Below are positions 1 to 64,000 of a DNA stretch of 64,000 bases, in pieces; within the stretch, counting starts at the first letter, position 1, and each line of letters begins with the position of its first letter. The stretch lies in NCBI RefSeq assembly GCF_010091925.1, contig NZ_WVID01000011.1, positions 124,001 through 188,000 of the forward strand. Direction: 5' to 3'. The translations under genes were made by a program, and so were the position numbers. The stretch comes from Nostoc sp. B(2019) (GTDB lineage Bacteria; Cyanobacteriota; Cyanobacteriia; Cyanobacteriales; Nostocaceae). The notes under the pieces are model-generated. The model was not told where the DNA came from. It worked only from the letters and a program-made list of their open reading frames with translations, and made no database searches.

Positions 1-626
1 AACGCTAAGTCCTCTGGTGTATTACAGTTAAACAACATTTCTGGTTCTGGTAAGGGCAAAACTTCTACAGGATTTTGCTCAAGCCATTGCTGAAACGATC
101 GCCCCCCTTGGTTGATAAACTCTAAGAGTTGTGGCAAACAGCGACGGCGATAAAAACCACACAGAGGTTCCCAGCCTTTAGGATGATGAGCCAAAGCTGC
201 GATCGCTTCATCCCCTACCTTATCAAGTCTAGTTGCCCAATCTTGCAAAACTTCAACCCGCAACTTCGGCAAGTCGCAAGCTAACAGTATCACCCAATCT
301 GTTTTTACTTGCGCCAGTCCTTGGGCAAAACCGACTAATGGCCCATGAGTTTGAGGAGAGGAAGAGATGTTCTGTATTCCCAACTCTTCATCTGCTGAGG
401 GTAAAGCCACTTCTTGGATAAATTGGCAACTAGAACCAAGTAAGTCTTGATAGCGTTCTGGCCAAGGAGTGACTACATAAACAGTATTGGCACAGGTTTG
501 AGCAATGCCATAAACCATTTGTAACAAAGGCACGCCTTGAATAGGAATCAGGGCTTTATCCTGACCCATGCGAGAACTCTTACCACCTGCTAACACAATA
601 GCGGTTAACTTACTGGATTCGTCCAT
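1..626 (-). CDS. mobA: Molybdenum cofactor guanylyltransferase MobA (3' end beyond window)
   Basis: MobA transfers GMP from GTP to molybdopterin, giving the guanine-dinucleotide form of the molybdenum cofactor used for example by nitrate reductase; it acts in the cytoplasm. Reading from the ATG at 626, the nucleotide-binding signature LAGGKSSRMGQDKAL lies at residues 12-26, and LLACDLPKL further on fits the metal-binding aspartate motif of this nucleotidyltransferase family. About 208 codons are visible with no stop, so the C-terminus lies off the left edge; full proteins are usually near 190-220 residues, so little is missing. The start is 24 bp downstream of the stop of the DUF255 gene on the same strand, so the two may be cotranscribed. 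The motif makes MobA much more likely than another sugar nucleotidyltransferase. Confidence 0.88.
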   Translation of the reverse strand, partial: MDESSKLTAIVLAGGKSSRMGQDKALIPIQGVPLLQMVYGIAQTCANTVYVVTPWPERYQDLLGSSCQFIQEVALPSADEELGIQNISSSPQTHGPLVGFAQGLAQVKTDWVILLACDLPKLRVEVLQDWATRLDKVGDEAIAALAHHPKGWEPLCGFYRRRCLPQLLEFINQGGRSFQQWLEQNPVEVLPLPEPEMLFNCNTPEDLA

Positions 627-650
627 CAGTCCCCCTTATCTTCCGTCTTG

Positions 651-2768
651 TTACGCCCTAGTCTGACTTTGCTGTACTTGCTGCCACAACTGCTCTACAC
701 TTTCTGCTGGTGCAAGGCACTGCAAACCTTGGCAAACTAACCCAACGCTCCCCTCTGGTAAATCAGAGATGACGCTGAACACAGCCGTTGGCAGATACGT
801 AGGGATAAGAGAGTTGATTTGCTCTGTTGTGCTGCGAATCAAGGTAGAGTTACGATACCAATCTAAAGCTGTAAACAAGCTGGGACAAGCTTGGGGAGCA
901 GAATGCATCACACTCCTAAAAGCTTTTAAGCCTTGCTCAGCTAAATCCAAATAATCTAAATTATCGGTGAGTAAGGCGAGACGGACAAGGTTAGCGATCG
1001 CTACTCCGTTGGCTGATGGTGTAGCATTATCTGCGTAACTCCGCTCACGCACAATTAAATCTTGACTGGAATCTCTTGATGTGTTATTGTAACCACCTAA
1101 TTCGACACTCCAGAGAAACTCATCAAATTCACTTTGGATAGCGATCGCCTTTTCTAACCACAAAGAGTCCTGATGGCTCAATTGTTTTTCATCTGGTGTC
1201 AATGAAACCTGATGTAAATCCAGCAGCGCTTTGATAAACAAAGCGTAGTCTTCAGATTGCGCTAAAACTGATGGTTCACCTTGATAGTTGAGTCGATGAA
1301 AACGCCCATCTACAAACTGATGGTTCAGGATAAAATTTGCTGCCTGCTTTGCTAGTTCTAGGTATAACGGTTGTTTGAATACCCCAGCAGCTCTTGCCAA
1401 CCCGGAAATCATCAAGCTATTCCAAGCGACAATCATCTTTGTATCTGTCACAGAGGGAATACGACCTGGCCAATTGTGAGTTTTTGCCTCTTGATTATTG
1501 CGTGCAGGCGGAAAAGTCTCCAATGAGTCAGGTACAACACCATAACGAGCAGTAAACAGCTTGCTCAGTGCAGTTTCTAGCGTTGCACTTAATTGCCCTT
1601 GATGACGCCTTTGCAAAACATTCTGTCCTTCAAAGTTACCGTTAGGGGTCACTGTAAACTGCTGTTGTAATTCCGTTAGTTCATCACGTGTTAACAGTTG
1701 TTCTAGTTCGCTGTAACTCCAGACGTAAAAGGCTCCTTCCTCTGGTTCCACTGCGGTAGAGTTAATGAAGCTGTCAGCATCTTGAGCCGCATAAAAGTAA
1801 CCTTCAGGCGCAGTCATTTCCCGCTTTAGCCATTGCACAGTCCTAGCTACCGCTCGTTCAAAAGCTGGTTCTTGTATTTCTGCACTCCACAAATTTGCTA
1901 GATACTCGACAATCTGTCCATTGTCATAGAGCATCTTTTCAAAGTGAGGCACAGTCCATGTAGGGTCAACAGTGTAGCGATGAAAGCCACCGCCCAGATG
2001 GTCATAAATCCCGCCTAGCGCTAAGTCTAGCCCTCGCTGGGTACGAATATGCTTGCCATCATGCCGGGATTTCTGTTCCCACACCGAGCCAGGAAACAAG
2101 AACCGAGTTCCCCGCAACACTAATTCCGCATAAGGAATCATCGGGAAGCTATTGCCGTCTTGCCTGGGAGTAATTATGCTTGTGCTAGTTTCCCAACCTT
2201 GCCAGAGTAATTCATCGTCTTCTAGCTCTGTTGTAGCGCCGTCTTGCAACACCGCAGACGTGAGCAGCGACTCAATAATTAAGGCTTTGCGTTGCTGTAA
2301 GTCCTCTTTTTCTGTGTCGTAGTAACGCCGAAGCGCTTGCAACACTTGCAAAAAGCCAGGACGACCATAGCGCGGCTCCAAAGGAAAGTAAGTACCAGCG
2401 TAAAACGGCACTAAATCTTCTGGGGAAAGAAAGACATTCAAAGGCCAACCCCCTTGACCACTCATCATCTGCAAAGCCTGCATATAGATGCTATCGAGGT
2501 CAGGTCTTTCTTCCCTGTCTACTTTTATAGGGAGGAAGTTGGCATTCATGTACTCGGCAATAGCAGAATCGGAAAAAGCCTCGCCTTCCATCACAGTACA
2601 CCAGTGGCAACTAGAGTAGCCAATGGAGAGAAAAATCGGTTTATTTTGCCCTCTTGCAGTTGCAAGTGCTTCGTCACACCAAGACCACCAATCAATCGGG
2701 TTTTCGGCGTGTTTGCGGAGGTAAAGGCTCTTAGCTTCAGCAAGGCGATTAGTCATGATCAAATGCAA
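651..2768 (-). CDS. DUF255 thioredoxin-domain protein (YyaL/SSP411 family)
   Basis: This 705-residue protein belongs to the family of B. subtilis YyaL and mammalian spermatogenesis protein SSP411. An N-terminal thioredoxin-like fold (about residues 5-170) is followed by an (alpha/alpha)6-barrel region like that of N-acylglucosamine epimerases. The family signature is clear: NPIDWW near residue 23, then CHWC at residues 54-57 (usually followed by HVM, here TVM), then DREERPD and GGWPLNVF. The two cysteines suggest redox chemistry, but the cellular reaction is not established. The start could be residue 1 or the ATG at 2756 (MTNRLAEAKS), which fits family N-termini better. It lies just upstream of mobA on the same strand. 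Confidence 0.88.
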   Translation of the reverse strand: MHLIMTNRLAEAKSLYLRKHAENPIDWWSWCDEALATARGQNKPIFLSIGYSSCHWCTVMEGEAFSDSAIAEYMNANFLPIKVDREERPDLDSIYMQALQMMSGQGGWPLNVFLSPEDLVPFYAGTYFPLEPRYGRPGFLQVLQALRRYYDTEKEDLQQRKALIIESLLTSAVLQDGATTELEDDELLWQGWETSTSIITPRQDGNSFPMIPYAELVLRGTRFLFPGSVWEQKSRHDGKHIRTQRGLDLALGGIYDHLGGGFHRYTVDPTWTVPHFEKMLYDNGQIVEYLANLWSAEIQEPAFERAVARTVQWLKREMTAPEGYFYAAQDADSFINSTAVEPEEGAFYVWSYSELEQLLTRDELTELQQQFTVTPNGNFEGQNVLQRRHQGQLSATLETALSKLFTARYGVVPDSLETFPPARNNQEAKTHNWPGRIPSVTDTKMIVAWNSLMISGLARAAGVFKQPLYLELAKQAANFILNHQFVDGRFHRLNYQGEPSVLAQSEDYALFIKALLDLHQVSLTPDEKQLSHQDSLWLEKAIAIQSEFDEFLWSVELGGYNNTSRDSSQDLIVRERSYADNATPSANGVAIANLVRLALLTDNLDYLDLAEQGLKAFRSVMHSAPQACPSLFTALDWYRNSTLIRSTTEQINSLIPTYLPTAVFSVISDLPEGSVGLVCQGLQCLAPAESVEQLWQQVQQSQTRA

Positions 2769-2939
2769 AGTAGTTGCCTTCTTTGCTCAGTCTACCTTGT
2801 TCCCAGGAGTGTTAGCCTATATGCCTGTATAGATAGCCAACCAACCCAAGGAGTGAGCTACCTCTTGAGTTGTAGGCTGTCACAGAGGTACAAAATGGTT
2901 AGCATTACTACTTAAATCTGTGCAATTTGTAAAATATTT

Positions 2940-3095
2940 TTACTGGAAAGGGCGCAACAGCAAGCTAACGATAGGTGTTGACACTTCCGGCACAGGTGAT
3001 GCTGCCTTTGTTTGAATTCTAGTATTTGGGCTAAGTCCTGCTATCAGGTGGAGTAAGAAGGTGATGATAGCGGCTTGTAAAAGTTTTTCCCGCAT
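2940..3095 (-). CDS. Small secreted or membrane peptide candidate, 51 residues
   Basis: A short minus-strand reading frame starts at the ATG at 3095, preceded by a strong Shine-Dalgarno sequence (AGAGGAGA about 6 bases upstream), and ends with TAA at 2940. The peptide has a basic start, a hydrophobic stretch (LLQAAIITFLLHLIAGL, about residues 5-21) and a short polar tail ending in SLLLRPFQ, as in a signal peptide with a small mature part. I do not recognise a family; it lacks the RGSGR-type motif of heterocyst inhibitor peptides. It stands alone between the DUF255 gene and clpP. The ribosome-binding site and signal-like N-terminus are the only support. Confidence 0.42.
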   Translation of the reverse strand: MREKLLQAAIITFLLHLIAGLSPNTRIQTKAASPVPEVSTPIVSLLLRPFQ

Positions 3096-3508
3096 GGCAC
3101 GTCTCCTCTAAAGGGATAGCATTTCAAATACAACTGGTTATTCTAAATACAGCTTGTAATGTTGATTTACCGAAATTCTACAAAAATAATCGGATAATTG
3201 CTTAGGGAAATACTGAAAAAATGTTGAAAATATTACAAAGATTTGACATAATTCCGCCAGCAATTTGTATTCAGTTATCGGTCTAGTGACCACATTGTGA
3301 AACTTGTGCAGTAAATACCGAGATGGGAGATTACTGAACATTGGAGGTTTTTTATTTATTCCTCTTCAAATGTGGATATTCTTATAGACTCCTTTTGGAG
3401 GTTAAAAGTGCCTTTAAAAATCAGACAAGATTACAAAACTACCTTCTGCAATTTTGTTAAGGAAAAAGAAAATGGGAAAATTGGTAGGTGAAAGTAACCC
3501 TTAAGCTT

Positions 3509-3538
3509 GTAGGGTGGGCATTGCAATGCTCACCCTAC
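3509..3538. repeat. Dispersed palindromic repeat, GTAGGGTG...CACCCTAC type
   Basis: A 30-base imperfect palindrome with arms GTAGGGTGGGCATT and AATGCTCACCCTAC around a GC centre and one mismatch. A near-identical copy lies at 33639-33666, so this is a dispersed repeat rather than a gene-specific terminator. It sits in the 920-bp gap before clpP; apart from this repeat and the small peptide gene at 2940-3095 I see only AT-rich sequence there. Confidence 0.75.
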
Positions 3539-3691
3539 TATGGTCTATTCTTATGGAACTCACTGTAAGCGATCGCCCTTGACCAACTTCTACAGTAAGT
3601 CCATGATTGTATCTGTCCAAAAAGAGGTGAAATGCACTCCAGTTTAGTGCTGTCATCGATAAAATGTATTTAAAATAGCTACGTTATTTCC

Positions 3692-4303
3692 ATGATTCCT
3701 ATCGTTATTGAACAATCGGGTCGAGGTGAACGCGCCTTCGATATCTACTCACGGCTGTTGCGTGAGCGCATCATCTTTTTAGGACAACAAGTAGATAACA
3801 ATATCGCCAACTTGATTGTTGCTCAACTGCTGTATTTGGATGCTGAAGACCCGGAGAAAGACATTTATATGTACATCAATTCTCCCGGTGGTTCAGTGAC
3901 GGCTGGTATGGGCATTTTTGACACGATGAAGCATATTCGCCCTGAAGTTTGTACCATTTGCACCGGATTAGCGGCGAGTATGGGCGCTTTTCTCCTTAGT
4001 GCTGGTGCTAAGGGTAAGCGGATGAGTCTACCTCATTCGCGAATTATGATTCACCAACCTTTGGGTGGTGCTCAAGGACAAGCGACTGATATTGAAATTC
4101 AGGCGCGGGAAATTCTTTACCACAAGCGGCGGCTAAACGACTATTTAGCAGAACACACTGGTCAACCAATTGAGCGTATTGCTGAAGATACTGAACGTGA
4201 CTTCTTCATGTCGCCAGAGGAAGCCAAGGAATATGGCTTAATTGACCAAGTGATTGACCGTCACGCTGCTGGTAGCCGGCCAGCAGTCGCAGTTGTCAGC
4301 TAA
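3692..4303 (+). CDS. clpP: ATP-dependent Clp protease proteolytic subunit
   Basis: ClpP forms the tetradecameric serine-protease chamber that degrades proteins unfolded by ClpC or ClpX in the cytoplasm. The 203-residue length is normal. The catalytic triad is visible: Ser96 in GLAASMGAF, His121 in IMIHQPLGG and Asp170 in ERDFFM, and the substrate-binding INSPGGSV is at residues 62-69. Cyanobacteria carry several ClpP paralogues and the inactive ClpR; the intact triad makes this a catalytic ClpP. The start is the ATG at 3692, directly giving [17 protein letters not shown], typical of cyanobacterial ClpP. No clpX or clpR follows; the gene appears monocistronic with a hairpin 3-55 bases after the stop. 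Confidence 0.96.
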
Positions 4304-4305
4304 TA

Positions 4306-4358
4306 CTCAATAGTCAATAGTCAGTAGTTCATTCCCCCTGGACTCCTGACTATTGATT
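4306..4358. repeat. Heptamer-type repeat able to form a hairpin after clpP
   Basis: Tandem TCAATAG/TCAGTAG units (4306-4328) are followed by an inverted counterpart (4342-4356), so that TCAATAGTCAGTAGT can pair with ACTCCTGACTATTGA. This is the short tandemly repeated repetitive (STRR) type common in heterocystous cyanobacteria. Its position 3 bases after the clpP stop could let it act as a 3' end hairpin. Confidence 0.6.
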
Positions 4359-4360
4359 AA

Positions 4361-4571
4361 TTACAACCCTGTTACTGGGTCTGGCTGAGATTCTAAGTAT
4401 TTCAGGAAATCTAGCAATTCTGCTTCTGTTAACCAAATGCGCGATCGCCTACTGTTATAAGTTTCAGTAAAATATTTCTGTCCTCACTCTACTTTCAAGC
4501 CTAAGCGCTGCATAACGCTGAAGTTCGACATCAATTTGAGCAAGTACTTCAGAGAAATTCACAGGTTCCAT
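4361..4571 (-). pseudogene. Decayed copy of the 3' end of the downstream-lying 302-residue gene
   Basis: The minus strand from the ATG at 4571 encodes MEPVNFSEVLAQIDVELQR, matching EPVDLSDVIAKTDVELQR in the protein at 4739-5647. A 10-base insertion (TTATGCAGCG, flanked by a CAGCG duplication) then shifts frame. In the new frame the match resumes: RLG, an in-frame TGA, GQKYFTETY, then WLTEAELLDFLKYLESQPDP, against LLTEEELHGFLKYLQSQPDP in the intact gene. Only the last 65-70 codons are present. This is a partial duplication of the conserved C-terminal region disabled by a frameshift and a stop. An alternative is a short paralogue truncated after about 35 residues. Confidence 0.78.
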
Positions 4572-4638
4572 AGCTTGGTTAGTGTTTCAACAGTCAACGT
4601 CTTTTGTCATTAACCTTCACCACATGACAAAGCGTAAA

Positions 4639-4708
4639 GTCTGAGCGGAGGAAGCCTCCGCTCAGACGGCAGTTCCTCTAAGCGGGGGAACCCCGCCAAC
4701 GGACTGCC
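4639..4708. repeat. Double-hairpin palindromic repeat
   Basis: Two adjacent hairpins: a 13-bp perfect stem GTCTGAGCGGAGG / CCTCCGCTCAGAC with an AAG loop (4639-4667), and GGCAGT...ACTGCC enclosing GCGGGG-GAA-CCCCGC (4668-4708). GC-rich compound palindromes of this style recur in the window (28479-28514, 61595-61634) and are typical of mobile palindromic repeats in Nostoc-like genomes. It ends 31 bp beyond the 3' end of the minus-strand gene at 4739-5647 and could also end its transcript. Confidence 0.7.
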
Positions 4709-4738
4709 TCAACTTTGTAACAGAGGACAAATGACAAA

Positions 4739-5647
4739 TTAAAATCCCGCTATCGGGTCAGGCTGAGATTGAAGGTATTTGAGGAATCCATGCAGTTCCT
4801 CTTCAGTCAGCAAAGTGCGCCCTCGCTTACCATAGGTTTTAATTAAATGCTCTCGTCCTTGTTCTGGTGTCCACCCCAAACGCTGAAGTTCGACATCTGT
4901 TTTAGCAATTACATCAGACAAATCCACGGGTTCAGCCTTCTTTTTTTTCCTACCTGTCCCCGTTTGGGGAACTACATCCTCTGGAGGGCTATAACTGCGC
5001 GGCGTAAATGGTGTGACATTACTAGCAGAAGTACTTAGCAAGGATTGAATTTCCAGTTGATTACCAGAGATCATTTCCAAGTTTTCGACCGGGGTATCGA
5101 ATTGGGATTCTCGGTTAGCAGTCACAGAAAACTGTTGGTCTAATTCCTGGCTGTAGGTATCGCTTTTAGCTGCGCTTCGCGTGTCAGGTGTCAGTTGCAC
5201 CACAGGAGAAACTGCTGGCGCGTCTAAGCTATCTGTTGCTATTGCAGTTGATTTAATTTTCTGTCCGCTAGAGGATGGTATAGATATTTCTTTGTCACTA
5301 CTCACTGGCCAAGGACTACTGGCAAAATCTCCATCTTTTGCAGCAAAGGAGTAGACATCATTCAATTCGCGTTTTGTGCTTGGGGAAGGGTTAAGCTGCG
5401 CCTGCAAGATTGGGTTTGAGGAAGTTACTGTTTCCTGTGGCGCATTTTTGATACCTAAAACTGTTAGCGCCCTGGTTCTGGCTTGGTCTTCTGCTGCTTC
5501 TACTGTTTCTGCCGCTGCCATACCAGTAGCGCGGGTTACACCTTCAATTTGTACACTTGCCCGGACAATATATTTTCCTTGAAAAATTTGCACTAATTCA
5601 GAAATAAGACTGCCGTTGGGATACAAGCTCTGGAATTGAGCCAACAT
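4739..5647 (-). CDS. Cyanobacterial protein with possible Rad52/single-strand-annealing-like N-terminus
   Basis: The function is not established. The 302-residue protein has three parts. The N-terminus (about 1-70) contains GKYIVRASVQIEGVTRATG followed by AETVEAAEDQARTRALTVLGI; this pattern of a strand-rich stretch followed by a helix of the form AED.AR.RAL..LGI resembles Rad52/Sak-type annealing proteins, but the likeness is weak. A long Ser/Thr/Pro-rich, probably disordered linker covers about 75-230. The C-terminus carries a basic patch RKKKKAEP and a conserved module LGWTPEQGREHLIKTYGKR...LLTEEELHGFLKYLQ. That module exists a second time, decayed, at 4361-4571. The ATG at 5647 gives the full N-terminal domain. 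No neighbour helps with function. Confidence 0.7.
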   Translation of the reverse strand: MLAQFQSLYPNGSLISELVQIFQGKYIVRASVQIEGVTRATGMAAAETVEAAEDQARTRALTVLGIKNAPQETVTSSNPILQAQLNPSPSTKRELNDVYSFAAKDGDFASSPWPVSSDKEISIPSSSGQKIKSTAIATDSLDAPAVSPVVQLTPDTRSAAKSDTYSQELDQQFSVTANRESQFDTPVENLEMISGNQLEIQSLLSTSASNVTPFTPRSYSPPEDVVPQTGTGRKKKKAEPVDLSDVIAKTDVELQRLGWTPEQGREHLIKTYGKRGRTLLTEEELHGFLKYLQSQPDPIAGF

Positions 5648-6705
5648 AATACTGCCACCAATCTAACTCTGTTTAATTACGGGGTTGATGCTATCTGTGT
5701 GCTTTAGCTAGGTATCACTGCTTTGTGACATTCTCTCAAACCCAAATTTTAAACGAAGCTTTACTTTATTTAAAACTCTGGTAAGAGATGACTAACTTTA
5801 TTCTAAGTGGATACTTAGAAGCTTTTTAATACATCCACTAACTACCCTGTGGATATAAAAGGATTTAGCAAAAAGCTTTTAGCTTTTTTTGTGTCGCCAG
5901 TTTCCTTGCAGGTGATGAGCATTAGCTCATCAAGGTGCTATTCGTGTCTTGTGCTGTGTTCCAATTGTAGCAGTAGCTCTTTTTTAAAGAAATTTTTAGC
6001 TAGTGCTGACATACCTGGGTAGTCTTGCTGATAATGCTATACTAATTACCCAACTCGCTATCCAGAACTATTTTCTGGAAGTGCGCTCTAAATCTACAAT
6101 AATGAAGATAAGGTTCGCCCTCACTGCTTATTGGGCTGCTTACCTAATTGTTACCGATTCTACGTATGGGAAAATTGGGTTTATCGGCAGTTTCTCCTAG
6201 TTAAACATCAGAGTCTAATGGCGTAAGATTACCTTCAGTCTAGACAATCAAACACCTGTGGTTTTCACGCCACTTGCTCTACTTGGGGAGGCCCCATCGC
6301 ATGATTGCGTCTCCCCTTGGGAGAAGACCGCAGTGGCTTCCCTGCATAACGCTTTTGGAAAGCATGGATTCTCTAAACCCAGCTTCTCAAAAAACCGTTG
6401 CATAATTACCTAGTAGGGCAAAATTTTAATCAGGCGTACTTTCTAAGTTTGGTTAGATGAGGGAACTTAAACGCAGGCGAACTCTGAGAGCGTCGTGCAG
6501 TGAGAAGTTCAAGGGTCGGCTTCCTTCTCTTGGAACTTCGGGAGCCTTGCCGCAGGGCAATTCGTTTCCAGTTAGTGTCTGTAAGCCGTGAGGGCATACA
6601 GGAAAGAACCAGATGAAACAACGGATACTTTGCAAAGACGGAGGGAAACCCCCGCATGCAAGTTTTATCAAAAAATGATGTTTTGACCAAAGGTCGGTTC
6701 ACTGC
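5648..6705. other. Gene-free 1.06-kb gap with hairpins and palindromic repeats
   Basis: I see no convincing gene here. The stretch holds a hairpin AAAAAGC-TTTTA-GCTTTTT followed by T (5870-5888, terminator-like), an 8-bp perfect stem TGATGAGC-ATTA-GCTCATCA (5913-5932), a palindrome GGGGAG...CTCCCC enclosing CGCA-TGAT-TGCG (6285-6316), and GAAGTTC...GAACTTC around a GC-rich core (6504-6549). The short open frames at 6003-6200 and 6430-6702 run through these repeats and look incidental. The promoter of the RNase R-like gene must lie at the right end; I cannot pick out a confident -10/-35. Confidence 0.55.
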
Positions 6706-9060
6706 ATGGAATTTTCAATCGCTACACTCCTTGCCAATTTCACCGATGATAAATTGGTAGCTCGTAAAGTTTTAGAAAAGAAACTTGGTTGCGAGGATGA
6801 AGACAGTTTACAAAAACTTCACATTGCCTTGGATGTTCTGGAAAAAATCGGTATTTTAGTAAAAGAACGAGGCAAGTACCGCCGTGTCACAGAAGAGGGA
6901 ATAATTGAAGCAAAACTTCGTTGTTCGAGTAAGGGCTTTTGCTTCGCTATTCAAGATGTGGAAGGAGCCGAAGATATTTACATCCGCGAAAGTCATTTGA
7001 GTAATGCTTGGAATGGCGATCGCGTTTTGGTAAGAGTTCTCAAAGAAGGTAGTCGCCGCCGCTCTCCCGAAGGAGAAGTCAAGCTAATTCTAGAACGCTC
7101 CAACCATACTTTACTGGCACGGATCAAGCAGGTAGAAAGCGGTTTCCGGGCTGTACCCTTAGATGATCGATTACTGTTTGAACTCAAAATTCAGACCAAT
7201 GGTGCGAAATTAGAAGAAGCGATCGATCACCTTGCTCACGTAGAAGTCCTGCGTTACCCATTGGCACAATATCCCCCATTGGGCCGGGTAGTCCAAATCC
7301 TCGGCAGCGATGCTGAAGCCGCTGCTGATATAGATTTGGTAACATGTAAGCATGACCTTTCCCGCAATTTCCCGGATAACGTGCTCGAAGCAGCAGCAAA
7401 GTTACCCAAAAGATTGCTAAAAGCAGACCTGAAAAATCGTCTTGATTTACGTAATTTGTTTACCCTAACCATCGCAGGGGTGAATGGTGACTCTAAGGTT
7501 ATAGAAAATGCTTTCAGCTTGGAAAGAACCTCATCCGGAAATTGGCTTTTGGGCGTTCATACCAGTGATGTTTCCCACTATGTTCAACCCGACGAACCCC
7601 TAGATAGAGAAGCATTTAAGCGAGGAAAGTCAGTTTATCTGGGAGAGTTAATGCTGCCAATGCTGCCAGACAGCGTAGCAGAACGCTGTTCTTTAGTACC
7701 TGGAAGCGATCGCCTAACCATCTCTTTTCTAATTACCATTGACCCACAATCAGGACAAGTGGTGGAATGGGAAATTCAATCCAGCGTCATTAAAGTAGAC
7801 ACAGCATTAACTACAGAACAAGCTCAAGCAATTCTGGCGGGTCAACCTAAAGAGAAATCCGCAGAGGTGATCGAGACACTGCAAGACCTGCAAACTTTGC
7901 AAAAAGCAGTAAAACAGTCACGGTTAGCTCGTGGGAGCCTACAGTTAAATCTGCCACCCAGCCAAAATCCCTACTATGATGAGGGGATTCTGGGAGCCGT
8001 GGTAGTGAATGATTTACCTGTGCGATCGCTATTAACGGAGTTCGTACTACTAGTTAATCAACTGGTAGCAAACCACTTAAGCGCCCTAGGTATTCCCGCT
8101 ATCTGGAGAGTCCAAGGCTCACCGGATACCGAAGATGTCCAAGAAATGCTGAAATTGGCAATCAATTTAGGCGTGGAACTGTCACTAGATCCAGAAGTAG
8201 ATATCCAACCCCTCGATTATCAACAGTTAACCAGAGCTTTTGCAGAATCTCCTTCTGAGCAAGTTCTGACCTACTTGTTGCAAGATACCCTCAAGCCAGC
8301 TGTGTATACCACCACCAAAGGATCTCACTTTGGTCTGGCGCTACCGCAATATACCCACTTTAGCGCCCCCTTACGGCGTTACCCAGATTTGCTGATGCAG
8401 AGGGTGTTTTATTCGCTACTTGAACATGGGCGCGATCGCCGTAATACCCGTGTCAAAGAACGTGTAAATCTCCGCCACTCCTCTTGTCATCAGGAAATCA
8501 ACTGGAACGTTTTACCCCCAGAATTGCAACAAGAACTTCAAAGCGATTTGACTAGGGTAATTGTCCAAATCAATGACCGGGAAAAAGAAGTCCAAGAAGC
8601 CGAAGCTGATTTAGCAGGACTGCAAAAAGCCCAACTGATGAAACAGCGCATCGGTCAAGTCTTTCAAGGCGTAATTACCGGTGTTCAATCCTACGGTTTC
8701 TTTGTAGAAATTGAAGTACCAGCAGCAGAAATTGAGACCAGCGGTAATCCTGGTGTGCCTTTGAGGGTTGAAGGACTAGTACATGTCAGTTCACTTAAAG
8801 ACGATTGGTATGAATATCGTGCCAGACAACAGGCTTTGTTTGGTCGCAAAAATCGCGCTTCCTATAGATTAGGCGATCGCGTTGCTGTACAAGTTAAAAG
8901 TGTCGATTACTACCGCCAGCAAATTGACTTGGTAACTGTCGGTAGCGATGGTGTAGCTAAAGGCTCATCTCTAGGTGGATCCAATGATGATCCTTCAGAT
9001 CTCTACTTACCCAATGACATCGAATCTGACGACATAGACCCTTATGCGGAGGATGAGTAA
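6706..9060 (+). CDS. RNase II/R-family protein lacking the catalytic aspartates
   Basis: Order and length (784 residues) fit RNase R: N-terminal winged-helix and cold-shock-like regions, an RNB core (about 235-570) and a C-terminal S1 RNA-binding domain (about 648-760, GQVFQGVITGVQSYGFFVEI at its start). Core landmarks are kept: GVHTSDVSHYV, PLDREAFKRGKSVY, PMLPDSVAERCSL and HFSAPLRRYPDL (551-562). However, the metal site, which reads TIDGEDARDFDDA in E. coli RNase R, here reads TIAGVNGDSKVIENA (255-269), so all four catalytic Asp are missing, and the IHDKP motif is WRVQGSP (467-473). I infer an RNA-binding protein without hydrolytic activity. ubiX follows after 17 bp, suggesting one operon. 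A tail of acidic residues ends the protein. Confidence 0.9.
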   Translation: MEFSIATLLANFTDDKLVARKVLEKKLGCEDEDSLQKLHIALDVLEKIGILVKERGKYRRVTEEGIIEAKLRCSSKGFCFAIQDVEGAEDIYIRESHLSNAWNGDRVLVRVLKEGSRRRSPEGEVKLILERSNHTLLARIKQVESGFRAVPLDDRLLFELKIQTNGAKLEEAIDHLAHVEVLRYPLAQYPPLGRVVQILGSDAEAAADIDLVTCKHDLSRNFPDNVLEAAAKLPKRLLKADLKNRLDLRNLFTLTIAGVNGDSKVIENAFSLERTSSGNWLLGVHTSDVSHYVQPDEPLDREAFKRGKSVYLGELMLPMLPDSVAERCSLVPGSDRLTISFLITIDPQSGQVVEWEIQSSVIKVDTALTTEQAQAILAGQPKEKSAEVIETLQDLQTLQKAVKQSRLARGSLQLNLPPSQNPYYDEGILGAVVVNDLPVRSLLTEFVLLVNQLVANHLSALGIPAIWRVQGSPDTEDVQEMLKLAINLGVELSLDPEVDIQPLDYQQLTRAFAESPSEQVLTYLLQDTLKPAVYTTTKGSHFGLALPQYTHFSAPLRRYPDLLMQRVFYSLLEHGRDRRNTRVKERVNLRHSSCHQEINWNVLPPELQQELQSDLTRVIVQINDREKEVQEAEADLAGLQKAQLMKQRIGQVFQGVITGVQSYGFFVEIEVPAAEIETSGNPGVPLRVEGLVHVSSLKDDWYEYRARQQALFGRKNRASYRLGDRVAVQVKSVDYYRQQIDLVTVGSDGVAKGSSLGGSNDDPSDLYLPNDIESDDIDPYAEDE

Positions 9061-9077
9061 AATCAACCAATACATCT

Positions 9078-9698
9078 GTGTCAAATAACACTAAGCCTCT
9101 GATTTTAGGCGTATCAGGCGCATCTGGTCTGATTTACGCTGTTCGTGCTATCAAGTTTCTATTAGAAGCGGAGTATAGGATTGAACTAGTTGCTTCTAAA
9201 TCAACCTACATGGTTTGGCAATCGGAGCAAGATATCCGTATGCCATCAGAACCCACTACACAAGAGCAATTCTGGCGAGAGCAAGCCGGAGTTGCACTTT
9301 TAGGTAAACTACGCTGTCACCCTTGGAGTGATGTCGGAGCTAATATCGCCAGTGGTTCCTTTTCCACTCTGGGGATGATTGTCATGCCATGTAGTATGAG
9401 TACAGTGGCAAAGCTAGCAGTTGGCTTAAGTTCCGACTTACTCGAACGGGCCGCAGATGTCCAACTCAAAGAAGGACGAAAGCTAGTCATCGTCCCCCGT
9501 GAAACTCCTTTTAGCCTGATTCACTTGCGTAACTTAACAACTTTGGCAGAAGCCGGAGTCAGAGTTGTCCCTGCTATTCCCGCTTGGTATCATAATCCCC
9601 AAACCATTGAGGATTTAGTTGATTTTGTAGTTGCCCGTGCTTTAGATCAACTAGATATTGACTGTATCCCAATTCAGCGGTGGCAAGGTCGTCGTTAA
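9078..9698 (+). CDS. ubiX: Flavin prenyltransferase UbiX-like
   Basis: UbiX joins dimethylallyl phosphate to FMN, making the prenylated flavin needed by UbiD-type decarboxylases; in cyanobacteria this probably serves plastoquinone synthesis (decarboxylation of the 4-hydroxybenzoate-derived ring). The 206-residue protein opens with the flavin-binding motif GVSGASGLIYAVRAIKFLL, and contains MIVMPCSMSTVAKLAVGL and VPRETPFSLIHLRNL, both typical of the family. The start is GTG at 9078; no in-frame ATG precedes the flavin motif. The gene is 17 bp after the RNase R-like gene and probably shares its transcript. The remaining question is only UbiX versus a close paralogue of the Pad1 type. Confidence 0.93.
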   Translation: MSNNTKPLILGVSGASGLIYAVRAIKFLLEAEYRIELVASKSTYMVWQSEQDIRMPSEPTTQEQFWREQAGVALLGKLRCHPWSDVGANIASGSFSTLGMIVMPCSMSTVAKLAVGLSSDLLERAADVQLKEGRKLVIVPRETPFSLIHLRNLTTLAEAGVRVVPAIPAWYHNPQTIEDLVDFVVARALDQLDIDCIPIQRWQGRR

Positions 9699-9699
9699 A

Positions 9700-9738
9700 G
9701 TATGAAGTGTGTAGTGTGAAGTATGAAGTATGAAGTAG
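9700..9738. repeat. Heptamer tandem repeat (GTATGAA type)
   Basis: Five to six tandem near-copies of GTATGAA/GTGTGAA fill the bases right after the ubiX stop. A second short pyrimidine-rich array (TTTATCC units) follows at about 9770-9796. These are STRR-type repeats. Confidence 0.75.
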
Positions 9739-9805
9739 AAAATTTCAGTATTCAGCCTTTAGCCTTCATTACTTTATTCTTTATCCTTTATCCTTTCCTA
9801 ATCCT

Positions 9806-10513
9806 ATGGCTGTAATTCGTTTAATTCTGTTGGTGGCTGTACTGGGAGGACTAACGCTATTATTAGTCCAAAATTGGTCACCTGCCCTATCGCTAGTATT
9901 TTTGGGTATGCGAACTCAACCCTTACCACTAGCGATGTGGATTTTATTTAGTACTGCCACTGGTGCTTTCACATCTATAGCGATCGCTACTTTGTTTAAA
10001 TTATCCAATTATTTTACAGGAGGGCAACGCCAAACTTCTTACAAATCAACCGCAACTTCATCACGTGCGAAGGCAACTCGTAAAGAAGAGCCTACACCCT
10101 CCCCTGCTAGTCCCCCACCACCAGCTAGTAAAACAAAATACCCTACCAGTGATGAATTTGATGATTGGGAGACAAATAGTAGTGGAGATGATGATTGGAA
10201 CTTTGATGAAAAGCCCGAACAAGAGCCTACCCCTAGTACTAAAACTCAACAGGTTAGAGACTCTCAAACCTACGAACGTCAACAACCACAACCTAAAAGC
10301 ACCTCTGAGTCTGGTTCGGTTTACTCCTACAGCTACCGGGAACCAAAAAATACTGCTGCGGGAAAAACTGAATCAATTTACGATGCTGATTACCGGGTAA
10401 TCATCCCTCCTTACCAAGCACCGACTACGAATCAAGCGGACGCCGACGATGATGATGATTGGAAATTTTTTGATGACGATTCAGAGGATGGAGATGAACG
10501 CTCCCGTCGATGA
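9806..10513 (+). CDS. LapA-like membrane protein with acidic disordered tail
   Basis: The first about 85 residues form a LapA/DUF1049-like module with two membrane segments: LILLVAVLGGLTLLLVQNW (about 5-23), with the VQN motif characteristic of the family, and PLAMWILFSTATGAFTSIAIATLF (about 40-63). The rest, to residue 235, is low-complexity: Pro/Ser/Thr-rich, then patches of acidic residues with Trp (DDDDWKFFDDD). In E. coli LapA works with LapB in envelope quality control; the job in cyanobacteria is not known. A second, shorter LapA-like gene lies at 36173-36451. The ATG at 9806 is the first codon of the hydrophobic segment and is well placed. Confidence 0.78.
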   Translation: MAVIRLILLVAVLGGLTLLLVQNWSPALSLVFLGMRTQPLPLAMWILFSTATGAFTSIAIATLFKLSNYFTGGQRQTSYKSTATSSRAKATRKEEPTPSPASPPPPASKTKYPTSDEFDDWETNSSGDDDWNFDEKPEQEPTPSTKTQQVRDSQTYERQQPQPKSTSESGSVYSYSYREPKNTAAGKTESIYDADYRVIIPPYQAPTTNQADADDDDDWKFFDDDSEDGDERSRR

Positions 10514-10517
10514 ATGC

Positions 10518-10712
10518 CTATTTAATACCACAACGCTCTCTGGATTCTTGCTTGACCTTACCAGTCATCGCAGCTTCCTGCAAATTCATGAAAGCATTAA
10601 AATCTTCCAAGTCATAACGGGTAGTTAATAGTTGTCTTAGTTGATTTTCTGCTTCCACAGTCAAATAGCCAGTTGCTAAAGCTCTTTGTACTACGTCACG
10701 AATTCGAGTCAT
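10518..10712 (-). CDS. Small conserved cyanobacterial protein, 64 residues
   Basis: The protein MTRIRDVVQRALATGYLT...ENQLRQLL is of a type I recognise from many cyanobacteria but whose function is unknown. It is predicted all-helical and soluble, with the conserved pattern YLTVEAENQLRQLL near the N-terminus and DLEDFNAFMNLQEAAMTGKVKQESRE in the second half. I place the start at the ATG at 10712 because GAGG precedes it at good spacing; an ATG five codons upstream (10727) lies inside that site. The stop is 4 bases from the stop of the convergent LapA-like gene, so the two genes share a terminator region. Confidence 0.72.
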   Translation of the reverse strand: MTRIRDVVQRALATGYLTVEAENQLRQLLTTRYDLEDFNAFMNLQEAAMTGKVKQESRERCGIK

Positions 10713-11179
10713 GGTTTGACACCTCATTCATACTACATTTATTGATTTGGGATTACTTAGGTGGAATATGCAGTAGTTTTGTGCCTAAACCATCAGATTG
10801 GCAAATATTGCCTGTACAATGTCGGAAATTGAGTCATTATTTACACCTTTATCGGAAACGTTTTATTGATTAGGGCTTGTTATTACTAAACTTTTAGAAG
10901 TTGCACACTGTGCCACTAAAAACACAGTATTTTTTAAATCTAAAATTGCCCCACCAGACATAGAGTCTTGGTTGTTTGTGTAGACAGAAATTGTTTGAAT
11001 AAAGTTTCCAACAAGCTTTGTTAAATTTCCGTTAAGCCTAAAGATACCTAAGCAACAACGCCAAGTCACCTAACGATAGTTACTAAATTCGTTATAAATT
11101 TACCGTTTATTTATTCTGCTTTTATAGAAGAATCGTTAATATATTGCCTTAGTTACTTTAAATACATAAATGAACAGTA
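10713..11179. other. AT-rich intergenic region
   Basis: About 465 bases between divergent genes. I find no gene, strong hairpin or repeat. The short open frames on either strand have no ribosome-binding site or recognisable product. It should contain the promoters of the small protein gene (minus) and of the STAND ATPase (plus). Confidence 0.5.
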
Positions 11180-12913
11180 ATGGCAACACCTGATTCAAAT
11201 CAAATAGAAGATGAATTTATCGAAGCTAAAAACAATTGGGAGTTAGAAAAGTTATACGTAGATTTGGCATCTGCAAAGGGAAAAGCCTTAACACCTGTTG
11301 AAAAGAAATTTCTCAGAGGTTTACTTTGTGGTTGTAGCCCTGCTGAAATTGCTAACATTGTCTATCAAAGTCGTAGTAGCAGTACTGTTAGAGTTTATCT
11401 TTCCAATGGGGTATATAAATACCTAGAAGAAATGCTGAGTGCCCAATCAGGCTACTCAGTCAAGGTGAAAAATTGGAGTCGCGTGACTCATTTATTAGAA
11501 AAAGCTGGGTATAAAAAAGGTTGGTTGCAAATACAATCAGCAATCACCCCAGTAAAAAATCCCAAAGAAAAAAATACTGATTTAGGAAAAATTGAATCAG
11601 TTCAAATACAAGATTGGGGCGAAGCTATTGATGTAAGTTCATTTCACGGAAGGATAACAGAACTAACAACAGTTCAAAAATGGATTGTGCAAGAGCGTTG
11701 TCGGTTAGTAGTAGTTCTGGGTATGGGAGGAATTGGTAAAACTGCTTTTTCAGTCAAACTGGCAGACGAAATTAAAGATAAGTTTAAGTATGTTATCTGG
11801 CGATCGCTGCGTCTTGCGCCATCTCTAGAGGTGCTTTTAAAGCAACTCATGGAAATCCTATCATCAAAGCCAGAGACAAAAAGTACAGAAACTTTGAACA
11901 GTAGAATTTCGCGATTGATTGATTATTTGCGCTCCTCTCGTTGTCTAATTGTTTTAGATCATGTTGACGCTATTTTGGGCAATAACTATAACCATGAGAC
12001 ACCAGAATATCCAACTGTGCCAGATGGTAATTCAAGTATAAAAAATACTTCTTCGCTCGTAGCTCAGATTGAGTATCGTCAAGGTTATGAGGGTTATGGG
12101 GAATTAATTAGAAGGCTGGGAGAATCACAACATCAAAGTTGCCTAGTGTTAACAAGTCGGGAAAAACCCCCAGATTTTCCGGCAATAGAAGGAGAAAAAT
12201 TACCTGTTCGCTCTTTGAAATTAACTGGCTTAAGTCAGGTAGAAAACATCCTCATTCTCAAAGCTAAAGGATTTACTAGCTTAAAAGAAGAGGAATGTAG
12301 AGCATTAAACTACTGGTATGCAGGCAACCCATTATTTATTAAATTAATCGCTACAACTATTCAAGAATTATTTGGTGGCAATATATATGAGTTTATTCAA
12401 CAGGGTACTGTGGTTTTTGGAGAGATTCGGGTAATTTTAGACGAGCAGTTTAGTCGGTTGTCTGAGTTAGAAAAGCAAATTATGTACTGGATTGCCCTCA
12501 ATCAAGATTTTGTCTCAGTACGGGAGTTGCAGAAAGAGATAATATCAGGGTTTTCAAAAAGATTATCGCAAAGATTAATCTTGGAGGCTATGGAGTTATT
12601 ACAAAAGCGATGTCTAATCGACAAGGCTTCTCTACGAGAGGCTTCTCTACGAGAGGCTTCTCTACGAGAGGCTTCGCCAACGCCAACGCCAACGCCAACG
12701 CTTATAGAGAAGGCTCCAACTACGCTAATCGAAAAGGAAGTATCCAGTTTTACCCAAACCCCAGTATTGAAAGAGTATATAATAGAACGCTTAATAGAAG
12801 AAGATTTTAAATTAAGTGAAGATAAAGAGAGCTATTTATTGATAAACAATACAATTTTTGCAGCACAACTGAGAAACTACATTCAAGAAAATCGGCTGAA
12901 TGTGGAGAGTTAA
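11180..12913 (+). CDS. STAND/NB-ARC ATPase with N-terminal HTH-like domain, no sensor repeats
   Basis: The 577-residue protein starts with a helical domain (about 15-110) whose core TPVEKKFLRGLLCGCSPAEIANIV reads like the HTH domain found at the N-terminus of cyanobacterial WD40-NB-ARC proteins. The NB-ARC ATPase follows: Walker A GMGGIGKT at 181-188, Walker B CLIVLDHVD at 255-263, SCLVLTSREKP as sensor 1, and LSELEKQIMYWIAL as winged-helix start. Such proteins are usually followed by long WD40 or TPR sensor repeats; here the chain ends soon after a low-complexity insert (about 482-507, SLREA repeats then PTPTPTP). Cyanobacterial STANDs may act in signalling or in phage defence; this one has no visible effector domain beyond the HTH. 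It stands alone. Confidence 0.85.
   Translation: MATPDSNQIEDEFIEAKNNWELEKLYVDLASAKGKALTPVEKKFLRGLLCGCSPAEIANIVYQSRSSSTVRVYLSNGVYKYLEEMLSAQSGYSVKVKNWSRVTHLLEKAGYKKGWLQIQSAITPVKNPKEKNTDLGKIESVQIQDWGEAIDVSSFHGRITELTTVQKWIVQERCRLVVVLGMGGIGKTAFSVKLADEIKDKFKYVIWRSLRLAPSLEVLLKQLMEILSSKPETKSTETLNSRISRLIDYLRSSRCLIVLDHVDAILGNNYNHETPEYPTVPDGNSSIKNTSSLVAQIEYRQGYEGYGELIRRLGESQHQSCLVLTSREKPPDFPAIEGEKLPVRSLKLTGLSQVENILILKAKGFTSLKEEECRALNYWYAGNPLFIKLIATTIQELFGGNIYEFIQQGTVVFGEIRVILDEQFSRLSELEKQIMYWIALNQDFVSVRELQKEIISGFSKRLSQRLILEAMELLQKRCLIDKASLREASLREASLREASPTPTPTPTLIEKAPTTLIEKEVSSFTQTPVLKEYIIERLIEEDFKLSEDKESYLLINNTIFAAQLRNYIQENRLNVES
12625..12699. repeat. Tandem repeats inside the STAND ATPase gene
   Basis: Three perfect copies of the 15-mer GGCTTCTCTACGAGA (12625-12669) plus a partial copy are followed by four copies of GCCAAC (12676-12699). 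Both units are multiples of three, so the reading frame survives and encodes SLREA repeats and PT repeats. The GGCTTCTCTACGAGA unit is itself near-palindromic and related to the dispersed GC-rich palindromes elsewhere in the window. Confidence 0.92.
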
Positions 12914-13027
12914 ACTAGAGTGAGGAGTTAGAAGTTAAGACAACTCATAACTCATGAGAAGTTAGAGCAGCGGCTACCGCCGTAGGCATCTGAACTTCGG
13001 TAACTTATAACTGGAGCGAAGCGACTG

Positions 13028-13573
13028 GTGAGCAGCTTATTACAAGGAGTCAATCTGTATTTAGTTGGCATGATGGGTGCTGGTAAGACGACGATAGGAC
13101 GTTTACTGGCAAAACATCTAGGTTATGGGTTTGTGGATACAGATGATGTCATTGTCAAAGCAGCAGGTAGATCTATTAATGAGTTATTTGCCCAAGAAGG
13201 TGAAGCCGGGTTTCGCCAGTTAGAAAGCGACGTGCTTTCACAAGTTTGTGCTTATACAAAGTTGACTATAGCAACTGGTGGGGGTATTGTACTGCGGCGA
13301 GAAAACTGGGGTTACTTACACCACGGTTTAATTGTCTGGCTAGATGTCCCACTTGACTTACTTTACAGCCGCTTAGCTGAGGATACTACAAGACCACTCC
13401 TGCAAGACGCTGATCCCAAGGGCAAGTTGCGATCGCTCCTCGAACAACGAACACCACTTTACTCTCAAGCGGATTTGCGAATCACCGTGCAGGAGGGAGA
13501 AACACCTGAAGAAATTGTCAAGCGAGTACTTGAGGCAATTCCTAGCGTTCTCAAAACACAAGTTTCTCATTAA
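13028..13573 (+). CDS. aroK: Shikimate kinase
   Basis: Shikimate kinase phosphorylates shikimate to shikimate 3-phosphate in aromatic amino acid and quinone synthesis. The P-loop GMMGAGKTTIG (about residues 14-24), the shikimate-binding DTD (FVDTDDVI), FRQLESDVL and the glycine motif ATGGGIVLR are all present, as is the lid arginine in TTRPLLQ. The length, 181 residues, is normal. The start is GTG at 13028 giving MSSLLQGVNLYLVGMMG; there is no ATG before the P-loop. The bases before it hold a degenerate repeat (12958-13020) rather than an obvious promoter. Confidence 0.96.
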   Translation: MSSLLQGVNLYLVGMMGAGKTTIGRLLAKHLGYGFVDTDDVIVKAAGRSINELFAQEGEAGFRQLESDVLSQVCAYTKLTIATGGGIVLRRENWGYLHHGLIVWLDVPLDLLYSRLAEDTTRPLLQDADPKGKLRSLLEQRTPLYSQADLRITVQEGETPEEIVKRVLEAIPSVLKTQVSH

Positions 13574-13706
13574 TAGAGAATGGATAATAATTTATCAATG
13601 TTTATTTTGACATCATTAAGTAGTACTTTTCTTATCAGAAAGTAATTGCCTTGGGGCAGTTCCGTTTAAAGGGCCAGATTTATATACGTCAAGGCAAGCG
13701 ATAATA

Positions 13707-13883
13707 TTAGGCGATCGCATCACCCCAATCACTCAAAAATTCCACCTGATTTTGCATATCCTTTGCTGACTTAGCTGCAATTAACTTCAAAAGGCGACGC
13801 ATTTGCTCACCAACTGAGTAGCTTTGCTGTCCCAAAATAATGCCAGCGTGTGATTCTTCTCGTTCTAGTAGAATTGTGTGCAT
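13707..13883 (-). pseudogene. 5'-truncated relic of a DUF5615 (PIN-like) toxin gene
   Basis: The minus strand encodes 58 residues from an ATG at 13883: LLEREESHAGIILGQQ, SVGEQMRRLLKLI, then DMQNQVEFLSDW. These correspond to the C-terminal half of DUF5615/PIN-like toxin proteins, in which a strand like HAGIIL.Q is followed by SVGEQ.RRLL and a final EFLS.W. The N-terminal half with the catalytic aspartates is missing, stops occur just upstream, and no antitoxin gene is next to it. I read it as a toxin-antitoxin relic. Confidence 0.5.
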
Positions 13884-14040
13884 AACTATTATGCAATATC
13901 AAGGTTGTGCTGAAGAACGTAGGCGCTGCCTTAGAGTAAGATAACCCAAAAAATACGTTGGGAATATTGAGTTGTTGATTTTGAAAAAATTCCAGTTTAT
14001 TGAGTGTTTTGTGAATGCGATCATCACTTAACTTTCAAGA

Positions 14041-14241
14041 CAATTGCTACTACTTACTCGTAATCTGCCTACAAATTATGCCAGTGATAATGTCTTGGAT
14101 AACAATGTCGAATTTCAACTCATTTTTAGACACAGAACCCAATCATAATCAATGGATGAATGTAGTTGGCAAGGATTTAATTGTATTTATCGATGCGTTC
14201 CTGATAATTTTCGATTCTGGTTGCTAGTCCTTCTTTTATAG
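14041..14241 (+). pseudogene. Frameshifted relic of an xisI-family gene
   Basis: XisI proteins contain the run VEVQLIFDTERDHYQ...V.W....RIYGC. Here that run is spread over two frames: NNVEFQLIF (14101-14127), one extra base at 14128, then DTEPNHNQWMNV (14129-14164), then a one-base loss and WQGFNCIYRCV (14167-14199) back in the first frame. A stop follows at 14239. One insertion plus one deletion therefore account for the damage, and the N- and C-terminal parts are eroded or missing. XisH/XisI were described as factors controlling excision of the fdxN element in Anabaena and are present in many copies in cyanobacteria. No xisH lies next to it. Confidence 0.6.
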
Positions 14242-14402
14242 CTTTTCATATTTATCAGACAGATAATTATGTAAAAATTTTCCTTAATAGCAGAACAGTT
14301 TTTTAAACTATTTTTGCTCTTGGCAGATGTGAGACATTGTTACAGGTTCCAAAGTCTTCTACACTGACTGGAATAGGTTTTAACTCTTAACGGCGGCTCC
14401 TC

Positions 14403-15299
14403 ATGACGGTCAACGATACTGAGTATATTAGGCAAGCTGAAGCTACTCGTGTGCAAGTGCTAAGCGAAGCACTACCTTACATTCAACAATTCGCCGGTCG
14501 CACTGTTGTTGTGAAGTATGGTGGCGCGGCGATGAAAGATAGCGCCCTTAAAGATCAAGTCATCCGCGACATTGTATTCTTATCCTGCGTCGGTTTGCGA
14601 CCAATTCTAGTACACGGCGGTGGCCCAGAAATTAACAGTTGGTTAGATAAACTAGGAATCGAAGCGCAATTTAAGAATGGTCTACGTGTCACTGATGCCC
14701 CCACAATGGATGTAGTGGAAATGGTTTTAGTTGGTCGAGTCAATAAAGAAATTGTCTCTCTAATTAACCAAGCTGGAGGCTTAGCAGTAGGACTTTGCGG
14801 CAAAGACGGTAATCTATTTACAGCCCGTCCTCAAGGTCAAGAAGGCATTGGCTTTGTAGGGGAAGTCAGCAATGTAAATATCAAGATTTTGGATACCCTA
14901 GCTAGTAATGGCTATATTCCTGTAGTGTCAAGCGTAGCCGCCGACGAGTCGGGACAAGCTTACAACATTAACGCCGATACTGTGGCTGGCGAAATAGCAG
15001 CAGCATTAGGAGCAGAAAAGTTAATTTTATTGACTGACACTAGGGGTATTTTAAAAGATTATAAAGATTCGTCTACCTTGATTCCGAAAGTAGATATCCG
15101 CGAAGCTCGTGATCTGATTGCTAATGGTGTAGTCAGCGGTGGGATGATTCCAAAAGTTAATTGTTGTGTGCGATCGCTTGCTCAAGGAGTCCGTGCAGCA
15201 CACATCATTGATGGACGCATTCCCCACGCCCTGCTACTAGAAATCTTTACTGACGTAGGGATCGGTACCATGATTCTCGGTTCCCAGTTTACATCTTAG
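14403..15299 (+). CDS. argB: Acetylglutamate kinase
   Basis: ArgB phosphorylates N-acetylglutamate, the controlled step of arginine synthesis; in cyanobacteria it is the main target of the PII signal protein (GlnB), which relieves arginine inhibition when nitrogen is plentiful. The 298-residue protein has [11 protein letters not shown] (phosphate-binding lysine), [12 protein letters not shown], the substrate motif [25 protein letters not shown] and GGMIPKVN. The N-terminal helix of about 20 residues found in arginine-sensitive hexameric ArgB is present. The ATG at 14403 follows GGCGGCTCCTC; no strong Shine-Dalgarno is seen. It appears monocistronic. Confidence 0.97.
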
Positions 15300-15313
15300 G
15301 GGGGCATGGGCTG

Positions 15314-15729
15314 CTGACAGGTGTAGGTATTTTACAACTAGGAGTCAAAATTAACTAAGGGTCTTTTTAACCAACATCCGAATGTGCCAGCAATGTACAT
15401 TCGAGTGGGTTGGTTTAGGATTGACCAGGAATAGGAACGACATCGGCAAGCGGTTGCCACGTATCTTGTAGTGGAACTCGATAAGTTCCTTTTCGACACT
15501 TGTGTCAAACTGCTCGATTTTGTCATCACCATACCAAAACTCCATGTCGCCAATCCAATCGCCTGGAGTATCGATAAATGTGGCATCTGCTTTGATACTA
15601 TGCACGACCACTGTGGATGGTACTCATTTTTCAGCATTTGAGTTACCTATCCCACTTAACTTCTATGCTTTATTTTCCGAGCGCTTCTAATGACTACTCA
15701 CTCTTGTGCAACAAACCTACACCTGTCAG
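15314..15729. mobile_element. 416-bp segment bounded by a perfect 15-bp inverted repeat
   Basis: CTGACAGGTGTAGGT at 15314-15328 is the exact reverse complement of ACCTACACCTGTCAG at 15715-15729. Outside the repeats both ends continue with G-rich / C-rich sequence (GGGGGCATGGG and CCCCCGCTCCCC). The segment between holds one minus-strand open frame of 86 codons. This geometry suggests a MITE or the remains of a small insertion element; I could not identify a clear target duplication. Confidence 0.45.
15351..15611 (-). CDS. Hypothetical protein inside the inverted-repeat segment (doubtful)
   Basis: An 86-codon frame starts at a GTG at 15611. The middle part, with DTPGDWIGDMEFWYGDDK and ELIEFHYKIRGNRLPMSF, looks like real protein (mixed charge, aromatic residues, no repeats), whereas the last 20 residues run into the inverted repeat end. 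I do not recognise a family. No Shine-Dalgarno precedes the start, and a stop occurs four codons upstream, so it may be the remains of a longer gene. It could be cargo of the inverted-repeat element. Confidence 0.3.
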   Translation of the reverse strand: MVVHSIKADATFIDTPGDWIGDMEFWYGDDKIEQFDTSVEKELIEFHYKIRGNRLPMSFLFLVNPKPTHSNVHCWHIRMLVKKTLS

Positions 15730-15808
15730 GCTCCCCCGCTCCCCTACTTCAAATACTACTTTTGCTCGTAATATTGAATACTATTAATTAAGTATAACTG
15801 CTATTAAA

Positions 15809-16294
15809 GTGTTAACATCTGTGTCGCGTAAATGTATTGTTATTGCTCCTGTTAGTCTGAGCATTGCATTGTTGGTTACTAGTTGCAGCGATAATAAAGC
15901 TTCCCAGTGTCAGCGACTAATTAAGCTCGTGAATGCAGGAACTTCTCTGATTGATGGAAATAAGGGAAAGCAGGTTGTAACTAGCGTGCAACTGTCTAAG
16001 GATTTAGAGTATATTACTAAATCGATTAAGGAACTGAACTTAAAAGATCCCAAGCTGAAAGAATTTCAAAGCGGTTTTGTGAAAGTTTTTGGAACTCTCT
16101 ATCAAGCGATCGCCAAGGCGGCTAAAGCTCTGAACGCAGCTAAAACAGCCGAAGACTCAGTATCGGGTAGGGAAAAAATCCAAAAATCTAGAGCCGAAAT
16201 TGACTTAGCACTGACAACAGCAGCCACAACTGTTGGTAAGCGATCGGATGCATTAGTAAAAGATCTGAATAAGTATTGTAGCCAGCCGGAATAA
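15809..16294 (+). CDS. Small lipoprotein of unknown function
   Basis: The 161-residue protein has a type II signal peptide: a hydrophobic stretch ending in the lipobox LVTSC, with the lipidated cysteine at residue 26. The mature part is helical and rich in Lys, Ala and Leu, with two further cysteines (CQRL near the start, KYCSQPE at the end) that could form a disulfide. Nothing in it identifies a function. The start is GTG at 15809; a second GTG four codons on would also give a signal peptide. A hairpin GCCAAG-TTTT-CTTGGC follows at 16345-16360. Confidence 0.75.
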   Translation: MLTSVSRKCIVIAPVSLSIALLVTSCSDNKASQCQRLIKLVNAGTSLIDGNKGKQVVTSVQLSKDLEYITKSIKELNLKDPKLKEFQSGFVKVFGTLYQAIAKAAKALNAAKTAEDSVSGREKIQKSRAEIDLALTTAATTVGKRSDALVKDLNKYCSQPE

Positions 16295-16375
16295 TCAATC
16301 TAGAAAATTGGTTCATAAGGAAATAAACCTTTCCCTTTTACCCAGCCAAGTTTTCTTGGCAGACTACTAGAACAC

Positions 16376-16507
16376 CGATTCAGTATTCAAGATAGGGGCG
16401 AGAAAAACCGATTATTTCGTAGAGACGTTGCATTGCAACGTCTCTACAGTCAATGATAATTGGTCGTTTTACTGAAAATAAATCGGGTTTTCGCAATTAC
16501 TGAATCG
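16376..16507. mobile_element. Nested palindromic MITE-like element
   Basis: The ends are inverted repeats: CGATTCAGTA (16376-16385) and TACTGAATCG (16498-16507), and pairing continues inward through GAAAAACCGATTATTT against AAATAAATCGGGTTTTC with small gaps. At the centre sits a second, perfect palindrome GTAGAGACGTTGCA-T-TGCAACGTCTCTAC (16419-16447), a repeat type found in many copies in cyanobacterial genomes. The whole 132 bp can fold into one long hairpin. It carries no gene. Confidence 0.62.
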
Positions 16508-16664
16508 ATGCTCTAGCGCAAGATCTCAGATAGCGAGACTTCATCGCATATCCAGAGATATCAGTAATTTTTATCACTAATTTTATAGAAATATTCCTGA
16601 CGCGCACCCGCTTTGTTTGTCAAAAGAAATATTGGTGCAAGTCAAATGAAATACCAGGATTTAT

Positions 16665-18536
16665 ATGAGTCTACTGATAGCGGGTGTGCTAACAACAGCG
16701 TCAATATCTGCGCTCAATTTACCAGAACAGCCTGTAACTCAGTCAGATAAGCTAGTGCAGCAGTCAACACAAGAACATTTATCTCAAATAGTCCCAACTG
16801 CTGAAATTACACCACCCGAATTTATACAACCAGATGAAATCGCAAATCCTCCATCAGTCATCAAAAGTAAGTACAAAAATATACTCAAAAAAAGTAGAGA
16901 AAAAATTCAATTCCAAAGTTCTCTTAACTTACCTGAATCCGAAAATCCTCAACCTGTAATAGAAGTTGCACAAAACCCAGAAAACACAAAAGAATTCTCT
17001 TCTCCACAACCTATAAATTCAGACTCAGACAACCAGATGTCTGAAATTACATCGGTGTCGCAACTTGAAGATGTGCAACCCTCTGACTGGGCTTTTGCTG
17101 CTTTGCAGTCTCTAGTAGAGCGCTATGGCTGCATTGCTGGATACCCTAATGGCACTTATCTAGGCAATCGTACTCTCAGCCGTTATGAATTTGCTGCTGG
17201 TTTAAATGCTTGTATGGAAAGGATTAACGAAGTTATTGCTAACAATAAAATTAATACTGTTAACAATGAAGATTTAGTTCAACTGCAAAGATTGGAAGCC
17301 GAATTTCAGCAAGAGTTAAAGCAATTACAAGAGCGTTTAGAGACTGTTCAAGAGCAAACAAGTGAATTGCAAACTAGTCAGTTTTCCACAACTACTCGAC
17401 TATTTGGTCAAGCGATTTTTAGCGTGCAGGGAACCAATAGCACTGATGTAGATTTATTTCCTAGAGATGGAATACCTGAACGCAAAGCAGAAACGAATCT
17501 GACTTTCAACAATAGTGTGCAACTAACGTTAGCAACTTCGTTTACAGGGCGAGATTTATTGCTAACAGGCTTATCTGCGGGTAATTTGGGTTCTACTGCA
17601 TCGTTGGTATCTACGAATATGGGGCGGTTGGGTTTCGAGTCAAATACAGATAACAATTTAGTTATTAGTGACTTGTCTTATCGATTTCCCCTCTCAAATA
17701 ACTTGGGAGTTGTTGTAGGTACAGCGGGAGTCAACCCAGTTAACACTTTTCGCGGTATTAGTCCCTTAGAAGGTTCTGGCGACGGCGCAATTTCTCTATT
17801 TGGTCAACGTAACCCGATTTTAGGCATTGGCAACGGTACAGGTGGTATAGGTTTTGACTGGCAAATTAGCGATCGCATCAGTCTACAGGGCGTTTATAGT
17901 GCAGAAATTCCCAGTTTTCCAGGCAATATCAACCAAGCCGGTCTATTTGGTGGTAGATGGACTGCTGGCGCTCAGCTAAGTTTAGCACCCACCAATGATA
18001 TTGATGTCGGAGTGCATTATCTTTACTCCCACTCCCCTGATGGCTTACTAGGAACTGGTATCGGCGATAATCAGTTGCTTTCGCCTTTTGCAGATGCTAC
18101 AGCTTTCGATACTCAAGCTGTTGGCGCTAGCGTTGCTTGGCGGATCAACCCTAACTTGCAGTTGGGTGGTTGGGGTGGTTTTTCTTCTTCCCAAGCAGTC
18201 AACCTTTCTGGAAGTGTGGAAACCACAAATTGGCTGGTATTCGCTGCTTTTCCTAATTTGCTGCGTCCTGGCAATTTAGGGGGTGTTCTCGTAGGACAAC
18301 CCCCCAAAATTACTTCTAGCACTTTACCTGAAGGATTTAATTTTCCCAACTTTTCTGATGGCGGGACAGCAGGTGGACGCAGTGACACATCAATTCACGT
18401 AGAACTGTTTTACCGCGCTCAGTTGAATGACAACATTGCCTTGACTCCAGGCGTATTCGTTATATTCAATCCTGATCACAACGCTGCTAATGAGCCTTTA
18501 ATAGTCGGAGCGCTGAGAGCAACCTTCCGGTTTTAA
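16665..18536 (+). CDS. OprB-type porin with SLH domain
   Basis: This is the typical cyanobacterial outer-membrane porin: N-terminal signal region, a Pro/Glu-rich linker, an S-layer homology domain (about residues 125-185, with DVQPSDWAFAALQSLVERY and CIAGYPNGTYLGNR), a coiled coil (about 205-245, LQRLEAEFQQELKQLQERLE), then an OprB beta-barrel to the end at residue 623. The barrel ends in an aromatic residue (ATFRF), as needed for outer-membrane insertion. The SLH domain binds pyruvylated cell-wall polymer and anchors the membrane. The substrate is unknown; such porins pass ions or small solutes. The N-terminus begins MSLLIAGVLTTASISAL, a short signal; a slightly longer start upstream cannot be excluded. 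Confidence 0.92.
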   Translation: MSLLIAGVLTTASISALNLPEQPVTQSDKLVQQSTQEHLSQIVPTAEITPPEFIQPDEIANPPSVIKSKYKNILKKSREKIQFQSSLNLPESENPQPVIEVAQNPENTKEFSSPQPINSDSDNQMSEITSVSQLEDVQPSDWAFAALQSLVERYGCIAGYPNGTYLGNRTLSRYEFAAGLNACMERINEVIANNKINTVNNEDLVQLQRLEAEFQQELKQLQERLETVQEQTSELQTSQFSTTTRLFGQAIFSVQGTNSTDVDLFPRDGIPERKAETNLTFNNSVQLTLATSFTGRDLLLTGLSAGNLGSTASLVSTNMGRLGFESNTDNNLVISDLSYRFPLSNNLGVVVGTAGVNPVNTFRGISPLEGSGDGAISLFGQRNPILGIGNGTGGIGFDWQISDRISLQGVYSAEIPSFPGNINQAGLFGGRWTAGAQLSLAPTNDIDVGVHYLYSHSPDGLLGTGIGDNQLLSPFADATAFDTQAVGASVAWRINPNLQLGGWGGFSSSQAVNLSGSVETTNWLVFAAFPNLLRPGNLGGVLVGQPPKITSSTLPEGFNFPNFSDGGTAGGRSDTSIHVELFYRAQLNDNIALTPGVFVIFNPDHNAANEPLIVGALRATFRF

Positions 18537-18687
18537 TTTTGTACTGATGTAAATGTAATAAAATACGCTAAATTCGTATCTCTGTAACCAGTGTTGAATA
18601 CTAGCGTCACGCAGTCTGAGCAAGGAAAACTTGTCTATCAACTCATGCGTGTTTTTTTCAATATGTGATAAAAGGAGCAAATTTTCC

Positions 18688-19785
18688 ATGAAATTAAATT
18701 CATCAATTAAGCTAGGTTGTGCAGTTGTTAGCAGCAGTTTAGTGGCAGTCATCACCGGTTTAAGTGGAGCAAGCGCTTCTGCTCAAATCACAATTCAAAG
18801 TACTGGTACATTGTCAGGAACTATTCAACTTCCTAGTATTAATCCCAATTTCAATGGCAGCATTACACGTGTAGATACTGATAACACAGGAACATACTCG
18901 CGGAACATAGGTTCTAGGAGTAATCCCAATTACGTTCCTGTGTACAAATCAGATTATGTAGCGGTAAGAACACGCTCGGATGGTAGTCTACATTACTACG
19001 TTGACTTTAAAGGCATTCCTATTGTCTCTTTCAATGGTGTTGTCACTTCACCAGTTCTCTCAGGTGGTGAATTAACGCCTTATAAATATCAGGGAAGATT
19101 AGCAGGAACTACATTTCAAGGAGTAGTTCAAGATGAATTTAATCTCACAAAAGCTTTATACACTGGGATTGTCACTGATCCAAAAACTGGAAACCAGTAT
19201 CAGGGTACTTTTGAAGTGAGTGGATACGGAGTGCGATATAGCGATCGCAATGGTGGCGCAAGTCCCACAGTCTTTGATTTCAAGTCTGATATCCCAGGTT
19301 CACCAAAGGTTACTTCCCTGAACATGACTAACTCCCCCTTGGCGAGATTGACAATCAAAGTACCTACAACTGCAACTCTCATAACTCCCGCACCAGTAGT
19401 TGGTGGTGGCAGTACACCCACACCCACTCCCGCACCAGTAATTGGCGGTGGTAGCATACCCACGCCTGCACCAGTAATTAGCAGTGTTAATACACCCACA
19501 CCTTTACCTGTAGTTAGTAATGATAGTGCGATCGCCGAAACTGTGCCGCAGACATTAGTTTCACCAACGCCTACAGCATTCACATCTGAGTCTACTTCCC
19601 CATTGCCTGCTGCTACACCCAATATGGAGTTTAGTAGCAGTGATTCTTCTGGAGTTAATCGAGTGGTTATCAACCCATCAACGCTTGCTTCAGGTGCTTG
19701 TTCACAAGATTCTGGAAATAGCTGTATAAAACCCTCTTTACCGAAGCAAGCGATCGGCCCTCGCAGCCGAGTGCTGTTGCGTTAG
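18688..19785 (+). CDS. Exported protein with Pro/Thr-rich tail, function unknown
   Basis: The start is taken at the ATG at 18688 because AAAGGAG lies 10-15 bases upstream and a good signal peptide follows (MKLNSSIKLGC to SGASASAQ, cleavage likely after ASA near residue 31). An earlier in-frame start at 18631 would bury this signal. The mature N-terminal domain (about 35-230) is strand-rich with repeated glycine and aromatic residues (YKSDYVAVRTRSDGSLHYYVDFKG). From about 230 the chain is low-complexity: repeated TPTPAPVIGGGS units, then a Ser/Thr-rich tail with two cysteines. The domain resembles other cyanobacterial exported proteins of unknown role. It follows the porin by about 150 bp on the same strand. 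Confidence 0.75.
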   Translation: MKLNSSIKLGCAVVSSSLVAVITGLSGASASAQITIQSTGTLSGTIQLPSINPNFNGSITRVDTDNTGTYSRNIGSRSNPNYVPVYKSDYVAVRTRSDGSLHYYVDFKGIPIVSFNGVVTSPVLSGGELTPYKYQGRLAGTTFQGVVQDEFNLTKALYTGIVTDPKTGNQYQGTFEVSGYGVRYSDRNGGASPTVFDFKSDIPGSPKVTSLNMTNSPLARLTIKVPTTATLITPAPVVGGGSTPTPTPAPVIGGGSIPTPAPVISSVNTPTPLPVVSNDSAIAETVPQTLVSPTPTAFTSESTSPLPAATPNMEFSSSDSSGVNRVVINPSTLASGACSQDSGNSCIKPSLPKQAIGPRSRVLLR

Positions 19786-20244
19786 TCATGTAGCATCATT
19801 AGTTGGTAAGGGGTTGGACAATTATTCCAAACTGAAGGCAAAAGCTTTGTATGGTTCTGGAACTTAAGCAGGCCAGAATGAAACTAATATCATAGCTAGG
19901 ATAAGGGCAACATCCAGTTAGGGAATTCCACCCGAAGTTATCAGTAGCACTTTTGCGACTCAGACTTGCTTTTGTGGTAGATTTTACCCTAATGATTTTC
20001 TGGCTATACTAGTGGCTTAAGCCGATTGATTGATAAATGTCAGCCCCCAGCATGAAACACCCAACAACTCTATGTTTCCGACATATATCAGTGTGCATTT
20101 GCTATTTAACTGGTACAAAATCTTGTTTAGAGTTAGAGCAAATAAATTTTCTAGAGACCATAAAAACTTTATTAGCGAATCACTGAGCAGACAAATACTA
20201 CAGAGCAAAATTAGATAAATCACACATATTCAGAGTAAGTAACT
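19786..20244. other. Intergenic region without recognisable feature
   Basis: About 460 bases, AT-rich. I see no gene, strong palindrome or tandem repeat; overlapping short open frames on both strands near 20017-20223 mirror each other and look incidental. Confidence 0.5.
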
Positions 20245-20907
20245 ATGAAAGAAGAATTGCTATCCAGAGTTTTGCAGGTCTTGCGAATTAATATGAGTTG
20301 GATGACTTGGAATTTATTTCTGGCTTTTATACCTTTAGCTTTAAGTGTGTGGCTATTTCGCATCAGGCGCAATCGTTCTTGGCTGTGGTGGCTGGGATTT
20401 CTAGTGTTCTATGCTTTCTTGCCGAACGCGCCATATTTGTTGACTGATGTTATTCACTTAATAGACGATATCCGCACGATTCAATCAGTGTGGATAATTA
20501 CTCTGGTACTTATTCCTGTTTACTTGGTAGTAATTCTGTCTGGATTTGAAGCTTACGTTATATCCTTGGTGAATTGGGGTTATTACTTACATCGTATTGG
20601 CAAAAGCCAATGGATATTATGGGTTGAGTTAATTACCCATTTCTTATGTGCTGTTGGTGTTTATTGGGGGCGGTTTTTGCGTTTCAACAGTTGGGATTTT
20701 ATTACTCAACCCGATGCTGTGTTGACTAGAGGTGTGGAGGAAATTCTTGGTAAACAGCCATTAGTAATTATCGCTATTACTTTTGTGATACTTGTCGGGC
20801 TTTACTGGATCATGAAACGAGTAACTTTGGGTTTTGTTAGGCAACCACAAAGTAGTTATCCTATCAAGACACAACAAGCAAATTCTAATACCCCTAATGC
20901 TGGATAA
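20245..20907 (+). CDS. DUF1361 integral membrane protein
   Basis: A 220-residue membrane protein with five to six predicted helices. It matches the DUF1361 pattern: MTWNLFLAFIPLALSVWLF (about 19-37), then LWWLGFLVFYAFLPNAPYLLTDVIHL with the conserved PNAPY.LTD.IHL motif, and GRFLRFNSWD near residue 145. The family is widespread in bacteria and has no established function; conserved Asp and His near the membrane face suggest ligand or metal handling, which is speculation. The C-terminal tail is short and polar. A weak GTAAG-type Shine-Dalgarno precedes the ATG. No operon partner is visible. Confidence 0.88.
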   Translation: MKEELLSRVLQVLRINMSWMTWNLFLAFIPLALSVWLFRIRRNRSWLWWLGFLVFYAFLPNAPYLLTDVIHLIDDIRTIQSVWIITLVLIPVYLVVILSGFEAYVISLVNWGYYLHRIGKSQWILWVELITHFLCAVGVYWGRFLRFNSWDFITQPDAVLTRGVEEILGKQPLVIIAITFVILVGLYWIMKRVTLGFVRQPQSSYPIKTQQANSNTPNAG

Positions 20908-21613
20908 TCAAAGGTTCATCAGCATGAGAAAAGAGCATAGCTAAATCATCTAAATGTTGTTGCTCATTTCCAATATTCTTGTGGGAATTTTGATGAACAT
21001 CTAAATCTTTGTTTGTCTGCAAATTTGATATTTATGCTTAGATCAGTGCAAAGCAAGTTTTCGGACTTTCTGCCAATCATAACCATACACATATTTATTC
21101 GTAGCAGTTGACCGACATAAAATAAAACACTTGTAGTACTTACGCACACTCTACGAATTCTTGGCGTTCTTCTCTTCGAGACGCTGCGCGTTGGCGGAGC
21201 CTCTCGCAGAGAAGGCGTCTTGGCGGTATGCCTCCGGCACGCTACGCGAACGATAAATTAAGCTTTTTGGCAACTTTTGCGTAAGTCCTGACTTGTTTAA
21301 GTTGGTATGCATTTAGTTTCCACTATCGTAGAAGTTAGGGGGAATAGGGGAGCTAAAGGAGAGAATAATTAATTACCTTTGACTCTTGACTCTTGGCTCC
21401 TGTATCTATTTCTCAACCTAAAGAAGAGTACATATACTAGGTAATTTCTTATCAAAAGAAAGATGAAACTAAACTTTCCTTGAGGTGAAATAAATACAGA
21501 TCAAACACTTGGACATAAATCGCCATCATTTGAGAATAACATCGTCCTGTCAGACCATTGATATTGAGGGTCTTGTTTGATTTAGCTAGTCACTTTGATA
21601 GGAGAGATATGAT
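20908..21613. other. 700-bp gap with a MITE-like element and tandem repeat
   Basis: Apart from the inverted-repeat element at 21138-21286, the stretch carries a short STRR (TTGACTCTTGACTCTTGG, about 21379-21397). On the minus strand at 20905-21005 an open run ending QQHLDDLAMLFSHADEPLIIQH looks protein-like but has stops close upstream and may be the tail of a lost gene. The baeRF3 gene start is preceded by GATAGGAGAGATATG, a good Shine-Dalgarno. Confidence 0.5.
21138..21286. mobile_element. MITE-like element with ACTTACGCA / TGCGTAAGT ends
   Basis: Nine-base terminal inverted repeats, ACTTACGCA at 21138-21146 and TGCGTAAGT at 21278-21286, enclose 149 bp with a GC-rich core of nested short palindromes (for example GCGTTCTTCTC against GAGAAGGCGT, and GGTATGCC). 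No coding capacity. The end sequence is of a type I associate with high-copy non-autonomous elements of Nostocales. Confidence 0.58.
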
Positions 21614-22786
21614 ATGCAATTAATTTCTAGAGAGGAGATAAAGACACTACTAGAACAGCCAAAAGGAAATTGTGTTTCAATTTATATGCCAACGCACCCA
21701 GCCGGACAGGAAGTGCGACAAGACCCAATTCGGTTTAAGAATTTGGTCAAAGAGGCAGAGACTCGCTTAATTGATGCAGGTTTAGAACAGAAAGAAGCGA
21801 TCGCACTGTTACAAAAAGCCACTGAACTTGATACCCAAGATTTTTGGGAGCAAAGGGGAGAGCAAGGACTAGCGATTTTTATTTCTAAAGATATTTTTCG
21901 CTACTATACCCTACCACTTAGTTTTCAAGAGTTGGTCGTAGTAACAGACAGGTTTCATATCAAGCCGTTGCTACCGATTTTAAATGGCGATGGTCGTTTT
22001 TACCTGCTGGCTTTGAGTCAACAAGATGTTAGGTTTTTTGAAGCAACACGCCATAGCATCAATGAGGTGGAGATAGAAAATCTACCTAAAAGTCTAGATG
22101 AAGCTCTCCAAATAGACGAGACTGCCAAAGAGGGTCAGTTCCGTAGCAGAATATCCAGAGGAGGAACCTCCAATTCTTCTTCACAACCGGGTGAGTTTCA
22201 TGGACAGGGAAGTCCTGACAGGGATAAACATCAAGAAGGCATCATAGAATTTTTTCACATTATAGATAGCGCATTGCACGAAAAATTGCGAGAGCAAAAA
22301 GCGCCTTTGGTGTTGGCTGGGGTTGAGTATCTCCTACCTCTATATAGACAGGCAAACACTTACCAGCATCTAATGGAAGAAGGTATCACTGGTAATCCAG
22401 AAATTCTCAGTGCTCAAGAGTTACATCACGAAGCTTGGCCCATTGTGGAGGCTGATTTCCAAAAGTCACAACAAGATGTTTTGGAGCGTTTCCATCAACT
22501 GTTTGGCGGTGATACCGGCAAAGCCACCAACAACCTCAAAGAAATTATCCCAGCGGCTTATTACCAACGAGTGGATTCATTGTTGGTTGCAGTTGCTCAA
22601 CAGCAATGGGGTTTGTTCGATCCAAGTTCGGAAACGGTTTATTTACATGAGGATAAAGAAACCGGTGATGAAGATTTACTGGATTTTGCTGCCGCTCATA
22701 CCTTACTAAATGGTGGTACGGTCTACGCTGTTCCGCCAGAAAAAATACCATATAGCACACCAGTTGCAGCGATTTTCCGATATTAA
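21614..22786 (+). CDS. baeRF family 3 protein (bacterial eRF1-like)
   Basis: The 390-residue protein reads like the bacterial relatives of archaeo-eukaryotic release factor 1, family 3. Typical are the opening CVSIYMPTHPAGQEVRQDPIRFKN (about residues 20-43), WEQRGEQGLAIFIS, RFHIKPLLPIL, and the C-terminal domain ending GGTVYAVPPEKIP. In eRF1-like proteins these three domains bind the ribosome and, in eRF1, trigger peptide release with a GGQ loop; I see no canonical GGQ, only a Ser/Gly-rich loop (GGTSNSSSQPGEFHGQGSPD, about 185-205) in the comparable position. A role in ribosome rescue or hibernation is only inference. A strong AGGAGAG site precedes the ATG. Confidence 0.85.
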   Translation: MQLISREEIKTLLEQPKGNCVSIYMPTHPAGQEVRQDPIRFKNLVKEAETRLIDAGLEQKEAIALLQKATELDTQDFWEQRGEQGLAIFISKDIFRYYTLPLSFQELVVVTDRFHIKPLLPILNGDGRFYLLALSQQDVRFFEATRHSINEVEIENLPKSLDEALQIDETAKEGQFRSRISRGGTSNSSSQPGEFHGQGSPDRDKHQEGIIEFFHIIDSALHEKLREQKAPLVLAGVEYLLPLYRQANTYQHLMEEGITGNPEILSAQELHHEAWPIVEADFQKSQQDVLERFHQLFGGDTGKATNNLKEIIPAAYYQRVDSLLVAVAQQQWGLFDPSSETVYLHEDKETGDEDLLDFAAAHTLLNGGTVYAVPPEKIPYSTPVAAIFRY

Positions 22787-22837
22787 ACATTCTGACGGTG
22801 TTGTATAAAGTTAACTGTACTATATACAACACCAATA

Positions 22838-23656
22838 ATGAAGGTTATTCGTTTCTTTGTTAGTCAATCTCTAATCAGTTTAGCTCTTTTGAGCGCTGCG
22901 GCATTTAGCCAGGCTGCCATAGCAGAAACGATAAGTGGACAATCGGGCAATGTGCGGGCAGAAATATCCTACGATCAGCCACAGGAATATCAGTATAAAA
23001 ACGTCAGGTTAAAAATTATTCGAGCAGGTAATACTGTTTTCGATCAAAAGCTGCCGCAAGAAAATGAATATGACAGACCTGTAGGTGGATTGTTTGAAGA
23101 ACAAGAAAACAAGTTACCAGTGCTAGGCTTAGACGGCAACAAAGAACCAGAAGTAGTTGCCGATTTCTATACAGGTGGAGCGCACTGTTGTACTTATTCA
23201 TTAATTTACCGCTACAACAGCCAATCCAAGCAGTACCAGAAGATTCGTCACGAATGGGGTAATGGTGGCTATCGACTTAGGGATTTAGATAAGGACGGTT
23301 TACCAGAGTTTGAAAGTCGAGACGATCGCTTTGCTTATGCTTTTACAGCCTATGCTGCTTCTGGTTATCCCTTACAAATTTGGCAGTATCGCCAAGGCAA
23401 GATGATTGATGTTACCCGCCGCTATCCTAAATTAATCTACAATCACGCCTCTGAGTTATGGCAAACTTTTTTAGAAGCACGGAAGCAAGGTGATGACGGC
23501 AAGGGCTTTTTAGCTCCTTACTTGGCAAATAAATATATGCTGGGTCAAGGACAGGATGGTTGGCAACGTGTACAGCAAGCTTATAAAGGACGAGATCGCA
23601 CTAAGTACTTTGCTGATTTACGTAAATTTTTACGCGAAACTGGATATATTAAGTAA
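22838..23656 (+). CDS. Exported protein with FG-GAP/VCBS-like repeat
   Basis: A 272-residue protein with a clear signal peptide (residues 1 to about 29, ending AAIAE after a hydrophobic core ISLALLSAAAFS). The mature protein contains LGLDGNKEPEVVADFYTGGAHCCTY and LRDLDKDGLPEFESRDDRF; runs of the form D.DKDG.PE resemble calcium-binding FG-GAP/VCBS-like repeat loops, and the CC pair may form a disulfide. The C-terminal half is helical with KQGDDGKGFLAPYLANKYMLGQG. It is a type common in filamentous cyanobacteria with no assigned role; a periplasmic location is likely. It starts 51 bases after the baeRF3 gene on the same strand and may share its transcript. Confidence 0.78.
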   Translation: MKVIRFFVSQSLISLALLSAAAFSQAAIAETISGQSGNVRAEISYDQPQEYQYKNVRLKIIRAGNTVFDQKLPQENEYDRPVGGLFEEQENKLPVLGLDGNKEPEVVADFYTGGAHCCTYSLIYRYNSQSKQYQKIRHEWGNGGYRLRDLDKDGLPEFESRDDRFAYAFTAYAASGYPLQIWQYRQGKMIDVTRRYPKLIYNHASELWQTFLEARKQGDDGKGFLAPYLANKYMLGQGQDGWQRVQQAYKGRDRTKYFADLRKFLRETGYIK

Positions 23657-23665
23657 AATTCCAAA

Positions 23666-26089
23666 TTACTCCTTTAATCTTCCACTCTTCCACTTCCCCT
23701 CTCCCAATTCACGTCGCGCCACTTCTAAAATCAGGCGTTGTTCAGCACGAGCGATCGCCTGATATGTTCGCGCCACTGCTTCTGGTTCAACAGAAATAGA
23801 AGTAATGCCCCATTGCACCAACTTATCAATGATTTCTGGATAGATGGCTGGTGCTTGACCGCAGATTGAACAAGGTATACCCGCACTTTGGGCCATTTGG
23901 ATGAGTTGGGCGATCGCACCCATTACCGCCGGCTGACGTTCATCAAATACTTTTGCTAGTTGTCCATGCTCCCGATCCACTCCCAGCAATAATTGTGTCA
24001 GGTCATTTGTCCCAATGGAAATCCCGGCTACACCTGCTTTGACGTATTCTGGGAGTAAAAATAGTACGCTTGGTACTTCTGCCATCATCCACAGTTGAAA
24101 CTGGGACACTTCGTTTAACCCTGCTTGCTCAACTTTGCGGCGACAAAAGACAAACTCTTCCACAGTCCGAACAAAAGGCAATAGTAAATGGATATTGCTG
24201 TAGCCAGCTTGCTGTACAGTCGCTAAAGCCTTCAATTCCAACTCAAACACTGCGGGATTTCGTAAATAGCTAAAAGTGCCACGTTCACCCAACATTGACT
24301 GTGGTGAAAATTGCATATCATCACTCAATGATGGTAAATCCTGCGATCGCCAATCTAAAGAACGATAAAAAACAGGTCTTGGTGCAAAAGCACGAGCAAA
24401 CTGCATAATCTGCTCCGACCAGCGTTCTAATAATTCTGTCTGACGCCCACTTAAGAGCCAACTATTGGGATGTTGCCCCTCTAATATGGTTAATATCATC
24501 AATTCTGAACGCAACAATCCTACCCCATCTACAGGTAAGTTTTGCACTTGCTCTATCAAGTTGGGCTGGCTCAAATTAACCAGCAATTGTGTAGCATTCA
24601 TGGATGAGTAAGCAGTAATCGGATGCAGAGATTGAGGAGCGGGGGAATAAGGGAAAAGAAAATTTTCTCCCCCTCTTCCCTTCTCCCCTTCTCCCCTTTT
24701 CCCCTTCTCCCTCTCCCCCCCTCTTCCCATTTCCCCATTTCCGTCTCCTCTAATCCGATAAACTTCTCCCCTGTCGCCATCTACTAGCAGTCGTTCGCCA
24801 GTTTTAATTAGAGTTGTGGCAGATGTCGCGCTCACTACTGCTACAAGACCCAATTCTCTGGCCAGAATCGCAGCGTGACTGGTTAATCCTCCTTGTTCGG
24901 TAATAATACCAGCAACTTGTTGAAGTAACGGTAGCCAATCAGGTGTAATGGTTGGTATTATTAAAATTACTCCCTTGGGTAGTTGTTCTGGTTTTTGTTG
25001 TGAATTGATTATTACATGGGCAGTCGCCATAATACGTCCTCCTGCCGCTCCTAATCCCTTGATGAAGTGCATATTGGGAATTACAGATTGGGGAGCGAGA
25101 ACTTGTGTAATGTAAAGCTTGGTATTTGGAGTTTCCTGAGCGATAGTCCACTTAATGGTAAACTCTTTACCTAGCTCACTCGCTAATTGATTCCCCAGAG
25201 CAATTACTTGTTGTAAGTATTCTTCTTGTAAAGCGTATTGTTTTTGTTGGAATTCTTCAAGTAGGTAGGTAACTAGACAAGTGTGATCTGGTGTTAACAC
25301 TGACTTCTGTACGTGCTGCGAAACAGCTAGTGGTGTCTCATTATCAACACGATAAGCCAGCATTTTATTGCCTAAATGTTGCTCTAGTACAACCCCAGTT
25401 TCCTTTTGAATATAGTATACATCTGGTAATACTTCGCCGTGGGCGATCGCTATTCCTAATCCCCAAGTAGCTTTAATTTCCCACCCAGAGGAGTTAGCGT
25501 TAAATACGCCACTGGCGATCGCATTTTCAACAGGTTGTACCAACACTCCTAAATTAATTTGTTGCAGATTTATTCCTATCCGCTGCCAATATAGGAGACT
25601 TCTGGCACGAAATAGCTGGCTCCAAGTACGCTTTAATGCAAGGGCAATATCTTCTTGATCACAGTGACAAAACACTGACTCCAACAACCCAGATACATTC
25701 GCCTTAACATGGGTAGTTGTTGATACAGCCAGAGTAGGTCGAAAAATCAAACAGCCAGTTTGCCATTCTCTAGCTGCTTTGAAAATTGTATTTACCCACT
25801 GCTGTGGCACTTTCGCAGTGATAATTTCCTGGCGTAAGCGGCCAGCCACCTGCTGAAGTTGACGCCAATTAGCTACATCCAAGTGCAACGAAGAATAGGG
25901 TAAGTCAGCGATTAATGACTCGGAACTGTTGAGATTTTCGAGAAATTGCCGCAAAATTTCTGCTGAAACTACAAAACCACGCACTACCGGATAGCCACGC
26001 TGCATAACTCTGCTCAAGTAAAATGCTTTGTCACCGACTTCGGTGCGGTCTTGTAGTTTAATTTGGTCAAGCCAATAAAGTTTGTCCAC
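23666..26089 (-). CDS. PEP synthase / pyruvate phosphate dikinase-like protein, divergent ATP-binding part
   Basis: The 807-residue protein has the three parts of the family: an ATP-grasp-like N-terminus, a swivelling phosphohistidine domain with GGLTSHAAILARELG (His about 407) and a C-terminal PEP/pyruvate domain (GLLRSELMIL, RSLDW, LLPFVRTVEE, SIGTNDLTQLLLGVDRE, and the catalytic Cys about 741 in CSICGQAP). The phosphotransfer and PEP halves are intact. The ATP-grasp half is not standard: where PEP synthases read VRSSATAED...GQQET this protein has IFRPTLAVST...GLLES. It may act on another phosphodonor or be a regulator. A low-complexity insert of repeat origin (about 445-474) lies in the linker. 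Convergent with the gene before it, stops 9 bp apart. Confidence 0.85.
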   Translation of the reverse strand: MDKLYWLDQIKLQDRTEVGDKAFYLSRVMQRGYPVVRGFVVSAEILRQFLENLNSSESLIADLPYSSLHLDVANWRQLQQVAGRLRQEIITAKVPQQWVNTIFKAAREWQTGCLIFRPTLAVSTTTHVKANVSGLLESVFCHCDQEDIALALKRTWSQLFRARSLLYWQRIGINLQQINLGVLVQPVENAIASGVFNANSSGWEIKATWGLGIAIAHGEVLPDVYYIQKETGVVLEQHLGNKMLAYRVDNETPLAVSQHVQKSVLTPDHTCLVTYLLEEFQQKQYALQEEYLQQVIALGNQLASELGKEFTIKWTIAQETPNTKLYITQVLAPQSVIPNMHFIKGLGAAGGRIMATAHVIINSQQKPEQLPKGVILIIPTITPDWLPLLQQVAGIITEQGGLTSHAAILARELGLVAVVSATSATTLIKTGERLLVDGDRGEVYRIRGDGNGEMGRGGEREKGKRGEGEKGRGGENFLFPYSPAPQSLHPITAYSSMNATQLLVNLSQPNLIEQVQNLPVDGVGLLRSELMILTILEGQHPNSWLLSGRQTELLERWSEQIMQFARAFAPRPVFYRSLDWRSQDLPSLSDDMQFSPQSMLGERGTFSYLRNPAVFELELKALATVQQAGYSNIHLLLPFVRTVEEFVFCRRKVEQAGLNEVSQFQLWMMAEVPSVLFLLPEYVKAGVAGISIGTNDLTQLLLGVDREHGQLAKVFDERQPAVMGAIAQLIQMAQSAGIPCSICGQAPAIYPEIIDKLVQWGITSISVEPEAVARTYQAIARAEQRLILEVARRELGEGKWKSGRLKE
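24666..24754. repeat. Polypyrimidine tandem repeat inside the PEP-synthase-like gene
   Basis: About 90 bases composed almost only of C and T on the plus strand, built from TTCTCCCC-like units (CCCTTCTCCCCTTCTCCCC). On the coding strand it gives a Gly/Glu/Lys/Arg-rich insert between the phosphohistidine and PEP domains. The frame is kept. Confidence 0.85.
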
Positions 26090-26730
26090 TCAATTTGTTA
26101 GTTGTCAGTTGTCAGTTTGTAGCCACAGTCATTGCCTCCTGGTAAATTGTCAGCCATAAATCCACTGACTACTTACTAGGACGAGTTTCCAGCATTTACG
26201 TTTAATTGTGCCAACTTAATTAGTGGTTAATTGCTAGTTACATGATGTCTCACTGTCATTTAACTCCTTTATCAACCAATTTTTTCCTTCATTCACCTCC
26301 TTCCCTGTTATGAGTGGTTTAGTTGTTCGAGCAAGTTGTACATAGCAATATCGTATTTAACTATTGAGTGTATGATTAAAGTTAACCATTTGAGGTAAAA
26401 TATTTTAGGTTAATCATTTTAAATAATTAAAAAAACTTTTAATAAAGTTGAAAGTCTTGCTATATAAGCAGTAAAAGAGTTTTGGCACAACTTACTTAAT
26501 TTAAATATTTCTTGGCAAAAATAATGCTTTCGCCAGAAAAATTGAACAAATGGAGGATATTAATTCATACTTTAAAAAGTCTAAAAAGTCTTTTCCAATG
26601 GGATTAATCCAAAAGAGATAGAGATTGTTTTAGTAAACTCAATAAACGGAAAGAATATTTTTACAGTATTTATCGAAATACATTCCTACTTAACTTAAAA
26701 TATTAAAGTTCCCTATATTTAGATCAAGCA
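26090..26730. other. 640-bp AT-rich gap upstream of the MgtC-like gene
   Basis: The left end holds an STRR (GTTGTCAGTTGTCAGTTTG, about 26101-26119) just upstream of the PEP-synthase-like gene start. The remainder is very AT-rich. I find no gene, hairpin or riboswitch that I can name; a long 5' leader of the MgtC-like gene would be possible here. Confidence 0.45.
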
Positions 26731-27189
26731 TTGTCAAGCACTTTCTACCTTTCAAGTAACGATTGGCTGAATATTAGTTTCAGGCTGTTCATTGCGTTGC
26801 TTATCGGAGCAATTATCGGTTTAGAGCGGGAAGCTAAGCGCAAACCAGCTGGGTTGAGAACTCATCTCCTAGTAAGTCTTGGTTCAGCCATTTTTACCGT
26901 TATACCTTTGCAAATAGATGGATTACAATCTAGTCCTGATGCTCTCAGTCGTGTGATACAGGGTATTGCCGCTGGCGTGGGATTTCTTGGCGCTGGAGAA
27001 ATTGTAAGCCATTCTTCCCAACAATCACAGCAATTTGAAGTTAAAGGACTGACATCAGCTGCGGCTATTTGGGTATCGGCTGCTTTAGGAATAGCCGCTG
27101 GGTGTGGTTTGTGGCAGTTAGGATTAATTGGTGCTGTGCTAACTTTTTTAGTTCTCAACGTTTTTAAAAGATTAGAAAAACGTCAATAG
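26731..27189 (+). CDS. MgtC/SapB family membrane protein
   Basis: The 152-residue protein has four hydrophobic helices and the MgtC/SapB signature: LLIGAIIGLEREAKRKPAGLRTHLLVSLGSA (about residues 20-50, with the conserved GLERE and RTH), GIAAGVGFLGAGEI and GLTSAAAIWVSAALGIAAGCG. Salmonella MgtC helps growth at low magnesium by acting on the F1Fo ATP synthase; most family members are uncharacterised. Only the short N-terminal membrane domain is present, without the C-terminal ACT-like domain of some members. The only in-frame start after the upstream TAA is the TTG at 26731. It is single, with recF convergent 100 bp away. Confidence 0.88.
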   Translation: MSSTFYLSSNDWLNISFRLFIALLIGAIIGLEREAKRKPAGLRTHLLVSLGSAIFTVIPLQIDGLQSSPDALSRVIQGIAAGVGFLGAGEIVSHSSQQSQQFEVKGLTSAAAIWVSAALGIAAGCGLWQLGLIGAVLTFLVLNVFKRLEKRQ

Positions 27190-27287
27190 TCAATCTTATA
27201 AACGACTAACAGAGAAGTCTGTAGCAAGATCCCGCAGGGTGCGCCGGCTTCCATTTTTGTTATTTGTAATTGGTGATTAATTAATGA

Positions 27288-28409
27288 CTACTTTGCTGAT
27301 ATTTCTCCTGCCTTCACAAAAAGAATTTGTGAGGAATTTAACCACTGCGAATCAAAAGAACTTAAATGAGTGGTAGTAATCAGGGTTTGAAAGCGGTCTT
27401 GGATAGCATCAAGCAATTGATTTTGGCGGGATGGATCTAGTTCGGCGAGAACATCATCAAGCAATAGTAGGGGTGGCTCTTTGACGACTTCTTCAATTAG
27501 TTGTAATTCTGCTAATTTTAAGGCTAGAACCAGCGTTCTTTGCTGACCTTGAGAACCGTATTGACGTGCAGGTGTCTGGTTAATTGTTAATTCGACTTCG
27601 TCGCGATGAGGCCCAACAAGAGTAGTACCTTGGTGAAGCTCGGCAACAGCTCGTTGCTGGATTTTTTCTAAAAAAGCTTGCTGTACTTCTTCTGGATGAT
27701 TGTCCTCTAAAGGAATGCTGGGCGTGTACTTGATTTGCAAAACTTCTGTACTACCACTGATACTGGCGTGCCAAGCAGTAGCGATGGGAGCTAATCGCCG
27801 GATGGCGCGATCGCGTCGTCTAATGACTCGTGTTCCTGTGGTAGCTAACTGTGCATCCCACACGGCTAATTGTTCGGAGTGCTGAGTGCTGGGTGCTGAG
27901 TCTTGAGTTTTTTTTAAAAAAGCATTGCGCTGCCGCAATACCTGGTTATATTGCTGCAAAATGTAAGCATAAACTGGTTCGAGTTGAATTAAGAGAGTAT
28001 CTAACCAGTTGCGGCGACCTTCCGGGCCACCGCGTACCAAATCTAAATCCAGGCTGGAAAACTGTACTGCATTGAGAACGCCAAGAAAATCCATTTGACG
28101 GCGTACAGATTCGCCATTAATTGCAACGCTACGGCGACCATTGCGGCGGAGAGTTAATGTCAGTTCACTAACACCCATTTGCCGTTCAAGAGTGGCATTA
28201 ACTTGGGCTATGGCTTCCCCTTCTTTGACTAAATCGCGATCGCGTGCCATCCGGTGCGATCGCAATGTTGCCAGCAACTCTACCGCCTCCAACAAGTTAG
28301 ACTTTCCCTGAGCGTTATTACCTACCAAAATTGTTTTGGCAGCAGTGAACTCAACCTTTTGCTCTTGGTAATTGCGAAACTGTCTCAGGTGTAGAGTTTT
28401 GAGGTACAT
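27288..28409 (-). CDS. recF: DNA repair and gap-filling protein RecF
   Basis: RecF is an SMC-like ATPase that loads RecA at single-strand gaps with RecO and RecR. Starting at the ATG at 28409 (MYLKTLHLRQFRNYQEQ) the protein has 373 residues; open frame continues upstream to 28571 through repeat DNA, which I do not count as coding. Visible are Walker A GNNAQGKSNLLEAV, the family stretch FSSLDLDLVRGGPEGRRNWLD, the ABC signature region SQGQQRTLVLALKLAEL and Walker B PLLLLDDVLAELD. The segment KKTQDSAPSTQHSEQLAVWD contains about ten residues encoded by a TGCTGAG-type tandem repeat (27876-27905), an in-frame insertion. No dnaN or gyrB is adjacent, as usual in cyanobacteria. Confidence 0.95.
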   Translation of the reverse strand: MYLKTLHLRQFRNYQEQKVEFTAAKTILVGNNAQGKSNLLEAVELLATLRSHRMARDRDLVKEGEAIAQVNATLERQMGVSELTLTLRRNGRRSVAINGESVRRQMDFLGVLNAVQFSSLDLDLVRGGPEGRRNWLDTLLIQLEPVYAYILQQYNQVLRQRNAFLKKTQDSAPSTQHSEQLAVWDAQLATTGTRVIRRRDRAIRRLAPIATAWHASISGSTEVLQIKYTPSIPLEDNHPEEVQQAFLEKIQQRAVAELHQGTTLVGPHRDEVELTINQTPARQYGSQGQQRTLVLALKLAELQLIEEVVKEPPLLLLDDVLAELDPSRQNQLLDAIQDRFQTLITTTHLSSFDSQWLNSSQILFVKAGEISAK

Positions 28410-28478
28410 AGTGGAGATTGGGTACTGGGGACTGGGGACTCTTAAGAAGGGGAAAAGGTGAGACCAGTGCTCCGAAGA

Positions 28479-28514
28479 GAAGTTGGAACGGAGGCTTCCT
28501 CCGCTCCAAACTTC
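28479..28514. repeat. GC-rich palindromic repeat upstream of recF
   Basis: GAAGTTGGAACGGAGG pairs with CTCCGCTCCAAACTTC around a CTTC loop with one mismatch and one bulge. More palindromic and tandem fragments continue to about 28620 (AAGCGTAAAGCCTTCGGCATGGCTTCGCTT). A heptamer repeat (TACTGGGGACTGGGGACT) lies at 28422-28440. Confidence 0.62.
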
Positions 28515-28695
28515 GGGGAGGGTTTCCCGACCCAGGCAACTGGCGTTAGCGAAGCGTAAAGCCTTCGGCATGGCTTCGCTTAGAGCGACGTAGGAGCGTC
28601 ACCCGAAGGGTTAAAGGGTAAAGGTGAAAGGGATGGTTTTTCCTTTTTCCCTTTACCCCTTCCCCCTTCCTCTTTCCCCAATACCCAATACCCCA

Positions 28696-31566
28696 TCACA
28701 CAGCCTTCTTGCCCATAAACCGCAAAAATAGCTTCTCCAATTCCACCCAAACAAACATCAAGGCACTGAAGCCGATACAAACCCCCAACTCCGTTGGACT
28801 TAGCCAGTGAGTGCCAAAGAAATTTCTCAGAGGTGGAACGTAAACTAGCATCAGCTGCAAAATTGTTGTTACAACAACAGCCGCCAATACAAAGATATTC
28901 GAGAAGGGATTCATTTCAATGGTTAGCCGGTTATTGGAACGAATGGCTATGGCATGACCCATTTGGGCAATACACAGCGTAGTAAATACCATTGTCTTCC
29001 AAGTATCGGGATTACGCTGATACCCAGCTGCATGGGTATAGTTGTAAGCCCACCACATCAAGGAAATACTGATGATAGCGAAAATGATACCAATACGAAT
29101 CATGTAAGAACCCAACCCCCTGGCAAAAATACTTTCGCGGGGACTAAAAGGCGGACGTTTCATGACATCTGGTTCTGGGGGTTCTACAGCTAAGGCGAGA
29201 GCTGGTAAACCATCTGTTACCAAGTTCATCCATAGAATTTGCAAGGGGGTTAGGGGAACGCCTCCCAAACCAATTAAAGGCGCAGCGGCGATCGTGAGCA
29301 CCTCGCCGATGTTACTACCCAAGATGTATTTGATAAAGCGGCGGATATTAGTGTAAACAACTCTACCTTCCTTGGTAGCAGTGACAATTGTGGCAAAGTT
29401 GTCATCAAGCAATACCATGTCGCTGGCTTCTTTGCTTACATCTGTGCCGGTGATGCCCATTGCAATGCCAATGTCAGCTTGTTTGAGGGCTGGGGCATCG
29501 TTGACGCCATCACCTGTCATGGCTACAAATCTGCCTCGGCGTTGGAGTGCTTGGACAATTCGCAGTTTGTGTTCTGGGGCGACCCTTGCATAGATGCTCA
29601 CTAGATCAACGTTTTGCTCTAGTTCTTGGTCACTCATCCGTTGCAATTCTTGACCTGTAAGGACGCGATCGCCTTCTTGGGCAATTCCTAGATCTGTAGC
29701 GATCGCTCTTGCTGTTAATTGGTGATCGCCAGTAATCATAACTGGGCGAATGCCTGCATCGCGACACTCTTGCACTGCTGCTCTGACTTCGGGGCGTGGC
29801 GCATCTAACATTCCTACCAATCCCAGCCATACCAAGTTTTGCTCAGATGTCTCATCTGAACCTTCTGGCGGAATTTCCGCAAAGGGTTTGTAGGCAAAAC
29901 CTAACACCCGCAAGCCTTTACTTGCCATTTGGTCATTTTCTAGCAAAATTTGCTGGCGTTGTTCTTCAGTTAACGGTGCTGAGTGATTGCCCAGATGAAG
30001 TTGAGTGGAACGTCCCAAGATTAACTCTGGTGAGCCTTTGGTAAACATTAAGTAACGTTCCGATTGTAAAAAGCTAGCGATCGCAGGATCAACTGCTGTC
30101 AGAGGCGATCCACCTGAAGCTACTTCCTCCACCTGAGAAATCACACTCATTCGCTTGCGTTCTGAGGAAAAGGGAAACTCTCCAACGCGGGGTAGTTTGC
30201 TGTTCCACTGGTCTTTTTCGATTCCAGCTTTTCCCGCCAGTGTTACCAAAGCACCTTCTGTAGGATCTCCTAAAATCATCCATTGTCCTTTGTTCTGTTG
30301 CAGCACTGAATCATTACAAACGGCGCAAGCAACTAGCAAAGCTGAGATTTCTGGGTGCTCATCTACGGCAACTTTTTGACCATCTAACTGAAAATCGCCT
30401 GTGGGAGCATAACCTTCTCCCGTGACACGAAAAGTCCTGTTATTGGTGAAAACTGATTGCACCACCATTTTATTTTGAGTCAGGGTGCCAGTTTTGTCAG
30501 AGCAGATTGTAGTTACAGAACCTAATGTTTCCACTGCTGGCAATTTGCGAATCAAGGCATTTTGGCGCACCATTCGCTGAGTTCCCAGCGCCAGGGTGAC
30601 AGTGATCACAGCAGGTAAACCTTCCGGTACTACAGCAACCGCCATACTCAAGGAAATTTCCAAGAGTTCTTGGATATTGCTAAAACCTCTTGCCTGGACA
30701 ACACCAGCAGTCACAACGATCGCGACAAGAATCAAAGAACCTGTAACTAGGACGTTCCCCAGTTGGGTCATGCGCTGCTGCAAGGGGGTAGGTTCACTTT
30801 CCACGGCCTGCAACATGGCAGCAATTTTGCCCAGTTCTGTTGTCATTCCGGTGTTAGTCACCAGAACCTTGGCTCGTCCTTGGACTACTTCAGTTCCTTG
30901 AAAAACTAAATTAATGCGATCGCCCAAATCTGTTTCTTCAGGCAATTTGAGTGTTGCCTGTTTACTCACCGCTTCGGCTTCACCCGTCAGTGCTGACTCT
31001 CGCACTTGTAAATTCGACTGTTCGATCAAGCGTCCATCTGCGGCTATCTGCATCCCAGCTTCTAGCAGCATCACATCCCCTGGGACTAGTTCCTTAGCTG
31101 CTATCTCCACCAGTCTGCCGTCGCGCATGACTCGCACTAAGGGAGAGGTCAGCTTTTTGAGAGCTGCCAAGGCTTTTTCGGCACGGCTTTCTTGGACATA
31201 GCCGAGTATGCCATTGAGAACCACAATCGCCATAATCGCGATCGTGTCTTTAAATGGCACTTCACCAGGCTTCAAGTCGCCCGCTCGCCAAGCCATGAGG
31301 TCTAAAAACCCGGAAATCAGAGCTACGCCAATCAGCATCAACAACATAATGTTCTTGAACTGATCGAGCAAAATTTCCCAAGTACTACGGCCAGCAGTTT
31401 CTTCTAGTTCATTGGGGCCGTATTTTTGCAACCTCTGTTGGATTTCTTGGGGTGTTAAGCCACTGTCTGCATTAGTATCAAGCAGGTCTAGCGCTTTATC
31501 AACTTCTAAACTATGCCAAACGGCGGCACCTTCAGGCAGAGAATTAGCAGACATCGTGTACGTCAC
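28696..31566 (-). CDS. P-type cation ATPase, calcium-type (PacL-like)
   Basis: A 956-residue type IIA P-ATPase exporting a cation, most likely calcium. Domain order is complete: N-terminal cation-ATPase domain, actuator with TGEAEAVSK, phosphorylation motif DKTGTLT (Asp about 356), nucleotide-binding domain, [20 protein letters not shown], and ten membrane helices. The transport-site residues follow [25 protein letters not shown] in helix 4, NIGEVLTI in helix 5 and [12 protein letters not shown] in helix 6. This separates it from sodium/potassium and from magnesium pumps. The ATG at 31566 or the one four codons on (MSANSLPEG) may be used. It is monocistronic; the divergent transglutaminase-like gene begins 267 bp away. 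Confidence 0.93.
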
Positions 31567-31832
31567 AGGAAATGGTTACAAAATTCGATCATAATTTAGT
31601 GATGCATGGAAAACCATCAACTAAAGTTACATTAAAGCCGTTAGTAAGCTAAACGAGTATTGATTTAATTCTTAACATTTGCAAATTTGTCCACTTTTGA
31701 CTTAGTGTTATTTCTCACGAAGGAGTTTTTCGGAACACATTGTACCGATAATTGTGAGTAATAGAAGTTTAAAGTTTGGTTACAGAGTGTATGCCACAAT
31801 TAATTTTAGGCGTGCTAAACCGTTAAATAAAT

Positions 31833-33512
31833 ATGCTTAATATGAGTTTTGCACCCCCCAGTTTGACTGCCAGCCAAATATTTGGGCAGAGGATAATTCG
31901 ACCGCTGACTGCTGCCACGCTGTGTGGCATTGCTTTCATTAAAGATAGACTCATTGCTATTGACAGTATTAAGGGGCATCTACTGGAGATTGATCCCATT
32001 TCTGACAACAGTAAAATTATTAATCCCCATCAAGTAAAGGAATTTACCGATGTCACTGGGCTAGCGGTGTGGGAAGACACTCTGTGGGTGACTCGTGAGC
32101 AAAGTGTTTATTTATGCACCCTCACTGCTTTAGGTCTAGAACATTTTACTACATTGCCTTATCCTGCTGACGGCGTTGCTGTTTGGGAATCAACAGTCTA
32201 CGTCAGCTGCCAAAAATTAGGTTACATTCTGGTTTTTGACCGCGATACTCGAAAAGAGATTACCAGATTCTATGCCCCTGGGGTTGGAGTAGAAAATTTA
32301 GCAGTTAGCCAGGAAACGCTTTGGATTTGCGATCACACAGAACAAACAGTTTATGCGATGGACAGAGCAACAGGAGAAGTCCAATTTAGCGTTCTGACAC
32401 CGTTTGAATGCCCCACAGGGATAGCAATACATAGAAATGGCGATACAAACCAGGAAAGTCTGTACATCGCTTATGCCTCTGAGGAGCCTTATATCCGGGA
32501 TAACCCAAATGCAGACCCAAATCATGAGCTAACCTACCGCGATCGCACTTTTATTCACCCTCTGTATTATCATTACGAGCCAGATAAAAGTTACGCTCTC
32601 TCTAATGGCTATCTCATTGAAATGTCTTATGCCGAGGAAATTGCTCCCTTAGACGAAGTTTATTTACCAGAAGTAGAATGGCGCATTGCCCTTCCATCCG
32701 AAACTGAGCGTCAAAAGGTGAAACATGTTGAACCCATCGGTTTACCCTTTACCGAAGAAGTTATAGACGGGCAACGTGTAGCAGTATTTAAATTTGATGC
32801 CCTCACCCCAGGCGAACGGCACATATTTGGCTGGAAAGCCCTTTTGGAAGTTCGAGGGATTAAATATCGCATCACGCCCAGAGATGTAGAAGATATTCCC
32901 GAACTTTCACCAGAATTGCAAACTCGCTACTTAGTAGATGATGACGATTTAGCAATGGATACTCCCATTGTCCGCCGTGCCGCCCGTGAAGCAATTGGTA
33001 CTGAAACTAATGTGCTGCGGAAAATGTACAGCATCCGCAACTACGTCTACGATGAATTATCCTATGGCATTAAACCCTACATTGATACACCCGATATAGT
33101 TTTAGAGCGAGGCATTGGTTCCTGTGGCGAATATGTGGGTGTTTTACTTGCTCTATGCCGTTTGAATGGCATCCCCTGCCGAACTGTAGGTAGATACAAA
33201 TGCCCTCCTTATAGCGAACACCAGGGTGTTCCTCTGCAACCCGATTTTAATCATGTTTGGCTAGAATTCTACGTACCGAATTTTGGCTGGTTGCCAATGG
33301 AATCGAATCCTGATGATGTCGGGAACGCTGGGCCTTATCCCACGCGCTTTTTTATGGGCTTATGCTGGTATCACATTGAAATTGGTAAAGGCATTTCCTT
33401 TGAAACCGTGACAAGTCAAGGAAAACGGCTAACAAAAGAAGATGTCCCCATTGGCGATTTGGCGATTAATCATATTCGGTTTACGATTCTCAAAGAATTG
33501 CCACCTTTTTGA
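31833..33512 (+). CDS. Transglutaminase-like protein with N-terminal beta-propeller-like domain
   Basis: The 559-residue protein has two halves. Residues about 10-210 contain repeated units with D/N-x-x-x-G turns and V-W-E strands (GLAVWEDTLWVT, GVAVWESTVYVS, NLAVSQETLWIC), as in a six- or seven-bladed propeller of the SMP-30/NHL kind. The C-terminal half is a transglutaminase-like core: Cys431 in GIGSCGEYVGVLLALCR, His474 in FNHVWLEFYVPNFGW and an acidic cluster at 492-495. Such cores act as cysteine proteases, transglutaminases or amidases; substrate unknown. No signal peptide is seen, so it is probably cytoplasmic. Two ATGs (31833, 31842) are possible starts. Confidence 0.83.
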   Translation: MLNMSFAPPSLTASQIFGQRIIRPLTAATLCGIAFIKDRLIAIDSIKGHLLEIDPISDNSKIINPHQVKEFTDVTGLAVWEDTLWVTREQSVYLCTLTALGLEHFTTLPYPADGVAVWESTVYVSCQKLGYILVFDRDTRKEITRFYAPGVGVENLAVSQETLWICDHTEQTVYAMDRATGEVQFSVLTPFECPTGIAIHRNGDTNQESLYIAYASEEPYIRDNPNADPNHELTYRDRTFIHPLYYHYEPDKSYALSNGYLIEMSYAEEIAPLDEVYLPEVEWRIALPSETERQKVKHVEPIGLPFTEEVIDGQRVAVFKFDALTPGERHIFGWKALLEVRGIKYRITPRDVEDIPELSPELQTRYLVDDDDLAMDTPIVRRAAREAIGTETNVLRKMYSIRNYVYDELSYGIKPYIDTPDIVLERGIGSCGEYVGVLLALCRLNGIPCRTVGRYKCPPYSEHQGVPLQPDFNHVWLEFYVPNFGWLPMESNPDDVGNAGPYPTRFFMGLCWYHIEIGKGISFETVTSQGKRLTKEDVPIGDLAINHIRFTILKELPPF

Positions 33513-33638
33513 ATAGTGCCTATGTGATTGAGAATTGGGAATTTTTCAATTCTGAATTTTTTCCAATCCCTACTTTCCCATTCACTAAACGCATATCTTC
33601 ACAAGCACACATCATCTCTTACAGCGGGTTTCATACAG

Positions 33639-33666
33639 TAGGGTGGGCATTGTAATGCCCACCCTA
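33639..33666. repeat. Dispersed palindromic repeat, second copy
   Basis: TAGGGTGGGCATT and AATGCCCACCCTA pair perfectly around GT. It is the same element as at 3509-3538. It sits between the convergent transglutaminase-like and nuclease genes, where it could also end transcription. Confidence 0.78.
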
Positions 33667-33700
33667 GAAGCTCATTTTTCCCATTCGCTTCATTTCCCAA

Positions 33701-34555
33701 TTAGCTGTTAGCTTTTAAACTTGGCAGTGGATGTGAATGAGACGGCTTAAAATCACCAAACTCACAGATAGAGCTAAATGGGCAAAAGCGGCAATGTGAG
33801 CCAGGATTGGGTGGGAAAATTTTACTGAAATTACTAGTTTTTTCCTGATATTTATGCAAATCGTGCTGATGCTTGTGAGCAATATTAGCTAACTCAAATC
33901 CCAAAGATTCTAATTCACTATTATTAATGCTAATTAGCTCAGATGTTTTACCTATTTCTAAATTATAAAATGATGCAACAGCGTGCCTTCCAGGGTAAAG
34001 ATAACGAGCAGCCAGCAAATAAACTAATGCCTGTCGTCGGTCAAAAGCTGACTTACCAGTCTTGAAATCTATAATATGTAAAGTGCTATCAGACTCAATG
34101 AAAACGCAGTCCATAGCCGCATATAAGCGAAAGCAATAATCTTCTTGCTCAATTACAATCGGCTTGGGAAAACCTTCATCGCCCGGAGTTAATTGGATGA
34201 TGTGTTTATCTAAAAGCAACGGAGAATCGTGATATTTCTTCAAAATTTGTAGCACGCGTTGCTGGACTTGATCACTTGAGTTGCCTAATTTTAGTAGCTG
34301 AGCAACTCTTTCTACACCATCTGATTGGTTCAACAGATGCCTGTGATGATGAAACTCATAAACGCCTTTTTGGGCAAGTATACCAATCCGCTGAGGTGCA
34401 GTGGCTTGCGCTAAAAGCGCTTTAACTTGTGGTTCGTGTTGCCGTGCTTTGATAAACCCCCGTCTCATCTGGCAATGCCAGCGCTCTTGCCCTGTCGCTG
34501 GGGCAACTAAAGACCAAAGGTGATAACTGGCAAAAGGTCGATCGGGGGTTGACAT
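33701..34555 (-). CDS. PD-(D/E)XK nuclease, RecB/Cas4-like, probable iron-sulfur protein
   Basis: The 284-residue protein carries the catalytic motifs of the PD-(D/E)XK superfamily: an Asp in AAMDCVF, IIDFKTGK (about residues 160-167, the D...(D/E)xK core) and QALVYLLAARYLYP with the Q...Y helix of RecB-like enzymes. Four cysteines are placed as in Cas4, AddB and related enzymes: Cys28 (RWHCQM) and three near the C-terminus in CRFCPFSSIC (about 249-259), which would hold a 4Fe-4S cluster. No cas gene, helicase or AddA partner is nearby, so the substrate is unclear; a stand-alone DNA repair exonuclease is the simplest reading. It is divergent from the phosphohexomutase gene. Confidence 0.85.
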   Translation of the reverse strand: MSTPDRPFASYHLWSLVAPATGQERWHCQMRRGFIKARQHEPQVKALLAQATAPQRIGILAQKGVYEFHHHRHLLNQSDGVERVAQLLKLGNSSDQVQQRVLQILKKYHDSPLLLDKHIIQLTPGDEGFPKPIVIEQEDYCFRLYAAMDCVFIESDSTLHIIDFKTGKSAFDRRQALVYLLAARYLYPGRHAVASFYNLEIGKTSELISINNSELESLGFELANIAHKHQHDLHKYQEKTSNFSKIFPPNPGSHCRFCPFSSICEFGDFKPSHSHPLPSLKANS

Positions 34556-34670
34556 TGCTAAGGAACAGTGAGAGAAAATACGGTGGGGAGAAGTCAGGAC
34601 GGCAGCTTACAAGAACTCTGAGCAGAAGCTTTCTCGATATAGTAATGATCAGGAACGGGAGAAAGTGGCA

Positions 34671-36110
34671 ATGAGCACTAGTAGCAATTCCAGCAAGATA
34701 ATATTTGGCACTGACGGATGGCGAGGGATTATTGCCGATAACTTTACATTCCCCAATGTGCGGAAAGTAGTAAGGGCGATCGCCAGTTATTTAGAAACAG
34801 CCTATAGCAAAGATAGACCAGTACTCATTGCCTACGATACTCGGTTTTTAGCTGACCAGTTTGCCTACACCGCAGCCTTAGTATTGGCTGACTTGGGTTG
34901 GACTGTTAAAATTACTGATCGGGATTGCCCCACACCAGTAATTGCCTACAACGCCCGTCACTTAAATTCCGCTGGGGCGTTGATGTTTACTGCTAGCCAT
35001 AATCCAGCACCATACTGTGGAATTAAATATATCCCTGACTATGCTGGCCCTGCCACTCCAGAAATTACTGATACTATTGTGGCAAATCTAAAAGGTGCAT
35101 CGGATGACCTAACTGGCAGCAGTTCATCAGGTTCAATTTCCATTTTCGATCCCAAACCAGACTATCTGAAATTTATCTACACCTTACTGGATATAGAAAG
35201 AATCAAGAGTGCCCAGTTAAAAGTTAAGTATGATGCGCTATATTCTACCTCTCGCGGTTATCTAGATGAAGTTTTGCAACATAGTGGCGCTGACTTAGAA
35301 AGTTTCCATACTTGGAGGGATGTACTATTTGGCGGCGGTATGCCGGAACCCAAAGGTGAGCAATTAATTGGGTTAGTGGAAGCAGTACGCCGCGATCAAG
35401 CAGATTTGGGTTTGGCAACGGATGGAGATAGCGATCGCTTTGGTATTGTCGATGAACAAGGAACCGTCCTCACTCCTAACACTGTGCTGCTAGTTTTAGC
35501 ACGTCATTTAATAAAAAACAAAGGTAAAAGCGGCGCAATAGTCCGCACTGTTGCTACAACCCATTTACTGGATAATCTTGCAGCAAAATACGGGTTGCCG
35601 ATTTATGAGACACCAGTTGGCTTTAAATATATTGGCGAAAAAATGCGGGAAACTACTGTACTAATTGGTGGAGAAGAATCAGGCGGTTTGAGTATTATTG
35701 GACATATTCCCGAAAAAGACGGTATTTTAGCCGATATGCTAGTAGCAGAAGCGATCGCCTACGAAGGCAAACCCCTAAGTCAACTCGTCAAAGAAGCGAT
35801 CGCCGAAGCTGATGGCCCGCTTTACAACAACCGTCTTGACTTGCACCTCACCGAGTTTCACAAGATCGCTGTTATCGACTCCTTCACCAAAAACCCACCC
35901 ACAGAAGTTGCAGGAATTAAAGTCAAAGAAATAGGGCGTAAAGACGGTATTAAGCTTTATTTAGAAGAAGGTAGCTGGATTTTACTGCGTCCTTCCGGTA
36001 CAGAACCACTGGTACGTGTCTACCTAGAAACAAACTCTCCTGAAAAACTCACCCAAATCGCTCAAGAGATGGAGAGCGTGATTGCTAAGCTAGAAGCAGT
36101 AGCAGTTTAG
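34671..36110 (+). CDS. Phosphoglucomutase/phosphomannomutase family protein
   Basis: An alpha-D-phosphohexomutase of 479 residues that moves phosphate between C1 and C6 of hexoses. All four family signatures are intact: the phosphoserine loop TASHNP (Ser109), the metal loop DGDSDRFG, the sugar-binding GGEESGG and the phosphate-binding RPSGTEP. FGTDGWRGI opens the protein. The sugar (glucose, mannose or glucosamine) cannot be told from sequence alone; cyanobacteria have several paralogues. I place the start at the ATG at 34671 because GGGAG lies at good spacing; a GTG two codons upstream (34665) is also possible. The LapA-like gene follows about 60 bp later and may be cotranscribed. Confidence 0.93.
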   Translation: MSTSSNSSKIIFGTDGWRGIIADNFTFPNVRKVVRAIASYLETAYSKDRPVLIAYDTRFLADQFAYTAALVLADLGWTVKITDRDCPTPVIAYNARHLNSAGALMFTASHNPAPYCGIKYIPDYAGPATPEITDTIVANLKGASDDLTGSSSSGSISIFDPKPDYLKFIYTLLDIERIKSAQLKVKYDALYSTSRGYLDEVLQHSGADLESFHTWRDVLFGGGMPEPKGEQLIGLVEAVRRDQADLGLATDGDSDRFGIVDEQGTVLTPNTVLLVLARHLIKNKGKSGAIVRTVATTHLLDNLAAKYGLPIYETPVGFKYIGEKMRETTVLIGGEESGGLSIIGHIPEKDGILADMLVAEAIAYEGKPLSQLVKEAIAEADGPLYNNRLDLHLTEFHKIAVIDSFTKNPPTEVAGIKVKEIGRKDGIKLYLEEGSWILLRPSGTEPLVRVYLETNSPEKLTQIAQEMESVIAKLEAVAV

Positions 36111-36172
36111 AAGAACTTCACCCCTAACCCATCTTTGTCAAAGGAAAGGGGAGTCATAACTTGAGACTAATT

Positions 36173-36451
36173 ATGAAAACTCTGGCTCCTTTTTTGATAT
36201 CCCTAGTTGTAGCTATCTGGGTAGTGGCGATCGCGATTATTTCAGTCCAAAATGCCACACCCGTATCTTTAAAATTCTTAACATTTCAGTCGATTCAAAT
36301 ACCAGCAGGTTTAGTGTTGGCTTTTAGTGCTGGTTTTGGGCTAATCAGCATGGCATTGCTACAACCCTTTTGGGGTTTAACTGGTTCTAGGCAGGGTAAT
36401 TCTCGATTGGAAGACGACGCTGAATTTTTTGTCGATGATGAAGATTTTTGA
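36173..36451 (+). CDS. LapA/DUF1049-domain membrane protein
   Basis: A 92-residue protein with two membrane helices, PFLISLVVAIWVVAIAIISVQN (ending in the VQN motif of the LapA family) and PAGLVLAFSAGFGLISMALL, and a short acidic tail ending DDEDF. The same design occurs, with a longer tail, at 9806-10513. The start at the ATG at 36173 puts the first helix right at the N-terminus; a TTG four codons upstream is less likely. It lies downstream of the phosphohexomutase gene and ends at a strong terminator, so the pair is probably one transcription unit. The biochemical role in cyanobacteria is not known. Confidence 0.82.
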   Translation: MKTLAPFLISLVVAIWVVAIAIISVQNATPVSLKFLTFQSIQIPAGLVLAFSAGFGLISMALLQPFWGLTGSRQGNSRLEDDAEFFVDDEDF

Positions 36452-36476
36452 AGCGTCAGCCAAATTATACTAAGAG

Positions 36477-36503
36477 AAAAGCCTACACATACAGGCTTTT
36501 TTT
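36477..36503 (+). terminator. Rho-independent terminator
   Basis: AAAAGCCT-ACACATAC-AGGCTTTT followed by TTT: an 8-bp stem and T-run 26 bases after the LapA-like stop. It is followed by the toxin-antitoxin island. Confidence 0.85.
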
Positions 36504-36649
36504 GATGCTTTGAGATAGCAATCGCACTTGTCACAAGCTAATATCTCAATGCAACAGATGGGTGAGCGCTAATGTTTGATTTCAAGTAGTGCTACGTTAA
36601 GAAGTAGTCACCAATTACAAGGTTTATAGGCAATTAACTATTGATTTTT

Positions 36650-36880
36650 ATGGCTGTGCCGTATCAAAATATTATTACTATTGAGCCAGGAAAACGAGGT
36701 AGTCAGCCTTGTATTCGAGGAATGCGAATTACCGTATATGATGTTTTATCATATCTTGCCTCTGGTATGACATACGAGGAAGTGCTTGATGACTTTCCTT
36801 ATTTGACGCAAGAAGACATTTTAGCTTGTTTAAGCTATGCCGCTGATAGAGAAAGACAAATGCTGATAATGCCAGCATGA
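36650..36880 (+). CDS. DUF433 antitoxin
   Basis: The 76-residue protein matches DUF433 (VapB-like antitoxins with a winged-helix DNA-binding domain): I.IEPGKRGSQPCIRGMRITVYDVLSYLASGMTYEEVLDDFPYLTQEDILACLSYA covers the whole family core, with the hallmark G.PCIRG.RI. It should bind and silence the toxin encoded next to it and repress the operon. The ATG at 36650 is chosen; the TTG three codons upstream adds only MIF. Its last four bases (ATGA) overlap the toxin start at 36877, a sign of translational coupling. Confidence 0.9.
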   Translation: MAVPYQNIITIEPGKRGSQPCIRGMRITVYDVLSYLASGMTYEEVLDDFPYLTQEDILACLSYAADRERQMLIMPA

Positions 36881-37209
36881 AGTTACTTTTTGACCATAAC
36901 CTATCACCTCGGTTAGTAGATCGACTGGCTAATATTTACCCAAATTCTCAGCATCTCTTTCTCATAGGTTTGGATAAAGCAGATGATCAAAGTGTGTGGG
37001 AGTATGCGCGACAAAGTGGATTTACTGTTGTAACAAAAGATGCTGATTTTAATGAGTTGAGTATTTTGCGAGGATTTCCACCTAAAGTGATCTGGATTCG
37101 TCCTGGTAATTGTTCAACTAATCAAATTGAAGACATTTTGCGATCGCATTTAGAGAATATCCAAGCTTTTGAAAAAAATCCAAATTTGGGAGTTTTGATA
37201 CTATATTAA
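36877..37209 (+). CDS. DUF5615 PIN-like toxin
   Basis: A 110-residue PIN-like protein, probable ribonuclease toxin partner of the DUF433 antitoxin. The acidic active-site pattern is visible: LLFDHNLSPRLVDRL at the N-terminus, ADDQSVWEYAR in the middle, and VVTKDADFNEL (about residues 50-60). The tail PPKVIWIRPGNCST is typical of the family. The start overlaps the antitoxin stop by four bases. A decayed relative lies at 13707-13883. The length is normal, so the system looks intact. Confidence 0.9.
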   Translation: MKLLFDHNLSPRLVDRLANIYPNSQHLFLIGLDKADDQSVWEYARQSGFTVVTKDADFNELSILRGFPPKVIWIRPGNCSTNQIEDILRSHLENIQAFEKNPNLGVLILY

Positions 37210-37310
37210 CCTTGCAAAGTGTGGAAACTGAGTGTAATTTTAGGCATGGAGAGTGGGGAGGTGATCGCCATTATCTCTTAGTGTCTGTAAATTGAAAACC
37301 TGGGACTACA

Positions 37311-37338
37311 AAAAAAGCCTGCATGAGCAGGCTTTTTT
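37311..37338. terminator. Bidirectional terminator
   Basis: Perfect 12-bp stem AAAAAAGCCTGC-ATGA-GCAGGCTTTTTT with a T-run on both strands, placed between the toxin gene (plus) and the coiled-coil gene (minus). It can end both transcripts. Confidence 0.88.
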
Positions 37339-37372
37339 GGTACTTTGAGAGAGCGATCGCACTTTTATAAAA

Positions 37373-37864
37373 TCAAAATGTCCATTCGTGATCTGGATCA
37401 TCTAAGGCAGCACGAACAGAAGCTAAGTTAGCAAGGTCTTTGAAAGGACTTGATTTAGCAATTTCTGTAATTGAATTTAAGGTGAGGGCTAATTGGTCGT
37501 TGTTACCTGATGCGATCGCACTATCAACTACAGTAAATAAAGCGCGAAAGTTTTCTGCACGTTCATCAAAAGAGCGATCTAGATATGCCATCAGCAACTC
37601 TCGCTGGGCGTTAATCTTGGTGATTGTTTCGTTTTCCCAAGCATCTATTTCTCGTCGCTTTGTCTGTTCTTGTTCGGCAATTATTTTATATTCAGTATAG
37701 TCTGAAGTAAGTGTGTCAACAGATTTAATTTTTTCCAAAGCTGCTATCTCATGTCTTTTAGTCTGTTCTTGCTCTCCAATTTGCTTGTAACTGACAACAA
37801 TGCTCGCTAACGATTTTGTGGCGTTAACCGCAGTATATATTGTACCGATACTTGGTAAAACCAT
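37373..37864 (-). CDS. Unrecognised coiled-coil protein, second gene of a two-gene operon
   Basis: I do not recognise the family. The 163-residue protein has a mildly hydrophobic N-terminal stretch (IGTIYTAVNATKSLASIVV, about 6-24), then a charged helical region with an internal repeat: IGEQEQTKRHEIAALE and IAEQEQTKRREIDAWE about 34 residues apart. The second half (about 85-163) is helical with FDERAENFRALFTVVDSAIASGN. It starts 2 bp after the stop of the glycine-rich membrane protein on the same strand, so the two are surely cotranscribed and probably act together. It sits between two toxin-antitoxin pairs. Membrane association through the N-terminus is an inference. Confidence 0.65.
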   Translation of the reverse strand: MVLPSIGTIYTAVNATKSLASIVVSYKQIGEQEQTKRHEIAALEKIKSVDTLTSDYTEYKIIAEQEQTKRREIDAWENETITKINAQRELLMAYLDRSFDERAENFRALFTVVDSAIASGNNDQLALTLNSITEIAKSSPFKDLANLASVRAALDDPDHEWTF

Positions 37865-37866
37865 TA

Positions 37867-38838
37867 CTAAATAACTCCCACAGTTCTGTATTTAACTTGG
37901 ATGGTTAAAGTTGCAGGATTTAACATTCCTTCATTATCTAAAATAGGAATTTTCATAATTTCTGCAAGTGCTTTAATTAAAAGTGCTACCTCTTGAAATT
38001 GGCTTGCATCGCGATCGCGAATAAAAGGTTGGGCTTCAAGCTGTTGAAGTGCAGTTTTAGCAAGGTTATTTAAATTACACATTAACTCAGCAAGTTCCAC
38101 TATCCGCTGTTTAACCTGTAATAGAAAATCTTGAGCTGCTTCAATATTGGCAATCTCTACGTTGACATTAGCTTCATACTCTCGCGCTTTAGTCAAAGCT
38201 TCCTCACCCTTACCAGCAAGTTGAAAACCCCCAACCATCAACGCCGGGCCGAGTGTAATACCTCCCAATACAGCACCACCAACTGCCATACTACCAGCAC
38301 CTAACCAAGTTAAGGTTCCAGTCAAAGCCGCAGTACCACTAAGTTGTGAGATACCGACTTGAGCAGTCCGCAATCCAAAGAAGCTGGAAACAGGAACTTT
38401 ACCTACACTCCTTGCTAAGGTAATTGCACTAGAACCCGCTGCTGAGGCTGCAACGGCTGCTGACACACCACCTTGCACCCACTGCTCAGCTTTGATAACT
38501 TGTGTTTTGTACTCCTGAATTTGCTGAGTGGAGATGTCTAATCCAGCTACAATATCCAGATTATTTTGCGAAGCTCGCTGACCAATTCTCTCAATAAAAG
38601 CTACAAAGCGTGAAATTGTACCCTGCTTGATACGAAACTGCATTTGACCATAAACTTCTGCTGACTGGTTGGTAATTTCCCAGGCTGCTTTTAAGTTTTG
38701 CAAGCTACTTTCGTATTTTTGTTGAGCCTCTTCACCAATTTCCTTTGCCTGATTCATATTGCCAATGCCTTTAGCACCTTTTACTGCTCCGAAAGCTCCA
38801 GTAGCCAAAGCAGCAGCACCGAAAATCAGTGGAATCAT
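37867..38838 (-). CDS. Unrecognised glycine-rich membrane protein, first gene of a two-gene operon
   Basis: No family comes to mind. The 323-residue protein opens with a small-residue helix (PLIFGAAALATGAFGAVKG, about 3-21), continues as a long helical part (30-130), and has a glycine-zipper-like membrane region at about 175-210: LTWLGAGSMAVGGAVLG followed by GITLGPALMVGGFQLAG, preceded by an Ala/Ser-rich stretch GGVSAAVAASAAGSSA. Two more helices follow (about 215-260, with EANVNVEIANIEAAQDFLLQV) and a strand-like end. Long helices flanking a glycine-zipper hairpin are seen in helical pore-formers and membrane-active toxins, but this is only an analogy. AGGAGTATTTC precedes the ATG, a good ribosome-binding site. 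Confidence 0.68.
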   Translation of the reverse strand: MIPLIFGAAALATGAFGAVKGAKGIGNMNQAKEIGEEAQQKYESSLQNLKAAWEITNQSAEVYGQMQFRIKQGTISRFVAFIERIGQRASQNNLDIVAGLDISTQQIQEYKTQVIKAEQWVQGGVSAAVAASAAGSSAITLARSVGKVPVSSFFGLRTAQVGISQLSGTAALTGTLTWLGAGSMAVGGAVLGGITLGPALMVGGFQLAGKGEEALTKAREYEANVNVEIANIEAAQDFLLQVKQRIVELAELMCNLNNLAKTALQQLEAQPFIRDRDASQFQEVALLIKALAEIMKIPILDNEGMLNPATLTIQVKYRTVGVI

Positions 38839-39144
38839 GAAATACTCCTGATTGTGATTAGTATTTGGTTAGTACTTATCTACGGGTTAAGCATGAGAAC
38901 AATGCATCAGCTTATACTTATCTTTCCCTTAGATACTAACTAATCAACATTCAGAAGGTATAAATTGGAGACTGCGATGAATGCAGCTGTGAATCCTTTT
39001 CGTCTTGAGTGCGTAGGCGTAGCCCGTCGTAGACATCACTCATTAGTGTAGATTGATTTGAAGTAAGGAAACTGTGTATAGACGCTTTTTAGCGGTTTAC
39101 CGTAGGCATCGCAACTGTTAGGATAAGGGGCAGGAGGGTTTATT
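38839..39144. other. Intergenic region with repeat fragment
   Basis: About 305 bases between divergent genes. It holds a fragment of a dispersed GC-rich repeat (GCGTAGGCGTAGCCCGTCGT at about 39011-39030 and a related piece near 39100). Nothing else recognised. Confidence 0.45.
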
Positions 39145-39366
39145 ATGTCCAATACTGCTCAAGAGATATACAGCCAAGTTATTTGTAACTTGTCACCGAC
39201 TGAGCGGCTACGCTTGGCAACCCTGATTCTAAATGAGCTAGTCGAGCAAAACTTGTCTATCATCGACCACAGTAATACTTGGACTGAGCAAGATCAGCTT
39301 GATTTAGCATCCTTCTCCTTAGAGTACGCAGCTTCAATTTTCCCTGAAAGTGAGGAGACAGTTTAG
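39145..39366 (+). CDS. Antitoxin of a MazF/PemK-type pair
   Basis: A 73-residue helical protein that opens SNTAQEIYSQVICNLSPTERLRLATLILNEL, a pattern seen in small cyanobacterial antitoxins (helical dimerisation/DNA-binding part followed by an acidic tail). The C-terminal half is acidic (EQDQLDLASFSLEY...PESEETV), as expected for a segment that binds and blocks the toxin. The stop TAG overlaps the GTG start of the next gene by one base. Assignment rests mainly on this coupling and on size. GGAGGG precedes the ATG. Confidence 0.75.
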   Translation: MSNTAQEIYSQVICNLSPTERLRLATLILNELVEQNLSIIDHSNTWTEQDQLDLASFSLEYAASIFPESEETV

Positions 39367-39737
39367 TGACGTTCAATCCCGGTGATGTAGTCACAGTTGA
39401 TTTTCCCGGTGTCACTGGTATTAAGCGTCGTCCTGCTGTAGTTTTGTCATCCGCAACTTATCATGCAATCCGTCCCGATGTAATCATCGGACTCATTACT
39501 ACTCAGACAACTGCCCTTGGAATTACTGACTATGCACTTCACGATTGGGCAGTAGCAGGTTTGCGTGTTGCGTCTGTTTTCAGAAGTTTTATCGTCACCT
39601 TACCACCCTCTGCTAATTTGATTTTGATTGGTCACTTGTCAGAACTTGATTGGAAAGGTGTTCGTGCGTGTGTCAAGATAGCTCTGGCTGAGTTAGATGA
39701 TTCTAAACCATCATCGGATACATCATCTGCCTCATAA
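39366..39737 (+). CDS. MazF/PemK-family mRNA interferase toxin
   Basis: The 123-residue protein shows the PemK/MazF beta-barrel pattern: FNPGDVVTVDFPGVTGIKRRPAVVLSS (residues 3-29), where GDVV...F and KRRPAVVLS are the RNA-binding and catalytic strands, then IIGLITTQ and RVASVFRSFIVTLP. It should cleave RNA in cells when free of its antitoxin. The start is GTG at 39366, overlapping the antitoxin stop, a typical operon arrangement. The Ser-rich tail after residue 112 is not conserved in the family. A 24-bp perfect palindrome follows 26 bp after the stop. Confidence 0.88.
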   Translation: MTFNPGDVVTVDFPGVTGIKRRPAVVLSSATYHAIRPDVIIGLITTQTTALGITDYALHDWAVAGLRVASVFRSFIVTLPPSANLILIGHLSELDWKGVRACVKIALAELDDSKPSSDTSSAS

Positions 39738-39763
39738 AAATTTATGTATCTTTAGCAACTACA

Positions 39764-39787
39764 CTACTTGTGCGATCGCACAAGTAG
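39764..39787. repeat. 24-bp perfect palindrome centred on HIP1
   Basis: CTACTTGTGCGA joined to its exact reverse complement, with the HIP1 core GCGATCGC in the middle, 26 bp after the toxin stop. It may be a short terminator-like element or a HIP1-derived repeat. The rest of the gap to 40036 shows nothing I recognise. Confidence 0.65.
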
Positions 39788-40036
39788 GAGGCCAAAACTT
39801 TAATGCAATAGACAAGCGATCGCAATTATCTAAAACTAATACAACAGAAGCTAAGTTAGGCAGTTTTGGGTTAGTTGTAGCTTTAGGTAGTCAATGAAGT
39901 CCAGAATTTCTGTATCAATGAGTTGTAGGCGCGATCACTTGCAGTATTTGTGCTTCAAATACTCCTTCCCTTGCTCATAAGTTCAATTTAATTGTGCTAA
40001 ATATGTGTCCGTTTGAGCTATAAAAACATCACGGGG

Positions 40037-40573
40037 TTAAACCATTTTTGTATTGTCAGTTGTTTCTGGTTGAAATTGATTTTTGTCTTGATCAAAATTG
40101 TGAATTTTATTAATTTTTGAACTTACTTTTTGCCCTAAAGCTAGCCAGTCTAATTCCTTATGCCCATCCCAACTGACACCTACAGAGCGATAAGTAACTG
40201 GATCGTAAATATTACAAAAAACTACATTACTATCTCCTGGTCTTACGCTGATAGTAAGTGGATTAAGCAGTTGTTCAGAAGTAAGGGTATCCAAAGACAA
40301 CAATAAATTTTTAGAAAAGTAAGAATCGCTTCCTGAACGGACGATGTAAGGTTTATCTGCCAAAATATATAAATCGTTCTTTTCAACTAGCCCAAATGAA
40401 GTTTTAACCATCTTATTAACTTCTATTCCTGTTATCACCCCTGTCAAAGCTTTTTCATAAATTGGGATGCGTCTTTCATCTTCAGCGAGCATATACCAAC
40501 AGTGATCGGGTTCTCTGCTAACAAAGACATATTGAGGTTTTGGGGTTTGTCCGAATCCTAATTTAACTTCCAT
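40037..40573 (-). CDS. Hypothetical protein, 178 residues
   Basis: I do not recognise this protein. It opens MEVKLGFGQTPKPQYVFVSREPDHCWYMLAEDE and continues with mixed strands and helices, the run GVITGIEVNKMVKTSFGLVEKNDLYILADKPYIVRSG looking like a small beta-barrel, followed by FSKNLLLSLDTLT and a polar tail after about 155. No signal peptide or membrane helix. Composition is balanced and low-complexity is absent, which supports a real gene. It is single, between the PemK pair and ndhD, on the minus strand. Its function cannot be inferred from context. Confidence 0.6.
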   Translation of the reverse strand: MEVKLGFGQTPKPQYVFVSREPDHCWYMLAEDERRIPIYEKALTGVITGIEVNKMVKTSFGLVEKNDLYILADKPYIVRSGSDSYFSKNLLLSLDTLTSEQLLNPLTISVRPGDSNVVFCNIYDPVTYRSVGVSWDGHKELDWLALGQKVSSKINKIHNFDQDKNQFQPETTDNTKMV

Positions 40574-40877
40574 ACTTTTGATGAAGGTTTTTGTAAATGA
40601 ATTTGTTTAGTAAAAAGTTTTTACGGATTGTACTGTCGAGAAACAAGTTACTTTATAGATATAATTCCCTCACCAGTAAGACAATTAACATTGAGGCAGC
40701 GAAAATTATAAAATTTGGTTAATTTATAAGCAGCATTAACTCATGCCAAGACGCCAATAAAACCTTGTGCCTTTGGATAAAATTTAATTATTTAACGCTT
40801 GTTATAAAAATATATAAAAAAGGGCAGGTACAAAACCCGCCCTTAAAGGAATGGTAATTTAAATTAGCGATCGCTAA
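40574..40877. other. Gap between ndhD and the 178-residue gene
   Basis: About 300 AT-rich bases holding the ndhD terminator (40813-40844). No other feature seen. Confidence 0.45.
40813..40844 (-). terminator. Terminator of ndhD
   Basis: On the minus strand AAGGGCGGG-TTTTGTA-CCTGCCCTT forms a stem with one mismatch and is followed by TTTTTATA. It lies 34 bp after the ndhD stop. Confidence 0.82.
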
Positions 40878-42452
40878 TTAATTAGCAATTTCTGGCGCAC
40901 TTAAAGAAACCTTTGGCGCTTCTGTTTGCTGTGCTAATGTTGGCACGGAATCACGCAATCTTGCCGTCAACTGTACAGTTGTGGAGTCGTACATCTGAGT
41001 CAGCAATTTTGGATAGAAACCAATACCAATAATTGGAACTAACAAACAAGCAATGATGAATACTTCACGGGGTTCAGCATCTATCAAAGCTTGGTGAGAA
41101 GCTAATTCTTCATTTTCTTTACCGTAGAAAATTTCCCTCAACATTGACAGTAGATAAATCGGAGTCAAAATCACCCCAACTGCCATTAAAAAGACCACGA
41201 TGACTTTGAATGTAGGGTTATAAGCATCGCTGGTAGCAAAGCCAACAAACACCATTAGCTCAGCTACAAAACCGCTCATCCCCGGTAACGCCAAAGAAGC
41301 CATTGAACAGGCAGTGAACATGGCGAAAATTTTCTTCATACTCTTGCCGACACCACCCATTTCATCCAACATCAGGGTGTGTGTCCGGTCATAAGTCGCA
41401 CCGACGAGGAAGAACAAACTCGCCCCAATCAAACCGTGGGAAACCATCTGCAATACTGCCCCACTCAATCCCAAATCGGTAAAGGAGGCAATGCCAATGG
41501 TAACAAAACCCATGTGGGAAATTGAGGAGTAGGCAATTTTCCGCTTGAGGTTGCGCTGGGCAAAGGATGTTAGAGCAGCGTAGATAATATTAACTACCCC
41601 CAAAACCACCAACACTGGCGCAAAATAAGCGTGGGCGTCAGGTAACATCTGAGCATTCATCCGAATTAGAGCGTAACCGCCCATTTTCAGCAGAATACCC
41701 GCCAATAGCATGTGTACCGGGGCTGTAGCTTCACCGTGGGCATCAGGTAGCCAGGTATGCAAGGGAATAATCGGCAACTTGACGGCGTAGGCAATTAAGA
41801 AGCCAGCATAAAGTGCAAGTTGGAAATTGAGGGCGAAGTCTTTGAGAGCGAGCGATCGCATATCGAACGTCACCGTATCGCCGTAAAATCCCATTGTCAG
41901 GGCAGATAGCAAAATGAACAGCGACCCGCCAGCAGTGTATAAAATGAACTTGGTCGCTGCGTATTGCCGCCTTTTGCCTCCCCAAATCGACAGCAGAAAG
42001 TATATCGGCACTAGTTCAAGTTCCCACACCAGGAAAAATAACAGCATATCCTGGACGGCGAACACGGCAATCTGACCGCCATACATCGCCAGAATCAAGA
42101 AGTAAAACAGTTTCGGCTTGAAGGTAACAGGCCAAGCTGCTAAAATCGCCAGCGTGGTAATGAATCCAGTCAAAATAATTAGGGGCATGGACAAGCCATC
42201 TGCCCCTACTGACCAATTCAAATCTAGTTGCGGTACCCAAGGGTAACTCTCAACCAACTGTAAATCTGGATTGGAGAAATCGTACCCGGTATAAAAAGCA
42301 TAAACAATCAGTGCAAAATCTATTAGCCCCACGATGAGGGAATACCAGCGCACTGTTTTGCCGTCTTTATCCGGGATGAGGGGAATCAATAGTGACGCCG
42401 CTATTGGAAACAGAATAATCGTCGTCAGCCACGGAAAATTAGCTGTATTCAT
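40878..42452 (-). CDS. ndhD: NAD(P)H-quinone oxidoreductase subunit 4 (NdhD1 type)
   Basis: NdhD is a proton-pumping, antiporter-like subunit of the thylakoid NDH-1 complex, which takes electrons from ferredoxin to plastoquinone in respiration and cyclic electron flow. The 524-residue protein has about 14 membrane helices and the family motifs [35 protein letters not shown] (with the key Glu), [33 protein letters not shown] (split in sequence by normal loops) and [15 protein letters not shown]. These fit NdhD1/D2 of the respiratory NDH-1L complex rather than the CO2-uptake forms D3/D4; pairing with ndhF1 next door supports that. Start at the ATG at 42452. It lies 269 bp after ndhF on the same strand. 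Confidence 0.95.
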
Positions 42453-42721
42453 CGCAATTCGTCTGCTATCAAAATCATGTTTAGCAAAAAGTCACTAGCT
42501 ATTAACTAGCAGCTTTTTAGGGCTTTGGTCTTCAATGTTAGGTTGATTTAAGAAAAATAAATAAAGATGAAGGTAGGTAAATGCATATCCCTGCCTTCAT
42601 CCTAAGAGTGTTGAGTCATGAGTGCTATTAGCGTAGCGGGGCGTAGCACGTGCTGAGTAAAGATTGTACTGCGGACTGCTGATTCCTAATTTTCCGCTTC
42701 ACTCAGGACTCGACACTGAAA

Positions 42722-44815
42722 TCAGGTGACACCGAAGACAATCACTAAACCCAAAACAGCCCCAAACACAATCAAGGCATAGAATTGAGCGCGACCATTT
42801 TCTAGGTATTTCAGACCTTCACCACTAACAAGAGTGAAAAAGCCTGTGAGGTTAACAGCACCATCGACAACGCGGAAGTCAACTTCCATGACTTGCCTTG
42901 CCAGGCGACGCAAGCCGATGACAAAAACTCGATGGTAAATGTCATCAAAGTACCACTTGTTGAGGGACAACTCGTAAAGTGGTTTGATTTTAGCTGCGAT
43001 CGCAGATGGGTCGATTTTACCCCGCAAATACATTAGCGAAGCTAAGGTAATCGCAATTAAGGAAATTCCAACTGAAGCTCCCGCCATGATATAGAATTCC
43101 GTCGGGTTGAACTCGGCGGCTTTTTCTATAACTTCCGAGAGAGTTTCGCTAGGAGGAAAAATAAACTCCTCGAAATAATTGGCATAGGGAGTCCCTACCA
43201 AACCAATCAAAATCGATGGCACAGCCAACAATGCCAATGGCAGAGTCATTGTCCACGGTGATTCATGAGGAGAATCGCTGTGATGCCCATGAGAGTCATG
43301 GTGAGCACCTATTGCTGCCAATTCTCCTTTTTTCATTGCCCCAGGGCCAAATGTCGGGACTGGTTCTGCTGATTCTAATTCCAGGACAATTGTGGCTGCC
43401 TTTTTGAGTTTTTCCTGGATTTTTTCGTCATTACCCCGGAATTTACCTTCAAATGTCAAGAAATACATTCTAAACATATAGAAAGCAGTAATCCCGGCAG
43501 TTAGCCAGCCAATCAACCAGAGAAATGGGTTAGCCTCAAAAGCATTCCCTAGAATTTCATCTTTTGACCAGAACCCAGCAAAAGGTGGGATACCAGAAAT
43601 TGCCAAGCAACCAATCAAAAAAGTAATCGCCGTGATGGGCATATACTTCCGCAATCCACCCATCAACCGCATATCCTGTGCCAAGGCAGGGTCGTGTCCG
43701 ACGACACCTTCCATACCGTGAATTACAGAACCAGAACCCAAGAACAGCATCGCCTTGAAATAGGCGTGTGTCATTAGGTGGAACAGTCCAGCACTGTAGG
43801 AGCCTACTCCCATTGCCATCACCATGTAACCGAGTTGGGAAATGGTAGAGTAAGCCAAGCCTTTTTTGATGTCGTTTTGGGTAATGGCAATGCTTGCCCC
43901 CAAAAATGCTGTAAACGCCCCAGTAAAGGCAATCACGTTCATTGCTGCTGGGACGTGCTCAAATACTGGGTACATCCGGGCAATCAGGAAAACACCCGCT
44001 GCCACCATTGTTGCCGCGTGGATTAGGGCAGAAATGGGCGTGGGGCCTTCCATCGCATCTGGTAGCCAGACATGCAAGGGGAATTGGGCAGATTTTGCCA
44101 CCGGCCCTAAGAAAACTAAAATCGCCAACAGAACAGCAAGAAAATTGCTGATAGAACCTGACTGCACCAGTTGTGCGAGGCGATCGCCCATCACATCAAA
44201 ATCAAAGCTGCCTGTTGCCCAGAACAGCCCCAGAATGCCCAACAGAAGACCAAAGTCACCCACACGGTTGGTTACAAATGCTTTTTGGCAGGCATCTGCT
44301 GCTGACTTGCGATCGTACCAAAAGCCGACCAGCAAGTAGGAACACATCCCGACTAGTTCCCAGAAGATATAAATCTGTACTAGATTGGGGCTAACCACCA
44401 GACCCAACATTGAGGAGCCAAACAAGCTGAGATAGGCGTAAAACCGCACGTAACCGGGATCATGAGCCATATAGCCATCGGTGTAAACCATGACTAGAAA
44501 GGCTACCGTTGTCACAATCACCAGCATTAGGGCTGTCAGGTGGTCAACAGTGTAGCCCATGCTCAGATGAAAATTACCTGCCGCCGCCCATTCTAGTGTG
44601 CGGATATAAGGCGCGTGTCCTTGAATTTGACTCCATAGCAAGGCAAACGACAGCCCCATGGCCGCTCCCATCAGGGAAATAATCACTACAGCGTTAAGCT
44701 GCCGCAAGCGGTTTGTAACCTGATTCAACGAGATTAACCCTAGACCGACCAGCATTGCCCCAAAAAGAGGTAATACTGGAATCAGCCAGGCATACTGATA
44801 GATTACTTCCATCAC
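42722..44815 (-). CDS. ndhF: NAD(P)H-quinone oxidoreductase subunit 5 (NdhF1 type)
   Basis: NdhF is the distal proton-pumping subunit of NDH-1, with a long lateral helix at its C-terminus. The 697 residues contain FWELVGMCSYLLVGFWYDRKSAA (in shorter pieces FWELVGMCSYLL and GFWYDRK), QFPLHVWLPDAMEGPTP, ALIHAATMVAAGVFLI and IAITQNDIKKGLAYSTISQLGYM, all hallmarks of NdhF1 in the NDH-1L complex. A His-rich loop (HHDSHGHHSDSPHE, about residues 510-525) is a feature of cyanobacterial NdhF. The ATG at 44815 is preceded by TCAGTG and no clear Shine-Dalgarno. With ndhD it forms a two-gene unit; the 269-bp spacer holds degenerate repeats. Confidence 0.95.
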   Translation of the reverse strand: MMEVIYQYAWLIPVLPLFGAMLVGLGLISLNQVTNRLRQLNAVVIISLMGAAMGLSFALLWSQIQGHAPYIRTLEWAAAGNFHLSMGYTVDHLTALMLVIVTTVAFLVMVYTDGYMAHDPGYVRFYAYLSLFGSSMLGLVVSPNLVQIYIFWELVGMCSYLLVGFWYDRKSAADACQKAFVTNRVGDFGLLLGILGLFWATGSFDFDVMGDRLAQLVQSGSISNFLAVLLAILVFLGPVAKSAQFPLHVWLPDAMEGPTPISALIHAATMVAAGVFLIARMYPVFEHVPAAMNVIAFTGAFTAFLGASIAITQNDIKKGLAYSTISQLGYMVMAMGVGSYSAGLFHLMTHAYFKAMLFLGSGSVIHGMEGVVGHDPALAQDMRLMGGLRKYMPITAITFLIGCLAISGIPPFAGFWSKDEILGNAFEANPFLWLIGWLTAGITAFYMFRMYFLTFEGKFRGNDEKIQEKLKKAATIVLELESAEPVPTFGPGAMKKGELAAIGAHHDSHGHHSDSPHESPWTMTLPLALLAVPSILIGLVGTPYANYFEEFIFPPSETLSEVIEKAAEFNPTEFYIMAGASVGISLIAITLASLMYLRGKIDPSAIAAKIKPLYELSLNKWYFDDIYHRVFVIGLRRLARQVMEVDFRVVDGAVNLTGFFTLVSGEGLKYLENGRAQFYALIVFGAVLGLVIVFGVT

Positions 44816-44935
44816 TGACGCCTACTTTTAGAATTCTTGACCAAGGTAGAACAGTTCTGTAGACGATGTCCGTCGCAGGCAACTGTCCAAGTCGGAACTG
44901 TTAACAATTGTGACACACACCCTTTAGGATAAAAT

Positions 44936-44963
44936 ACCCCACCCAATGGCCATTGGGTGGGGT
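44936..44963 (-). terminator. 28-bp perfect palindrome, probable terminator of the thioredoxin gene
   Basis: ACCCCACCCAATGG joins its exact reverse complement CCATTGGGTGGGGT. On the minus strand it is followed by ATTTTAT. It lies 113 bp after the thioredoxin stop and 120 bp before the ndhF start, so it should separate the two transcripts; it might also be bound by a dimeric regulator because of its perfect symmetry. Confidence 0.7.
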
Positions 44964-45009
44964 GTTAAGCATGGTTTTAGATTTGCTCGACTCACTAAAC
45001 CGTCCACAG

Positions 45010-45072
45010 TCGATAGTCAAGAGTTAAAATACTTACTTTTGACTATTGACTATTGACGATTGACTGTTAACT
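45010..45072. repeat. Heptamer tandem repeat (TTGACTA type)
   Basis: GATAGTCAAGAG on the left and TTGACTATTGACTATTGACGATTGACTG (in pieces of TTGACTA) on the right form an inverted STRR pair just after the thioredoxin stop. Confidence 0.65.
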
Positions 45073-45076
45073 TTCC

Positions 45077-45463
45077 TTATGCTGAACGACACTCCAAATC
45101 TGCTGTTTTTGAGTTGTTGTAGCTTTTAGGGCTGTTGCTGTAGCTGATTTTAATTTCTTCCAAGGCTAAACGTAAATCTCCTCTGCCGCGAAAACTTTCT
45201 AAGCGATGCTGAACAATACCATTTTCAATCAATAGTAAAGTTGGCAGTGACTTTAATTTATAAGTAGTAGACAATTTGAAATTCTGATCGGCGTTAACCC
45301 CAACTAACTTAATTTCCTCTCCGTATTGGGCTTTAAATTGCAACAACAATGGCTGGATAATACGACACAATCCACACCAAGGTGCTTCAAAATTAACTAA
45401 AACAGGAATTGGAGATTCTAAAACTTCTTGAGTAAATGTCCGCTCACTAACCGACAACACCAT
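45077..45463 (-). CDS. Thioredoxin-family protein with WCGLC active site
   Basis: A 128-residue thioredoxin fold. Residues 1-110 follow thioredoxin closely: VLVNFEAPWCGLC (Cys30, Cys33), KLVGVNADQN, and the cis-proline loop SLPTLLLIENG. The active site has Leu where standard thioredoxins have Pro (WCGPC), which should change its redox potential and partner choice. The last about 18 residues (SNSPKSYNNSKTADLECRSA) are an extra polar tail with one more Cys. It lies directly upstream of ndhF on the same strand but with hairpins between, so coregulation is uncertain. Thioredoxins of this kind occur as TrxA-like minor forms in cyanobacteria. Confidence 0.9.
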   Translation of the reverse strand: MVLSVSERTFTQEVLESPIPVLVNFEAPWCGLCRIIQPLLLQFKAQYGEEIKLVGVNADQNFKLSTTYKLKSLPTLLLIENGIVQHRLESFRGRGDLRLALEEIKISYSNSPKSYNNSKTADLECRSA

Positions 45464-45881
45464 GACGCCTCTTGGATTATAAGGTTTTTATATCAAACTA
45501 GCTATCAGCACTGAAGGATTGGCAAGCCAGTAACTGCCGATAGATGCTCTCAGGACACAGATATACAAGACACAGATAATTACGCAAAAAATGAGTGTGT
45601 TGATGTGTCTCTGACAAAAAAGCCAGCGCGACTTTCACGGTGGCTTTTTTGGATTTCTAACTCCTGATTGCCGTGGCTGCCTGGAAATTGAGACTGACAT
45701 CTACTATTTATTCTCCAGGAAAGACCACTGACCAACAACTACCAATATAAAATCTTAAACCGACTGAATGCACCCCCACTCATAGATGTTTAAACTCATC
45801 CTACATTGATTCGGTAGCAGTTGATAAGCTCAAATTTCCATCTACTTTTTACTTCATGCTGATATTGGGGATCGTTTAAAA
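45464..45881. other. Gap upstream of the thioredoxin gene
   Basis: About 420 bases with the terminator-like hairpin at 45616-45650. No gene recognised. Confidence 0.45.
45616..45650. terminator. Terminator-like hairpin
   Basis: AAAAAAGCCA and TGGCTTTTTT pair across a 15-base loop, with A- and T-runs on both sides, so it could work in either direction. It lies 232 bp downstream of the NnrU-like stop (minus strand). Confidence 0.75.
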
Positions 45882-46598
45882 TTACCATCCTATCCTACTA
45901 GTTGTTTCCAGCAACAGAGGGTGCGACCACCAAAGTAAAGCTACAAAAATGGCGACTCCGAAATAGGCAGGACGGAGAAATTCCTGCCATTTGATAGATT
46001 GACGACCGTCAATAATTGCCTTAAAGGGAATAATTGAAGTCCGTTGTTTGACAATTTCAAAGGCCTCTCCATAGCGGTAGCCTAGACGGCGATCCCCATG
46101 CCAAACTCCAAACAAGTGATGTAACACCAACCCAATTGAGGTCACTAGAGTAAAGGTAGTACCGAGCCAAAGAGTATGGGCGAAGCACCAAATTATTTGT
46201 CCCACCATCTGGGGATGGCGAGTGATACGAATAATCCCTGTCTCATAGAGGTGTACTTGGGGCTTTTGAATGGCAGCAATTTCTAGTAGATTGAAGGTAG
46301 CAGGATATAAAAACAAAAACGAAATCGCTGACAGTATCCAAACAACTTCCCGCACCCCCGGTACTCCCTGCATCTGCCAAAGCAGCAAACCGTCATAGCG
46401 ATGGTTAAAAAAGTAAATAATTAATATCGCAGCCAGCGGTAGGCTGATTAATGCAAAGAGAACGCGATAAAGCCTTGGTGCAATATATTTTTCTGCCCAA
46501 GGGCGCAAAGCAGCGCCCCCACTGTGAGCGATCGCAAAAGCTAATAGTAACCCCAGTATGACAAAATGACTGGGGGTTAACCAAGGATTCAGCATCAT
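45882..46598 (-). CDS. NnrU-family membrane protein, candidate 15-cis-zeta-carotene isomerase (Z-ISO)
   Basis: The protein has about six membrane helices and the NnrU-like core: FAIAHSGGAALRPWAEKY, HLYETGIIRITRHPQMVGQIIWCFAHTLWLG and LVLHHLFGVWHGDRRLGYRYG. Plant Z-ISO, which isomerises 9,15,9'-tri-cis-zeta-carotene using heme ligated by His, is an NnrU relative, and cyanobacteria have a counterpart; several conserved His here (HSGG, RHPQ, FAHTLW, LHHLFG, VWHGD) fit a heme protein. The Z-ISO role is therefore likely but unproven. I place the start near the ATG at 46598 (MMLNPWLTPSHF), which begins the conserved part; the frame is open to 46661. The gene is divergent from rbcR with about 200 bp between them. 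Confidence 0.8.
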   Translation of the reverse strand: MMLNPWLTPSHFVILGLLLAFAIAHSGGAALRPWAEKYIAPRLYRVLFALISLPLAAILIIYFFNHRYDGLLLWQMQGVPGVREVVWILSAISFLFLYPATFNLLEIAAIQKPQVHLYETGIIRITRHPQMVGQIIWCFAHTLWLGTTFTLVTSIGLVLHHLFGVWHGDRRLGYRYGEAFEIVKQRTSIIPFKAIIDGRQSIKWQEFLRPAYFGVAIFVALLWWSHPLLLETTSRIGW

Positions 46599-46805
46599 AT
46601 ACACAGGTAAAGTAATTTCAAGAAAACTTAATTTAGTACACCGATACCACAAAGTATTCAAAAGAGGACTTTAGTCAAGATGTTGTGTTACTGTCTTTTT
46701 CGAGTAAAGCCTTCAAGTTTAAGATGCAATAAATCACACTCGGCTGATAGCTATGAAGCTTGATTTGTTGCCACCGCTCCTTTCAAAGTTTGTGGGTTGA
46801 GCCTT

Positions 46806-47816
46806 ATGTCTGACCTTCCTTTCACTTTAGATCAGTTACGTATTCTAAAAGCGATCGCCGTCGAAGGGAGCTTCAAGCGCGCCGCTGATAGTCTTTACGT
46901 CTCCCAACCTGCCGTGAGCTTGCAAGTCCAAAATCTAGAACGGCAATTGGATGTCCCCCTATTTGACCGTGGAGGACGTCGTGCACAATTAACCGAAGCA
47001 GGACATTTACTCTTAAGTTACGGTGAAAAAATCCTCAGTCTATGTCAAGAAACCTGCCGTGCGATCGAGGATTTACAAAATCTCCAAGGCGGTACTTTGA
47101 TTGTCGGCGCTTCTCAAACCACCGGCACGTATCTTTTACCCAGAATGATTGGGATGTTCCGACAAAGATATCCAGATGTGGCAGTGCAATTACATGTCCA
47201 CTCTACCCGGCGGACTGCTTGGAGCGTAGCTAACGGACAGGTTGATTTAGCGATCATCGGCGGAGAAATTCCAGGTGAACTGACGGAATCTTTAGAAATT
47301 CTTCCTTATGCGGAAGACGAACTGGCGCTAATTTTACCTGTCTTTCATCCCTTTGCCAAACTTGAAACAATCCAAAAAGAAGACCTATATAAATTACAAT
47401 TCATTGCTCTAGATTCTCAATCGACTATTCGCAAGGTAATTGACCAAGTGCTAGGACGTTGTGAGATTGATACAAGACGTTTTAAAGTCGAAATGGAACT
47501 AAATTCCATTGAAGCAATTAAAAATGCTGTGCAATCTGGTTTAGGAGCTGCCTTTGTCTCAACCTCGGCGATCGCTAAAGAGTTACAAATGGGCGTTCTA
47601 CACTGTGCCCCCATTGATGGCGTTGTCGTCAAACGAACGCTGTGGCTAATATTTAATCCCAATCGCTATAGATCTAAGGCCGCTGAAGCGTTTAGTCAGG
47701 AAATTTTACCCCAGTTTGCTAATCCTGGGTGGAATCAAGATGTGTTAAAATTAGCACAAAAAAATATAGTGGTAACTACATTGGATGCAGCGACACCCAA
47801 CCCTGGAGGACTATAA
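46806..47816 (+). CDS. rbcR: LysR-family regulator RbcR
   Basis: A LysR-type transcription factor of 336 residues. The N-terminal winged HTH reads [40 protein letters not shown] (given here in shorter pieces: [18 protein letters not shown] and [16 protein letters not shown]), and the sensor domain begins [19 protein letters not shown] recognise this as the cyanobacterial RbcR/CbbR type, regulators of carbon-fixation genes that respond to photosynthetic metabolites; the other LysR members CmpR and NdhR/CcmR are closely related, but the HTH sequence fits RbcR best. The ATG at 46806 ([10 protein letters not shown]) is preferred over the TTG three codons earlier. Nearby ndhF/ndhD and devH make this a bioenergetic and developmental neighbourhood. 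Confidence 0.9.
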
Positions 47817-48189
47817 AATCTTGTCAGGCGTTAAGAGTAGCCAGTCGCCTGCTCAGAGTTGTCATAGCATCGGCTTCCGAAAAGTTTGAGGGTCGGGTTG
47901 CTCCAGAGACGCTTACCTCAGCTTGTCGTTAGACATCAGAACCCCTCCTATGGGCAAAGCTGCGCGTAGCTAGGTTCCCCATAGGAGCACGGTGGGTGAG
48001 TGATCTGAGCTTCTCCAAGGAGAGCAGCGCGGAGTTTCCTCAAGTGAAACGACTGCAAAAACGCCAAGGGCGATCAGGGGATTCCCCAGTTGAGTGAACT
48101 AGCATTCAGTAGTCAATAGTCAGTAGTTATTAGTAAAAAACTTTTGACCTTTGGCAACTGACAACTGACAACTGACCAAAAACAAAAAA
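47817..48189. repeat. Repeat-rich intergenic region with hairpin and heptamer array
   Basis: A long hairpin CTCCTATGGG...CCCATAGGAG (47945-47987) encloses AGCT-GCGCGT-AGCT. Other GC-rich palindrome fragments flank it (47885-48075). At 48103-48179 an STRR array follows (AGTAGTCAATAGTCAGTAGT, then CAACTGA three times). No gene seen; the kinase gene starts at the right end. Confidence 0.65.
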
Positions 48190-49563
48190 ATGGAAGTTCA
48201 CTGCACTCGTCCACGCTGTCCACGCCCACAAAACTATTTTGCGGATTTAGATGATATTACAACGCTAAAAACAGCGCAGCAAAAATACTGTACTACCTGT
48301 GGTATGCCATTGATGCTAGATGGTCGCTATGTACCAATTAAGTTATTAGGAAAAGGGGGATTTGGAGCAGCTTTTTTGGCACGCGATCGCCGAATCCCAG
48401 GAATGCGTCAATGCGTAGTTAAACAGTTCCAACCAGCGGGAAGTTTGACCTCCACTCAACTACAACAAGCACAACAGATGTTTGAGAGAGAGGCAGAAGT
48501 TTTAGCACAAATTGGTAACGAACACGAGCAAATTCCTGATTTGTTTGCCTTCTTTCCAGTAATAGTTAATAGTCTGCAACCAGGACAGCAAGACCAGTTT
48601 TTTTACTTGGTACAAGAATACATTGATGGGCAAAATCTAGAGGAAGAACTATATCAAAAGGGCAAGTTTTCTGAGCAGAAAGTTTTAGAAGTGCTACAAG
48701 AAATACTCAAAGTGCTGAAGTTTGTTCATGACAAAGGCATTATTCATAGAGACATCAAACCCTCTAACATTATGCGTCGTCGTGATGGCAAACTCTTTCT
48801 GCTAGATTTTGGCGCAGTTAAGCAAGTGACAAATACCTCATCTGGTTCTGCTGCGGCTTCTACAGGAATTTATTCTATGGGATTTGCACCGCCTGAGCAG
48901 ATGGCTGGGGGTCAAATATTTCCATCTACAGATTTATACGCTTTAGCTGTCACTACTCTTATTTTATTAACAGGTCAGGAACCAACTAAGCTATTTGATG
49001 CTTATAGCAATCAATGGCAATGGCGAATGCAAGTAACTGTCAAACCTCACTTGGCTGATATTTTAGATAAGATGCTTCTACCTGCTGCTAATCAACGGTT
49101 TCAGTCGGCTGATGAGGTTCTTGAAGCTCTCTGTTACCAATTGATACCTCCAACAGTATTACCGCCACCACGACCGCAGCCACAGCAGCAGCCACGTTCA
49201 ATACAATCTCAACCAGCTTTTTCAACCTTAGAATTATTGGGTGGAGCGGCTTTTAGTGGGTTTGAGGGTGCATTAGTAGCGATCGCTCTGTTCAGTCTAG
49301 TAAAATCACCAATAGTTACTTTAAGTGTTGCATCTGTGATTTTGGGGATACTAATATTTGCCCAAACCAGACGGTGGATTGAAAAGTTCGATTTATTAAT
49401 TATTCCGGCAATTACTTTTGCTATTGTTTTATTTTTCCCCTTTTTACAGGGAGGTCTTGGCATTGAGGCAGTGGCTATTTTAGCAGTTGCAGCAAGCTTA
49501 GTAGCCATTTCACTGACAGCCGTATTTCGACTTATTTATAAATTATTATCTCTCATACTTTAA
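48190..49563 (+). CDS. Ser/Thr protein kinase with N-terminal zinc ribbon and C-terminal membrane helices
   Basis: A Hanks-type kinase of 457 residues. Cysteines 5, 10, 34 and 37 (CTRPRC...CTTC) form a probable zinc ribbon. The kinase domain follows: glycine loop GKGGFG (54-59), Lys78 in CVVKQF, catalytic loop HRDIKPSN (186-193), DFG at 206-208 and GFAPPEQ as activation-segment end. A Pro/Gln linker (about 325-345) leads to four hydrophobic helices at the C-terminus (about 350-457), so the kinase faces the cytoplasm and is membrane-anchored. Key residues are all present. Only 26 bp separate it from the first phosphate-binding-like protein, so a joint transcript is likely. Input signal and targets are unknown. 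Confidence 0.93.
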   Translation: MEVHCTRPRCPRPQNYFADLDDITTLKTAQQKYCTTCGMPLMLDGRYVPIKLLGKGGFGAAFLARDRRIPGMRQCVVKQFQPAGSLTSTQLQQAQQMFEREAEVLAQIGNEHEQIPDLFAFFPVIVNSLQPGQQDQFFYLVQEYIDGQNLEEELYQKGKFSEQKVLEVLQEILKVLKFVHDKGIIHRDIKPSNIMRRRDGKLFLLDFGAVKQVTNTSSGSAAASTGIYSMGFAPPEQMAGGQIFPSTDLYALAVTTLILLTGQEPTKLFDAYSNQWQWRMQVTVKPHLADILDKMLLPAANQRFQSADEVLEALCYQLIPPTVLPPPRPQPQQQPRSIQSQPAFSTLELLGGAAFSGFEGALVAIALFSLVKSPIVTLSVASVILGILIFAQTRRWIEKFDLLIIPAITFAIVLFFPFLQGGLGIEAVAILAVAASLVAISLTAVFRLIYKLLSLIL

Positions 49564-49589
49564 AAAACTCCTGGTGCTAACAGCCACCT

Positions 49590-50636
49590 ATGTCTCAAAA
49601 AAACGAAACACTTAGCCTTTTCTTAGCCGCTGTCATTACCATTGGTTTAATTTTTGGTGGCTTATGGTTTTTTATGGAACGGTGGGTACAAATAAGTGGA
49701 ACTGTTTCTAAACCTTCGGCGAATGATGGTAACACAAGTAATCCTATAAACCAGTTTTTTGGTAAATGTAACGTGCCAAACCTCCCAGAGGGGACATTCA
49801 ACTATGGTGGTAGCACAACCTGGGCACCCATCCGCAAAGATGCAGATTCTATACTGCAAAGCCTGTGCCCTCAGTTTATTTTACGCTACACTCAACCTCC
49901 ATCAGATAAACCTGGATCTGGAACTGGTATTCGGATGTTAATAGACAATCAGCTAGCTTTTTCTCAATCTTCTCGCTCAGTTAAAGCTGAAGAGAATGCA
50001 GAAGCTAGACAAAAAGAATTTAGTTTAAAAGAAATTCCAGTGGGTATTGATGGCATTGCGATCGCTGTTAACCACAATCTCAACATCCCCGGTTTAACTG
50101 TTGCCCAACTCAAAGATATTTACACAGGCAAGATTACTAACTGGCAAGAGGTAGGTGGGACAAATGTACCAATTACAGCCTATTCTCGTAGCAAAGAAGC
50201 TGGGGGTACAGTTGAGTTCTTTGTCGAAAATGTTTTAAATAAAGAGGATTTTGGTGTCAACGTTAGTTATATTGGCACGACTACCGAAGCGCTACGAAAA
50301 GTAGGCGCAAGTCCTGGCGGAATTTACTATGCTTCTGCCCCAGAGATTGTACCCCAGTGTATGATTAAGTCTTTACCATTGGGGCGCACAAATAGTCGAT
50401 TTGTCCCTCCCTATCAAGAACCCTTTGTAGCTTCATCTGAATGTCCCAGTAAGCGTAATCAGCTGAATATTCAGGCGTTTCGTAGTGGTGACTATGCAAT
50501 TACCCGCAATTTGTTTGTAATAGTTAAACAGAATGGTCAAACAGACCAGCAAGCTGGGGAAGCTTATGCAAATTGGCTGCTGACACCTCAAGGTCAAGAA
50601 CTGATCAAAAAGGCTGGATTTGTCAGAATTAAGTAA
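49590..50636 (+). CDS. Membrane-anchored PstS-like substrate-binding protein 1
   Basis: The 348-residue protein has an N-terminal membrane anchor (LSLFLAAVITIGLIFGGLWFF, about 8-28), a Ser/Asn linker, and a type II periplasmic-binding fold of the phosphate-binding (PstS/PBP-like) kind: GTFNYGGSTTWAPIRKDAD (about 68-86), GSGTGIRMLIDNQLAFSQSSR, then LNIPGLTVAQLKDIYTGKITNW and PITAYSRSKEAGGTVEFF. The ligand loop G-S-T-T-W and SGTGI resemble phosphate-type binding sites, but the ligand may differ. It follows the kinase by 26 bp and is 50-60 percent identical by eye with the next gene. No ABC permease or ATPase is near, so a sensor role beside the kinase is likelier than uptake. Confidence 0.88.
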   Translation: MSQKNETLSLFLAAVITIGLIFGGLWFFMERWVQISGTVSKPSANDGNTSNPINQFFGKCNVPNLPEGTFNYGGSTTWAPIRKDADSILQSLCPQFILRYTQPPSDKPGSGTGIRMLIDNQLAFSQSSRSVKAEENAEARQKEFSLKEIPVGIDGIAIAVNHNLNIPGLTVAQLKDIYTGKITNWQEVGGTNVPITAYSRSKEAGGTVEFFVENVLNKEDFGVNVSYIGTTTEALRKVGASPGGIYYASAPEIVPQCMIKSLPLGRTNSRFVPPYQEPFVASSECPSKRNQLNIQAFRSGDYAITRNLFVIVKQNGQTDQQAGEAYANWLLTPQGQELIKKAGFVRIK

Positions 50637-50768
50637 TTAAAGTTTTCCCTAAATTGTGGCTTTGATCGCCGCATTAAAATTTATAAATAAAAGACTTGTC
50701 TAAATACAATCTCAAGTAGCAAACATTTATCAAGCATGTATATTAAACAGATATAAGGGTAATTTGCT

Positions 50769-51818
50769 ATGTCCCAAAAAAACGAAACACCTATTCTTGT
50801 CTTATCTCTCTTAATCACGATTGGACTAATAGCTGGAGGCTTTTGGTGGTTCAGCAGAAAGTCTGGTCTTGATCTAAAAAATCAAATTAGTTCTAGTAAT
50901 ACCAGCACGCCCCAAGCTTCATCAGGACAAACTAGTGGTAATACTTTCGCCTCTGTACAAGATGTTCCTACAGGATTATTTAGCTATGGAGGCAGTACTT
51001 CTTGGGCACCGCTTCGGCTAGTAGTTGATGCAACAATCCAAGCAGCGCGACCAGAGTTTCGGCTGCGTTATGTAGAATCTAGCAGCGGCGATCAAGGTTC
51101 CGGTACAGGTATAAGATCCCTAATCGATGGTCAAATTGCCTTTTCCCAATCCTCTCGACCAGTATTAGACGAGGAGTTAGCTCGTGCCAAACAACGCGGA
51201 TTCGATCTCAAACAAATTTCCGTAGCAATTGACGGTTTGGCGGTAGCTGTTAACTCTAGCCTCGATATTCCAGGACTGACGATAGATCAGTTAAAGTCAA
51301 TTTACACGGGCACTGTTAACAATTGGAGCCAGGTGGGGGGCCCCAATATGCCGATCAAACCTTATTCTCGCCGCATGGCTGATGGCGGTACGGCCGAACT
51401 TTTTGTCCAAGACATCTTGGGTGGTCAAGCTTTTGGCTCTAATGTAGAGTTTATCTCAACTACCACCCAAGCCTTGCAAAAATTAGCTGGTAGTCCTGGT
51501 GGTATTTACTACGCTTCTGCGCCAGAGGTGGTTCCTCAGTGTTCAATCAGAGCCTTGCCGTTGGGGCGGACGCAAGGGCAATATGTTGCTCCCTACCAAG
51601 AACCATTTGTCCTCCCTTCTGAATGTCCTGGTAAACGGAACAAATTGAACATTGAGGCTTTCCAATCAGGGAAATACCCGATTACCCGCAATCTGTTCGT
51701 GGTGGTCAAACAGAATGGTCAAGCTGAGCAGCAAGCAGGTGTTGCCTATGCCAACTTACTGCTAACTGAGCAGGGACAGGAACTGATTAGCCAAACTGGG
51801 TTTGTCAAAATTCGCTGA
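50769..51818 (+). CDS. Membrane-anchored PstS-like substrate-binding protein 2
   Basis: A 349-residue paralogue of the gene before it. Both start MSQKNET followed by one membrane helix (here LVLSLLITIGLIAGGFWWF, about 10-28). The binding domain has LFSYGGSTSWAPLRLVVDA, SGDQGSGTGIRSLIDGQIAFSQSSRP, LDIPGLTIDQLKSIYTGTVNNW and PIKPYSRRMADGGTAELF. The cysteines in VPQCSIRALPLGRT and LPSECPGKRNKLN are shared by both copies and may form a disulfide. The pair looks like a tandem duplication. A 132-bp AT-rich gap separates the copies, so a second promoter is possible. The stop is 18 bp from the devH stop on the other strand. Confidence 0.88.
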   Translation: MSQKNETPILVLSLLITIGLIAGGFWWFSRKSGLDLKNQISSSNTSTPQASSGQTSGNTFASVQDVPTGLFSYGGSTSWAPLRLVVDATIQAARPEFRLRYVESSSGDQGSGTGIRSLIDGQIAFSQSSRPVLDEELARAKQRGFDLKQISVAIDGLAVAVNSSLDIPGLTIDQLKSIYTGTVNNWSQVGGPNMPIKPYSRRMADGGTAELFVQDILGGQAFGSNVEFISTTTQALQKLAGSPGGIYYASAPEVVPQCSIRALPLGRTQGQYVAPYQEPFVLPSECPGKRNKLNIEAFQSGKYPITRNLFVVVKQNGQAEQQAGVAYANLLLTEQGQELISQTGFVKIR

Positions 51819-51835
51819 CACCTGCTATTGATGCT

Positions 51836-52594
51836 CTAGCTGGCTCTATTAATCGACTCTGCTGGCAAGCAAATAAGATTATCCCCTTGGGTAAGGATTA
51901 AGCCGCGTTGACGCAATTTGCCCATCAAGCGGGTGACGGTGACACGAGTCGAACCAATCGCGCTACCAATTTGGGCATGAGTGAGGGGAAAAGGCAGACA
52001 ATAGCCGCGAATCACATCGGGATCAGTATCGCTCATTGCTGGCTCTCCATATTCCTCAATCAACAATGTGAGAAATCCTAAGAGTCGGTCAATTGTGCGT
52101 CGTTGTCCCAAGGCACTCAGCCACAGCAGCTTACGCTGGTGCTGATATCTAAAGGCATCCATAACTTCGCGGCGGAAGTGAGGCCAATTGTCTAAGTCGT
52201 GCCAGTACATCCACAGCACCGCAGTTTGATCAACATGCGCGTAAGCCTGGAGTGTGAATGGTGACTGGGCAACAATTTCAAAGGGCTGTCCCGCTCCCAC
52301 AAAACCCAAGAAAGCTTCTTCTGGAGTTCTATTGATTCGTCGAGACGTTAGCTGACTGGCAGTAGCACTAACCTGGGCGGTTCCTACCATACGGATAGCA
52401 CCCCTTTGCACCAAATATAGCAATCCAGGTCGAGCTGGAATGCGCTCATCTTTGCTAAAGGTGCGGCAGCGATAGTGTTCTTGAGCCCAATCAAGAATTC
52501 GTTGCCAAGTTAGAAAAGGCCGTGAAGCCTCTGAAAAGGAGGATGGAGATTGCATAGGTAACAAAGAGCGTTCGGCTGAAGACAAAGACGTCAT
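51836..52594 (-). CDS. devH: CRP-family regulator DevH
   Basis: A CRP/FNR-type transcription factor of 252 residues: an N-terminal cyclic-nucleotide-binding-like beta-roll (about 45-150, RPGLLYLVQRGAIRM, FLGFVGAGQPFEIV), a dimerisation helix (ALGQRRTIDRLLGFLTLL) and a C-terminal HTH (LTHAQIGSAIGSTRVTVTRLMGKLRQRG). From memory this matches DevH of Anabaena PCC 7120, needed for the heterocyst glycolipid layer and so for nitrogen fixation in air; NtcA is the main alternative in this family but differs in its N-terminus. The ATG at 52594 is the start; TTG at 52606 is upstream. The long 5' region carries an NtcA-type promoter (52699-52738). Confidence 0.85.
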   Translation of the reverse strand: MTSLSSAERSLLPMQSPSSFSEASRPFLTWQRILDWAQEHYRCRTFSKDERIPARPGLLYLVQRGAIRMVGTAQVSATASQLTSRRINRTPEEAFLGFVGAGQPFEIVAQSPFTLQAYAHVDQTAVLWMYWHDLDNWPHFRREVMDAFRYQHQRKLLWLSALGQRRTIDRLLGFLTLLIEEYGEPAMSDTDPDVIRGYCLPFPLTHAQIGSAIGSTRVTVTRLMGKLRQRGLILTQGDNLICLPAESINRAS

Positions 52595-52698
52595 AAAAAG
52601 GTGCAAGGAGTGTCTTTGTGTTGGCGAGGTAGGCTTAACGCCTAACAGCGCCAGCCATACAAAGAGCAGAAAGCAAATTAATTGCGCTCCACTCTTTT

Positions 52699-52738
52699 GT
52701 TATACTTCCTACTGTACAATGATGGTAGTAAAGTTTAC
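52699..52738 (-). promoter_or_regulatory. NtcA-type activated promoter upstream of devH
   Basis: GTA-N8-TAC, the NtcA recognition sequence, is at 52725-52738 (GTAGTAAAGTTTAC on the plus strand, GTAAACTTTACTAC on the minus strand). On the minus strand it is followed after 20 bases by TATAAC (52699-52704), a good -10 element; NtcA-activated promoters have the site about 20-24 bases before the -10. The leader to the devH ATG would then be roughly 100 bases. The same palindrome lies 81 bp before the divergent DALR gene. Confidence 0.68.
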
Positions 52739-52818
52739 TTACTATTCATCGATTATTCATCAAATTTTATCGTACTCTCATTTTTCTTCATCTAGATTAA
52801 ACTTATACCTCAAGATAG

Positions 52819-53787
52819 ATGTCAGAAAACCAACAAATACAATGTAAGGAGTTATTTACCCAAGACTACGTGCATCATAGACTACTAGTTAGCAAATACA
52901 CAGCAATTAAGTGGTTGTTATATAGTTACTTAGCAAGTTCACTAAGTATTTGTACTAAAAATTATAAAGTTATATGCATAGAACATAAAAAAAATCCTCT
53001 ATATAAAGATAGAGATGATAAGCGAGTTTTGTATATCTCAGGGATGGCCCTGTGGTTATCAAAATCTCAGAATCAAAAACCTATGGAGCTTGCTCATGCG
53101 ATCGCCTCTCATTTATTAGTGACCTGTGGCGACGTTTTTAGCATCCAGATAGTTCCTCCCGGCTGGATACATTTAGAATTGACTCACCCTAGCTTAGCTG
53201 TTTGGTTACAAAGTCTCGTCGTTGGGTGTTCAAGGGGAGATGAGGAGAACGGGGGATGGGGAGAGTCGGAGATGGAGAAAGTCGTACATAAAGAGAAATA
53301 CTTAATTCCAAAAGAGGACTCTAATTTCCCCAATTCTTTGTTTGCTGTTCAATATGTCCATGCACGCTGTTGCTCTCTAGTACTACTAGCTCATCAAGAA
53401 GGGTTAATTAAACTTAAGGAACTAGTTCCAGATACTAGTCCAGCTTTTTGGAGTTTTATCTCTTCCAACCCCATTCCTTGGCTTAACTGCGACGGAAAAC
53501 TGCGCCTAAATCACCCAGATGAGCGTCGTCTAATTGCCGAGTTAGTGCAAGTAGTAGACAGCATAAAGTGTCCTGATATTAGCAGTTATTTAAAATTGCA
53601 AAAAGCAGCGCTAAATTTGAGCCGAGCGTTTGAAAACTTTTGGTGTAATTGCCGCATTTGGGGTGAGGTGAAAATTACCTCATTAGAGCTAGCTCAAGCT
53701 AGACTCGGATTGGTCATGGCTACTCAGTCTGTATTAAGGTTTTTGCTAGAAGAAAAACTGGGGGTTTTTGCACCCTTGGAGTTATGA
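52819..53787 (+). CDS. DALR-domain protein resembling arginyl-tRNA synthetase without its catalytic core
   Basis: The 322-residue protein reads like the two ends of arginyl-tRNA synthetase joined together. The first part (about 85-135: MELAHAIASHLLV, VPPGWIHLELTHPSLAVWL) resembles the N-terminal additional domain that binds the tRNA D-loop, and the second part (about 170-322: QYVHARCCSLVLLAHQEG, then SLELAQARLGLVMATQSVLRFLLEEKLGVFAPLEL in shorter pieces) resembles the DALR anticodon-binding domain. The Rossmann catalytic region with HIGH and KMSKS is absent. A Gly/Glu-rich insert (GDEENGGWGESEMEK, about 140-155) is encoded by repeat-like DNA. A tRNA-binding accessory role is conceivable but unproven. 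It is divergent from devH. Confidence 0.75.
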   Translation: MSENQQIQCKELFTQDYVHHRLLVSKYTAIKWLLYSYLASSLSICTKNYKVICIEHKKNPLYKDRDDKRVLYISGMALWLSKSQNQKPMELAHAIASHLLVTCGDVFSIQIVPPGWIHLELTHPSLAVWLQSLVVGCSRGDEENGGWGESEMEKVVHKEKYLIPKEDSNFPNSLFAVQYVHARCCSLVLLAHQEGLIKLKELVPDTSPAFWSFISSNPIPWLNCDGKLRLNHPDERRLIAELVQVVDSIKCPDISSYLKLQKAALNLSRAFENFWCNCRIWGEVKITSLELAQARLGLVMATQSVLRFLLEEKLGVFAPLEL

Positions 53788-53892
53788 ATTATTAAATGTC
53801 TCTGAGGTAAAAATAAAAACTTTTATAACAGCTATTGACTCAATAAATCACCTCGGCTATATTAGCAGGTGTGTGAGGAGCGAACCAGCAGG

Positions 53893-53928
53893 GGCACCGA
53901 GACGAAACACGGCCAGTCGTCGGTGTCC
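53893..53928 (+). terminator. Probable terminator of the DALR gene
   Basis: GGCACCGAGACG and CGTCGGTGTCC pair with one bulge across a 13-base loop, followed by TTTCTGATTTT. It lies about 105 bp after the DALR stop. A second hairpin, GTAAGGCAG...CTGCCCTTAC (53942-53970), touches the stop codon of the convergent HAD gene and would serve that strand. Confidence 0.55.
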
Positions 53929-53969
53929 TTTCTGATTTTAAGTAAGGCAGGTTAAAAAGACTGCCCTTA

Positions 53970-54842
53970 CTACAGCAAAAACTTTTCAATTGCCACTGCG
54001 GCTCCCTCTTCCTCTACAGTAGGAGCCACCCATTGAGCGATCGCTTGAACTTCGGCTGGTGCATTGCCCATAGCTACGCCAAAGCCAGCGTACTCTAGCA
54101 TTTCCAAGTCATTGAAGTTATCACCAATAGTCATAACGTTGCCTCTTTGTAATCCCAACAGTTCTTCAGCTAGGTAACGCACAGCATATCCTTTATTGAC
54201 AGAGGCGTTAGTCGCTTCAAAGAAGGTAGCAACAGATGTTGTCAGATAAAGTTCAGCGGGTGTGTACTGGCGGCGTAAATTCCCCAATAGCTCATTGATT
54301 ACATTTGTGTCATCGCATAAAGCTAGAACTTTTGTTGGTTCATTAGTTAAGACTTGGCGCAAATCACCCACAGGAATTGGCTTAATACCGGAACGTTGCG
54401 CGTAAATTTGGGTTTCTCTTGTTAACTCCCGCACGTATAGCTGATCATTGATGTAGAAGTGAACAGATAAAAGCGATCGCAACTGAGGCTGTTCAAAATA
54501 GTCAATTAGCTGGTGGGCAATTTCTCTGGAAACAACCAAATGACGGTGAATTTTTTGAGTGGCTGGGTCTTGAATCCAGGCTCCCTGATAGGCTAATAAT
54601 GGCAGTACAGAGTTAATTTCTTGGTGAAAGCGCAAGGCTGAGCAGTACATACGACCTGTAGCGATCGCCACTTGAATTCCTTGTGCTTGTACTGCAAATA
54701 TTGCTTGCTTGACAGCCTCGCTTAGATTGTTAGACTGTCCAGCGATCGTGCCATCAATATCTAAAACTAGTAGTTTGATATCTCTTGCAGGCATAATCTG
54801 ATCACCAGTGGATGTCAAATGAGTAGCAGATGCTTTCTCCAT
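53970..54842 (-). CDS. Cof-type HAD-IIB hydrolase
   Basis: A haloacid-dehalogenase superfamily phosphatase of the Cof class (290 residues). Motif I LVLDIDGTI (about 25-33) holds the nucleophile Asp and acid Asp, motif II VAIATGRMY, motif III lysine in NKGYAVRYLAEELLG and motif IV GDNFNDLEMLEYAG are all present in the right order. The cap of IIB type lies between motifs II and III. Substrates of Cof phosphatases include sugar phosphates, FMN and pyridoxal phosphate; the exact one cannot be read off. The start may be the ATG at 54842 or the ATG at 54794 (MPARDIKLLVLD), just before motif I. It is single. Confidence 0.9.
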   Translation of the reverse strand: MEKASATHLTSTGDQIMPARDIKLLVLDIDGTIAGQSNNLSEAVKQAIFAVQAQGIQVAIATGRMYCSALRFHQEINSVLPLLAYQGAWIQDPATQKIHRHLVVSREIAHQLIDYFEQPQLRSLLSVHFYINDQLYVRELTRETQIYAQRSGIKPIPVGDLRQVLTNEPTKVLALCDDTNVINELLGNLRRQYTPAELYLTTSVATFFEATNASVNKGYAVRYLAEELLGLQRGNVMTIGDNFNDLEMLEYAGFGVAMGNAPAEVQAIAQWVAPTVEEEGAAVAIEKFLL

Positions 54843-55395
54843 AAATTCCCTAGGTTTGAACTCACAGTATGAGGTTAACAGGCTCTAGTCGCCAGCGGGG
54901 AGTGGTAGGAAAAAAAATCGATTGACTAGAATATGCAACTGAATTTCTACGGTAATGCTGAAAAAATCGAATACATATATAACTAGGATTTGGGGCTGTC
55001 AAAGCAAAATATTGTATAAATTATACTGATGATAATTAGCTTTACTATGAATAAATACGTAAGTATAAATTGTGATTTTGTTTTTAGAGGTTATTTACCC
55101 TGTGATATTACTAAGATATTTCAGTAATTATCCTTTTTAATTCAAAAAAAAAGAACAAAATAGGAAATAATTTCCTTTTTTATAATCCAAAGTCTTAACA
55201 ATATAAAGAGTGTCCCAAACCAGTTAACAAATATAGACATTTAGTTCTTTTTAGAGTTATCAATTAAATAATCAACCTAACTCACTTCAATACAAGCAAG
55301 CCTTCAAGGCTGAATTGAGTACTTTTTGAAAGCCCATTTATGGGTTAAATGAAGTGAACAATTCGATAACTCAAGTGAATAATACAAGGATTTTC
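54843..55395. other. 550-bp AT-rich gap upstream of the PEP-CTERM gene
   Basis: The region is very A+T-rich with runs of A and T. A short palindrome AGCCTTCAAGGCT lies at about 55301-55313 and a hairpin GCCCATTTATGGG near 55333-55345. Nothing coding is recognised. The 3' part must hold the promoter of the PEP-CTERM gene. Confidence 0.45.
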
Positions 55396-56232
55396 ATGAA
55401 CAATAAAGGCTTGACTGGACTCATTGCGGCGGCGGCAGCTACTTTAACTAATGTAATTTCTGTTGTGGCTCCCGCAAGTGCGGCTGACTTTACCTGGGGT
55501 AATTGGAATGCCACAACTTCCGGCGTTCAAAGTGCAACGACTGATACATCTGGTTTCCAATCTTTGATTCCTAATTTCCAACAATTGGTGCAACCAGAGG
55601 GAATAGCATTACAAAATCTCAATAAACTAGACCCCACTAAGCTTTTTTTGAAATCTGAGAGCAATGTTCGCCTTTGGTTTCTCAATGAAGGTGCTAGCTA
55701 TAAAAATCAGTTAGCTTATCAAGCAATCAATGGTAGTCAATCCCAGAAAGGATTGATTTTTGAAGACGCCTCTTGCAAAACAGGTAATTTATGCGAAAAA
55801 GCCAGTAACGATGGAATCTTGAATGTTGGTGATTATGTTGATCTAGGGACAATAGCTGGTGGTACACAAATCAACTTTTGGTTGAACGCGGATGGTGCTA
55901 ACCAAAACAGAAGTTTTAGCAACGTCTACGGTGCTCCTGATGCTGCGAATCCAGACGGATTAGAACACTTAGTTGCCTACGAATATAATGGTTATCTTCT
56001 AATTGGGTTTGAAGATTTGTATGGTTCACTAGGTTCCACAGATGGCGGTAATATCAGTCCTACAGATCGCGACTTCAATGACGTAGTTTTTGTTGTGGAT
56101 TTTGGCAAAGACAATATACTAACTTCCTCTGTACCAGAACCATCTACAGCAGCAGCGATGTTGGGTGTAGGAGCAATTGGGATGTTGAAACTGCGTCGCC
56201 GTCGCCAAAACAAAGCAGAAAAGTCAGCTTAA
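55396..56232 (+). CDS. PEP-CTERM protein with DUF4114-like domain
   Basis: An exported protein of 278 residues. Its signal peptide covers about residues 1-30 (MNNKGLTGLIAAAAATLTN to APASAA). The C-terminus is a PEP-CTERM sorting signal: VPEPSTAAAMLGVGAIGML, a hydrophobic stretch and the basic cluster RRRR, recognised by an exosortase in exopolysaccharide-producing bacteria. The middle carries the DUF4114-type end LLIGFEDLYG...DRDFNDVVFVV, common in calcium-binding surface proteins. The start is the ATG at 55396 with AAGGA just upstream, rather than the GTG at 55354. No exosortase gene is in this window. It lies 48 bp before polA. Confidence 0.86.
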   Translation: MNNKGLTGLIAAAAATLTNVISVVAPASAADFTWGNWNATTSGVQSATTDTSGFQSLIPNFQQLVQPEGIALQNLNKLDPTKLFLKSESNVRLWFLNEGASYKNQLAYQAINGSQSQKGLIFEDASCKTGNLCEKASNDGILNVGDYVDLGTIAGGTQINFWLNADGANQNRSFSNVYGAPDAANPDGLEHLVAYEYNGYLLIGFEDLYGSLGSTDGGNISPTDRDFNDVVFVVDFGKDNILTSSVPEPSTAAAMLGVGAIGMLKLRRRRQNKAEKSA

Positions 56233-56280
56233 ATAACACTATTTGTTCATGCAGCGGAAGCCACTGGTTAAAATAGGGCT

Positions 56281-59229
56281 ATGTCCCAAACTTTTTCTAA
56301 CCAGTTGACTTCCGATTCTGCAACCGCAACACGTCCCACGTTCATCCTCGTAGATGGACACTCCCTCGCTTATCGTTCTTATTTTGCTTTCGCTAAAGGG
56401 CGAGATGGAGGACTACGTACAAAAACGGGTATTCCTACTAGTGTATGTTTTGGTTTTTTGAAGTGCCTGCTGGAGGTAATGGCAACACAACAGCCACAAG
56501 CAATGGCGATCGCTTTTGATTTGGGCTTGCCAACCTTCCGCCACGAAGCTGACGATACTTATAAAGCTGATCGTCCAGGCACACCAGAAGACTTTGTTCC
56601 CGACTTAGCAAACCTACACGAATTGCTCAATGGCTTTAATCTTCCAATTTTAACTGCCCCTGGTTACGAGGCAGATGATGTTTTGGGAACCTTAGCACAA
56701 CGAGCAACTGCTGCGGGGTACAGAGTAAAGATTCTGACTGGCGATCGCGATTTATTTCAGCTGATTGACCCTAATAAGGAAATCACTGTTCTAAATTTTA
56801 GTCCAGATGCCCTCAAGCGTTCCACCAATAGCATCACTGAATTTGGGATAGAACAAGTCAAAGAAAAATTAGGTGTTTTACCTTCGCAAATTGTTGATTT
56901 CAAAGCTCTTTGCGGTGATAAATCAGATAATATTCCAGGGGTCAAGGGAATTGGCGAAAAGACAGCTGTACAACTGCTGGACGCCTATGGTTCCCTTGAC
57001 CATATTTATGCTGCTTTAGATGAAATTAAAGGAGCGACTCAGAAAAAACTGGCAGCAGGTAAAGAAGACGCCGATAGATCTCGTTATTTAGCAACTATAG
57101 TTATTGATGTTCCTATAGAAATTGATTTAGAAGATTGTAAATTAAAAGGGTTTGACACAAGCGTCCTAGCATCAATTTTAGAAAAGTTAGAATTCAAAAC
57201 TTTTTTAAGCAAAATTAACGAACTTCAGCAACGGTTTGGTGGCAAAGTTGAAGCAACGCCAAAAATAGAAACAGCCTATACATCTGATACAGAACCAGAA
57301 TTTGAAGGCGAAGATCTTGCATTTTTTAGTTTTGCCGAAACACAAGCTGCACAACAGCAATCCGCATCGTCAATTCAGCCGCGTATCATCGACACAAAAG
57401 CTAAACTAACTGAGCTAGTAAAGCTTTTACAAAAATTCACCAACCCAGAAACACCAGTTGCTTGGGATACTGAAACCACTGACTTAGAACCAAGAGACGC
57501 TGAGTTAGTGGGAATCGGTTGTTGCTGGGGAATGGAACCAGATGAATTAGCTTATATTCCCCTTGGACATAAAAACGGGGATAACCTAAACAAAGATGTA
57601 GTACTAGAAGTACTGCGCCCAATTCTCGAAAGTGCCGATTATCCCAAAAGTTTACAGAATGCCAAATTTGACCGCTTAGTTTTTCGCTGTCAAGGAATTA
57701 ACTTGGCAGGAGTGGTGTTTAATCCCATGCTAGCAAGTTACCTCTTAAATCCAGACGCTAGTCATAATCTGAGTAGCCTAGCGCAGCGATACTTAGGATT
57801 GATGGGGAAAAGTTATGTAGATTTAGTTCCTAAAGGTAAAACTATTGCGGATATAGATATTCCTGCTGTAGCTGATTACTGCGGGATGGATGTTTATTCT
57901 ACATTTGGTTTAGTACCAAAATTGCGAGAGGAACTGGAAAAAATTCCAGCTTTGTATCAGCTATTGTTGGAAGTAGAACAACCGCTAGAAGCAGTTTTAG
58001 CGGAAATGGAATATACAGGTGTCCGCATTAATTCAGCTTATCTTCAAGAGCTTTCCCAGAATTTAGAAATAGATTTGGCGAGGTTGAAACAGAAAGCCAC
58101 TGAAATAGCTGGGGAAAAATTCAACTTAGGTTCCCCTAAACAATTAAGTCAAATATTGTTTGAAAAATTGGGATTAAGCACTAAGCATTCTCGCAAAATC
58201 CAAACGGGTTACTCTACAGATGCGCCGACACTAGAAAAACTTGGAGAAGTTGATGAGACAGGGTTTGTTGATGCCATCATTGAGTATCGCACCCTATCTA
58301 AATTAAAGTCTACTTATGTAGATGCTCTACCAGCATTAGTACGTTCAGATACCCAGCGGGTGCATACTGATTTTAACCAAGCAGCAACATCAACTGGTAG
58401 GTTATCTTCTTCTAATCCAAATTTGCAAAATATTCCCATTCGTACAGCTTTTAGTCGCCAGATTCGTAAGGCATTTTTGCCAGAACCAGGCTGGTTAATG
58501 GTGGCTGCTGATTACTCACAAATTGAGTTGCGGATTTTGGCTCATTTATGTCAAGAGCCGATATTGGTGCAAGCATATCAACAAAGTGAAGATATTCACA
58601 CAGTAACGGCTCGTTTGGTATTTGAAAAAGAAGACGTAACATCAGATGAACGAAGGTTAGCGAAAACCATCAATTTTGGTGTGATTTATGGAATGGGTTC
58701 TCTCAGATTTTCACGTTCAACAGGGATAGATAAAGCTATTGCTAACGAGTTTATTAAGCGGTTTAACGAACGCTATCCCAAAGTTTTTGCATATTTAGAA
58801 GGGGTAAAAAAGCAAGCGATCGCCCAAGGTTATGTAGAAACTATTCTCGGCCGTCGTCGTTATGTTGAGTTTACCAGCAATAGTTTACGTCAATTAAAAG
58901 GGAAGAACCCAGAAAAGATTGAGTTGAGTAAATTGAAGAATTTAGGGGCTTATGATGCGGGTTTACTACGCGCCGCTGCTAATGCCCCAATTCAAGGTTC
59001 GAGTGCTGATATTATCAAAATTGCGATGGTAAGATTGCATGAGGTTTTGCAGAAATATCAGGCGCGTTTGTTGTTACAAGTTCACGATGAATTAGTGTTT
59101 GAAGTTCCTCCTCAAGAATGGGAAGAATTGCAACCGCAAATTAAGTCTGTAATGCAAGATGCGGTGCAATTAAGTGTGCCGTTAGTGGTGGATGTACGTA
59201 CAGGTGATAATTGGATGGAGACGAAGTGA
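56281..59229 (+). CDS. polA: DNA polymerase I
   Basis: PolA fills gaps and removes RNA primers. The 982-residue protein has all three parts: 5'-3' exonuclease (about 15-320, FILVDGHSLAYRSYFAF, GYEADDVLGTLA, GDKSDNIPGVKGIGEKTA), 3'-5' proofreading exonuclease (about 390-590, with AWDTETTDLEP holding the Asp/Glu pair, and DYCGMDVYSTF) and polymerase (about 600-982). In the polymerase, TSTGRLSSSNPNLQNIP, VAADYSQIELRILAHL, RRLAKTINFGVIYG and LLQVHDELVFEVP are the classic motifs A, B and C. The proofreading site appears intact. It starts 48 bp after the PEP-CTERM stop. Start at the ATG at 56281. Confidence 0.97.
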   Translation: MSQTFSNQLTSDSATATRPTFILVDGHSLAYRSYFAFAKGRDGGLRTKTGIPTSVCFGFLKCLLEVMATQQPQAMAIAFDLGLPTFRHEADDTYKADRPGTPEDFVPDLANLHELLNGFNLPILTAPGYEADDVLGTLAQRATAAGYRVKILTGDRDLFQLIDPNKEITVLNFSPDALKRSTNSITEFGIEQVKEKLGVLPSQIVDFKALCGDKSDNIPGVKGIGEKTAVQLLDAYGSLDHIYAALDEIKGATQKKLAAGKEDADRSRYLATIVIDVPIEIDLEDCKLKGFDTSVLASILEKLEFKTFLSKINELQQRFGGKVEATPKIETAYTSDTEPEFEGEDLAFFSFAETQAAQQQSASSIQPRIIDTKAKLTELVKLLQKFTNPETPVAWDTETTDLEPRDAELVGIGCCWGMEPDELAYIPLGHKNGDNLNKDVVLEVLRPILESADYPKSLQNAKFDRLVFRCQGINLAGVVFNPMLASYLLNPDASHNLSSLAQRYLGLMGKSYVDLVPKGKTIADIDIPAVADYCGMDVYSTFGLVPKLREELEKIPALYQLLLEVEQPLEAVLAEMEYTGVRINSAYLQELSQNLEIDLARLKQKATEIAGEKFNLGSPKQLSQILFEKLGLSTKHSRKIQTGYSTDAPTLEKLGEVDETGFVDAIIEYRTLSKLKSTYVDALPALVRSDTQRVHTDFNQAATSTGRLSSSNPNLQNIPIRTAFSRQIRKAFLPEPGWLMVAADYSQIELRILAHLCQEPILVQAYQQSEDIHTVTARLVFEKEDVTSDERRLAKTINFGVIYGMGSLRFSRSTGIDKAIANEFIKRFNERYPKVFAYLEGVKKQAIAQGYVETILGRRRYVEFTSNSLRQLKGKNPEKIELSKLKNLGAYDAGLLRAAANAPIQGSSADIIKIAMVRLHEVLQKYQARLLLQVHDELVFEVPPQEWEELQPQIKSVMQDAVQLSVPLVVDVRTGDNWMETK

Positions 59230-59230
59230 A

Positions 59231-60730
59231 CTACCTAGTGCGACAGAATTTGCGATCGCCATCATGTTCAGGGTATTGCCAAGAATAGGCAAAATGGCTA
59301 ACTCCCTTCAGTTGGGGGGCAAATTTGCGAAGTGCCTGCATTTGCGCTTCTAGGGGTGGACGATTACTGATGGGTTGTCCCCATTTGCCAGCTAAAGCTG
59401 GAATTACTTGTGTACCGGGTTTTGCCATACTCAAAACCCGCTGTACTTGCGCCACAATACAACTGACGTTACCGCAAGTTGCGTACAACATGGGATGCCA
59501 CTCCAGCTTACTAGAGAATCTATCCCAAGGTTGCAAGCGGGAATCATACCCTTTTCCTAATGTTTGGTTGCCATCAGAAAAAAATACTACCCCTGCGGGA
59601 ATACCTTGTTGCTGTACTGGGTAACTAGCTATAGTTACAAAATCTAGGATGCCTTGCATGGCGTGAGCAACAGAGAGTTGCCACAACTCCCATTGCAAAA
59701 GTGGTTGTCTGTCAGTTGCAGGCAGAATTGACTTTTGCTGTGGTGGAGGAATGCGTCCTTGCCACATAGGTTCTTGTTCTTGGGGATAAAGTTTATCGAC
59801 TTCAGCTATATCTCCTGCTGTGATGTATCCCCGACTCAAAAAGCGGCGAATCATGTCCAGCCCTTTGTAATTCAGTGCCCGTCGGAATAAAGCTTCTTGA
59901 GTTGCTGGGCTAAATAGCCACAAATCTGTGACTTTGGTGGCGATGGAATTACTTCCTGTCTGTCGCGGATAACGCACATAGTCAAATAGCAATCCATCTG
60001 GGCGACGGCGCAATACTTCCTGTACCATTTGGTAGTAGTCGCGCTTTGCTTGCGAGTTGTAGGGATCGATATATACTTGACTACTGTCATCTACTACATA
60101 TAAGCTGGTCTGACCTTTGCCATTACGGGCGATCGCTGCTTCCCTATCTCGACGCTGAGCGTAGGTATAACCAAAGTTTGTGGTAAACATCCAGGCATAA
60201 ACCTTTAAACCGCGTTGCCGGCCTTTTTGAATCGCTACAGAAAGCAAATCGATATTTTCGGCTCCTGGGGTGCGAATCACAGAAGGCCAAGCTGTAGGGT
60301 TAGCAGTCGTTGGTAATAATACCTGTCCATCGTAAAATACTTCTAAATAAACTTGGTTATAGCCGCGATCAACAATCCGATCCATAATTTGCTCAATTGC
60401 CCCCGGACGAATGTCGCAGGGATACAAGCGCAACCAAATTGCTTGGATTTGTGGCCAAGTACGATTGCGGCAATCCTGTAATTCCTGTGCTTGTTCTTGC
60501 ACTAGCTTTTGGTAGCTAGTCTGGGCATCTTGATTGCCTTTGATGGCTGACAAACGTAAGTTTTCTTTTTTTTGCGCCGCAGCTGGTGATAACTGACAAT
60601 ATTGCGTGACTTGGGCCTCTGCTAGTTGGCTCCCAAAGTAAGGGAGTAACAAATTACTACTGAAAACGACAACGCATAGGCGTCGCCAAAATAATATTGG
60701 TCTTGCAACGTTCAATGGACGGTTAGGCAT
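59231..60730 (-). CDS. Family 10-like glycosyl hydrolase (GHL10), exported
   Basis: A 499-residue protein with an N-terminal signal (basic start, LFWRRLCVVVFSSNLLLPYFG, about 12-32). The main domain is a TIM barrel of the GHL10 / DUF187 kind: IMDRIVDRGYNQVYLEVF, GLKVYAWMFTTNFG, YVVDDSSQVYIDPYNSQAKRD, GLLFDYVRYPR and FVTIASYPV mark the strand ends. A Glu/Asp pair in these strands would be catalytic. The substrate is a polysaccharide, perhaps cell-wall or sheath polymer, unknown. The stop is only 1 bp from the polA stop on the other strand. An ATG at 60730 is the start. Confidence 0.85.
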   Translation of the reverse strand: MPNRPLNVARPILFWRRLCVVVFSSNLLLPYFGSQLAEAQVTQYCQLSPAAAQKKENLRLSAIKGNQDAQTSYQKLVQEQAQELQDCRNRTWPQIQAIWLRLYPCDIRPGAIEQIMDRIVDRGYNQVYLEVFYDGQVLLPTTANPTAWPSVIRTPGAENIDLLSVAIQKGRQRGLKVYAWMFTTNFGYTYAQRRDREAAIARNGKGQTSLYVVDDSSQVYIDPYNSQAKRDYYQMVQEVLRRRPDGLLFDYVRYPRQTGSNSIATKVTDLWLFSPATQEALFRRALNYKGLDMIRRFLSRGYITAGDIAEVDKLYPQEQEPMWQGRIPPPQQKSILPATDRQPLLQWELWQLSVAHAMQGILDFVTIASYPVQQQGIPAGVVFFSDGNQTLGKGYDSRLQPWDRFSSKLEWHPMLYATCGNVSCIVAQVQRVLSMAKPGTQVIPALAGKWGQPISNRPPLEAQMQALRKFAPQLKGVSHFAYSWQYPEHDGDRKFCRTR

Positions 60731-61098
60731 ACGTACAGGTAGATGGACAAGAAAATTATTGATCCCAAATTCAGATCATTATGGTGTGACGTATATTAAA
60801 TTCTTTAGTTCAGTAATAAGGCTTTTTAAGCTTACTTTTTTAAGACTGCCAAACTCCTATTTCTGTTGCCACATTTTTGAGAAAAACATAACAGAAAATA
60901 CTAAGCTTCTGAACAAAAAGCAGGCTAGTCCTGCTTTTAGGAAGATACTACTTATACTTGAGTTTAGTGACATTCCGCTTAACCAAGAACCCCTTAGCTT
61001 GTAGCTCTTGCCATTACTCACATCTCAACTTTCTTTAGAAGACTTTAGCTATTATTTGAGACGGTTATGGGAACTTATGCAAAATCTGAGTTAAGTAA
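60731..61098. other. Intergenic region with terminator-like hairpin
   Basis: About 370 bases between the GHL10-like gene start and the recJ stop. A hairpin AAAAGCAGG-CTAGT-CCTGCTTTT lies at 60916-60938 with A and T runs on both sides, which could terminate recJ transcripts. The short open frame at 60759-61004 runs through it and is not convincing. Confidence 0.5.
60916..60938 (-). terminator. Hairpin, probable recJ terminator
   Basis: 9-bp stem AAAAGCAGG / CCTGCTTTT with a 5-base loop. On the minus strand it follows the recJ stop by 160 bp and is followed by TTGTTC, so the T-run is weak. Confidence 0.55.
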
Positions 61099-63507
61099 CT
61101 ACTGACTATTAATCATCGCAACAATAGTTGATAGAGGGACTTCGGCAAAATACTGTTGCTGAAATTGTTCTTCTCGTACAGCGGCTAAAAATTGTTCAAT
61201 GGCGGCATCGGCAACGTTTTGTGTGATATCAATTTCACACCAGCTAATTTGCAAACAACGGTCTTGTCGTTTGACTGTAAATCCCAAATATTTTAAAGCT
61301 TTGAATCCCAAAAGTAAGCTTTGGTTGCCTATGCCGAGTTTCTCCAAAAGTTGTACGCGAGTAACTAGTTGATTAGTGCGACTGAGATATTTGGCAACTC
61401 CCACAAGCGTTAGCCAAATTTGGCTGGGTGGTTGCAGGTTGGGTTTAGACCAGGCGATCGCTAATTGTTGTCGATTATATTGCGTAGACGCAGAGCGATT
61501 TGTCGCTAGACATCGCCGCAACCATGCACGTAAATCATCCCAGCTAGTGGGACACTCTTCAATAATTAGTGTTGAGTTACCGATCGCCCTTTGGGAGAAG
61601 TTTGGAGCGTCGGCTTCCGGCGATCCAGCTTCTCGCTGAGTGCTGAGTTTTGAGTATTCTTGATTTCGCCAGTCTATTATGAGTTCTGAATTCTGAGTTT
61701 TGAGTTCTGTGTTAGCAGCAGGACGCACGGCAATTAATCTGATTTCATAGCGTTTTTTGAAGGTGTTGTAGTCTAGTTCGGCTATGCAATCACATCTTCC
61801 TATTGGTAATTCATCTTTGTAGTGTCCCCACCAGATACCAGGAAAGGCACTTCTGCTAGAGTCATCTCGGATCTCAAACTCAGTTTTAATATACTGTACC
61901 TTTTTGCCCTGCCAATCTTGCTGATTGCGATTCCAAGCATTTCCAAACCAGCAATTTTGGATTAGCAATTTCGGGACAGGGTTCCCCATACCACAAGGTT
62001 CTAGCAATTTAAGTTCCAAAAATAATTCTTTTCCTAAATCTGCAACAGTTACTACCAAGTCTGCTTGCACTGTTGGTGATAGGGTTGTACCACCCAAAGA
62101 TTGCCGCAACTGCTGGTTAATAGCCGCTGTAAATAAAGGAATATTCTCCACTAACAAACTCAAACCTGCTGCAAAGGGATGTCCACCAAAGCGATGCAAC
62201 AAATGTGCTTGGTCTTTTACCAATTGATATAAATCGACGGAATTCACTGAACGGGCGGAACCCCTTGCAAGAGGAGGGGGAGAATTCTCCTTATCTCCTT
62301 CAGTCTCTATTCCTTCGGTACTCAACAAAATTGTGGGGCGGCCTGTTTCTTGTGCTACTTGTCCAGCGACTAGACCTAAGACGCCTGCTGGCCATTGGGC
62401 ATCTTCTAGGACAATCACGCTAGTGGTTGATAAATCTAACTGAGTAAGTTTTTGTGCTACTTGCTTTTGCACATCTTTCTGTAAAGACTTGCGGCGGGCG
62501 TTGGCTAGTTCTGTAACTTCAGCTAGTTGGTTACAAAGTTTGGCATCACGGCTAGTCAGCAATTCGACGCAGAAACTAGCATCGCCTTGGATGCGGCTGA
62601 CGGCATTGATTCGCGGGCCCAAACCGAAAGAAATATCTGTGGGGCGATCGCCACTTTTCTGGCATAATTCCAATAATCGTCCTACCCCTGGTCGCCGTCT
62701 TGCTGTTGCTGGTTGTTGAAAATCTGCTTGCAATCGTTGAATTCCCAACTGCGCCAAATAACGACAATCTCCACTTAACTGTACTAAGTCGGCAATTAGC
62801 CCTACCGCCACTAAATCTAATAAATCCTCTAACGGATTTTGAGGCACATCAGGCAGACTTTGATACAGGGCTTCCACCAACTTATAAGCTACCGCCACCC
62901 CAGAAAGATGAAACAGCTGATGTTCACTAGACAAGTAACGAGGGTTGATAATCGCTGAGACTGATGGGCGTTCTGCGGGTAAGGTGTGGTGGTCTGTAAC
63001 TATGACATCTATGCCTAGCTGTTTAGCATAAATAATCTCATTAATATTTGTGCTGCCTGTGTCGCAAGTGACAATTAACTTACAACCTTGTTTTTTTAAG
63101 TTATCAATCCCTTGATTATTGAGTCCGTGAGACTCTGTAAGGCGATTAGGAATGTAGTAAGTTAACTGGGTATTTTGGGCAAAAAACTCTCCCAAGCCAT
63201 CCCATAATACAGCTGTGGCTGTGATGCCATCAGCGTCGAAATCTCCCCAGATAGCAATCTTTTCGTTAGCACTGCGAGCCTGTTTTAATCTTGTCACCGC
63301 TAAATGCATTTCTTGCCCAAATTCAAACGGACTAGCTGGTTGATAAGATTTATGATTGATAAAAGCTGCTAGTTGTTTATCATTTTTAATTCCTCGTTGC
63401 CACAACAATTGTGCCGCATACAATCCATTTGATGCGGGTGTATGTTGTTTCACCGCTTGGATGAACCACTCTGGTGGTTGTTCTGTTGCTGATAAAATCC
63501 ACTGCAT
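61099..63507 (-). CDS. recJ: Single-stranded-DNA exonuclease RecJ
   Basis: RecJ degrades single strands 5'-3' in recombination and mismatch repair. The 802-residue protein has the DHH phosphoesterase motifs: GDFDADG (Asp89, 91, 93), VTCDTGS (Asp149) and VTDHHTLP (172-174), then the DHHA1 motif with RFGGHPFAAGL, and an OB fold. Cyanobacterial RecJ is longer than that of E. coli (577) because of a C-terminal extension (about 620-802), here ending with a helical part. Two inserts of repeat DNA occur: PPPLARGSARSVNS (near residue 415) and the SKLSTQREAGSPEADAPNFS stretch (near residue 625-640). The ATG at 63507 is the start. The frame is intact. Confidence 0.93.
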   Translation of the reverse strand: MQWILSATEQPPEWFIQAVKQHTPASNGLYAAQLLWQRGIKNDKQLAAFINHKSYQPASPFEFGQEMHLAVTRLKQARSANEKIAIWGDFDADGITATAVLWDGLGEFFAQNTQLTYYIPNRLTESHGLNNQGIDNLKKQGCKLIVTCDTGSTNINEIIYAKQLGIDVIVTDHHTLPAERPSVSAIINPRYLSSEHQLFHLSGVAVAYKLVEALYQSLPDVPQNPLEDLLDLVAVGLIADLVQLSGDCRYLAQLGIQRLQADFQQPATARRRPGVGRLLELCQKSGDRPTDISFGLGPRINAVSRIQGDASFCVELLTSRDAKLCNQLAEVTELANARRKSLQKDVQKQVAQKLTQLDLSTTSVIVLEDAQWPAGVLGLVAGQVAQETGRPTILLSTEGIETEGDKENSPPPLARGSARSVNSVDLYQLVKDQAHLLHRFGGHPFAAGLSLLVENIPLFTAAINQQLRQSLGGTTLSPTVQADLVVTVADLGKELFLELKLLEPCGMGNPVPKLLIQNCWFGNAWNRNQQDWQGKKVQYIKTEFEIRDDSSRSAFPGIWWGHYKDELPIGRCDCIAELDYNTFKKRYEIRLIAVRPAANTELKTQNSELIIDWRNQEYSKLSTQREAGSPEADAPNFSQRAIGNSTLIIEECPTSWDDLRAWLRRCLATNRSASTQYNRQQLAIAWSKPNLQPPSQIWLTLVGVAKYLSRTNQLVTRVQLLEKLGIGNQSLLLGFKALKYLGFTVKRQDRCLQISWCEIDITQNVADAAIEQFLAAVREEQFQQQYFAEVPLSTIVAMINSQ
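61595..61715. repeat. Palindrome plus heptamer repeat inside recJ
   Basis: GAGAAGTTTGGAGCGTC and GGCGATCCAGCTTCTC pair around a short loop (61595-61634), immediately followed by STRR units (TGAGTGCTGAGTTTTGAGTA, 61636-61655) and a second array of TTCTGAG/TTTTGAG units (61682-61712). The coding frame of recJ continues through them. Confidence 0.75.
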
Positions 63508-63645
63508 TTAAAATATTTTAAAGTTTAAAAAGTTTCTCATTCTATAGTCTGATTCTAAAATCGTCATCAACTTCGAGCTGACTTGTGAGTTATTTGGGTA
63601 TATACCCAGTACTAGTTGAGCAGGTGTCATACATTTAGCCAGCGC

Positions 63646-64000
63646 TCAAATTGGAGATTCTTCTTCGTTTGTTTGAGATTTAACAAGGGGATTGAGAATG
63701 ATTTCATTAGCAGCACTATCGGGTTTGCGGGCGCGAATTGCTGGACGCGATCGCCTATAACCTGCTCTTTCAGCTTTTTGGTGTTCGTAGTCAATTAGTC
63801 TGCCATAAAGTTCGTGCTTGCTTAAATTCATTGACAAGAAAATATGCTGGCGAACATTACCAAAACCTTTGCGGTTAAAAAACTTTAATGCTGAAGTATT
63901 GGTTGGGTCAGTATCTACTAACATAAACCGTGCCCCATCTTCAATCATGCGGGAAACGACTTTATCAACCAACTTATCTGCTACTCCTCGACGCTGAAAC
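63646..64000 (-). CDS. GNAT-family acetyltransferase (5' end beyond window)
   Basis: The open frame continues to the right edge. Its first visible residues FQRRGVADKLVDKVV match the acetyl-CoA-binding motif A of GNAT enzymes (the R/Q-x-x-G-x-G/A pattern), and ALKFFNRKGFGNVRQHIFLSMNL matches motif B and the closing strands. After that, from about residue 70 of the visible part, comes a basic, probably disordered tail (KAERAGYRRSRPAIRARKPD). 118 residues are visible and the N-terminal part of the domain is outside the window. The substrate cannot be inferred. It is separated from recJ by 138 bp. Confidence 0.8.
   Translation of the reverse strand, partial: FQRRGVADKLVDKVVSRMIEDGARFMLVDTDPTNTSALKFFNRKGFGNVRQHIFLSMNLSKHELYGRLIDYEHQKAERAGYRRSRPAIRARKPDSAANEIILNPLVKSQTNEEESPI

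Follow-up and report, generated by a model that had tools for sequence, protein, structure and literature searches.

The gene at positions 6706 to 9060 of the window (the whole 64,000-nucleotide stretch of DNA that was analysed) is zam, its product is the protein Zam, and this protein together with the second RNB protein of the same genome is the cyanobacterial Zam/Rnb pair. Zam has already been described (Thomas et al. 2022, PMC9145284), hence the identification is a correct rediscovery and not a new family. Alignment with E. coli RNase R strongly supports the view that the window protein is a pseudonuclease whose canonical site has been lost. We consider it probable (about 0.7) that Zam is a redox-gated pseudonuclease, derived from an RNase R-type ancestor, which modulates RNase E and/or binds RNA. 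The additions to the published Zam are modest: a graded erosion of the site, a family that lacks the redox cysteines, and a conflict in the literature.

Identity of the gene and its former metal site

The features of the gene and of its downstream neighbours are as follows (f1 is the window's own family of Zam loci, which probably corresponds to Nostocaceae).

6706..9060, + strand: zam coding sequence for a 784-aa protein of the RNB family, active site degenerate
6913..7086, + strand: CSD1 (OB_RNB domain, Pfam PF08206), residues 70-127, with the strongest constraint of all parts tested
6922..6942, + strand: C73 and C79, the redox cysteine pair, within the RCSSKGFCF loop; the redox-active cysteines of PCC 7002 bear the same numbers
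7153..7374, + strand: CSD2 cold-shock domain (Pfam PF17876), residues 150-223
7438..8424, + strand: RNB domain (Pfam PF00773, 299.8 bits), residues 245-573
7468..7512, + strand: former metal-binding motif TIAGVNGDSKVIENA, residues 255-269, with A257, V265, E267 and N268 in place of the four Asp
8110..8118, + strand: V469-Q470-G471 where RNase R has I-H-D, by alignment; not diagnostic
8374..8391, + strand: RRYPDL, residues 557-562, an RNB landmark that is kept and aligns with RRYPDL 571-576 of E. coli RNase R
8644..8940, + strand: S1 domain (Pfam PF00575), roughly residues 647-745 with the best-matching stretch at 687-742, under strong constraint
8941..9057, + strand: C-terminal tail, residues 746-784, little conserved, with pLDDT <50 over 754-784
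9078..9698, + strand: ubiX-like flavoprotein gene, 206 aa (Pfam PF02441), 17 bp downstream of zam, probable operon partner
9806..10513, + strand: ORF of 235 aa without a name, third in the zam-ubiX-ORF order of f1

The zam frame starts with ATG and contains no internal stop. Several features by which Zam is recognized were found: Pfam detected two cold-shock domains followed by RNB and S1, C73 and C79 are present in CSD1, and a separate intact Rnb is encoded alongside. Pfam identifies two RNB proteins in the genome (7.4 Mb in 109 contigs), namely the window protein and Rnb (L002), and the site of the latter reads TIDDESTTEIDDG. Membership of Rnb was rejected for the window protein, because the wH_RNase_II/HTH_RNase_II domains that Pfam finds in Rnb were not found in it.

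The closest solved structures by sequence were RNase R enzymes (8cdu, E 7.9e-100; E. coli RNase R, 5xgu, 1.8e-74). An AlphaFold2 model (38-sequence alignment, pLDDT 86.6, pTM 0.83) was compared by Foldseek with E. coli RNase R (5xgu_A), which gave a TM score of 0.84 by target length and 0.68 by query length. Among the NCBIfam models the window protein was nearest to RNase R, with a TIGR02063 score of 479.6 bits, below the cut-off of 597.85; this score and the missing four metal-site Asp set it apart from an active RNase R. The sequence-only reading had described an RNase R-like body that retains the fold landmarks of RNase II/R. The aligned RRYPDL, the S1 domain and the predicted fold bear this out, and the architecture was rightly described, but the named and published family, Zam, went unrecognized.

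The window protein was aligned by MAFFT with E. coli RNase R and RNase II (both from NC_000913). Residues D272, D278, D280 and D281 of RNase R correspond to A257, V265, E267 and N268, so that all four metal-site positions are substituted, with the charge preserved at D280 (E267). The alignment, a check that had been proposed with the sequence-only reading, places no intact Asp in the site, and both the claimed replacement by TIAGVNGDSKVIENA and its residue numbers (255-269) are correct. Passages of PMC8097288 assign magnesium binding to Asp 1, 3 and 4 and contact with the RNA 3′ end to Asp 2, and report that changing these residues abolished activity; the window protein has none of the four, and a Glu at one position. 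Since the metal site is lost, the window Zam should not cut RNA by the mechanism of the family.

Among the 34 f1 loci (window copy included), D262 and E267 were found in 34/34 and N268 in 33/34, and the four Asp in 0/34. The site change is real and no sequencing accident, because its letters are kept across these loci. A sequencing error or a pseudogene was rejected on the same ground, and on a whole-gene dN/dS of 0.073.

A second sign of inactivity had been seen in the IHD motif. The change itself stands, in that R-I-H-D of RNase R reads R-V-Q-G here, but it carries no weight as a sign of inactivity and was rejected as such: Gln occupies the His position also in the genome's own intact Rnb and in each of the six out-of-class RNB proteins that were read, whose sites are intact. 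In E. coli RNase II the corresponding residues are N-V-H-M.

The flavoprotein gene is presumably ubiX. Its likely operon with zam, already suggested from the sequence, is sound: the gap is 17 bp, and of the 159 Zam loci with sufficient sequence downstream, 107 have ubiX after zam in the same orientation and no more than 1.5 kb away. In the f1 loci with enough DNA it follows in 33/33, and the 235-aa ORF lies on the same strand in 32/33; no Pfam family was found for this ORF. Upstream of zam, no convincing gene or ORF was found in positions 5648-6705 of the window (1.06 kb). A promoter and terminator scan near zam gave about what shuffled sequences gave (11 against a mean of 7.8, sd 2.6, and 5 against a mean of 5.2).

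Constraint, distribution and erosion of the site

The window gene was compared with 12 f1 relatives, taking CSD1 as residues 67-130. The lowest median dN/dS was that of CSD1 (0.007), followed by CSD2 (0.027), and S1 and the RNB-S1 linker stood at 0.035 each. Values were higher in RNB (0.10), near the former site (0.13) and in the tail (0.19). As a control, the genome's own intact Rnb was compared with 13 relatives, with values of 0.084 ahead of RNB, 0.052 within it, 0.049 near the site and 0.041 behind RNB. The control is no clean mirror image of Zam, since the part after RNB is even tighter than RNB, and the two comparisons rest on different sets of relatives. All these values are rough, because synonymous change is near saturation and some pairs are saturated (mean dS 0.98-1.72 for Zam and 1.24-1.70 for Rnb; usable pairs 9-12 of 12 and 8-13 of 13, respectively). 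Across 163 sequences (weighted), one residue reached ≥95% at 23/64 positions of CSD1, 21/99 of S1 and 4/329 of RNB. RNB is thus among the least constrained parts in Zam, which is not so in Rnb, in agreement with the published conservation map (PMC9145284). The claim that the gene is long, unbroken and not decaying agrees with the 784-aa frame, the whole-gene value and the low value of CSD1. As read from these substitution patterns, the loss of the canonical site in the window protein, with the rest of the protein under selection, is well supported.

At a threshold of E≤1e-38 (the best non-Zam match in the phylum-sample search was 5.3e-33), a Zam match was found in 374/388 genomes of the class, and in 329/334 among the better assemblies. 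In the phylum sample 96/194 genomes matched at E≤1e-5, seven of them from outside the class and none of these better than 5.3e-33; six of the seven were read and proved to be RNB proteins 630-680 aa long in which the four Asp are all intact. Seven of the 14 non-matching class genomes were re-examined, and a Pfam RNB search was run on 21 chosen genomes. By this search Zam was absent from G261 and G269 (family f52; L190, L191) and from G233 (f51; L185), in which the only RNB protein is Rnb. We take G261 to be Anthocerotibacter panamensis. Two irregular loci were seen. In L207 (G214) Zam is split in two open frames of 441 and 273 aa, by a frameshift or an assembly error. Near zam in another genome, an extra frame (L069, G129:C6:1830274-1830663) matches only Zam residues 612-749, with 70% identity; it is a partial Zam copy covering the S1 domain.

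The site was read in 176 Zam rows: 83 from the phylum sample, 80 from a scan of named genomes (the best 80 of 545) and 13 from early or odd lineages. The counts of 176, 163, 83 and 34 all include the window copy (L003); absent from them are G002, G045, G058, G093, G097 and G119 (six of the 89 matched genomes of the same class), the two-frame L207 and a second Zam-like copy in G263. All four Asp were found in 0/176 rows. Three, two, one and no Asp were present in 31, 25, 12 and 108 rows, respectively, and the three-Asp share (31/176) is inflated, because 80 rows come from a scan led by a three-Asp, Leptolyngbya-type sequence (29 of the 31 stem from it). In the phylum sample alone (83 rows) the corresponding numbers were 2, 5, 5 and 71. 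An Asp in the D278 column occurred in only 4/176 rows, all of Okeania or Trichodesmium, and Glu was found at the D280 position in 84/176.

The site reads D-[A/V]-D-D in Leptolyngbya, Nodosilinea and Elainella types and K-S-D-D in related Leptolyngbya types. In f1 it reads x-V-E-N and is fixed on V-x-E-N, and the motif is gone in the Gloeobacter-like f44 (six genomes) and in the picocyanobacteria-like f23 forms. We take f23 to be picocyanobacteria and genome G202 to be Gloeobacter violaceus. The erosion of the Zam site is therefore graded, from three-Asp forms, through the V-x-E-N of f1, to motif-less forms. His486 was present in 55/55 rows with both D280 and D281 versus 4/121 of the others (raw row counts, kinship included). 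On a quick LG+G4 tree of 86 representatives the minimum number of changes was 8 for D272, 6 for D280, 1 for D281 and 4 for H486; it does not establish which losses came first, because of long-branch warnings and an unsure root and direction. A long acidic-looking insert was observed at the former metal site in Microcoleus/Tychonema-type Zam (L070, L071, L144, L147, L151, L154, L155, L156, L158, L160, L161, L163, L164 and L166).

Cyanobacterial Rnb carries Glu at the second (D278) position, as D-E-D-D, in 22/22 frames, including the additional, divergent RNB protein L196 from G252. In the six out-of-class RNB proteins that were read, this position is Asp. Since three-Asp Zam forms keep the three magnesium ligands (as described in passages of PMC8097288), and the presumably active Rnb is also without the second Asp, these forms might retain some activity. 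Whether the loss is common to orthologues had been put forward as a check on the sequence-only reading. It is common in the sense that no row has all four Asp, but 31/176 keep the first, third and fourth, so that a complete loss of activity is not established in all lineages.

According to PMC9145284, CSD1 of Zam contains two invariant redox-active cysteines, C73 and C79, and replacement of either by Ser phenocopies deletion. Both cysteines were found in 169/176 rows, and the seven exceptions all belong to family f21. In all eight f21 genomes (L085, L194, L198, L199, L200, L208, L209 and the two-frame L207), RCSSKGFCF is replaced by FSRGSFW or YSRGSYW, with neither redox cysteine left, and the loop of the former site is shorter. 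The redox switch is therefore not needed everywhere. Family f21 is presumably Gloeomargarita-like, and G214 presumably Gloeomargarita lithophora.

Proposed mechanism and rival explanations

Our preferred reading of Zam as a redox-gated pseudonuclease would run as follows. Zam would descend from an RNase R-type enzyme, with the whole CSD1-CSD2-RNB-S1 body kept. The C73-C79 pair, in the RNA-contact loop of CSD1, would act as the redox switch, as others have shown in Synechococcus PCC 7002. Zam would then dock on RNase E and stimulate it, and/or hold RNA, which would place RNA turnover under redox-dependent control, and phycocyanin and photosystem balance would be affected downstream. We infer that RNase E is the target, that RNA may be bound, and that the window protein behaves like PCC 7002 Zam.

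The published data come mainly from PMC9145284, in which the Zam proteins of cyanobacteria group as a separate RNB clade, with a degenerate site. There, zam deletion led to less phycocyanin synthesis and an altered PSI:PSII ratio, with acetazolamide tolerance and pigment change among the deletion phenotypes of PCC 6803 and PCC 7002, and a redox-controlled stimulation of RNase E was proposed. Purified PCC 7002 Zam, which was prone to aggregation, showed neither nuclease activity nor RNA binding (the binding data are not shown there). The same paper identifies Alr1240 of Anabaena PCC 7120 as Zam and calls Zam a non-functional nuclease. In a review, Alr1240 is an RNase II-like enzyme that degrades unstructured RNA and stimulates RNase E (passages on Anabaena RNase II and RNase E in PMC10783494 and PMC10989914). 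The published accounts of Alr1240 thus conflict, an inactive Zam in Thomas et al. versus an active RNase II in the review. If Alr1240 is Zam, the reported activity needs contamination or a new site, because the canonical site is found in 0/34 f1 loci. The primary paper on Alr1240 is said to be that of Zhou et al. 2020. In the part of PMC10287535 consulted, alr1240-alr1241-alr1242 form one transcription unit in Anabaena PCC 7120, an arrangement that would fit alr1240 being zam. The same part lists a nitrogen-regulated antisense transcription unit, TU00785, against these three genes, and zam in PCC 7120 may be under nitrogen-dependent antisense control.

The sequence-only reading had pointed to RNA binding or a partner function without exonuclease activity. 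This interpretation is partly supported: the site is lost and the rest is under selection, but neither role is settled, given that PCC 7002 Zam showed no nuclease activity and bound no RNA and that Alr1240 has been reviewed as active. A serious alternative, to which we give less than even odds, is that Zam works mainly as an Ssd1-like, RNA-binding regulator, holding RNA on its cold-shock/S1 surface without cutting it and without any need for RNase E. The domain logic is the same and the decay is of the same kind, the constraint peaks in CSD1, and the Foldseek match of the window model to Ssd1 (7am1_B) had an E-value of 1.5e-33; moreover, the Ssd1 site given in passages of PMC8934651 (Ser704/Val709/Glu711/Phe712) is close to the A/V/E/N of the window Zam. 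However, RNase R and Dis3-type enzymes fit the fold better, with Ssd1 at rank 34, and purified PCC 7002 Zam failed to bind any of several Rnb substrates (PMC9145284, with the caveat of aggregation).

The reviewed RNase II-like activity of Alr1240 in vitro is also what would favour a Zam of the window's family that is still an exoribonuclease by means of a non-canonical site such as D262/E267/N268 or a different acidic cluster. The conservation of these three residues in f1 and the Glu at the D280 position in nearly half of the rows agree with this, but the four Asp occur in none of the 176 rows and an Asp in the D278 column only in the Okeania/Trichodesmium rows, dN/dS at the former site is 0.13 against 0.049 in Rnb, PCC 7002 Zam was inactive (PMC9145284), and a weak activity could be explained by carry-over of an E. 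coli RNase. We regard a surviving nuclease of this type as very improbable. Somewhat less improbable, though still unlikely, is a stepwise and parallel decay in which the second Asp was lost first, family-wide, and the three magnesium-ligand Asp were then eroded separately in several lineages. Under such a decay the Leptolyngbya/Nodosilinea-type Zam would perhaps be (weakly) catalytic and the rest dead, the function would have moved wholly to the redox-gated CSD1/S1 module, the switch would have been dropped in the Gloeomargarita-like family, and the f1 site would have been refrozen as D-x-x-V-x-E-N, maybe with a new structural, metal-binding or RNA-binding role. If this were true, the refrozen f1 site could account for the reported RNase activity of Alr1240. 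The graded erosion would also suit a slowly decaying, functionless RNase R relic, an explanation that we consider practically untenable: it is contradicted by the constraint (0.073 over the whole gene and 0.007 in CSD1), by the presence of a match in 374/388 genomes, and by the deletion phenotypes in PCC 7002 and PCC 6803 (PMC9145284).

A pseudonuclease of the kind we favour matters for annotation, since general databases score Zam-type proteins as RNase R. For the question of whether Zam cuts RNA, the lineage survey provides natural contrasts, namely three-Asp, fully eroded and cysteine-less forms.

Comparison with known systems

E. coli RNase R (Rnr, 5xgu) and the enzyme of 8cdu share fold, domain order and RRYPDL with the window protein and are its best sequence and fold matches; they differ in that the window protein has lost the metal site and scores below the TIGR02063 cut-off. 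Cyanobacterial Rnb (RNase II; L002) shares the RNB domain, but is acidic at all four sites (D-E-D-D) and has the wH_RNase_II/HTH_RNase_II domains, which were not found in the window protein.

Zam is known as Sll1910 in Synechocystis PCC 6803 and A1543 in Synechococcus PCC 7002, with the CSD1-CSD2-RNB-S1 order, the degenerate site, the C73/C79 numbering and one copy beside a separate Rnb in common; no functional difference is known, and the orthology of the window protein is presumed from these features and from the literature. Yeast Ssd1 differs by its eukaryotic Dis3L2 descent, its S1 and CSD1 insertions and a surface RNA-binding patch (as described in passages of PMC8934651); it is no orthologue, and its likeness to Zam is one of fold. 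In the fungal Ssd1 family, according to the portion of PMC8097288 consulted, the active site was lost at least four times and the cold-shock domains were kept. As an RNase II-family pseudonuclease that has lost the same site and conserved its cold-shock domains, Ssd1 is the nearest analogue of Zam.
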